Of a stretch of DNA of 27,901 nt, positions 1 through 27,901 are shown in pieces. Position 1 is the first letter of the stretch; the number at the start of each line of letters is the position of its first letter. The DNA lies in IMG/VR virus record IMGVR_UViG_3300037585_000205, positions 1 through 27,901 of that record. One strand, given 5' to 3'. Made by a program: the position numbers and the translations under genes. A model generated the notes under the pieces. That model had not been told where the DNA came from, ran no database searches, and was given only the letters and a program-made list of their open reading frames with translations. The DNA comes from a virus.

Positions 1-1500
1 AGGCTCGGCAGAAGATGATGCTGTTACTGAAAACTCACCACCAGCTGTGCCGCAAATTAAAGACCTGGTAACTGTTAAATATTTAATTGCATTACCTTTA
101 TTGGATGCAATGGAATATGTCATTGCGTCAGCAGAATCAGATCCTACTGTAAAATCTTCCAAGGAATCTGTTTTAGAAAACCATATTGTTTGCGGATCAT
201 TATTACTACTAGCAAAAATTAATCGTTGTTCATAAAAGACAACACAGCTTGGATATGTGCCTGTGCCTTTATTTAATACTGGGCTTGTAAGTTTAGTGAC
301 AACATCACTACCTCCAGCAGAAAATGTACCATAACCACCTGTGTTTAAATTATTTCCATCTGAATCTTGTATTTCAAATTTTAAATCGGGTGTTGTTACA
401 GTACCAGCAGATGCATACGCAGTATAAGCTGATGTATTCCAATTTGCACCAACTGCATCCGATAAGTCAAAAGTAGTTGATGATCCTACATTCTTAACTG
501 TAAAAGTAATATCATTAACTTGTGTCATTCCTTTAACACCAGTAATCGTAACCTTTTCACCAACAGCCAAACCATGTGCAGCAGATGTAGTGACAACTCC
601 AGGGTTAGCAGCTGTAATACCAGTTATAGAAAATTCATTTAGAACATTACCAACTTTATAAATATTTCCATTTAATTCTGTCATACCTCCAATGCTGGTA
701 AAGGTAATAAAATTTCCTTTAATCAATCCATGATTTGTTGATGTAGTGACCACACCAGGATTTGCTTTGGTAATAGCACTAACAGTAATATCTGTACCTG
801 TGGTGAGAGATATTTCTGTTAATGTCCAGGATGTATGAGCTGATCGTGATAATTTACGAATAGAATATGTTGGGTGTACCAAGTACATAATATCCGAACT
901 TTGAGCAAATTTTATATTGGGAATATCTGCGGTAGCATAAGGAGATACAATTTCATAAATCTTATGAGCTGTGCCACCAGATGTATAGGTTGTATAAGCA
1001 GATGAATTAATGGCAGTACCATCATAATTTTGTAAAGAAAAAGTATTAGTTGTAGAGTTAGCAACAGTAAAAGTAATACCATTAACTTCTGTCATTCCCC
1101 CTACTCCAGAAATAATAACATGATCACCATTAGTAAAACCATGACTATTTGATGTCACAACAGCTGGGTTGGCTTTTGTAATAGCAGTAATATTTTTAGC
1201 GGTTTCTGTAATGATACCACCATCTCTATAAAATCTAATTTTTAAATTACTTAATTCTAAAACATAAGTATCTGTTGTAGAAAATTCAAAAGGTATAATT
1301 CTTGTTTTATTATCACTATCTCTTACTTCATGGACAAACATTGAGCCTGGTCGTCTTGATGCTCCGCCATGAGGATAGACAGTAAAATTTTCTAATGTCT
1401 TTGCTCCATTAAAATATTTACCTAGATCTGTTCTTCCATCTAGTTGCGGAGATAATTCACCCGCTGTAAAATTAGATATTGCAAAAGATGCTCTTGCCAT
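1..1500 (-). CDS. Tail tubular protein B-like (T7 gp12-like), partial
   Basis: Open frame from the ATG at 1498-1500 to the left window edge: 500 codons without a stop, so the C-terminus is outside the window. The N-terminus (ASFAISNFTAGELSPQLDGR) and the block FYEQRLIFASSNNDPQTIWF followed by LICGTAGGEFSVTA are typical of podovirus tail tubular B / gp12-type proteins that form the tail nozzle. Three repeats of about 40 residues begin near residues 107, 243 and 295, each with the pattern ITxANPxVVT...HG...GGMTxxN; they resemble the small E1_FCCH beta domains often inserted in phage tail proteins. It lies 3 bp after the tail tubular A-like gene, the order found in T7-like tails. Family assignment is by recognition of motifs, not by search. 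Confidence 0.85.
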   Translation of the reverse strand, partial: MARASFAISNFTAGELSPQLDGRTDLGKYFNGAKTLENFTVYPHGGASRRPGSMFVHEVRDSDNKTRIIPFEFSTTDTYVLELSNLKIRFYRDGGIITETAKNITAITKANPAVVTSNSHGFTNGDHVIISGVGGMTEVNGITFTVANSTTNTFSLQNYDGTAINSSAYTTYTSGGTAHKIYEIVSPYATADIPNIKFAQSSDIMYLVHPTYSIRKLSRSAHTSWTLTEISLTTGTDITVSAITKANPGVVTTSTNHGLIKGNFITFTSIGGMTELNGNIYKVGNVLNEFSITGITAANPGVVTTSAAHGLAVGEKVTITGVKGMTQVNDITFTVKNVGSSTTFDLSDAVGANWNTSAYTAYASAGTVTTPDLKFEIQDSDGNNLNTGGYGTFSAGGSDVVTKLTSPVLNKGTGTYPSCVVFYEQRLIFASSNNDPQTIWFSKTDSLEDFTVGSDSADAMTYSIASNKGNAIKYLTVTRSLICGTAGGEFSVTASSSAEP

Positions 1501-1503
1501 AAA

Positions 1504-2073
1504 TTAAAACCTTGCTGTTATAAATTCGTTAGCCTCTAGTTTATCAGCTGTACCCTCGGTAGCATCCATAAACCTAGCCTCTCGTATTTTATTTTCGTAA
1601 GTACCTTGCATTAATTGTGTTACTGAGTTTGATTGCGTAATTGCATAAGCTAATTCTGATGCTAGTCTTGCTGCAATAGCCTCTTGTAATAATGAATCAT
1701 ATTCGTTTACATCGGTAATTCTTGCCAGATAAACAATTTTAATTTCTGATTCATCTGTTAATAATTTTCTACCCTCTATTTTAAAAATATCACTATCTAC
1801 TTCATTAGAGTATTGTGTTCTAATTACTCTTATACAATCACTTGGAAGAGTATATTGATAAGTAAATTCAAAAGCGGGGGTGTCTGTATCTGCTGCTAAC
1901 TCAACTCTTTTAATTAAACAATTCCAATTATGTGAACGAAATACTGCATCTCTTGCTGATACATATCGTTGGTTAAGTAACCTTGCATTTTTACTATCTT
2001 CTGTAAGAGATATTATGTTGGATGCTCCCAACATATTTAATGCTGAGTTGCACATTTCTACTGTCGATGCCAT
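1504..2073 (-). CDS. Tail tubular protein A-like (T7 gp11-like)
   Basis: 189 aa. The N-terminal region (EMCNSALNMLGASNIISL, then EDSKNARLLNQRY and RDAVFRSHNWN) and the following YTLPSDCIRVIRT segment match the conserved pattern of T7 gp11-type adaptor/gatekeeper proteins, which bind the portal and connect it to the nozzle. Size is close to T7 gp11 (about 196 aa). It is immediately upstream of the gp12-like gene and immediately downstream of a strong terminator, so its transcription either reads through that terminator or starts locally; no clear local promoter was recognised. Confidence 0.85.
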   Translation of the reverse strand: MASTVEMCNSALNMLGASNIISLTEDSKNARLLNQRYVSARDAVFRSHNWNCLIKRVELAADTDTPAFEFTYQYTLPSDCIRVIRTQYSNEVDSDIFKIEGRKLLTDESEIKIVYLARITDVNEYDSLLQEAIAARLASELAYAITQSNSVTQLMQGTYENKIREARFMDATEGTADKLEANEFITARF

Positions 2074-2102
2074 TTTATTTTAAACCTGTTATTTATTGAT
2101 TG

Positions 2103-2128
2103 AAAAAAAGGGGGCTAAAAAAGCCCCC
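2103..2128 (-). terminator. Rho-independent terminator inside the virion operon
   Basis: On the minus strand GGGGGCT pairs perfectly with AGCCCCC (2110-2128) across a 5-nt loop and is followed by seven T (2109-2103). It lies directly after the putative decoration gene and before the tail tubular genes. A terminator behind capsid genes in late operons usually lowers expression of downstream genes relative to capsid; that role is inferred. Confidence 0.88.
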
Positions 2129-2134
2129 AATTGT

Positions 2135-2578
2135 TTATACTGTGTAGTAAATCCAGAAATAAATTGTTCCAGAAATAGTTGCTCCACCAGTAGTGATTTT
2201 AATATCAAGAGCAGAATCGCCATTCTTATAGCCAAGTCCAGCCACAGCAGTATTTGCCGCAGTTGATCCCGCTAACATAGATTGACATTGCCCCGCAGCA
2301 TTCCATGTGCCGACAGCTGCTAAATATCTATCAGCATCGCCAGAATCACCAACTGTTAAAGTTGAAGATCCACCCAAAGCATCAGCTTTGACGATAACAT
2401 CATGTATAGTAGCATGAGCTGGAATCCTTGCGATAGTTATATCTGATCCACTCGCTAGAGATGATGCTTCATAAGTATCATGCCACACACTAAGTGGGCT
2501 TGATGAATTATTTGAATCAATCATCACACTAGGAGATGCATCAAGATTAGTAATGTTTACACTTTTTACACTAGCCAT
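2135..2578 (-). CDS. Putative head decoration / cement protein
   Basis: 147 aa, rich in Ser, Thr, Ala and Gly, with no membrane segment or enzyme motif. It starts MASVKSVNITNLDASPSVM and is predicted by eye to be mostly beta-strand. It directly follows the major capsid gene and ends at a strong terminator, so it is probably made in amounts like the capsid protein. Small beta-rich proteins at this position in Bbp19-containing podoviruses are usually head cementing proteins; here the call rests on position and composition, not on a motif. Confidence 0.55.
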   Translation of the reverse strand: MASVKSVNITNLDASPSVMIDSNNSSSPLSVWHDTYEASSLASGSDITIARIPAHATIHDVIVKADALGGSSTLTVGDSGDADRYLAAVGTWNAAGQCQSMLAGSTAANTAVAGLGYKNGDSALDIKITTGGATISGTIYFWIYYTV

Positions 2579-2591
2579 ATCTATTTATCTC

Positions 2592-3452
2592 CTATTCTTC
2601 ACAAGCGATTTCAACAACTTTTTCCTCTTCCATACGAGTAGCACCCAAATCCATTGAGTAGTAAACTTGCGTAGAATAAGATTTATCATCTCTTTCGCTT
2701 ATTTTTGCGGTTATATCTTTACCAATACCTAACTTGATACCATCAGCTGCAAAAGCAATAACCTGTCGGTCTGGAGTTGCATCTTCTGTAAGTAAGTTAG
2801 AAGTGATAAATTCAAATCCTAAAAACGTATTAATATCTCCCTGTGCAAGAGCTTTAACTGTATTGTAGTCTGAACTCTTAACCTCAGTAAGATTTAATAG
2901 ATCTGAAATCTGTTCGGGAGATACAACACAGTATCTTTTGATAGATGGATCTACATCGTTTTGGTCTAGGATTTTCTTAGCGGATAGTAATTTTGCAACA
3001 GTTAAACCAGCACTACCATGCACAATTTTTTGCGAAGATGGTAAAGCGGTTGAAGTACCACCAGATACACCTGTATCTGCTGAGCCTAAAGCTGCTGTTA
3101 TAATTACTGAATCCATTGCTCTTCCCATAGCCGCAGCTGCTGCTTTAGCATAAGAAGAAGTCGGATCTATTAACATACGAATTTTATCCGCATCATCAAT
3201 TAGATCAGCCCATTCGTAAGTCGCAGTATTTAATCTACGTCTTGAATGAGGCATATCGATTTGTGGAGTTGCTCCGTGCCTAGATGTTCTCAGCTGGGCA
3301 GTTGTTTTACCAATTTGTTCGAAGAAAGCATTTTTCCCCTTAATTGATTCGACATCTACTGCTCCTCTTAACTTTGATCCCATTTGCTGGGAAAGCATTT
3401 GAACATTAGCGGAATATTGCTCCACAAAAGAAGTTGTTACATTTACTGACAT
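2592..3452 (-). CDS. Major capsid protein
   Basis: 286 aa; the shell-forming subunit, probably HK97 fold. The N-terminus (SVNVTTSFVEQYSANVQML) and the later segments EWADLIDDADKIRMLIDP and YYSMDLGATRMEEEKVVEI are typical of the podovirus capsid family that accompanies BPP-1-like and related marine phages. It follows the scaffold gene across a 124-bp gap that contains no ORF, and an AGGAAA Shine-Dalgarno lies upstream of the ATG. There is no obvious delta domain or protease site; assembly probably uses the separate scaffold gene. Confidence 0.88.
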   Translation of the reverse strand: MSVNVTTSFVEQYSANVQMLSQQMGSKLRGAVDVESIKGKNAFFEQIGKTTAQLRTSRHGATPQIDMPHSRRRLNTATYEWADLIDDADKIRMLIDPTSSYAKAAAAAMGRAMDSVIITAALGSADTGVSGGTSTALPSSQKIVHGSAGLTVAKLLSAKKILDQNDVDPSIKRYCVVSPEQISDLLNLTEVKSSDYNTVKALAQGDINTFLGFEFITSNLLTEDATPDRQVIAFAADGIKLGIGKDITAKISERDDKSYSTQVYYSMDLGATRMEEEKVVEIACEE

Positions 3453-3576
3453 AACAATTTTCCTTTCATAGTTTTTGTTAAATCGGTTTGCTTATCCACC
3501 ATGGGGCATCCCTGGATTTTAAATCTTTTGGATTTCTAGTCTTTCCCAGTTGTCTTGATCGCCTTTCGGTTGTGAT

Positions 3577-4431
3577 CTATCCTACCATTCCTGGTTGGAA
3601 ACTTATTTCGGGATTATCTCTTGGTTTCTTTTCCCGTAACTCTAATACTTGGGCTACTGCCTTATCGTGATCTGGATGTGTCTTATTCCAGTAAGGCATA
3701 TTAGGTTGTGTTAATTCTGCAATTTGTTTATCAATTTCAATTGGTGATAATAAATTTGTATCACCCTCGGCACGAATAACATCCTCACCCATCTTATCAG
3801 CTATACCCATAAACATTTTTATAATAGCGGGATGATCTTTAAAGGCAGATCCATCCGCTAAAGGTATATTTAATATTTCTTCACTCGCAAAGGTTTGTGC
3901 TGCTTGTCTTGCTTTCATTACACTAGGATCAAATTGTTGTCCTAATTCTTTTCTTAGCTCTAACTCTTGCTGGTGTTTTTGTTGTTCTAAATCTCTTGTA
4001 TGAGCATCGGCTGCCCCTTTATTCATTTCAGTATAATAATCTAAAATGCCCTGGGCTTGTGAAGTAGATAATCCTAATTTATGAACAGATGTTTTAAAAT
4101 TATCCAAGGCTTCTGGATTATCTGTTTCATAATTTACTTCATAGTTTTTTGCATCATCTGGTCGCCCAGCAGCTGAATAAAAATTACTCCAATCTTCATC
4201 CGAAAAATTTTTATTTGGCTTAATCATTTTATCAGCTCCAATCATACTCTCCGCATTGACATAACTTTTTGCCAGGGATTCAATTGAGCTAAATTTTTTT
4301 AATGATTCATTTGATTGTAAATCTTCTGGTAGTGAAGAGATCCAAGTTGTTTCTTGTGGTGTTGCTGGTTGTTGGATTGCTCCAGGCTGCTCCGTTTGTT
4401 CTTCGGGGGCAGTTGTCTGATTTTCTTCCAT
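3577..4431 (-). CDS. Capsid scaffolding protein (putative)
   Basis: 284 aa, acidic, with a low-complexity Glu/Gln/Pro/Thr-rich N-terminus (residues 1-30) and a Gln/Glu/Lys-rich segment in the middle that is likely helical or coiled (around DLEQQKHQQELELRKELGQQ). The conserved pattern LPEDLQSNESLKKFSSIESL near residues 35-55 is common in phage scaffold proteins. It sits between portal/Bbp19-like and major capsid, the usual place for the scaffold. It overlaps the upstream Bbp19-like gene by 1 bp, indicating translational coupling. Confidence 0.75.
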   Translation of the reverse strand: MEENQTTAPEEQTEQPGAIQQPATPQETTWISSLPEDLQSNESLKKFSSIESLAKSYVNAESMIGADKMIKPNKNFSDEDWSNFYSAAGRPDDAKNYEVNYETDNPEALDNFKTSVHKLGLSTSQAQGILDYYTEMNKGAADAHTRDLEQQKHQQELELRKELGQQFDPSVMKARQAAQTFASEEILNIPLADGSAFKDHPAIIKMFMGIADKMGEDVIRAEGDTNLLSPIEIDKQIAELTQPNMPYWNKTHPDHDKAVAQVLELREKKPRDNPEISFQPGMVG

Positions 4432-4649
4432 TAGGTTTCCTTTTTGGTTATCATGTTAATAATATGAAGAACAACACTTCGCTGCCCCTCTCTTACAAAG
4501 GTTTCGTTTGCATTATCTGGTACAAATGTACTAACTGTAAAAAAACATCGTCTTTGTAAATCTGATAAAACTCTCTTACCCTCATCTGTATCAAATATAT
4601 GTTGGTAATCTTTTTTAAGTTGTTCTATTAATTTTTGTGCATCAGCCAC
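4431..4649 (-). CDS. Bbp19-like small virion-module protein
   Basis: 72 aa. The pattern DYQHIFDTDEGKRVLSDLQR followed by C and then FVREGQRSVVLHIINMI is the recognisable signature of the small protein family named after Bordetella phage BPP-1 Bbp19, found between portal and scaffold in many podoviruses. The start overlaps the end of the portal gene by 8 bp and the end overlaps the scaffold start by 1 bp. The biochemical role of the family is not established; position suggests a head-assembly function. Confidence 0.8.
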   Translation of the reverse strand: MADAQKLIEQLKKDYQHIFDTDEGKRVLSDLQRRCFFTVSTFVPDNANETFVREGQRSVVLHIINMITKKET

Positions 4650-6228
4650 CCATTACCTCCTTTAATGCTGGTGTTGCAGATCCCGCAGCTTTTGCCATTT
4701 GTTCTGCTTGATTTAATTCTGTTTGTGCTTGTTGTGCTTGTTGTCTTTCATCACGCATTTGTTGTACTTCACCATCGGATCGTAAAACTTTAGCTGGTAC
4801 ACCAAGTACATCCGCTACATGATTTGCCATTGCATCCGTATCTAATATATCTAACACAGGAGCTAATTCATTAAGCGGTGTTAAGATTTCCATTGCTTGT
4901 ATAATTGCCTGGACATCTTGACCTCGTTGAGCTTTTGCTAATGGAGAAACATATTCAATATCAATTTCTAATCCTTGTAGATCTTCTGGAGCTGGTGGTA
5001 ATGCACCTTGGCGCATGAGTATTGCAAAAGACCTGGAGATAAGTGGTCGTAACATCTCCGCTTGTAATCTTCCAAGAACAGGAGCAAGTAATCGCATTTT
5101 CTCCTCATTTCTTTTCATTACCTCAGTTGCGGTCATTTGAACATTTTGCTCCATTAATATTTGATCAACAAAGTATGCTTGTCTAATTGCTTGTCGTCTT
5201 TGTTCTTCCATATTTAAACCAACAGGAGTATTGGCTTGGATTTGTAATGGCTCAATTCTATCTCTTGATCCAGATCTATAAAAATTTAATCCTCCTGGAG
5301 TAGTCTTAATCGGTAAGATAAAACTATCATCGGGAACTAATAAAGGTGGATCAATTTGTTTTTGTGCAGCTCTTATTGTTGTTTCTGACATTTTATTAAT
5401 CATTTTAATATCAGCGAGAGCAATCATGGATGGAGATCTGCCATAGACCTCAAAGCTCGATTTTGACCATCTAGGAATCAAATAAGGAAATTCCTCAAAA
5501 CCACCAAGGGAGATCATCTTCATATCTTCTGGATCAAAATATGCGGACATAAAAGGCATACTTTTGTTATCTACTTTGTATGGGTTAGCATCATCATTCG
5601 GCATTACTGCATGAACGATAGTAAGATCCATATAAGGATCATCCTTTGCTACTTTTTTAATTCTTTCCGATACATTTTCCTCACCAAACATTTCGACAAT
5701 GTTTCGTGCAGCCATTTTACAATTACGAAATACTGTATCAATTCTACCTTTAGAATTTTCCTGGATATAAATTTCTTTAATGTGTCTTGTGGTAAATCGT
5801 AAAAGATCATTAGGATCATTTTCAATATACATACACGCAGTACCAAAAGCACATAAATCTAAATACAGCTCATGTACTTCTTGTTGAAAGTTAGATCTAT
5901 CAAAAGCAATATACATTGCCTGGTTAGCAGATTCTAACCATTCATTGTTTTCATCCGTTGCTAATTGTGGATCTTTATAACGTAGAGAAAACCAGGGAGT
6001 TGCCGCATTGGTTAACATACCATGGAGGGAGGAAGATAGTAAGTTTAGGGCATGAAGAGCAGTACCATCATAGATTTGTTCTGTTCTCTTATCTCCCCTT
6101 GTTCTCTCTTTTATTATGTCTGCTCGTTTTGGCAGCACATAATCAGCGATCTCTTGCCAATGGTTTTCCCAATTGGATCTAAGATCAACTAACTTTTTAT
6201 ACCTATTGTGTAATTGTATAACTGGCAT
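4642..6228 (-). CDS. Portal (head-to-tail connector) protein
   Basis: 528 aa, the usual length for T7-like portals. The N-terminus (residues 5-40, LHNRYKKLVDLRSNWENHWQ and YVLPKRADI) and the following LSSSLHGMLTNAATPWFSL match the Bacteriophage head to tail connecting protein family. The C-terminal part has a Gln/Ala-rich helical stretch. The protein forms the dodecameric ring at one head vertex through which DNA is packaged. The start ATG lies 1 bp after the upstream gene's stop. Confidence 0.93.
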   Translation of the reverse strand: MPVIQLHNRYKKLVDLRSNWENHWQEIADYVLPKRADIIKERTRGDKRTEQIYDGTALHALNLLSSSLHGMLTNAATPWFSLRYKDPQLATDENNEWLESANQAMYIAFDRSNFQQEVHELYLDLCAFGTACMYIENDPNDLLRFTTRHIKEIYIQENSKGRIDTVFRNCKMAARNIVEMFGEENVSERIKKVAKDDPYMDLTIVHAVMPNDDANPYKVDNKSMPFMSAYFDPEDMKMISLGGFEEFPYLIPRWSKSSFEVYGRSPSMIALADIKMINKMSETTIRAAQKQIDPPLLVPDDSFILPIKTTPGGLNFYRSGSRDRIEPLQIQANTPVGLNMEEQRRQAIRQAYFVDQILMEQNVQMTATEVMKRNEEKMRLLAPVLGRLQAEMLRPLISRSFAILMRQGALPPAPEDLQGLEIDIEYVSPLAKAQRGQDVQAIIQAMEILTPLNELAPVLDILDTDAMANHVADVLGVPAKVLRSDGEVQQMRDERQQAQQAQTELNQAEQMAKAAGSATPALKEVMGG

Positions 6229-6927
6229 TTATTGTCCTAACGTAGTTTTTTTATCACCAGCCCCAAGAGTTGATTTTACAACTCCTAGAGTATCAGTAAT
6301 AATATTTGATGATGAATCTGGTTTAATTCCTTTTTGTTTTGCTTTAAATTTTTTTATATATTCTGCATGAGCTGTTTCTGGAGTAGCAGCATCTTTTAAT
6401 GATTTAGCTGCATCTAGCCTCATTGCTGTTGCTCCTATGCCTGGCATCCCCAAAGATAAAGCTCCAACCATTAAACCTTTCATTTTGTTTTGTGATTGCA
6501 ACATTTGAGAAGATATTGGCACAGATGTTAATGCTCCACTTGGATCTCCACTTCCCATTCCTTGTGGTGTAGCTGGTGTTTGAACACCCGCATTAGGATT
6601 ACCACCTCCATGCAAAACTTGACTACCCGCAGAGTTAGTTTGAAATGATGTACTTAAATTTGTTGCACCACTTGCTAATTTTTTCTTATAATCTTTTTCA
6701 GAAATTTTTATAAATTCTCCACCTTGTTGTTCAAAATAATTTCCAACAGTAGCCAAACCTTGATTAACTAATTCTTGATTAGCAGCTGCTGACACAGCCC
6801 CACCATACATTTGATTACCTTGATTAATTTGATTTTGCATTTCTTGATTAGCAGCGGAAGTGACAGCTGCCACTTGTTGTTTTCTTTCTTTATTTCTTTT
6901 TTCTTTACCCGCTGTTGTTTGCCCCAT
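6229..6927 (-). CDS. Unknown virion-module protein
   Basis: 232 aa. Two copies of a motif like SAANQEMQNQ / SAAANQELVNQ occur near residues 25-55, in a Gln/Asn-rich helical N-terminus, followed by a Gly/Pro/Ser-rich central region and a hydrophobic patch (MKGLMVGALSLGMPGIGATA, about residues 148-167). No family recognised. It lies between the 70-aa proline-rich gene and the portal gene, abutting both, so it is part of the head or DNA-ejection module; short proteins at this location in T7-like marine phages are usually virion-associated. Function is unknown. Confidence 0.6.
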   Translation of the reverse strand: MGQTTAGKEKRNKERKQQVAAVTSAANQEMQNQINQGNQMYGGAVSAAANQELVNQGLATVGNYFEQQGGEFIKISEKDYKKKLASGATNLSTSFQTNSAGSQVLHGGGNPNAGVQTPATPQGMGSGDPSGALTSVPISSQMLQSQNKMKGLMVGALSLGMPGIGATAMRLDAAKSLKDAATPETAHAEYIKKFKAKQKGIKPDSSSNIITDTLGVVKSTLGAGDKKTTLGQ

Positions 6928-6928
6928 T

Positions 6929-7141
6929 TTATTGACCTAACTTTTTCTTATAAACAACATTAGGATCATCCATCAAACCTTGTTGTGATGTTAATACTGT
7001 TTCAATTTGATTGGCATTACTTGCTTGGAATGCTTTTGATGCTGTTGATCTTTGTGAATACGTTGGTGTTGCATTCGGTACTGGTGGGCGAGGTGGTGGC
7101 GGTGGCGGGGGTGGTGGTTTCTTTGGTTTTAAAAATCCCAT
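6929..7141 (-). CDS. Proline-rich small protein
   Basis: 70 aa. It begins MGFLKPKKPPPPPPPPPRPP with nine consecutive prolines after two lysines, then a Ser/Thr/Gln/Asn-rich remainder. The gene is packed between terminase large subunit and the 232-aa gene with 1-bp gaps, supporting that it is real. A polyproline leader like this is seen in small phage proteins next to terminase or portal genes; no function is known. Oddity: the GC-rich Pro run stands out against an AT-rich gene set. Confidence 0.6.
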   Translation of the reverse strand: MGFLKPKKPPPPPPPPPRPPVPNATPTYSQRSTASKAFQASNANQIETVLTSQQGLMDDPNVVYKKKLGQ

Positions 7142-7142
7142 G

Positions 7143-8426
7143 TTATGCTCCTAAAGGGTTGTAATTATTATCAGCTGCAAATTGCTTTGGTCTTGAATCA
7201 TTCAAATCCATTTCTTGTGTAGCAACAGCTGCGGTCATAAAACTGTCGCAAAAATGAGAACTCCAATCGTGGACAGGCTTAGAATAGGTACGTTGTTTAT
7301 CTAAATACTTTCGGTGATACCATTTAAGCGAATCTAACAGCGGCTTGGAGTTATCACTATCAAACCAACACTTGCTCAAAAAAAGTTGTGCAGCGTGGAT
7401 CTGATCCTCTTTGGGTAGCTTTGGACACACTTTAACTGGTCTAAGCCCCAAACTATATGCATATTCTTTTCTCGATTTACCTGTACTCATTTCTCTTGTT
7501 TCAATGTCGTGAGGAAAAATAAAATTCCTATAAAAATAATCTCGTTCTCTTACAACCTGGGCATAGTGATCTAAGCCCTCATTGTTATTAGAGTAAGTAT
7601 CAATAATATTAAAACTTCTTCCAATCTGTTGCATAAAAATTAAACAACATTTATCCGAGATCCCTAAATCAAAATAGACATCTACTGGATAGCCTGGATC
7701 ATAAGGTATTCTTGTTATATGTTTCTTTTCTTCTATCTCCTGGACAAACTTAGCAAAGATAGCACCACTTCTATTAGCCATCCATGAACATTCCATTTCT
7801 TGCTCATACTGATCTGGTGTCATCAACTTACGCATCTGAGATAATTCTTTCTCATCTACAAGTTTTGTTTCAGATACTTTCCAGGTAACAGTAAACCATT
7901 CGGGATCTACTTTTGCTTTTTCAAATAAATCGTAAAAAGCATCCATTCCATTTGGTGTACCAATAAAACACACTCCGCCTTTTCTATCAGCGATAGCTGG
8001 TCTAATAATTTCTGGAAACATTCTTTCATCCATCTGTGCATACTCATCACAGAATACATAATCAAAGAACTGCCCCCTGGCACTATCTGGATTTTCTGCC
8101 CCGAATAATTGTATTCGAGATCCATTTGGAAAATCTGCTCTTAATTCTGTTTCGTTGTACTTCATTCCAGGTATTACCCTGGTATACATTTTAATCATAT
8201 CCCAACTTATGAGCTTAATTTGTACTCTTGTCGGGGCAAACATTGCTCCTCTAAAGTTTTCTCTATCAGTAGTTAAGGCTAACTTAACTAGATGATTAAC
8301 ACCAAACGTAGACTTGCCACCTCGTCTGTGCATTACACATACACCAAAGCGGTATTTGTTTAATTGGTTATGCAGCTCTTCTTGCTGTGGTCTTGGAGTA
8401 TATGGAATTGATATTAACTTTTCCAT
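7143..8426 (-). CDS. terL: Terminase large subunit (ATPase and nuclease)
   Basis: 427 aa. It powers DNA packaging and cuts the concatemer. The ATPase domain shows a Q-like YTPRPQQ motif at residues 9-15, a Walker A variant RRGGKST with Lys38, and Walker B VFCDEY with Asp127-Glu128, followed by a GTPNG coupling motif near residues 156-160. The C-terminal nuclease domain begins around DVYFDLGISDK. Length is normal for compact podovirus terminases. It directly follows a methyltransferase gene by 1 bp and precedes virion genes, all minus strand. Confidence 0.93.
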   Translation of the reverse strand: MEKLISIPYTPRPQQEELHNQLNKYRFGVCVMHRRGGKSTFGVNHLVKLALTTDRENFRGAMFAPTRVQIKLISWDMIKMYTRVIPGMKYNETELRADFPNGSRIQLFGAENPDSARGQFFDYVFCDEYAQMDERMFPEIIRPAIADRKGGVCFIGTPNGMDAFYDLFEKAKVDPEWFTVTWKVSETKLVDEKELSQMRKLMTPDQYEQEMECSWMANRSGAIFAKFVQEIEEKKHITRIPYDPGYPVDVYFDLGISDKCCLIFMQQIGRSFNIIDTYSNNNEGLDHYAQVVRERDYFYRNFIFPHDIETREMSTGKSRKEYAYSLGLRPVKVCPKLPKEDQIHAAQLFLSKCWFDSDNSKPLLDSLKWYHRKYLDKQRTYSKPVHDWSSHFCDSFMTAAVATQEMDLNDSRPKQFAADNNYNPLGA

Positions 8427-8981
8427 TTATATCCAGTCTATTGTTGGTAATCCATTGTAATTAACATCATAAATAAACCAACCAAAAGCCATAAGACCTC
8501 TAGCCACTTCATCTCCTTGTTTTTTAAATGGAACTCGTCTTGAAAAAATTAAAACTTTTTCTAATTTTCTTTTATTAAATATTTGTTCTCTTCTTTTTAA
8601 ACCTTCTAAATAAGAAACTTTAGAAAGCATAACTACTTTTTTTTTAGCAAGTGTAAAAGCATGAGTTGTAAATTCTGTTGCTAAATTAAAAGGTGGATTA
8701 GTCACTATATTATCAACTTGTCTTGTTGATTGTAAAAAATCTATTCCTGTTTCTCCATATCCTCTATCAATTAAATCTGATGAATATACATCATATCCCT
8801 CGTTAATCATAAGTTTGGACATAGCCCCATTACCACAAGCACATTCCCAAATGTTGCCATCAAACTTTTGTCTATCCAAAAGTGATTGTGTTGCACCTAT
8901 TGGTGTAGGATAAAAATCGTTTTCTTCTCTATCATTATCTTTGTTGTGTCCAACATAAGCTAATGCTGAATTTTTTTTCAT
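8427..8981 (-). CDS. Phage DNA methyltransferase, probably N6-adenine type
   Basis: 184 aa class I SAM-dependent methyltransferase. NDFYPTP (residues 21-27) precedes the SAM-binding motif I ECACGNG (46-52), an acidic SSDL follows (67-70), and the catalytic NPPF lies at 95-98. NPPF/Y is typical of amino-methyltransferases acting on adenine N6. No restriction endonuclease is beside it, so it is likely an orphan enzyme that modifies the phage's own DNA against host restriction or marks it for packaging; target site is unknown. It sits between the terminase genes and abuts or overlaps its neighbours by 1 bp. Confidence 0.8.
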   Translation of the reverse strand: MKKNSALAYVGHNKDNDREENDFYPTPIGATQSLLDRQKFDGNIWECACGNGAMSKLMINEGYDVYSSDLIDRGYGETGIDFLQSTRQVDNIVTNPPFNLATEFTTHAFTLAKKKVVMLSKVSYLEGLKRREQIFNKRKLEKVLIFSRRVPFKKQGDEVARGLMAFGWFIYDVNYNGLPTIDWI

Positions 8982-9202
8982 TAATGTATTGTCTGTGAAA
9001 TACCCAATTGAGTATTCATGTTATTAATTCCAAATTGCTCCATTAGTAAATAACAAAGGCTCTTAGCCTCTAAGTCTGTATTAAAGCCTGTGAACTCTAT
9101 TGTTATTTTTTTAGTATCTTCGTTATAAATTAACGAGGCATAAAAGTTTTGTTCGTCTGTGTACGTCAATGTTTTGATCTCCCGATATATATATAAAAAC
9201 AT
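8981..9202 (-). CDS. Small unknown protein
   Basis: The open frame gives 73 aa from the ATG at 9200-9202, but that ATG has no ribosome binding site. An in-frame TTG at 9167-9169 has GGGAG 9 nt upstream and would give 62 aa starting TYTDEQNFYASLIYNEDTKK; this is the likelier true start. No family recognised. The end overlaps the methyltransferase start by 1 bp, which suggests coupled translation in the packaging operon. Confidence 0.55.
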   Translation of the reverse strand: MFLYIYREIKTLTYTDEQNFYASLIYNEDTKKITIEFTGFNTDLEAKSLCYLLMEQFGINNMNTQLGISQTIH

Positions 9203-9426
9203 CGGACAGTATTTTTCTGGGTATATGGGCTGTCATATATTCAAAAAAACATCCGATTTCTGGGAAAAAACAAAACCAAGATCGTAAATCCAGGATTAAT
9301 TCCAAGACTAACGCATTACCTAGGCGATGTTCATTCCAATTCACAAAACAAAATTAAAACTTTGAGTATCAAGCTGCGTATCATCGCACTTCATAATGCG
9401 TGTGCGAGAGCTTTCACTATGCGTAA
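9203..9426. other. Intergenic region with inverted repeats, beside small terminase
   Basis: About 220 bp without a well-supported gene between the small terminase gene and the 62/73-aa gene. It holds ATCGGA (9201-9206) and TCCGAT (near 9252) as a spaced inverted repeat. It also holds a cluster of GCG-containing short repeats near 9373-9425 (TGCGTATCATCGCA, then CATAATGCG, GCGTGTGCGAG and ATGCGTAATT). Possible roles are a packaging (cos/pac) signal or a late promoter region, because it adjoins terS. Neither is proven by the sequence. Confidence 0.35.
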
Positions 9427-9837
9427 TTAAATACCGACATCAGCTGTCTTACTCTTATCTTCAATCTTCTTTGATCCATCATCCCAAATGAATTTGTAAG
9501 TCACATTGCTATCTTGTTCGATCTTACTCTTATCACCATAAACTCCAATGAGTTTAGATGCAGCCCAGCGATAGTGATGTAATCGTTCACGATTCCATTG
9601 GACATCTTGCGGCTTAATATCTTGTGATAATAAATCAAAGCAATGATCCAAATGAGTTGCAGCACCAACAGCTCTTGCAGCCATAATCTTGTCTGCAATC
9701 TTTTGATCTTCTCTCATCCATTTGTAAACAGCAGATAAACTAGGATAACCCTTTTGCTTTGTTATCGAGGTTAATGTGTTCCCCAGCTGTATCTCCTCCA
9801 GGATCTTGTCTAAGTAGTTCTTCAAGTCTTTTGGCAT
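9427..9837 (-). CDS. terS: Terminase small subunit (Sf6 gp1-like)
   Basis: 136 aa. The N-terminal helix-turn-helix region (ILEEIQLGNTLTSITKQKGY, PSLSAVYKWMREDQ), the middle helix (ADKIMAARAVGAATHLD) and the C-terminal WNRERLHHYRWAASKLIGVY with GDKS match the Sf6 gp1-type small terminase pattern, a DNA-recognition ring that loads the large terminase. Its coding start overlaps the upstream HGGxSTG gene by 98 bp in another frame; the ATG at 9835-9837 is kept because the conserved N-terminal helix would otherwise be lost. It is separated from the large terminase gene by a methyltransferase and a small unknown. Confidence 0.82.
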   Translation of the reverse strand: MPKDLKNYLDKILEEIQLGNTLTSITKQKGYPSLSAVYKWMREDQKIADKIMAARAVGAATHLDHCFDLLSQDIKPQDVQWNRERLHHYRWAASKLIGVYGDKSKIEQDSNVTYKFIWDDGSKKIEDKSKTADVGI

Positions 9838-10018
9838 TGTTTTTATACTGTCTTAAATTTCTATATGCTTTTCTTTTGCCCTCAATAGTTTTAGCACCTG
9901 TACTCATTCCACCATGAAACTTGCAGCGACCATTTTCCAATGCTTTTGCTTGGCAAGGATTGCCATCATATTTACGTCTAGCTCCACAAGGAATTTTCTT
10001 AGATGGTCTGCCTACCAT
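9740..10018 (-). CDS. HGGxSTG-motif small protein
   Basis: 92 aa. The N-terminus (VGRPSKKIPCGARRKYDGNP then C) and the CKFHGGMSTGAKT motif at about residues 32-44 define the HGGxSTG family, common beside terminase genes of proteobacterial prophages. Two Cys and His residues suggest a small metal-binding fold. Molecular role is not known. The start is 36 bp from the neighbouring DUF6362-like gene, and the 3' end overlaps terS by 98 bp in a different frame, which is unusually long for this compact genome. Confidence 0.7.
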   Translation of the reverse strand: MVGRPSKKIPCGARRKYDGNPCQAKALENGRCKFHGGMSTGAKTIEGKRKAYRNLRQYKNNAKRLEELLRQDPGGDTAGEHINLDNKAKGLS

Positions 10019-10054
10019 TTAAACAAAAAAAAAGATGGAATTAAATCCATCATA

Positions 10055-10534
10055 TTAAGAATCATAGGTTATTTTGTTAATAATGTAAAGTTTATTGATA
10101 TTTTTCTTTACAGTTTTATTAATTTTAAATGCGGTGATGATGAGAGCTTCCAGGTACTTCTCTCTAATCCATTGACGAGATAATTTTGTTTTCTTACCTA
10201 ACCACACCCATGTTGCACCTTTAGCCTTAGCCCAAATAACTTTTCTCATGTTCATATCTTCAATCTCCATCAATATTTTAGTAGCAATCTCCCAGCGATC
10301 TATTTGTATTTGATCTGGCACAACTCTCACTAAATCTTTCATCCTGGTATATCCATAAGCTGTTATCTCATCTGGATAATCAACCCAACTACTCATCTTC
10401 TGCTTACGAACATAATGCGGCATTAATCTATCTGTTTCAGCTGCATCATCAAATAATCTAATCAGATCAGTAAAATCAATCTTATCACGATATTTTCTTG
10501 TTTTTTTAGTCAATGCCAAGGAGGTGTTTTGCAT
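10055..10534 (-). CDS. DUF6362-like HTH protein, possible late regulator
   Basis: 159 aa. FTDLIRLFDDAAETDRLMP, then SSWVDYPDEITAYGY, then QIDRWEIATKILMEI, then VIWAKAKGATWVWLGKKTKL with SRQWIREKYLEAL follow the order of the DUF6362 family. The last part is a sigma-region-4-like helix-turn-helix (Lgkktk-SRQW). Members lie upstream of terminase genes in alphaproteobacterial prophages, so a role as late-gene activator is plausible but not shown. It overlaps the upstream 80-aa gene by 29 bp. The C-terminus is Lys/Ile/Asn-rich. Confidence 0.6.
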   Translation of the reverse strand: MQNTSLALTKKTRKYRDKIDFTDLIRLFDDAAETDRLMPHYVRKQKMSSWVDYPDEITAYGYTRMKDLVRVVPDQIQIDRWEIATKILMEIEDMNMRKVIWAKAKGATWVWLGKKTKLSRQWIREKYLEALIITAFKINKTVKKNINKLYIINKITYDS

Positions 10535-10748
10535 ATTTTCTAGCCTTTGCTTTTTGTTTATAATTACCCTCGACCATCACTCTAAACCAACTTAGGAATG
10601 TATCGCTTGATAATGCTTTCTTCATATTTCCTATAATCCAATCATCTGTACCTCTTGCTGCATATGTACCTTGCTTAACAGCTTGATAACTAGAATTACT
10701 ATTCTTTGCTATATTCTTAATCATTCTATCAAGATAAGACTTATCCAC
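10506..10748 (-). CDS. Small unknown protein in leftward early operon
   Basis: 80 aa, basic and mostly helical by inspection (repeated Lys, Ala, Tyr). No family recognised. It contains the segment SSYQAVKQGTYAARGTDDWI and ends in a basic KQKAKARKYAKHLLGID tail. Its start overlaps the winged-helix gene by 8 bp and its end overlaps the DUF6362-like gene by 29 bp, which supports it being expressed as part of the operon. A DNA-binding or replication-accessory role would fit the neighbours but is speculative. Confidence 0.55.
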   Translation of the reverse strand: MDKSYLDRMIKNIAKNSNSSYQAVKQGTYAARGTDDWIIGNMKKALSSDTFLSWFRVMVEGNYKQKAKARKYAKHLLGID

Positions 10749-11148
10749 TTTTCCCCCCTTTTAAAATTGTGATTTCCTCTTCTTCTAAATAAGTTCTTAA
10801 ATTAGTTCGTAGGAAAATATCTTCCTGGTCTTTTGGAAAGTTTTTTCCTGTAGCTTGGAAGAATTTTTCCTGTAGCTTGAAGTCAATCGCATACATTGTG
10901 GAAAACCCTACGTTGCCTTTTTTAATAATTTTGATGTACCCATGCAGCATTAAATCTCTTAACCCATTGCGAATAGATCTATCGGTAGTTCCTAAATCCC
11001 TGGACATCCGCAGCTGTGATGGATTGCATTGCCGGGATTTGTCATTGTGATAATTACATAATAAAAATAATACTCTTCTTGCAACAGCTGATAACCTGGG
11101 ATCAGCCTGGGCAAATAAATTTAATTTCCATTTATCAACTAGAGGCAT
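10741..11148 (-). CDS. Winged-helix DNA-binding protein, possible replication initiator or regulator
   Basis: 135 aa. Residues about 15-85 form a winged helix: RLSAVARRVLFLLCNYHND, then CNPSQLRMSRDLGTTDRSIR (recognition helix) and NGLRDLMLHGYIKIIKKGN (wing). This arrangement (HTH_36-like) is seen in the N-termini of phage replication initiators and in replisome-organiser proteins. The protein is much shorter than a full initiator and no helicase-loader gene is recognisable after it, so regulation is an equal possibility. The C-terminus is acidic and short. Operon neighbours overlap on both sides. Confidence 0.6.
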   Translation of the reverse strand: MPLVDKWKLNLFAQADPRLSAVARRVLFLLCNYHNDKSRQCNPSQLRMSRDLGTTDRSIRNGLRDLMLHGYIKIIKKGNVGFSTMYAIDFKLQEKFFQATGKNFPKDQEDIFLRTNLRTYLEEEEITILKGGKSG

Positions 11149-11377
11149 TCTTCACCATTTTTGCAGCCTCTTGCAAAATGTCCTCATCCATTGTTTTCCA
11201 GGTATATAAATTCTCCATACAAATTTTTTTTAATCGTGCAGCTGTTCTATAAACTTCATCAGAATACTTGCCCTGGGGCAGCTGTCTTTTTTTATAACTT
11301 GGAATAACATGATCCAGATTTGGTTTTATTTGTTCCAACAATCCCAGCCCTCCAAAATTTGCACATCTTCTACACAA
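11135..11377 (-). CDS. Small unknown protein, TTG start possible
   Basis: The ATG-initiated frame gives 80 aa beginning MCRRCANFGG and overlaps the upstream gene by 52 bp. An in-frame TTG at 11339-11341 has GGAGG 7 nt upstream, placed at the end of the upstream gene, and would give 68 aa starting at LEQIKPNLDH; this start looks better. The remainder (SDEVYRTAARLKKICMENLY, then ILQEAAKMVKNASS) is helical and amphipathic. No family recognised. The 3' end overlaps the winged-helix gene by 14 bp. Confidence 0.5.
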   Translation of the reverse strand: MCRRCANFGGLGLLEQIKPNLDHVIPSYKKRQLPQGKYSDEVYRTAARLKKICMENLYTWKTMDEDILQEAAKMVKNASS

Positions 11378-11607
11378 CCAATGGGGATAGCTTGGGATCT
11401 TCCCGCCTCATCATCTTCCTTATCTGTTGGTATATCTGCTGATATTTTTATTTCATTATCAGTAATTTGTGCAACCCAGCCAACACTTAAAATTGCTGGG
11501 CAATTAACTTCTTTTATTGTTTCAATTGAATGCCATCCATAATCAATCTCTTTTGCGTCAATCCAGCGAATTACGACTAAATTACCGAGATACGTTGAGG
11601 AAATCAT
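11326..11607 (-). CDS. Small unknown acidic protein next to Cro-like gene
   Basis: 93 aa, acidic (DAKEIDYGWHSIETIKEV; DIPTDKEDDEAGRSQAIP), probably a compact beta-rich domain judging by alternating hydrophobics in LVVIRWIDAKE and AILSVGWVAQITDNEIKIS. No known family recognised. It is the second gene of the leftward operon, overlapping the Cro-like gene by 26 bp, so it is expected to be made early after induction. Function is unknown. Confidence 0.55.
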   Translation of the reverse strand: MISSTYLGNLVVIRWIDAKEIDYGWHSIETIKEVNCPAILSVGWVAQITDNEIKISADIPTDKEDDEAGRSQAIPIGCVEDVQILEGWDCWNK

Positions 11608-11791
11608 TGGCAGTTACTTCTCCATTTGTGTTATCTCTAATCTTTATCATGCGATCAGCTCTTGGAATTGTACTGCCCTGGCAATATCTTTTAATCTCTT
11701 GCGTTGGGTTTTTAAGGTCTTGTAGCCCAACTTGCCTGGCTAATTGTGTGAATGAAAGCTGATATTTTGTTCTATATTCTTCTAATGTCAT
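11582..11791 (-). CDS. Cro-like transcriptional regulator
   Basis: 69 aa with one helix-turn-helix: the first helix FTQLARQVGL, then NPTQEIKRYCQGSTIPRADR containing the recognition helix region, then GEVTANDFLN at the C-terminus, a pattern typical of Cro/YdaS-type small repressors (the closing GEVTANDF is common). It is transcribed divergently from the CI-like gene; the intervening 96 bp holds repeated ATTAGCA half-sites. Expected role is to shut off the repressor promoter and start the lytic leftward programme. This is the first gene of the minus-strand early operon. Confidence 0.78.
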   Translation of the reverse strand: MTLEEYRTKYQLSFTQLARQVGLQDLKNPTQEIKRYCQGSTIPRADRMIKIRDNTNGEVTANDFLNVSR

Positions 11792-11793
11792 AA

Positions 11794-11880
11794 ATTAGCA
11801 TTTTATTTACATTAATTAGCATTTTTTGCAATTAATAAAAATAATGTTTGCAAATCATATTAATAGCATTTAAAGCTAAT
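11794..11880. promoter_or_regulatory. Divergent immunity operators between cro-like and CI-like genes
   Basis: Three copies of a 7-5-7 dyad: 11794-11812 (good left half ATTAGCA, poor right half), 11815-11833 (ATTAGCA-TTTTT-TGCAATT) and 11862-11880 (AATAGCA-TTTAA-AGCTAAT). The first two start 21 bp apart, two helical turns. The same dyad recurs before both rightward operons (12528-12577 and 15769-15818), so this looks like the binding-site family of the CI-like and/or Cro-like protein. Exact -35/-10 boxes for the divergent promoters were not clear. Confidence 0.7.
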
Positions 11881-11887
11881 ATCCATT

Positions 11888-12532
11888 ATGCACATAGCGA
11901 TGAATGACAAATTAAAAACTATAATAGAGGCTAGTACACTTACGCAAAAAGAAATAGCAGCTAAACTTGGTACTAATCAAATACATTTAAACAAAGTGTT
12001 AAATGGTAAAGCAAATCTTACAACAAGAATGGCTAAAAAATTAGCCACGATACAAGAATTAAAAACAAGTGAACAAGATCTAATATATCCAACATTACCA
12101 TTAGATATTGCTGGAGCTTGGTTTACTGGTCAAAAAGTTGAGAGTTTTAAAACTTCAAGACCACAGCTTTATGTACCAACTCCAATTAAAGAAAATTATT
12201 TTGGTTTAATATATCGAGGTCAATCTTATGAATCATCTAAATTTCATCTACCTTTACATGAGGGAGAGGTAATGGTTTTTGATGGTACTTATGAAAAACA
12301 TAAAAAAATTGATCCAGATGGAGTTGGAAAATTAAATGTTGTTGAAAATGATAATGGAGAATTATGGGTAGGTTGGCTTGATACTATAAGTAAAAAGACA
12401 GGAAAACATGGTTTTTCTCCATTAGGCAGTACAGCATGGCTAACTTGTAAGATAAAATGGTCATCAACCTTTATAATGGCTTGGAATTTAGCCAAATTAG
12501 AGGGTGTCGATAACCTAGTCCAGCTAGATTAA
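11888..12532 (+). CDS. CI-like prophage repressor
   Basis: 214 aa (or 210 if the ATG at 11900 is used; neither ATG has an obvious Shine-Dalgarno, so leaderless translation is possible). Residues about 18-46 form an HTH: LTQKEIAAKLGTNQIHLNKV, then LNGKANLTTRMAKKL. The C-terminal part (NYFGLIYRGQSYESSKFHLP, then LHEGEVMVFDG) has the layout of the LexA/S24 fold but not a canonical GDSM-type catalytic motif, so self-cleavage is uncertain. Position opposite a Cro-like gene and among shared operators indicates the lysogeny repressor. Confidence 0.78.
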   Translation: MHIAMNDKLKTIIEASTLTQKEIAAKLGTNQIHLNKVLNGKANLTTRMAKKLATIQELKTSEQDLIYPTLPLDIAGAWFTGQKVESFKTSRPQLYVPTPIKENYFGLIYRGQSYESSKFHLPLHEGEVMVFDGTYEKHKKIDPDGVGKLNVVENDNGELWVGWLDTISKKTGKHGFSPLGSTAWLTCKIKWSSTFIMAWNLAKLEGVDNLVQLD

Positions 12533-12579
12533 CATTTTTTGCTAATTTATTTGTTTTAATTTGCAAATAATGCTAATAC
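12528..12579 (+). promoter_or_regulatory. Operator-promoter of the rightward recombination operon
   Basis: Two dyads of the immunity family lie 31 bp apart: 12528-12546 (ATTAACA-TTTTT-TGCTAAT) and 12559-12577 (ATTTGCA-AATAA-TGCTAAT). Between and over the second is a candidate sigma70 promoter: TTGTTT at 12551-12556, 17-bp spacer, extended -10 TGC-TAATAC ending at 12579. A repressor bound to the second dyad would cover the spacer and -10. The first dyad overlaps the end of the CI-like gene. Confidence 0.6.
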
Positions 12580-12598
12580 CATCCGAAAAAGGATGGTT

Positions 12599-13522
12599 AT
12601 GCAAAATAATGAAATACCGCAGCATTGGTTAAAATATTCTTTAGACCACACAAGCCCATCACAATCAAATCAATCAAATGGATTATGGGCTGGAAAATAT
12701 TTATGTTGTACTTACGAAGAGAGAAAACAATTTAGAACAAAACCAATTCTAGAGGCTGGTAATGCAGCACAAGATGGAATTAATGCTGCTATCATAGATA
12801 AACTTGATGAAGATGTTGCTGCTAAAGAGGGAGAATTTCAATTTAATTTAAAAAAATCTTTATTCAAAGATAAAGAATCAATACATCACGAAAAAATTTT
12901 AGAGGGAATGCCGCAGCTGGTGCGAAATGGCATTGAGGCATTAAAAGAAATATTCCCAAATTATAAAAAATTAAAAATAAAATCTGAAACAGGAGCATGG
13001 GCAAATATGCCTAAAGTTGAATTGCCAATGACAGGTTTTATTGATTATGAAAGTAAAGATGTCATTGTTGAATTAAAAACAAAACAAAGGGGAAAACCAA
13101 AAGAATTAAAGCAAACTAAAAAAAATCCCGATGGTGGCTGGAGTTGTAATATAGGATCTATACCCAATTCCCCAACTGAATCACATATTAGACAAACAGC
13201 ATTTTATAAAAAGGCTACCAATAAAAAAATATTTATTGTTTATATAAATGATGTTGCTCCAGGAACGATTAACAAACAAACTAAATCAGAACATAAAAGA
13301 TTTGAAATATTTGATGAAAGCCACGATGAATTAAATCAAGATGCAATTGATTGGGCTTGGGAAGAATACACAAGAAAAAATATTATAAGGCAAAATATTG
13401 TTTCTTCCTCAAATTCACTAACAGAAATTTTATCCAAAATTGATCCAGATTTTTCTGATCCTTATTGGGATTTTGGCGATGAGTATGTCGCTAGATGTAA
13501 ACAGCTATGGAGGGCTATATGA
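12599..13522 (+). CDS. PD-(D/E)XK exonuclease of the phage recombination system
   Basis: 307 aa from the ATG at 12599, preferred over the ATG at 12593 because AAGGA stands 5 nt before it. The nuclease core shows MTGFID with Asp149 and, after a strand, VELKTK with Glu158-x-Lys160, the PD-(D/E)XK signature of RecB/Cas4/YqaJ-like nucleases; EAGNAAQDGINAAI near residue 55 is in the position of the N-terminal conserved helix, and ESHIRQTAFYKKAT near residue 200 fits the C-terminal QxxxY-like motif. Such exonucleases resect DNA ends for single-strand annealing. It is the first gene of the operon and overlaps the next by 4 bp. Confidence 0.8.
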   Translation: MQNNEIPQHWLKYSLDHTSPSQSNQSNGLWAGKYLCCTYEERKQFRTKPILEAGNAAQDGINAAIIDKLDEDVAAKEGEFQFNLKKSLFKDKESIHHEKILEGMPQLVRNGIEALKEIFPNYKKLKIKSETGAWANMPKVELPMTGFIDYESKDVIVELKTKQRGKPKELKQTKKNPDGGWSCNIGSIPNSPTESHIRQTAFYKKATNKKIFIVYINDVAPGTINKQTKSEHKRFEIFDESHDELNQDAIDWAWEEYTRKNIIRQNIVSSSNSLTEILSKIDPDFSDPYWDFGDEYVARCKQLWRAI

Positions 13523-13728
13523 GTAAAACAGCAGAAGTAATTAATTTTGTTTCTAAGAAAGAAGTAATTTGTACTGCACACGATTGGAAAAATATGGATC
13601 GTGAGGATGCAGTAAAAAAAGAATGTGCAGCCAGGAAAAAACAAAAAGGATTAAGTCCTATTGCTTATAGAAATGTATGGAATCATATTAAGCTAGTTAC
13701 ATGGGAGGATGATAAATGCCAAAGGTAA
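13519..13728 (+). CDS. Small unknown protein between exonuclease and annealing-type gene
   Basis: 69 aa. The start at 13519 is chosen because GGAGG precedes it by 5 nt and the ATGA overlaps the exonuclease stop; the longer frame from 13507 has no such signal. The sequence is basic and helical (DREDAVKKECAARKKQKGLS), then YRNVWNHIKLVTWEDD. No family recognised. Position between nuclease and the following ssDNA-type gene suggests a recombination accessory role, unproven. Confidence 0.6.
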   Translation: MSKTAEVINFVSKKEVICTAHDWKNMDREDAVKKECAARKKQKGLSPIAYRNVWNHIKLVTWEDDKCQR

Positions 13729-14186
13729 CAGCAGATATAAAAGATTTATTAAAAAAACATAATTTAAAAAAAGAAGATGTATGGGATTGTCATGGTACTT
13801 GGGTTTTGTATCATAAATCTATTGAAAGAATACAGCTTAACGAGAAAATTGTAATTGTAGATCTAACAGTTGAATACATAGATCTTACCTCATCCAGCTG
13901 CGTTGTAAAATGCACAGCTGTTAAAGATGGTATTAAAGTAATTACTTTCGGTGAATGTACTCCGAAAAATAATAGAAATTCTTATCCAGTAGCGATGGCT
14001 GAAAAAAGAGCCATAGACCGAGCAGTATTAAAACTAACTGGTATGCATGGTGATTTTTATTCTGAGGATGAGATGAATGTTTCCCCAAGAAACAAAAATG
14101 CTGAAAATAATAATGGGGATAATGCGGGGGCGGATGTTGGTAATCTGCCCCCAGAAATTGCAGAAAGGATGAGTAATGGGAATTAA
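13716..14186 (+). CDS. Conserved phage protein, possible single-strand annealing/recombination protein
   Basis: 156 aa. An N-terminal helical part (DIKDLLKKHNLKKEDVWDCH, then GTWVLYHKSIERI) is followed by a beta-rich stretch with VVKCTAVKDGIKVITFGECT and PKNNRNSYPVAMAEKRAIDR, then AVLKLTGMHGDFYSEDEM. The MAEKRAxDRxxLKLxGxHGxxYSEDE end is a recurrent pattern in alphaproteobacterial phages, usually annotated hypothetical; its layout recalls Rad52/Sak-type annealing proteins (GYAxxxAxxxA... style helix) but without a clear match. The location after a PD-(D/E)XK exonuclease, where recT/erf/sak partners normally sit, is the main reason for the suggestion. The C-terminus is Asn/Gly/Asp-rich. Confidence 0.5.
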   Translation: MPKVTADIKDLLKKHNLKKEDVWDCHGTWVLYHKSIERIQLNEKIVIVDLTVEYIDLTSSSCVVKCTAVKDGIKVITFGECTPKNNRNSYPVAMAEKRAIDRAVLKLTGMHGDFYSEDEMNVSPRNKNAENNNGDNAGADVGNLPPEIAERMSNGN

Positions 14187-14538
14187 GGGAGTTAAATTAA
14201 ATAAAAAAGGTCAAGCGGTAATATATATTGATGTTTACGCACAAACAGATGAATTAAAAGATGCAGTAAATGAATTACCAAAAGATCCACCAAGACCAGG
14301 TTTTAAATCACATAGTATGGGTTATGAAATTGCGGAAGATATAACTATACCCGCTGGAAAATACGATATTGTGATGTGGAAAGGTTTTACCAAGGCTGGT
14401 AATCCTAAAATGACTATTAACATTGGTGATCATAATCCAAAATATGCTCAACCTAGTGTTGAAAAAACTTCAAGTAATAATGTTTCTACTCCTCCTGGTA
14501 GAGATGCGGGTGAGGAATGGGATATAGATGATCTTTAA
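14176..14538 (+). CDS. SSB-like protein (putative)
   Basis: 120 aa. A compact N-terminal domain with alternating strands (KGVKLNKKGQAVIYIDVYAQ; ITIPAGKYDIVMWKGFTKAG) is followed by a Ser/Asn/Pro-rich linker and a strongly acidic end, GEEWDIDDL. An acidic tip after a flexible linker is the hallmark of single-stranded DNA-binding proteins, though the terminal Phe of classic SSBs is absent. An AAGGA Shine-Dalgarno precedes the ATG. It overlaps both neighbours by 11 bp and fits a recombination operon. No sequence family is recognised, so the call rests on shape and place. Confidence 0.4.
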   Translation: MGIKGVKLNKKGQAVIYIDVYAQTDELKDAVNELPKDPPRPGFKSHSMGYEIAEDITIPAGKYDIVMWKGFTKAGNPKMTINIGDHNPKYAQPSVEKTSSNNVSTPPGRDAGEEWDIDDL

Positions 14539-14728
14539 TCCTCACAAGCTAATGACAACTGCGGATGTAGGGGATTTACTCTACGATCCGCAGCTGCCAA
14601 CAATCGTCAAACAAAAAAGGGTAATGCATTTAATCAAAACGAATGCATTGCCTATGACGAAGATAAACAGGCAATGGATGATCCCATATAAAAAATTAGT
14701 TGAATGGCAAGAAAGAAAATTCAAATGA
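14528..14728 (+). CDS. Excisionase-like MerR-type HTH protein
   Basis: 66 aa, or 59 aa from the ATG at 14549. TTADVGDLLYDPQL begins a winged-helix HTH; VKQKRVMHLIKTNALPMTKI supplies the recognition helix and turn; NRQWMIPYKKLVEWQE the wing and final helix, the layout of Xis/AlpA-type and helix_turn_helix_17 proteins. Expected role is bending attachment-site DNA and steering the integrase to excision. The attachment-site candidate is 0.8 kb downstream, and the integrase gene is on the far side of it. A plain transcription regulator is the alternative. Confidence 0.6.
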   Translation: MIFNPHKLMTTADVGDLLYDPQLPTIVKQKRVMHLIKTNALPMTKINRQWMIPYKKLVEWQERKFK

Positions 14729-14955
14729 CAGATTTAGATCCAAAATTATTAGACGATAAAACTGATGATCCATTGGTACAAAATATTATTAAAAGATTAG
14801 CCACCAGATCAAATCTTGGCATTAAAAAATATGGCAGCACTTTTGATCAAGCTAAAAAAACACCAGTTGAATTATTTGAAGATATTATTGAAGAGTTATT
14901 AGATGCAGCTGTGTATCTTGAAAAATTAAAACAAACTTTAAAAGATGCCCCTTAA
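14725..14955 (+). CDS. MazG-like nucleotide pyrophosphohydrolase-type protein
   Basis: 76 aa from the ATG at 14725, chosen because it forms an ATGA overlap with the upstream stop; a longer frame from 14704 adds 7 residues. TRSNLGIKKYGSTFDQ followed by ELFEDIIEELLDAAVYLEKL matches the short MazG-like proteins of phages; EELLDA is the metal-binding EExxD-type helix. These enzymes hydrolyse nucleoside triphosphates or related alarmones; substrate is not inferable. It is shorter than full MazG and would act as an oligomer. Confidence 0.65.
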   Translation: MTDLDPKLLDDKTDDPLVQNIIKRLATRSNLGIKKYGSTFDQAKKTPVELFEDIIEELLDAAVYLEKLKQTLKDAP

Positions 14956-15112
14956 AGAAGATTTAGAAAAAGAAGTTTTAAAGCTAAAAACAGAAAGAGA
15001 TTTTACTGTAAATAGATTGGAAGATTCTTATAAAAAAAATTATGATTTACGACAAGAGGTTTTAAGCCTTAAACAAAAATTAAATCTTATTCCAAAAGAT
15101 GGCAAGGTATAA
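14945..15112 (+). CDS. Small coiled-coil protein (55 aa)
   Basis: A short gene starting with ATG at 14945, overlapping the end of the MazG-like gene by 11 bp and the next gene by 14 bp. The product is almost all charged heptad sequence (EDLEKEVLKLKTERDF; YDLRQEVLSLKQKLNLIPKD), hence probably a coiled coil that dimerises. Continuous overlapping with genes on both sides supports it being translated. No family recognised. Confidence 0.6.
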   Translation: MPLKEDLEKEVLKLKTERDFTVNRLEDSYKKNYDLRQEVLSLKQKLNLIPKDGKV

Positions 15113-15467
15113 TTATTTTAACCAGGGAGATCACTACTCCGAATTTCATAGACAATTTGATGGCTTGGCAATGATAGATATAGACCAAGTTGAAATATGT
15201 AAAAAATGTAAAAATGCTCTCGCAGTAGTCGAAACAGCTTATGATGTTGGACAGAATTTTAAGTCATTTAAAGTCACACAATTGATTGCTGAGAGGCTTA
15301 AAGTACCTGGGTTAGTGACATTGTACCAGGTAGATTCTAAAAGCAATGAGATCATTAATTTTAGAGTTAAAAAAATTTATCCAACAGAAAGTGATGGCTT
15401 TTATAATGTGCCGCCTTACCTTTATGTTAAATGGTTAAAGCGATTGCATGATAAACACAAATGCTAA
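15099..15467 (+). CDS. Unknown protein with CxxC motif
   Basis: 122 aa. QVEICKKCKNALAVVETAYD places a CKKC pair near residues 32-35, followed by a mixed alpha/beta segment (QNFKSFKVTQLIAERLKVPG; LVTLYQVDSKSNEIINFRVK) and a conserved-looking YLYVKWLKRLHDKHKC end with a final Cys. A zinc-ribbon-like or small nuclease-like fold is possible but no catalytic motif is evident. It is the last gene before the attachment-site region; its stop codon is followed at once by the first TTGCGTATCA repeat. Confidence 0.6.
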   Translation: MARYNYFNQGDHYSEFHRQFDGLAMIDIDQVEICKKCKNALAVVETAYDVGQNFKSFKVTQLIAERLKVPGLVTLYQVDSKSNEIINFRVKKIYPTESDGFYNVPPYLYVKWLKRLHDKHKC

Positions 15468-15533
15468 TTGCGTATCACTATTGACACCCATCAAAACCCA
15501 AATTATTTAAACATAATTAATTAAAAAAAAATC

Positions 15534-15557
15534 ACTGATACGCAAATTGATACGCAA
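15534..15557 (+). repeat. Left arm-type repeat pair
   Basis: Two TGATACGCAA decamers start 12 bp apart. The whole 24-bp block differs at one base from the block at 15740-15763 on the other side of the tRNA core. Probable integrase arm-binding sites. A third single decamer in inverted orientation lies at 15468-15477. Confidence 0.8.
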
Positions 15558-15595
15558 TGTCTATTTTTCTATATATATCCACAATGAACAGCATT

Positions 15596-15634
15596 GTGAC
15601 AGGGCAGCGTTCTAACCAGCTGAACTACTCCCGC
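15596..15634 (-). pseudogene. 5' half of a tRNA-Asp(GUC) gene (attP core)
   Basis: Reading the minus strand from 15634: acceptor strand GCGGGAG, TA, D-stem GTTC, loop AGCTGGTTA, GAAC, G, anticodon stem CTGCC, loop CTGTCAC with anticodon GTC. This is 39 nt of a standard tRNA-Asp and stops exactly at the end of the anticodon loop; the next bases (AATGC) do not pair with CTGCC, and no T-arm or 3' acceptor strand follows. It cannot be a functional tRNA in the phage. After integration it would replace the 5' half of the host gene. Confidence 0.88.
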
Positions 15635-15650
15635 AACTGGATAAGCCGCT

Positions 15651-15679
15651 ATAATCCTAAACAAAATATTTTGCATCAA
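15651..15679 (-). promoter_or_regulatory. Candidate promoter upstream of the tRNA-Asp half gene
   Basis: On the minus strand TTGATG (15679-15674), a 17-bp spacer and GATTAT (15656-15651) form a plausible sigma70 promoter, each box matching 4 of 6 consensus bases. The predicted start near 15644 is about 10 nt before the first base of the tRNA half. It would give the rebuilt tRNA gene a promoter after prophage integration. This is a by-eye match in AT-rich DNA. Confidence 0.5.
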
Positions 15680-15739
15680 AAAAATATAAAAAAGTTACAC
15701 ACACCAAAACCCGCCAAAACCCGCCAACACCCTTTGAAA

Positions 15740-15763
15740 ACTGATACGCAAAATGATACGCAA
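15740..15763 (+). repeat. Right arm-type repeat pair
   Basis: Two TGATACGCAA decamers start 12 bp apart, in the same orientation as the left pair and with one mismatch over the 24-bp block. The pair lies 106 bp from the tRNA core on the integrase side and just before the operator at 15769. Confidence 0.8.
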
Positions 15764-15768
15764 AATTA

Positions 15769-15823
15769 ATTTGCATTTTTTGCGAACATCGCCTTGACAA
15801 TTAGCATTTAATGCTTATGTTAT
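15769..15823 (+). promoter_or_regulatory. Operator-controlled promoter of the integrase operon
   Basis: TTGACA at 15794-15799 is a perfect -35 box; TGTTAT (15818-15823, 18-bp spacer) or TATGTT (16-bp spacer) would be the -10. The dyad ATTAGCA-TTTAA-TGCTTAT fills 15800-15818, exactly the spacer. A second dyad ATTTGCA-TTTTT-TGCGAAC lies at 15769-15787, 31 bp upstream, the same spacing as before the exonuclease operon. A bound repressor would exclude RNA polymerase, so this operon should be silent in the lysogen. Confidence 0.75.
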
Positions 15824-15862
15824 AAATGTAAGATGATAAAAAAAACTAACAGAAAGGAAAAT

Positions 15863-16384
15863 ATGGCTAGAAAATTAAGTCCAGCAGCAGAGGTTGCAAA
15901 GTTACTAAAAAAGAAAGCTAAAGAGATGGGATTGGTTGCAACATCAAAATCTCACAATTATACAGGTGGCGATAGTGTCAATGTTTATATTACTGAGGGT
16001 ACAGATGCTAACTTAGAAAAGTTTAAAGAATACAGCGGTCAATATAAGTATGGGCATTTTGATGGCATGATAGATCTTTATGAGTATTCAAATACTAGGG
16101 ATGATATTCCACAGACTAAATATTTGTTTGTTCAAGATGATAGAGCAGACACAATCATCCAGGATAATTTAGATCAAACTCAGAAAAGATTTTATGAGCA
16201 TGAGTTTAAACTTAATGATTATGATTTAACTTCTTGGCAATGGCTTAACAAATTAAGAGATCATGTTGGAGAAGATTGGCAAAATGTTCTTAAAAAATTA
16301 CTCCAGGAATTTAATGGAGTTAATTCAGTTTCAAACCTTAATAATGGTTTTAATTTTCAAATGATAAAAAAGGAGGCTGCATAA
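15863..16384 (+). CDS. LPD29-like protein (large polyvalent protein-associated domain)
   Basis: 173 aa from the ATG at 15863, which has AAGGA 5 nt upstream; the frame also opens at 15833 without a binding site. AAEVAKLLKKKAKEMGLVAT, then SHNYTGGDSVNVYITEG, then KEYSGQYKYGHFDGMIDLYE follow the pattern of the LPD29 domain known from phage and plasmid polyvalent proteins, here as a stand-alone protein with a further C-terminal helical region. The function of LPD29 is not established; such domains are associated with early proteins that act on entering the host. First gene of the integrase operon. Confidence 0.6.
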   Translation: MARKLSPAAEVAKLLKKKAKEMGLVATSKSHNYTGGDSVNVYITEGTDANLEKFKEYSGQYKYGHFDGMIDLYEYSNTRDDIPQTKYLFVQDDRADTIIQDNLDQTQKRFYEHEFKLNDYDLTSWQWLNKLRDHVGEDWQNVLKKLLQEFNGVNSVSNLNNGFNFQMIKKEAA

Positions 16385-16614
16385 TGGCAAAAACAATTAA
16401 CGTAGATCGAGGATCTTTCCTGGGTAAAAAAGATGTTACCCTGGAGGAGTATGTTGGAGAATGGATTGCATGGTCGCTGCAAATTACTAGCATAATAAAT
16501 TCTGAAAATTCAAAACAAAGAGATAAATTTTTTGACTTTAAATCTTGGGTAAAAGAGTTAGCCGAGAAAAGTTTTGAAGAAGTTTACCAGGAGCAGCAAA
16601 AGGAGGTAGCATAG
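16384..16614 (+). CDS. Small unknown protein
   Basis: 76 aa, with VDRGSFLGKKDVTLEEYVGE at the N-terminus and a helical acidic C-terminus (SWVKELAEKSFEEVYQEQQK). A strong AGGAGG Shine-Dalgarno lies upstream and the ATG overlaps the previous stop as TAATG. Only its operon position is informative. No family recognised. Confidence 0.6.
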   Translation: MAKTINVDRGSFLGKKDVTLEEYVGEWIAWSLQITSIINSENSKQRDKFFDFKSWVKELAEKSFEEVYQEQQKEVA

Positions 16615-16615
16615 T

Positions 16616-16771
16616 TTGAAAAAAACTATTGAAGAAAAGTTAATAAAATTAAAAATGGATTTAGGGGCAATAGCCCCTCGTTCCCCGCAAAGTTTACAAG
16701 GTCTAAAAGTTAGAAAATTATATGACCGAGTTTATTCAATCTTAATAAAACGATATGGGAGGTTTGATTAA
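16616..16771 (+). CDS. Small protein with TTG start (51 aa)
   Basis: TTG at 16616 preceded by a perfect AGGAGG nine nt upstream; 51 codons to a TAA that overlaps the next ATG (TAATG). The product has KKTIEEKLIKLKMDLGAIAP, then RSPQSLQGLKVRKLYDRVYS and ends KRYGRFD. Without the TTG start an ATG at 16655 would give 38 aa. It fills what would otherwise be a 156-bp gap in a tightly packed operon. No family recognised. Confidence 0.6.
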   Translation: MKKTIEEKLIKLKMDLGAIAPRSPQSLQGLKVRKLYDRVYSILIKRYGRFD

Positions 16772-16962
16772 TGCAATTAGAGATGTTTAAATTACCAAAA
16801 CCACCCACAAAAGTTTGGAAAAGTAGATGTGGTTTATGCGGGGCTAGTGGTAATCAAGATTGTGTTGGTACTGAAAGAAAAAATAATACTTTTAGATTTC
16901 CAGTATGTTTTGCAAAACCATTTAATTATCACAATCAAAGAAAAATAAAGGAGGTTAATTAA
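16771..16962 (+). CDS. Small Cys-containing protein, possible zinc finger
   Basis: 63 aa. KSRCGLCGASGNQDC and a later FPVCFAKPFNYH give Cys-x2-Cys, Cys and Cys...His ligands, enough for one zinc site. A GGGAGG Shine-Dalgarno lies inside the upstream gene's end and the start overlaps that stop. Small zinc proteins in early operons often bind nucleic acid, but no family is recognised. Confidence 0.6.
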   Translation: MQLEMFKLPKPPTKVWKSRCGLCGASGNQDCVGTERKNNTFRFPVCFAKPFNYHNQRKIKEVN

Positions 16963-17282
16963 TGAGTGAAAAAATTATTACACTTACTGATAAAGAAAGA
17001 CAATTAGCACAGTATTTAATTGATGTAACTGATGGAAGTAATGCAGTGATTTTTGAAAATCCTAAAAAATTAGGTTGGGATGTTAAAACTGCAAAAGGTG
17101 TTTTTGGATCTTTAGTTAAAAAAGATTTAATTTATCCAGATGATGCAATGCAAATGGATGATTATGTAGTTCATTATTGGACAGTTGATGTTGAAACCGA
17201 TGATCATGGAAGATTAATAGATACTGTTGATCAATTATTAAATGAAAAAAATAAAGTGGCTATTGCCAGGGAGGTTAATTAA
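16962..17282 (+). CDS. Small unknown protein, possible winged helix
   Basis: 106 aa. LTDKERQLAQYLIDVTDGSN, then NPKKLGWDVKTAKGVFGSLV and KKDLIYPDDAMQMDDYVVHY have the helix-helix-wing rhythm of a MarR-like or HTH domain that reads growth or chromatin state, but no clear family match. The upstream sequence GGAGGTTAATTAATG is nearly the same as that before the integrase gene. It directly precedes and overlaps int by 1 bp, so a role in controlling integration is possible. Confidence 0.5.
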   Translation: MSEKIITLTDKERQLAQYLIDVTDGSNAVIFENPKKLGWDVKTAKGVFGSLVKKDLIYPDDAMQMDDYVVHYWTVDVETDDHGRLIDTVDQLLNEKNKVAIAREVN

Positions 17283-18517
17283 TGGGTGAAATATTTTTAG
17301 CAAATAGCGGCAAGAGAAGTTTCCAGATGTTCTGGTATGATTGCCCTATTTTAAATAAACGAAGAAAAAAACAGGTTGAGATTACAAAAAAATTACCAGC
17401 AGCTGCTGCTTACGCAAAAGCAGAAAAATTACAAAAAGAACTAGAAAGATCTATTGATGATGGTAATTATACAGCTGAGGATAAACCTTTTGGATTTGCC
17501 CTGGATGAATTAGAAAAAATTTATTTATCTAAATGGGAGCTGCATCAAAAAGATCCAACAACTGGTTTAAGGGAGAGAACATATAACGAGTATATTGGTT
17601 TTTTAAATATAATTAGAGGTGTTAGTAATCATAAAATAAAGATTAAAAATAAAAAGATTTCTGATTATAAATGCAGCCAAATCACTCCAGATATTGCGGA
17701 TCAGATTTCCCAGGCATTAGTCAATCAAACTAATAAAAATCATAATACTAAATGCTGGGCAAAGTTTGAGGCTGCTTGTAAGTTAGCTGTTGTTAAAAAT
17801 TTTGGTATGAAAATAAATCCTTGTGCCATGGTTGATAGATCTAATCATCAATCCAAACAAAGAAAAACAAAGATAATAGCACCAAGTAAATCGCAGATAG
17901 ATCCATTTTTAGATCACCTGGAAGAGATTAAAAACAAAGGATCTAATAGTTGTCCTCGAAAAGATTACACTTCAAAATTTAATTATATCATTAACTTGTA
18001 TTCAAATCATACTGGCAAAAGATCTAATGAAATTTATGGAACGAGAATACAGGATGTTAATTTAGATAAAGGTATTGTCGAAGTAAACCAGGTTGTATGT
18101 GCCAAGTATGGAAACATTGAGCCAACAAAAACAGATAAATCTGAGAGGATTGTCGCTTTAACTGATAGATTAATTAAAGGATTACAAGAATGGTTGGCTT
18201 ATTTAAAAAATAAAAATATTCCAAATCCAAATTTAATTTTATTTCCAACAATGAATGGCAGTTATAGAAATGCATCCAATGTTTTAAATAGAAACATTAA
18301 AAAACCAGCCAAAGAGTTTGGTTTAGATCCATCAATGTTTAGTGTCCATCAATATAGACGACATAACAACAGTAGAAGAAAAGAGGCTGGACATGATGGA
18401 GATAGATTAAGAAATCAGATGGGGCATGAAGATGAGAAAATGACTAAATTGTATAACACTACCTGGGAAGATATTAAAAAAGATAGAGAAGATATAAACG
18501 AGGCTTTTTCGTCATAA
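17282..18517 (+). CDS. int: Tyrosine recombinase (phage integrase)
   Basis: 411 aa, normal length. It inserts the phage genome into the host chromosome and, with an excision factor, removes it. The N-terminus (residues 1-70) has the beta-rich arm-binding layout; residues about 70-190 form the SAM-like core-binding domain. The catalytic domain shows Arg247 (TGKRSNE), a Lys in the KTDKSERIVAL segment, His356-x-x-Arg359 (SVHQYRRH), His382 (MGHEDEKM) and the nucleophile Tyr391 (KLYNTTW). The gene ends the rightward operon and is followed by a terminator. The attachment-site candidate is 1.5 kb upstream rather than beside it. Confidence 0.92.
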   Translation: MGEIFLANSGKRSFQMFWYDCPILNKRRKKQVEITKKLPAAAAYAKAEKLQKELERSIDDGNYTAEDKPFGFALDELEKIYLSKWELHQKDPTTGLRERTYNEYIGFLNIIRGVSNHKIKIKNKKISDYKCSQITPDIADQISQALVNQTNKNHNTKCWAKFEAACKLAVVKNFGMKINPCAMVDRSNHQSKQRKTKIIAPSKSQIDPFLDHLEEIKNKGSNSCPRKDYTSKFNYIINLYSNHTGKRSNEIYGTRIQDVNLDKGIVEVNQVVCAKYGNIEPTKTDKSERIVALTDRLIKGLQEWLAYLKNKNIPNPNLILFPTMNGSYRNASNVLNRNIKKPAKEFGLDPSMFSVHQYRRHNNSRRKEAGHDGDRLRNQMGHEDEKMTKLYNTTWEDIKKDREDINEAFSS

Positions 18518-18551
18518 TTAGCCAGGTCTAATCATACAGCCCACTTGCTAC

Positions 18552-18587
18552 AAAGCCTTGTATGGTCAAATATGAGGCTTTTTTTTT
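18552..18587 (+). terminator. Terminator after integrase
   Basis: AAAGCCT (18552-18558) can pair with AGGCTTT (18575-18581) across a 16-nt loop, followed by a T run to 18587. It separates the rightward integrase operon from the convergent lysis genes on the minus strand. On the minus strand no T run follows, so it acts mainly on plus-strand transcripts. Confidence 0.7.
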
Positions 18588-18590
18588 GGC

Positions 18591-18989
18591 TTATTTCTTA
18601 GAAAATAACCCTATTGCCCCTTTAGCTCCCTTAATACCAAAAGATGCAGATATGCATAAAATTAAACAAGTGCTAAACCAAGAAGGTGTGTGTTCGTCTA
18701 AAAATATAAATCCTTTAGCAACATAATCTTGTGTCCAGGGCAAAAAACATCCTAATAATATTGCCCCAAAAATAAGTGTCCAAAATTCGTCTTTCCAGCT
18801 GTTTTGCATTTGATCAACAGCGGATTGCTCCCAGGCTATTTTACCAGCAGCAACATCTTCCATACGTTTTTTAGATGCTTTTATTTCAGTTAGTTTCAAT
18901 TCATTCTTAGCAGCTTTATTTGCTGCGAAAGCCTTTACACCATCAGCCGCCACTCCAAGTAGCGGCTTTGCGAGTAATTGCCAAACCAT
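18591..18989 (-). CDS. 3TM holin (GTA holin type)
   Basis: 132 aa. A helical N-terminus (LLAKPLLGVAADGVKAFAAN, then LKLTEIKASKKRM) is followed by SWKDEFWTLIFGAILLGCFL and further hydrophobic segments (FSTCLILCISASFGIKGAKG), the layout of the holin family with an N-terminal amphipathic helix and membrane segments known from gene transfer agents and alphaproteobacterial prophages. It would open the inner membrane for the endolysin. Start overlaps the upstream small gene's stop as TAATG. Confidence 0.72.
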   Translation of the reverse strand: MVWQLLAKPLLGVAADGVKAFAANKAAKNELKLTEIKASKKRMEDVAAGKIAWEQSAVDQMQNSWKDEFWTLIFGAILLGCFLPWTQDYVAKGFIFLDEHTPSWFSTCLILCISASFGIKGAKGAIGLFSKK

Positions 18990-19105
18990 TAAAATTGCCC
19001 CCAGGCAATAACTGCTAAAATAAGTACAGCAGCTATAAAAATAATCTTACCTCTTTTAGTAAGACCTTTCCAAAAATAATTCCATTTATCTAAAATATAA
19101 CTCAT
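18989..19105 (-). CDS. 38-aa single-membrane-span protein
   Basis: ATG at 19103-19105, stop overlapping the holin ATG. The product is MSYILDKWNYFWKGLTKRGK followed by a hydrophobic segment IIFIAAVLILAVIAWGQF, so a short cytoplasmic basic part and one C-terminal membrane segment. The start overlaps the end of the endolysin gene by 4 bp. Tiny membrane proteins in this position may be a pinholin, holin partner or antiholin. Confidence 0.65.
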   Translation of the reverse strand: MSYILDKWNYFWKGLTKRGKIIFIAAVLILAVIAWGQF

Positions 19106-19536
19106 ATATTCCTCATTAATTCCGCAAGACTTTCACATCTCGCTTTTGTTTGCGTTCTCCATTTGGAATCGAGCATTTGCATACTTGCCTCCACATGGTC
19201 TTTTTCAGCTACAGCTTTGTGCATTTTTTTAAAATTCATGCAGCCTTGTTTGCCAAGTTGAAAAATCATTTCTGTAATAATACCAAAAGCTGTTGGATGA
19301 ATATCATCTGGAGTAATCTCATCCGCAGCTGCTACTGCTTTATCAAAGTCCTGGTCATATAATTTTAACCAGCCCTTTTCTGTTGTAGGTACTTCTTCGG
19401 ATGGTAAGATCTTATGACCTACCCCACCTGTTAAAAATCCCAGGGTATCTACATAAGGCTTTAATTCAAAACCCTCATGGGAACGTACTCTTTCTTTTAC
19501 TTCACTTAAACTTGCAGCTGCCATCTTTAAAGACAT
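19102..19536 (-). CDS. Endolysin, T4-type lysozyme (GH24)
   Basis: 144 aa. It degrades peptidoglycan between GlcNAc and MurNAc. The catalytic triad has T4 lysozyme spacing: Glu21 in SHEGFELK, Asp30 in YVDTLG and Thr36 in FLTGGVGH. The C-terminal half has FGIITEMIFQLGKQGCMNFK and ends with helices typical of the fold. There is no signal peptide or anchor, so it needs the holin to reach the cell wall. It is downstream of and overlaps a nuclease-like gene by 35 bp. Confidence 0.9.
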   Translation of the reverse strand: MSLKMAAASLSEVKERVRSHEGFELKPYVDTLGFLTGGVGHKILPSEEVPTTEKGWLKLYDQDFDKAVAAADEITPDDIHPTAFGIITEMIFQLGKQGCMNFKKMHKAVAEKDHVEASMQMLDSKWRTQTKARCESLAELMRNI

Positions 19537-19792
19537 ATAATATTTTTACTCCTAATTGTTTTTGGTACTTACTTTGTACTCTTTGTATTAATGTGCCTGG
19601 TTTCCAGGTCTTTCTTATTGATGCTGTTTTAACGTCTATCTTTAAAACTTTTCCAGATACTCGATGAACAGCAACTAAATCTATTGGATCCATGTCCTGT
19701 GTTTTCCAATACACAGTATAATTGTTTTCTGTCAGCCATTTGGCTGCAACAAATTCAGATTGTAAACCAACCTTTATTTTTTCATAAGACAA
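19502..19792 (-). CDS. Small PD-(D/E)XK nuclease, possibly Holliday-junction resolvase type
   Basis: 96 aa. SEFVAAKWLTENNYTVYW contains the first acidic residue Glu13; DPIDLVAVHR has Asp38; and VLKIDVKTAS gives the D-x-K pair. This is the minimal layout of archaeal-type resolvase and related small endonucleases. Plausible tasks are resolving replication or recombination intermediates before packaging, or host DNA breakdown. Oddly it is in the lysis block, not with the recombination genes. It overlaps the endolysin gene by 35 bp. No clear Shine-Dalgarno. Confidence 0.65.
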   Translation of the reverse strand: MSYEKIKVGLQSEFVAAKWLTENNYTVYWKTQDMDPIDLVAVHRVSGKVLKIDVKTASIRKTWKPGTLIQRVQSKYQKQLGVKILYVFKDGSCKFK

Positions 19793-19794
19793 AA

Positions 19795-20004
19795 CTAATC
19801 AAAAAATCCCATCCACTTAGCAAACACACCTAATATAACTCCTATGATTACCAGGGCTTTTAATCCACCAGCTCCCATAGCAGAAAACTTCTGTAAATTT
19901 TTTATCTCTTGCTGCATTAAATCTTGGCTATGCAACATATGCTTAATGTCTGTTCTTAATTCAGCAATTTCTTTTTCCCAATCAGCCATTGCTATATCAA
20001 CCAC
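19795..20004 (-). CDS. Small coiled-coil and membrane protein
   Basis: 69 aa from a GTG at 20004, or 64 aa from the ATG at 19989, which has AGGTGG 11 nt upstream and is probably the start. ADWEKEIAELRTDIKHMLHS is a coiled coil, then a membrane segment GGLKALVIIGVILGVFAKWM at the C-terminus. Resembles XhlA-type lysis accessory proteins in layout, without a recognised match. It lies between an integral-membrane coiled-coil gene and the nuclease. Confidence 0.6.
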   Translation of the reverse strand: MVDIAMADWEKEIAELRTDIKHMLHSQDLMQQEIKNLQKFSAMGAGGLKALVIIGVILGVFAKWMGFFD

Positions 20005-20494
20005 CTAGCGGATTACTTGCCTCCGCTTTGATTTCATCAATCAATATTTTATTTAATTCACTTTGCTTTTCAGCAATAGCAATCTTCTTTGCTAATTCAT
20101 TAATAAGATCTCTAACCTTACCAAACTCTTTAAAAGTTTTATCTGATAACTCAACAATATTAAGTTGCAGCTGTTGATCTGAATTACCAACCTTTTCTAT
20201 TAAAGATTTTATTTCTGATTGCACTCCAGCAATATCATTTAATATATCATCATTGGTATCATTATCCCTAGCCATCCACTCATCTTCCAGGGCGGACATA
20301 CGATCTAATATTTCTACTTCTAAATCAGATATTTTTTCATTAACTGGTGTAAGATCAACTGTTTCATTAACAACAAATTCTTTATTCTCTATGCCATCAA
20401 GTCTAGTATTAAATTCACCCCAGGCATAAAAGCCACCACCAATAGCACCAATGACACCTATAATAGATGCGTAGTTAGTTAGTTTATCAATCAT
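19997..20494 (-). CDS. Membrane-anchored coiled-coil protein
   Basis: 165 aa. Residues about 8-26 (YASIIGVIGAIGGGFYAWGE) form an N-terminal membrane anchor, followed by long heptad-like acidic stretches (SDLEVEILDRMSALEDEW; INELAKKIAIAEKQSELNKI). The layout resembles inner-membrane spanins or periplasm-spanning rods; an outer-membrane partner could be one of the secreted proteins next to it. No family recognised. Start overlaps the 507-aa gene by 4 bp. Confidence 0.55.
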   Translation of the reverse strand: MIDKLTNYASIIGVIGAIGGGFYAWGEFNTRLDGIENKEFVVNETVDLTPVNEKISDLEVEILDRMSALEDEWMARDNDTNDDILNDIAGVQSEIKSLIEKVGNSDQQLQLNIVELSDKTFKEFGKVRDLINELAKKIAIAEKQSELNKILIDEIKAEASNPLGG

Positions 20495-22014
20495 AATAGT
20501 TCCTTTAATTTTTGTAACTCAATCATTAATTGTATTTTATTTACTTTAATCTCGTATAATTTTTGTTCATGCTGTCCAACTGGATCAGTAGAAATATAAT
20601 TATCTAACCCTATGTTAAGATAAATACCCTTGTTATAAATTGATAGATCAGCCTGGATAAACAAAGCATTATCAACATCAGAATAAATAGTTTCTGGCTG
20701 GTAAAAGTCTGTATTATCGTAAGCAGCTAATTGATTACCATCATCAAATAAAGAAATTTCTTTTACTACTACCGATAAGTTTTCATTAACTTCAATGTTA
20801 ATTTTATTATCTTCGGTTTCAGCAACCTCAATTTCTTTATCTTCTTTTATTATTTCGGCATCGGTTTCTTCTTCTGCAATTTGTTCATTTTCTTTTTCCT
20901 CAATTATTTCTTCTTCTGATTCTTCTTCGGCAGCTGCAACTTCTTTCTCTTCATTGGTTTCTTCTTCAATGATTTCTTCTTCTTCTTTTGCGGCAATTTC
21001 GGTTGGCTCTTCTTCCATAGCCTCCTCCATAACCTCATCAGCAAACTCTTCAAACTCATCAGCAAATTCTTCCTCTAGTATTTCCATTTCTTCATCGGTA
21101 AACTCTTCCTCAAAGAAACTTTCAAATTCTTCTGGTACTTCTAATTCTTCAAATGCAGCTTCTTCAAATTCCTCAAAGTCCTCAAACTCCTCTAGGAATA
21201 TTGTTTCAAATTCTTCTTCAAAAAATTCTTCCTCTATGAATACATCGTCAAAGTCTGTCCAATCTTCTGTCCATATATCTTCTGGTATAACAAAATCTAT
21301 TTCATCATAATCAAAATCAATATCATCAATGGTATCTAAATCATCTTGGATGTCCTCAGTAATAGGATCAAATTTTGTGTATGATACAGATAATTCTATA
21401 TCATCTATATCAGCTCCCCAATGACCTGTTAGAGTATTGGTGTTAGTTACATCAACTTTAATATCAAAATCAGTTTGTGTGTTTACACCTTGAATATAAG
21501 TATCACTATAATTAACAAACTGACCACAGTTAATAGATCCACATCCAGTATCTTCTATAACTCTTTGATTAACTGATGTCGTTCCATCAGATCCAGTTAT
21601 TGTTTGTTTTAAAGTAACTGTATTATCATAGTCATTCCAAAACCAAAGATCAGCAGATAGAGTTGATGACCACCCACTTTGTATTTCTTCGGTAATCATA
21701 TTAGTGTCATCTGCCAGGGAAACAGTTTGACTTATAATTGTATTTTCTTCTGCTGCTACTGATCCACCAATATCATTACCACCACCAGCTGCCATATAAT
21801 TATGACCATGAGTATGCTCGTCTATTGTCCAGCCAGTAGTATCGTAAGTAGTACCAGTACCAAAAGTAGAGTTGGTTAAAATATTTCCTGTGTTTACAGT
21901 TTCACTATTCGTGGATGTTGGGAATAATAGGAGTAAAAGGATCGTTGCAATTTTCACACATTTTTTCAATCCTAATTGATGCCATGTATTCCTCATCTTT
22001 AATATACGTTTCAT
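20491..22014 (-). CDS. Secreted protein with a very Glu-rich region
   Basis: 507 aa from the first ATG (22012-22014). A signal peptide (KIATILLLLLFPTSTNS) lies at about residues 21-37, so internal starts such as a GTG at 21955-21957 give a more usual leader and reduce the overlap with the upstream gene from 110 to 53 bp. Residues about 40-215 are beta-rich and adhesin-like (GNILTNSTFGTGTTYDTTGW, with a Cys pair in GCGSINCG). Residues about 215-400 are almost only Glu, Asp, Phe and Ile, rich in EEFEE and EEEIIEE runs. A beta-like C-terminus follows. No known family; export to the periplasm or cell surface is the safest inference. It ends 4 bp into the membrane-anchored coiled-coil gene. Confidence 0.65.
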   Translation of the reverse strand: MKRILKMRNTWHQLGLKKCVKIATILLLLLFPTSTNSETVNTGNILTNSTFGTGTTYDTTGWTIDEHTHGHNYMAAGGGNDIGGSVAAEENTIISQTVSLADDTNMITEEIQSGWSSTLSADLWFWNDYDNTVTLKQTITGSDGTTSVNQRVIEDTGCGSINCGQFVNYSDTYIQGVNTQTDFDIKVDVTNTNTLTGHWGADIDDIELSVSYTKFDPITEDIQDDLDTIDDIDFDYDEIDFVIPEDIWTEDWTDFDDVFIEEEFFEEEFETIFLEEFEDFEEFEEAAFEELEVPEEFESFFEEEFTDEEMEILEEEFADEFEEFADEVMEEAMEEEPTEIAAKEEEEIIEEETNEEKEVAAAEEESEEEIIEEKENEQIAEEETDAEIIKEDKEIEVAETEDNKINIEVNENLSVVVKEISLFDDGNQLAAYDNTDFYQPETIYSDVDNALFIQADLSIYNKGIYLNIGLDNYISTDPVGQHEQKLYEIKVNKIQLMIELQKLKELL

Positions 22015-22561
22015 AATCTGGTCTTAGCTTTGGATATGTTTTCCAAAACTTAATAGCTGCATCACCAAGCAATCCACCTGGTGCTGGACAAGGAGTATTA
22101 GAAATCATCATAGCTCTAAACACTCGTTCATCCTGGCACAATATTGACACAGCTGCCACCGACATCCCAAAATCTTTAGTTACTTTTGCTAATTTAATAC
22201 GTTCACAATTCTCATCTATAAAATGTTTTCCACCGCTAACCCCAACAAGGCTGGTAGTAACAGAGCCACTAACACCCATGCTACAAACGTCTTGCGACAT
22301 AGAACTATATGATGGTGCGTTGGCACTAGGAGGTGGTATATTAGACTTATTACTTGTAGTGTTGGTAGTATTATTAGTAGTTGTGCTAGTAGTATCATTG
22401 GTACTGCCAGACTGGTAAGTATTATTATTTGTGGTTTCATAATTTCCATCAATAATGGTATTACTACCGCTTGTATTCGTGGCATTGTTATCATCTGATT
22501 TTGCACTTGTTACAGCAGCCACAATCATAATAAAAGTTAGCAAAAAAAAAAGCATTCTCAT
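21905..22561 (-). CDS. Secreted Asn/Thr/Ser-rich protein
   Basis: 218 aa. A signal peptide (MLFFLLTFIMIVAAVTSA) is followed by an Asn/Thr/Ser-rich low-complexity stretch (about residues 25-75), then a conserved-looking C-terminal domain with DVCSMGVSGSVTTSLVG, FIDENCERIKLAKV and AVSILCQDERVF with several Cys residues, ending CENCNDPF. Proteins with this C-terminal pattern are familiar in marine phages but have no known function. The start overlaps the upstream gene by 4 bp and the end overlaps the Glu-rich gene. Confidence 0.65.
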   Translation of the reverse strand: MRMLFFLLTFIMIVAAVTSAKSDDNNATNTSGSNTIIDGNYETTNNNTYQSGSTNDTTSTTTNNTTNTTSNKSNIPPPSANAPSYSSMSQDVCSMGVSGSVTTSLVGVSGGKHFIDENCERIKLAKVTKDFGMSVAAVSILCQDERVFRAMMISNTPCPAPGGLLGDAAIKFWKTYPKLRPDYETYIKDEEYMASIRIEKMCENCNDPFTPIIPNIHE

Positions 22562-22788
22562 TGATAGTCGCCATCTAATTCTAATCTTAAAGACTTAATC
22601 TTATAAGAGTTTTCTAAGATTTCATTTTTTAGTTCAAGCACATTTTGATCTGCTTGGACATTTTCTATATTTGTTTTTAATAATTCAAAGTCAGAAAATA
22701 ATTTACCTACTATAAAAACATTACCACAAGCAGCACTAATTAATCCTAAAGCTATTAAAATATTTTTCCCTGAAAGGTTTACTTGCAT
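22558..22788 (-). CDS. Small membrane-anchored coiled-coil protein
   Basis: 76 aa. One membrane segment at about residues 10-30 (ILIALGLISAACGNVFIVGK), then a coiled-coil-like end (FELLKTNIENVQADQNVLEL, then IKSLRLELDGDY). The start is immediately after the stop of the Cys-rich small gene (TAA-ATG). Together with its downstream neighbours it builds a set of envelope-directed proteins. No family recognised. Confidence 0.6.
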   Translation of the reverse strand: MQVNLSGKNILIALGLISAACGNVFIVGKLFSDFELLKTNIENVQADQNVLELKNEILENSYKIKSLRLELDGDYQ

Positions 22789-22866
22789 TTATGCTCCACA
22801 TGATTCACATTCATCAGGACACTTACAATCTTCTTTAGTTTCTGCTCCGCAATCAGGACAAGGCAT
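22789..22866 (-). CDS. 25-aa Cys-rich microprotein
   Basis: ATG at 22864-22866 overlaps the upstream stop as TAATG, and the TAA at 22789-22791 is followed at once by the next ATG, so the frame is bracketed by coupled genes on both sides. The peptide starts MPCPDCGAETKEDCKCPDEC and ends ESCGA, with six Cys in two CxxC-like groups plus CxC, a layout like a minimal zinc ribbon. Either a metal-binding micro-domain or a translational-coupling peptide. Confidence 0.6.
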   Translation of the reverse strand: MPCPDCGAETKEDCKCPDECESCGA

Positions 22867-23090
22867 TATAGTTTATCCATTTCTGTTTTTACTTTAGTCC
22901 AAGTTAATTCTGAATGAGGATTTATTGTTGTTGTAATAGATGTATTCTGTTCATCTGCTCCAGTAACCCAATCAATAGTATCAAATAATGCTTCTGACAT
23001 TTCAGTTTCTTTATTATAATTTAAAGAAAAAGTTGCATTTGGTTTTAATGTTTCAACTGCTATTCTGAATTTTTCTAAATCTGTAATCAT
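22866..23090 (-). CDS. Small acidic protein after fibre gene, possible assembly chaperone
   Basis: 74 aa, starts MITDLEKFRIAVETLKPNAT, then FSLNYNKETEMSEALFDTID. Acidic, helical, no membrane segment. It overlaps the fibre-like gene upstream by 4 bp, as fibre chaperones do; similar small proteins follow each fibre in this block. No family recognised beyond this pattern. Confidence 0.5.
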   Translation of the reverse strand: MITDLEKFRIAVETLKPNATFSLNYNKETEMSEALFDTIDWVTGADEQNTSITTTINPHSELTWTKVKTEMDKL

Positions 23091-23635
23091 GCGAGTATCT
23101 CCGTTGCTGTTGCATATCCATATGTACCAGCAGCTCCATAAATATTTACTGTTCCAGTAGTGTCTTGCATAGCTATATAAACTTTATAGGTACAGGCTGA
23201 TGTTGTATTTGGGTCATCATAAAAATCTAAACTACATTGAGTTGTAACTTGTCCACCAGCATTTTGATATGTTCCACCTTGTTCGTGTGGCTCTCCATCA
23301 ACACCATTAGTTAAATGACTATAACCTCCTCCACCAATATCCCTGTAAATTTTAAAAAGAGGATATCTATTATTAGTTGCTGTGCCTTGATTAAAACTGA
23401 AATTAAGAAGAATATTTGAAGATGTTGCACTTGGAGTTATCGCTACTAAATGACTTGTAGCGGCAAATGAAGTAGATGAAGAAGCTGTATTACCAGAAGT
23501 AATAACATTTTGTATTACTTGTCCTACTTTTCCAGTACCAGTTAGACTTGCTCCACTAATAGCTGGTAAATTACCAGTTAATACTGTTGCGTCTAGTGCT
23601 GTTGCGGATCTTGCATTTAATTTAACTAAGCTCAT
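23087..23635 (-). CDS. Tail-fibre-like structural protein
   Basis: 182 aa. The N-terminus has LPAISGASLTGTGKVGQVIQ, also present in the 206-aa gene upstream, which is a common fibre anchor pattern in marine phages. The rest is Ser/Thr/Gly/Asn-rich beta sequence (GQVTTQCSLDFYDDP and TYKVYIAMQDTTGTVNIYG). Probably a receptor-contacting fibre tip or minor fibre. Overlaps both neighbours by 4 bp. Confidence 0.65.
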   Translation of the reverse strand: MSLVKLNARSATALDATVLTGNLPAISGASLTGTGKVGQVIQNVITSGNTASSSTSFAATSHLVAITPSATSSNILLNFSFNQGTATNNRYPLFKIYRDIGGGGYSHLTNGVDGEPHEQGGTYQNAGGQVTTQCSLDFYDDPNTTSACTYKVYIAMQDTTGTVNIYGAAGTYGYATATEILA

Positions 23636-23970
23636 GGTTTACTCCAAATTGAATGTGTTAATTGTCCGTAATTATTTTTAGATTTATCTGTTTCTCTTGT
23701 TAAAAGTAAATCGTATGCATCTTCATCAGTATGGTTAGCTGGTATATCTCTTAAAGATTGTCTCCAAGTTTTTATATTGTCTGGCATTGTTATATCAGAG
23801 TTAGCAAGGTAATCTGTTTCAATTAATTTTTGTAATCTGATTTCTTTTATCTCATCAAGTTTTCTTGATGGTCTATTTGTAATAGCATCTGCTTGTAATT
23901 TATCCCATTTAACTTCTTCTTCTGCTGTAAACTGAACATTACCATTTGCTGTTGCGTGATATCTAGGCAT
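23632..23970 (-). CDS. Tail fibre assembly chaperone-like protein
   Basis: 112 aa. FTAEEEVKWDKLQAD and EIRLQKLIETDYLANSDI followed by IKTWRQSLRDIPANHTDEDA match the Phage_tail_APC-type pattern (R-rich helix, tDxxxxx, then WRQxLRDIP). These proteins help fibre folding. It follows the 335-aa fibre gene and overlaps it by 8 bp. WRQSLRDIP is the strongest element. Confidence 0.72.
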   Translation of the reverse strand: MPRYHATANGNVQFTAEEEVKWDKLQADAITNRPSRKLDEIKEIRLQKLIETDYLANSDITMPDNIKTWRQSLRDIPANHTDEDAYDLLLTRETDKSKNNYGQLTHSIWSKP

Positions 23971-24970
23971 TTTTCAATCCATATAATCTAAATTTACCAC
24001 TCATATTATGACCATCTTCATTCATAAATTGCACTCTACTTAAATTTCCATTTTGATACATAACTCCTCCACCTGAAATATTGTTTATATTGTTCCCAGA
24101 AGTTCCATAATTAGCATTATATTGAAAATATTTATAATGGTCGTCATTTGGATTCATTATCCATAAATAACCTTGTGCATTCCAATCTCCACTAAATACT
24201 CCTTGACCATTATTTATATTAACCATGCTGTAATTTCCATCGCCAGTACCTAAATCTGTACTTGCGTTATCGCCATTAGTTCTCCTACCATAACGAGCAC
24301 CACCATAATCATTACCACCATCTCTAACACCAGAATTTCCACCTACTTGTGCTCTAAAAGCTAAATAACCATTACTTGCTAATCCTAAGTCATTAAAATA
24401 AATAACATAATTATTATATGTTGTTGGAAAATCATAAGTAAAGTCAACTGTCGCTGTGCCACTTGCATCAACACTTTGTAATAATTCCCAAACACCACCA
24501 CCAGCATCTTCAAAAGCTGGAGGACTTCCAGCACCTGTTGATGTTAATACTTGTCCATCATTACCTGTTGCTATTGCTACAGGATTTCCACTTGCATCAT
24601 AACTAATTACATTACCATCTGTACCACTTGCCATTTTTGCAAGAGTAATTGCATTGTCTTGAATTTTTGCAGTAGATACTGTGTCATCACTTGGTACACC
24701 AATATCATTAACATTACCTAATACTAGGATTTGATTTATTACATCACTCGATGCTAATGAACTTGCAAAAACTATTGTGTCATTTACGATGTTGAAACTG
24801 CTACCAGCAGTTTGTAAAACTCCATTTAAAACTACAAGACAATGATTAGCCGATTGAGGATATACAGCAACACCACCTTGTCTAAGGTTAAAGGTAGTTG
24901 CACTCGAAGTTGTAATACTATCGAGAACTTTAAAATCGCCAGTTGTCGGTACTGCACCTACATAGGTCAT
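23963..24970 (-). CDS. Tail fibre protein
   Basis: 335 aa. The N-terminus MTYVGAVPTTGDFKVLDSIT with VVLNGVLQTAGSSFNIVND is the marine-phage fibre anchor type; DDTVSTAKIQDNAITLAKMA is the repeated connector seen in many fibres; the C-terminus is a Gly/Asn-rich receptor-binding-like domain (WIMNPNDDHYKYFQYNANYG). It is followed by its own chaperone-like gene and overlaps the upstream fibre gene by 4 bp. Confidence 0.8.
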   Translation of the reverse strand: MTYVGAVPTTGDFKVLDSITTSSATTFNLRQGGVAVYPQSANHCLVVLNGVLQTAGSSFNIVNDTIVFASSLASSDVINQILVLGNVNDIGVPSDDTVSTAKIQDNAITLAKMASGTDGNVISYDASGNPVAIATGNDGQVLTSTGAGSPPAFEDAGGGVWELLQSVDASGTATVDFTYDFPTTYNNYVIYFNDLGLASNGYLAFRAQVGGNSGVRDGGNDYGGARYGRRTNGDNASTDLGTGDGNYSMVNINNGQGVFSGDWNAQGYLWIMNPNDDHYKYFQYNANYGTSGNNINNISGGGVMYQNGNLSRVQFMNEDGHNMSGKFRLYGLKNA

Positions 24971-25587
24971 GTTGTATTAATCCCCCATACTGTAACACTA
25001 GCACCAGACCTAATATCTCCACTACTATAATATAAATATATTCCTGTATGTTGAGCATCACTATCGTAGTGCATAGCATTATAACTAGCAACAACATCTT
25101 CGTCACTTGCTGTATTTCTAGTAAAACTTCCGTGTCCTGTCATTCGTGTTGATGTATTTACTTGTGGCTGATAAATTGTAAATGTTCCATTGTACCCTTT
25201 CCATGCTGCACTTTCCTCACTACCATCAGCTATTCTGATAGAACTTTGGTCAACCCCAGTATTACTAGACAAACCACCATCATCATCAAAGTAACGACAA
25301 GCATATCTATATTGACTTGCTGTATCAGTTGAGCCAGAACTACCACCTGTTCTAAATCTCATTTGTAAAGTTTGGTCATCAACAGTACAGTTAATATCAC
25401 TAAACACTATCAAGTAATTTTCATAAGAACTTGTAAAACAATTATCTAAAGTAATACTTGTGTTTGAACCTAATAATACTCTGCCAGTTTGAACAAAGGC
25501 ACTACTAATCCCAGTTAAGTTAGCGCCACTTATTGCTGGAAGTGTAGAACCACCTAAATTTTCTGCTGCTATTTTACTAAAAGCCAT
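24967..25587 (-). CDS. Tail-fibre-like structural protein
   Basis: 206 aa. FSKIAAENLGGSTLPAISGA carries the same LPAISGA-x-LTG anchor as the 182-aa gene. The C-terminal part has beta-rich YENYLIVFSDINCTVDDQTL and MHYDSDAQHTGIYLYYSSGD, like the terminal domain of the 335-aa fibre. Probably a fibre tip domain joined non-covalently to an upstream fibre. It lies between a chaperone-like gene and the 335-aa fibre. Confidence 0.68.
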   Translation of the reverse strand: MAFSKIAAENLGGSTLPAISGANLTGISSAFVQTGRVLLGSNTSITLDNCFTSSYENYLIVFSDINCTVDDQTLQMRFRTGGSSGSTDTASQYRYACRYFDDDGGLSSNTGVDQSSIRIADGSEESAAWKGYNGTFTIYQPQVNTSTRMTGHGSFTRNTASDEDVVASYNAMHYDSDAQHTGIYLYYSSGDIRSGASVTVWGINTT

Positions 25588-25590
25588 ATG

Positions 25591-25911
25591 TTATTCCTTT
25601 GGGTACTTTGTTTTAATTGCTTGAACATTTGTTTTCCATGCTTCCAAACCTTTTTCTGTTATAAATTCTATTTGCTTGGCAACTGAGCCATATTCTTTTT
25701 GTCTGTTTGCAATAGCTTGATTATTATTTTCTAAAGTTGTTGCTTCACTTTCAAGAGCATTTAATTGTTCGTCAGTTGGTTTAACTTTATCAGTAGCATT
25801 CCATTCTTTAATATATGCACCTTGATTATTACTATCATCTTGAAGAATAACCTCAGTATTAAAGTTTGGTGTTCTATCTAAATATACTTTTATTTTATTT
25901 GTTAAATTCAT
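25591..25911 (-). CDS. Fibre-chaperone-like protein
   Basis: 106 aa. NKIKVYLDRTPNFNTEVILQ, then DDSNNQGAYIKEWNATDKVK and PTDEQLNALESEATTLEN. The N-terminal beta part followed by a helix of the kind QLNALE is seen in XkdW-like and other tail fibre accessory proteins. It starts at the stop of the upstream fibre gene. Assignment to a fibre partner is by position and pattern. Confidence 0.55.
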   Translation of the reverse strand: MNLTNKIKVYLDRTPNFNTEVILQDDSNNQGAYIKEWNATDKVKPTDEQLNALESEATTLENNNQAIANRQKEYGSVAKQIEFITEKGLEAWKTNVQAIKTKYPKE

Positions 25912-26721
25912 CTATACTCCTATTATCCTGTATGCACCAAACATAGTTGACTTCTCGTGGGAAGGTGAAAAATAGGCAGTACCACTATTAATATTTGTTC
26001 TGCCATATAGCTCAAGATAATCTGATGATCCATTAAATGTTATAACTCTATAAATACTAGAGCTACTCATATTTATCTCATTATCATCAAAAGTTGAGCT
26101 TGATGTTGCAATTCTACTTCCATTAAATTGAAAAGATGCCATAGCTTCGTTTAAATCAGAATTTGAACTTGATAAAGAAGTTACTGTTCCATAACAAAAA
26201 TACTTTCCTGCAGTAGTCGGCGTAAATCTATAGTTGGTTGTGTGGTCATAACAACTATCACTATCATAAACTTCAGTGTTAATGGTTACTTTAGTTTGTG
26301 CCGCATCTGAAACTGTTTGAGCAGCAGCTAAATATGCTTCAAAAGCAGGAGTATTATCTGCACTCGCCCACGCATTATCTCCACGAAGAAAATTAGAACT
26401 ACTTGCTGTACCTGTTGCTGATAATTGTTCTAATCCTACACTTCCAGCAGTAGGATTAACTGATTGCATTACTTTATTTGTGTAATACACAGTAACCACA
26501 TCCCCACTTGATAGTGTGCCACCCAAGGTCAAAGTTTTATTACCAGTACCACCAACACTATATGTGGAACTATCTTGAACGATATTATTCCATACAACAA
26601 GAATATCTGTTTCAGCAGATATGTCATGTGTAAGAGTTACTGTGTTAGTTGTTAAACCAGTAAAGCGATCTTGAATACCACTATCAAAAGTAGTGCTAGG
26701 TTGTTGTCCAATATAAGTCAA
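25912..26721 (-). CDS. Tail fibre protein
   Basis: 269 aa. MTYIGQQPSTTFDSGIQDRF begins a fibre anchor like that of the 335-aa protein, then beta-rich connector sequence (TGNKTLTLGGTLSSGDVVTV), the connector ATGTASSSNFLRGDNAWASA, and a C-terminal jelly-roll-like receptor domain (KYFCYGTVTSLSSSNSDLNE, GSSDYLELYGRTNINSGTAY), similar in plan to C1q-like fibre tips. It is followed by a chaperone-like gene. Confidence 0.78.
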   Translation of the reverse strand: MTYIGQQPSTTFDSGIQDRFTGLTTNTVTLTHDISAETDILVVWNNIVQDSSTYSVGGTGNKTLTLGGTLSSGDVVTVYYTNKVMQSVNPTAGSVGLEQLSATGTASSSNFLRGDNAWASADNTPAFEAYLAAAQTVSDAAQTKVTINTEVYDSDSCYDHTTNYRFTPTTAGKYFCYGTVTSLSSSNSDLNEAMASFQFNGSRIATSSSTFDDNEINMSSSSIYRVITFNGSSDYLELYGRTNINSGTAYFSPSHEKSTMFGAYRIIGV

Positions 26722-26729
26722 TTTACCCT

Positions 26730-27095
26730 CTAAGTTATTTCCATGATTGATAATGCACCAGATACTTTATCTGCTACTGAACAATCTATTTTAAGTACGT
26801 CTGTTGTTTCCATTACAATCTTAGATCCAGCCAAAATTTCTAATGAAGATTTTGCTGGGATCACAACATCCTTTGCAAGAAACGCAGTACCATTAGCGAC
26901 ATTGTTTGCTCCATTACGATTTGCAGTATCACTAACCAATTCCACTTCAACAGATACAGAAGTAGTATGGATATTAGTTAAACGCAAACCGAGAACTACA
27001 GTAGTCGTGCTACCAGCTACAGTATACATTACATACGGAGTTCCAGCACTTGCTGGTTCAGCCGCAAAAGTTACAGTTTTAAATGTGTTAGCCAT
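26730..27095 (-). CDS. Small beta-rich virion protein
   Basis: 121 aa. FAAEPASAGTPYVMYTVAGS, then VVLGLRLTNIHTTSVSVEVE and KDVVIPAKSSLEILAGSKIV: a strand-rich single domain found in many marine podovirus contigs between fibre genes. No motif for an enzyme and no signal peptide. Probably a minor tail or fibre-attachment protein. It stands alone between two fibre genes with 8- and 10-bp gaps. Confidence 0.6.
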   Translation of the reverse strand: MANTFKTVTFAAEPASAGTPYVMYTVAGSTTTVVLGLRLTNIHTTSVSVEVELVSDTANRNGANNVANGTAFLAKDVVIPAKSSLEILAGSKIVMETTDVLKIDCSVADKVSGALSIMEIT

Positions 27096-27105
27096 ATTCT
27101 CCTTT

Positions 27106-27901
27106 CTATCCTAACGCAATCGCAAGAGCCGTAGGATCAGTTGCATTTATTGTTAGTGTTTCGTTACTGCCATCATTATTTTCTGTGAAAGTAATTGCTG
27201 TACCAGCAACTAATTTACCATTCAAATAACCAGCAGTTGAATCATTTGAACTTACAAGAACTTTAACATCGGTATCGGCAACAATAGATGACCAGGATGA
27301 TCCGTTGTAATATTTTAAAGCATTATCTGATGAGTTATAAAATAGATCTCCCTCATCAAGTGAAGAAGATGGATCACTAGATCCTACTCTATATCTATCG
27401 GCAAAACTATTTACTCCAGCAATATTAGTTGCAGTAGTATTAACATTTGCTATTGATCCAGCTACTGAAGCAATATTTGCAACAACACCAGAAGCTCCAA
27501 GAGTTGCCATGTTTGTTACATTGGCACTCGTTCCTAATAAATCCATGTCAGTTACAACCGCACTTGTACCTAGTAATCCCATGTCAGTTATAACACCAGA
27601 TACACCAAGTAATCCCATAGCGGTTACATTAGCTGACGTTGCCAATAAATCCATATCAGTAATAACTGCTGATGTGGCAAGTAAATCCATGTCAGTAATT
27701 ACTGCACTTGCTGATAAAGCATTAATATTTGTTTGATCCGAAGATGATGGTGTTGTTCTTACCCAGGCAGATCCTGTGTAAACCATCATTACATTATTAG
27801 ATGTGTTAAAATATAATGCACCAGTTATTAAACTTCCACCATCATTATCATTAGATGGATCAGAAGATTTTTGTCCTAAATATCTATCATCAAAATTATC
27901 A
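27106..27901 (-). CDS. Tail fibre protein, partial at the right window edge
   Basis: The frame stays open to the window end: upstream of an internal ATG at 27789 it reads DDRYLGQKSSDPSNDNDGGS, then LITGALYFNTSNNVMMVYTG, a standard fibre N-terminal stretch, so the real start is outside. Seven or more 12-residue repeats follow (next entry), then DRYRVGSSDPSSSLDEGDLF with YYNGSSWSSIVADTD and a C-terminal beta part. The repeats suggest an elongated shaft. It is the first fibre gene of the block. Confidence 0.8.
   Translation of the reverse strand, partial: DNFDDRYLGQKSSDPSNDNDGGSLITGALYFNTSNNVMMVYTGSAWVRTTPSSSDQTNINALSASAVITDMDLLATSAVITDMDLLATSANVTAMGLLGVSGVITDMGLLGTSAVVTDMDLLGTSANVTNMATLGASGVVANIASVAGSIANVNTTATNIAGVNSFADRYRVGSSDPSSSLDEGDLFYNSSDNALKYYNGSSWSSIVADTDVKVLVSSNDSTAGYLNGKLVAGTAITFTENNDGSNETLTINATDPTALAIALG
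27457..27708 (-). repeat. Tandem 12-residue (36-bp) repeats in the tail fibre gene
   Basis: Seven in-frame units of the form S-A/G-V-I-T-D-M-D-L-L-A-T, decaying in similarity toward the protein's C-terminus; a degenerate unit precedes and another follows. Such short repeats are typical of trimeric fibre shafts and can expand or contract by slippage. Confidence 0.8.

Follow-up and report, generated by a model that had tools for sequence, protein, structure and literature searches.

A tRNA-Asp 5' half as the attachment-site core of predicted temperate phages of SAR11 related to HTVC010P

A phage genome fragment of 27.9 kb (the whole stretch analysed, hereafter the window) carries the 5' half of the tRNA-Asp gene of SAR11 bacteria, and the evidence assembled below supports this half as the core of the phage attachment site (attP), with SAR11 tRNA-Asp as its target. 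It is very probable that this attP integrates in the anticodon loop of the host gene and that the gene rebuilt there is transcribed from phage DNA. An attP made from a 5' half is of a known kind; new here are the SAR11 setting with a tRNA-Asp that stands second in its operon, the temperate phages related to HTVC010P, the use of the same half by two very different integrases, and a decayed prophage whose start region is apparently still used by its host. SAR11 bacteria are among the most abundant cells of the ocean and their lysogeny is poorly known, and a temperate branch beside the HTVC010P group with an integration site makes occupied and empty sites countable in metagenomes. A 5'-half attP whose target stands second in a tRNA operon also has to bring a transcription start.

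Results

The tRNA-Asp half in the phage

On the minus strand, positions 15,634 to 15,596 of the window read GCGGGAGTAGTTCAGCTGGTTAGAACGCTGCCCTGTCAC, which matches bases 1-39 of the complete SAR11 tRNA-Asp(GTC) at 39 of 39 positions, running from the start of the gene to the end of its anticodon loop. Identity between phage and host stops at the last base of CTGTCAC, the 7-nt anticodon loop (15,596-15,602, minus strand), beyond which the phage continues with AATGCTG and the host with GGCAGAGG. The loop lies inside the shared sequence, which ends beside it, at 39 nt in the window phage and at 41 nt in one sister phage (L002) and in the phages of a second integrase family (family B, below). By analogy with known anticodon-loop integrases, CTGTCAC is predicted to be the 7-bp overlap region in which strands are exchanged. 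Besides 75 SAR11 genome contigs, 8 further viral contigs contain the exact 39-mer (9 when a slightly degenerate pattern is allowed), so the match is not due to chance.

The initial annotation of the window had read these 39 nt as tRNA-Asp from its first base to the end of the anticodon loop, and as an attP core made from the 5' rather than the 3' half of the gene. The first reading is borne out by the exact match to the SAR11 gene, and the arm repeats and nearby integrase described below agree with the second. It had also considered a complete tRNA-Asp elsewhere in the phage; with ARAGORN and Rfam, no complete tRNA was detected in the 27.9-kb window or in any of the sister phage contigs, which reach 34.4 kb.

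Arm repeats, integrase, and phage affiliation

The window contains five copies of TGATACGCAA, every one in attP, against 0.05 expected by chance. Two are found at 15,536-15,545 and 15,548-15,557 and two at 15,742-15,751 and 15,754-15,763, all on the plus strand, and the fifth is inverted and lies further out (15,468-15,477, minus strand). The positions of the copies are kept in relatives, being stable within about 12 bases across the sister phages, and the five copies around the core are regarded as putative arm-type integrase sites. In the lineage of L005 and L009 the arm word differs, GATACGCAA being replaced by ATCGTAGCA at unchanged positions, and the N-terminus of the integrase of this lineage (read in L013, from the same contig as L005) is also unlike that of the window. 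Such a joint change is expected if the N-terminus binds the arms, and it points to a joint exchange of the arms and the arm-binding domain. The N-terminus was seen in two versions (L013 6,001-7,227 and L011 812-2,035, compared with 17,282-18,517 in the window), of which the L013 version goes with the ATCGTAGCA arms; the attP of L011 lies outside its contig.

The integrase itself is a tyrosine recombinase of 411 aa (17,282-18,517, plus strand; PF00589, 9.6e-14; phrog_1 integrase, 2.2e-27), encoded 1.6 kb from the attP core in an operon directed away from the tRNA half. It is assigned here to family A, whose members were found in IMG/VR contigs only. A consensus promoter scan placed a promoter-like site of this operon, TTGACA-16-TATGTT, at 15,794-15,821 (plus strand). 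Between its hexamers lies a 13-nt palindrome, AGCATTTAATGCT (15,803-15,815), which may be the operator of a phage repressor; site and palindrome are almost invariant in six sister phages. A putative lysogeny repressor of the HTH_3 type is encoded at 11,888-12,532 (plus strand; PF01381, 5.1e-7, and phage repressor/regulator PHROGs).

The portal protein is 54-57% identical to those of HTVC010P, HTVC034P, HTVC035P, Lederberg, and other pelagiphages. From the tRNA match, together with a portal about 56% identical to pelagiphage portals, we infer that these phages have a SAR11 host. HTVC010P has no integrase in its annotation, whereas the window phage has one and would therefore be a temperate relative, that is, a temperate podovirus related to HTVC010P and infecting SAR11.

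Sister phages and a second integrase family

The tRNA-Asp half was found in nine other IMG/VR contigs, eight with the exact 39-mer and the ninth matching at 37 of 39 positions; a search for further phages with a degenerate pattern added one (L012/L151). Six of the nine (L002, L004, L005, L006, L009, and L012) belong to family A. The other three (L003, L007, and L008) encode a PF00589 integrase of 332 aa, family B, with almost no pairwise similarity to family A (BLASTP E 0.027). The family-B gene is on the strand of the tRNA half and immediately precedes it, with exactly 105 nt from integrase stop to tRNA half in both L003 and L008, and arm repeats with four or more copies were not found in this family. 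Judged by their sequences, two very different integrases have arrived convergently at the same tRNA half.

The attP of L006 (4,400-4,640) is a mosaic, being like L005 and L009 upstream and like the window downstream, with the switch at the tRNA half. This arrangement is consistent with recombination at the core.

The host target stands second in its tRNA operon

When the species genomes of GTDB were scanned with the 39-mer, 75 contigs were obtained, each from a different genome by title and all assigned by title and context to SAR11 or SAR11-like alphaproteobacteria. At these 75 loci a complete tRNA-Asp is preceded by tRNA-Val(TAC) with a spacer of 3 nt, the one exception being an occupied locus, L043, described below. 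A spacer of 3 nt is too short to house a separate promoter for tRNA-Asp, which is therefore co-transcribed with tRNA-Val unless a start sits inside the tRNA-Val gene. Because tRNA-Asp is second in the operon, any element that carries its 5' half cuts it off from the operon promoter.

In the proposed mechanism, the 411-aa integrase would recombine the anticodon loop of the phage half with the same loop in the single tRNA-Asp of the host. On one side, integration would leave the host tRNA-Val followed by a dead stub of 39 nt. On the other, a complete tRNA-Asp, its 5' half from the phage and its 3' half from the host, would stand directly behind phage DNA, the junction expected for the window phage being ...TATAGCGGCTTATCCAGTT joined to the complete gene. 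The rebuilt tRNA-Asp would lack the operon promoter, and its transcription would have to start within phage DNA.

The initial annotation had suggested looking for a host tRNA-Asp with the same first 38-39 nt beside the integrase operon of the window. A tRNA-Asp that begins with these 39 nt is present in the 75 SAR11 contigs, but a search of 162 genomes from the host order turned up no prophage encoding the integrase of the window. Other rebuilt junctions, recognized as a 5' half without the preceding tRNA-Val spacer, were found only in the genome of L043 among the 75 contigs and the 162 genomes of the order. Many SAR11 genomes contain frames that match the family-B integrase at 22-33% identity, many of them of similar length (329 aa); these were set aside as being, in our judgement, probably housekeeping XerC/D recombinases.

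A natural integration remnant at the same site

The occupied locus, L043, is in genome AG-457-A08 on a 422-kb contig (CACKNC010000001.1). The order of features is hup, tRNA-Val, the half tRNA-Asp (228-266), an insert of 2.06 kb, a complete tRNA-Asp (2,291-2,367), and nuoA, where hup and nuoA are what we take the flanking genes to be from their translations. Both flanks are colinear with unoccupied relatives, the left one (hup, tRNA-Val) at 85-88% and the right one (nuoA onward) at 77-87%. At its end the insert retains the C-terminal 58 residues of a family-B integrase (66% identity), and the distance from integrase stop to tRNA-Asp is exactly 105 nt, as in L003 and L008. From this gene order and integrase remnant, the locus is a natural integration, in the form of the decayed remnant of an element related to family B and not to the family of the window. 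The displaced 5' fragment upstream of the element and the complete tRNA downstream of it are both seen here. The genome is a draft from a single cell or metagenome with 28 tRNAs detected, and a second tRNA-Asp may lie in the missing part.

It had been proposed for the window phage that an integration junction restores a full tRNA-Asp and that the rebuilt gene stands behind element DNA. L043 displays both features in an element of the family-B type, and no prophage of the window phage was recovered in which they could be read; that the window phage itself integrates in the same manner is what we infer.

Within the 105-nt gap, L003, L008, and L043 each have a hairpin, with folding energies of -13 to -24 kcal/mol and z-scores of -3.5 to -6.5. 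In L043 it reaches -24 kcal/mol (z -6.5), is followed by a run of T, and was called as a terminator. If it terminates, only the ~70 nt of element DNA beyond it are left for the start of tRNA-Asp transcription. The start region of this decayed prophage apparently remains in service, and L043 suggests that a phage-borne start can outlive its prophage and become a host promoter.

The rebuilt gene of L043 also bears on two readings in which the half does not serve to restore the host tRNA. In tRNA-dependent lysogeny, a mechanism demonstrated in mycobacteriophages (PMC10865867), the host tRNA is destroyed on integration and a complete phage tRNA, here a tRNA-Asp encoded elsewhere, complements the loss. 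Its features are a short, non-rebuilding core and an intact tRNA gene of matching isotype in the phage. Neither was seen in the window phage: at 39 nt rather than about 10 nt, the shared core suffices to rebuild the tRNA, and the window and its sister contigs up to 34.4 kb are free of complete tRNAs. As the tRNA in L043 was, in addition, rebuilt at the junction, this explanation is considered very unlikely.

Anticodon nucleases cut at the anticodon loop, and the half ends at that very position. The half might accordingly be transcribed as a small RNA, for instance as a decoy for a tRNA-cleaving defence, and not be an attachment site at all. Against such a role stand the arm repeats around the half and the neighbouring integrase, the related element naturally integrated at exactly this place in L043, and the mosaic exchange at the core in L006, and we give it almost no credence.

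Three further observations concern the surroundings of L043. Just past the displaced half, at 284-309, lies a perfect 12-nt inverted repeat (CGAAAGATTTTT/AAAAATCTTTCG) that could terminate the orphaned tRNA-Val transcript. A word shared by L003 and the left edge of L043, CTACTATACGAAA, was too weak to use. The same genome also contains a second integrase frame of 355 aa (L095/L108, contig C2 1,128-2,202), on the 3' side of another tRNA and on the same strand, an arrangement like that of an ordinary 3'-type island.

Where transcription of the rebuilt tRNA-Asp may start

The initial annotation had proposed a plausible sigma70 promoter, TTGATG-17-GATTAT, upstream of the half. These words do occur at 15,651-15,679 (minus strand), 16 nt before the tRNA begins; by consensus scan, E. 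coli-type matrix, and SAR11 model, however, they are statistically indistinguishable from chance, and the proposal was not retained. The pair falls below the threshold of the promoter scan, and with the E. coli-type matrix random windows do as well in 18% of cases and shuffles in 34%. A SAR11 tRNA promoter model was trained by EM on 63 upstream regions, and 56% of these score above the 95th percentile of random host sequence; this model found nothing upstream of the window half (p 0.53). No promoter signal above chance was found within 75 nt upstream of it. The family-B segments scored slightly better, with TTTACA-17-TATATG at p 0.06 in L003 and a site equalled by 15% of random windows in L008.

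A different candidate emerged from comparison of the six family-A sister phages, which represent about three independent lineages. A 7-nt block, TTATAGC, is invariant 12-13 nt before the tRNA half, although the flanking bases differ. Lying at 15,654-15,648 on the minus strand, it is the best promoter candidate in the window phage, as a possible -10 region, and its conservation is no more than suggestive. A start in element DNA is called for by the gene layout and not shown by a sequence signal: the arrangement of the operon together with the putative terminator of L043 would force transcription of the rebuilt tRNA from element DNA, but the promoter scores stay at chance level. The promoter of the rebuilt tRNA-Asp would accordingly lie within phage DNA.

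The absence of a signal above chance in those 75 nt would fit a half that is an attP core without a dedicated tRNA promoter, the rebuilt gene being reached by transcripts that read through from a phage gene or from some other promoter upstream. In pTN3-like archaeal elements, the rebuilt tRNA is indeed expressed from the integrase promoter (PMC8371274). The integrase operon of the window, however, points away from the tRNA half, the strong hairpin between integrase and tRNA in family B and L043 (z -3.5 to -6.5) should block read-through, and the TTATAGC block is conserved. Read-through is therefore regarded as unlikely, though less so than the two readings weighed against L043.

A stronger form of the dedicated-start reading, to which we give about an even chance, is that the phages bring with them an expression cassette for the essential tRNA-Asp of their host. 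In family B, the cassette would consist of the terminator hairpin, the start region, and the 5' half, in the 105 nt from integrase stop to tRNA together with the half itself. The only tRNA-Asp of the cell would then depend on phage DNA in every lysogen, and the start region could not be lost when the prophage decays but would become a permanent host promoter, as in L043.

Comparison with known integration systems

Carriage of a 5' half had been presented as unusual, which holds insofar as it is uncommon but was overstated, being known in cyanophages (PMC8776855) and in about 4% of catalogued tRNA islands (PMC4383910). In T7-like cyanophages the attP core is 39 bp long and corresponds to the first half of tRNA-Leu, where integration has been shown experimentally (PMC8776855). 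Their attP sites (P-SSP7, P-SSP2/3, S-TIP37, S-CBP1, and others) are likewise 5' tRNA halves. In the records of the Prochlorococcus podoviruses P-SSP7, P-SSP2, and P-SSP3, an identical 39-nt half is found downstream of the integrase, and a strong promoter-like TATAAT site precedes it by 19-20 nt (best random-window p 0.004-0.03); most Synechococcus relatives carry the tRNA-Leu half without a signal of the TATAAT type. The promoter question arises there too, across L198-L208 (P-SSP7, P-SSP2, P-SSP3, SS120-1, and Synechococcus phages). These phages differ from the window phage in host, in tRNA, and in having T7-like (Autographiviridae) genomes, and their integrases have no meaningful similarity to that of the window and only a weak one to family B (P-SSP7, E 2e-7, 26% identity).

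Among the islands catalogued by Islander, 159 of 3919 have a 5' tDNA fragment; in these, the element carries the 5' part and the displaced 5' fragment marks the far end (PMC4383910). Islander is a catalogue of cellular genomes. The pTN3-like archaeal integrases resemble the proposed mechanism in that element DNA, rather than the host promoter, drives expression of the rebuilt tRNA (PMC8371274). There, the integrase gene is split and its promoter is used, whereas in the window phage the integrase is intact and reads away from the tRNA.

The SAR11 prophages at tRNA-Leu (HTVC011P, HTVC025P, and uv-Fonsiphage-EPL) also combine SAR11 hosts, a tyrosine integrase, and a tRNA target. In uv-Fonsiphage-EPL, an 11-bp core is accompanied by the phage's own tRNA-Leu, which replaces the lost host function, and in HTVC011P the integrase is followed by a full-length match to tRNA-Leu, in agreement with what has been reported for its group (PMC6811365). 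In HTVC019P (L149), an Rfam tRNA match of 58.8 bits was observed at 8,949-9,019 on the minus strand, which is not listed in the annotation of that record.
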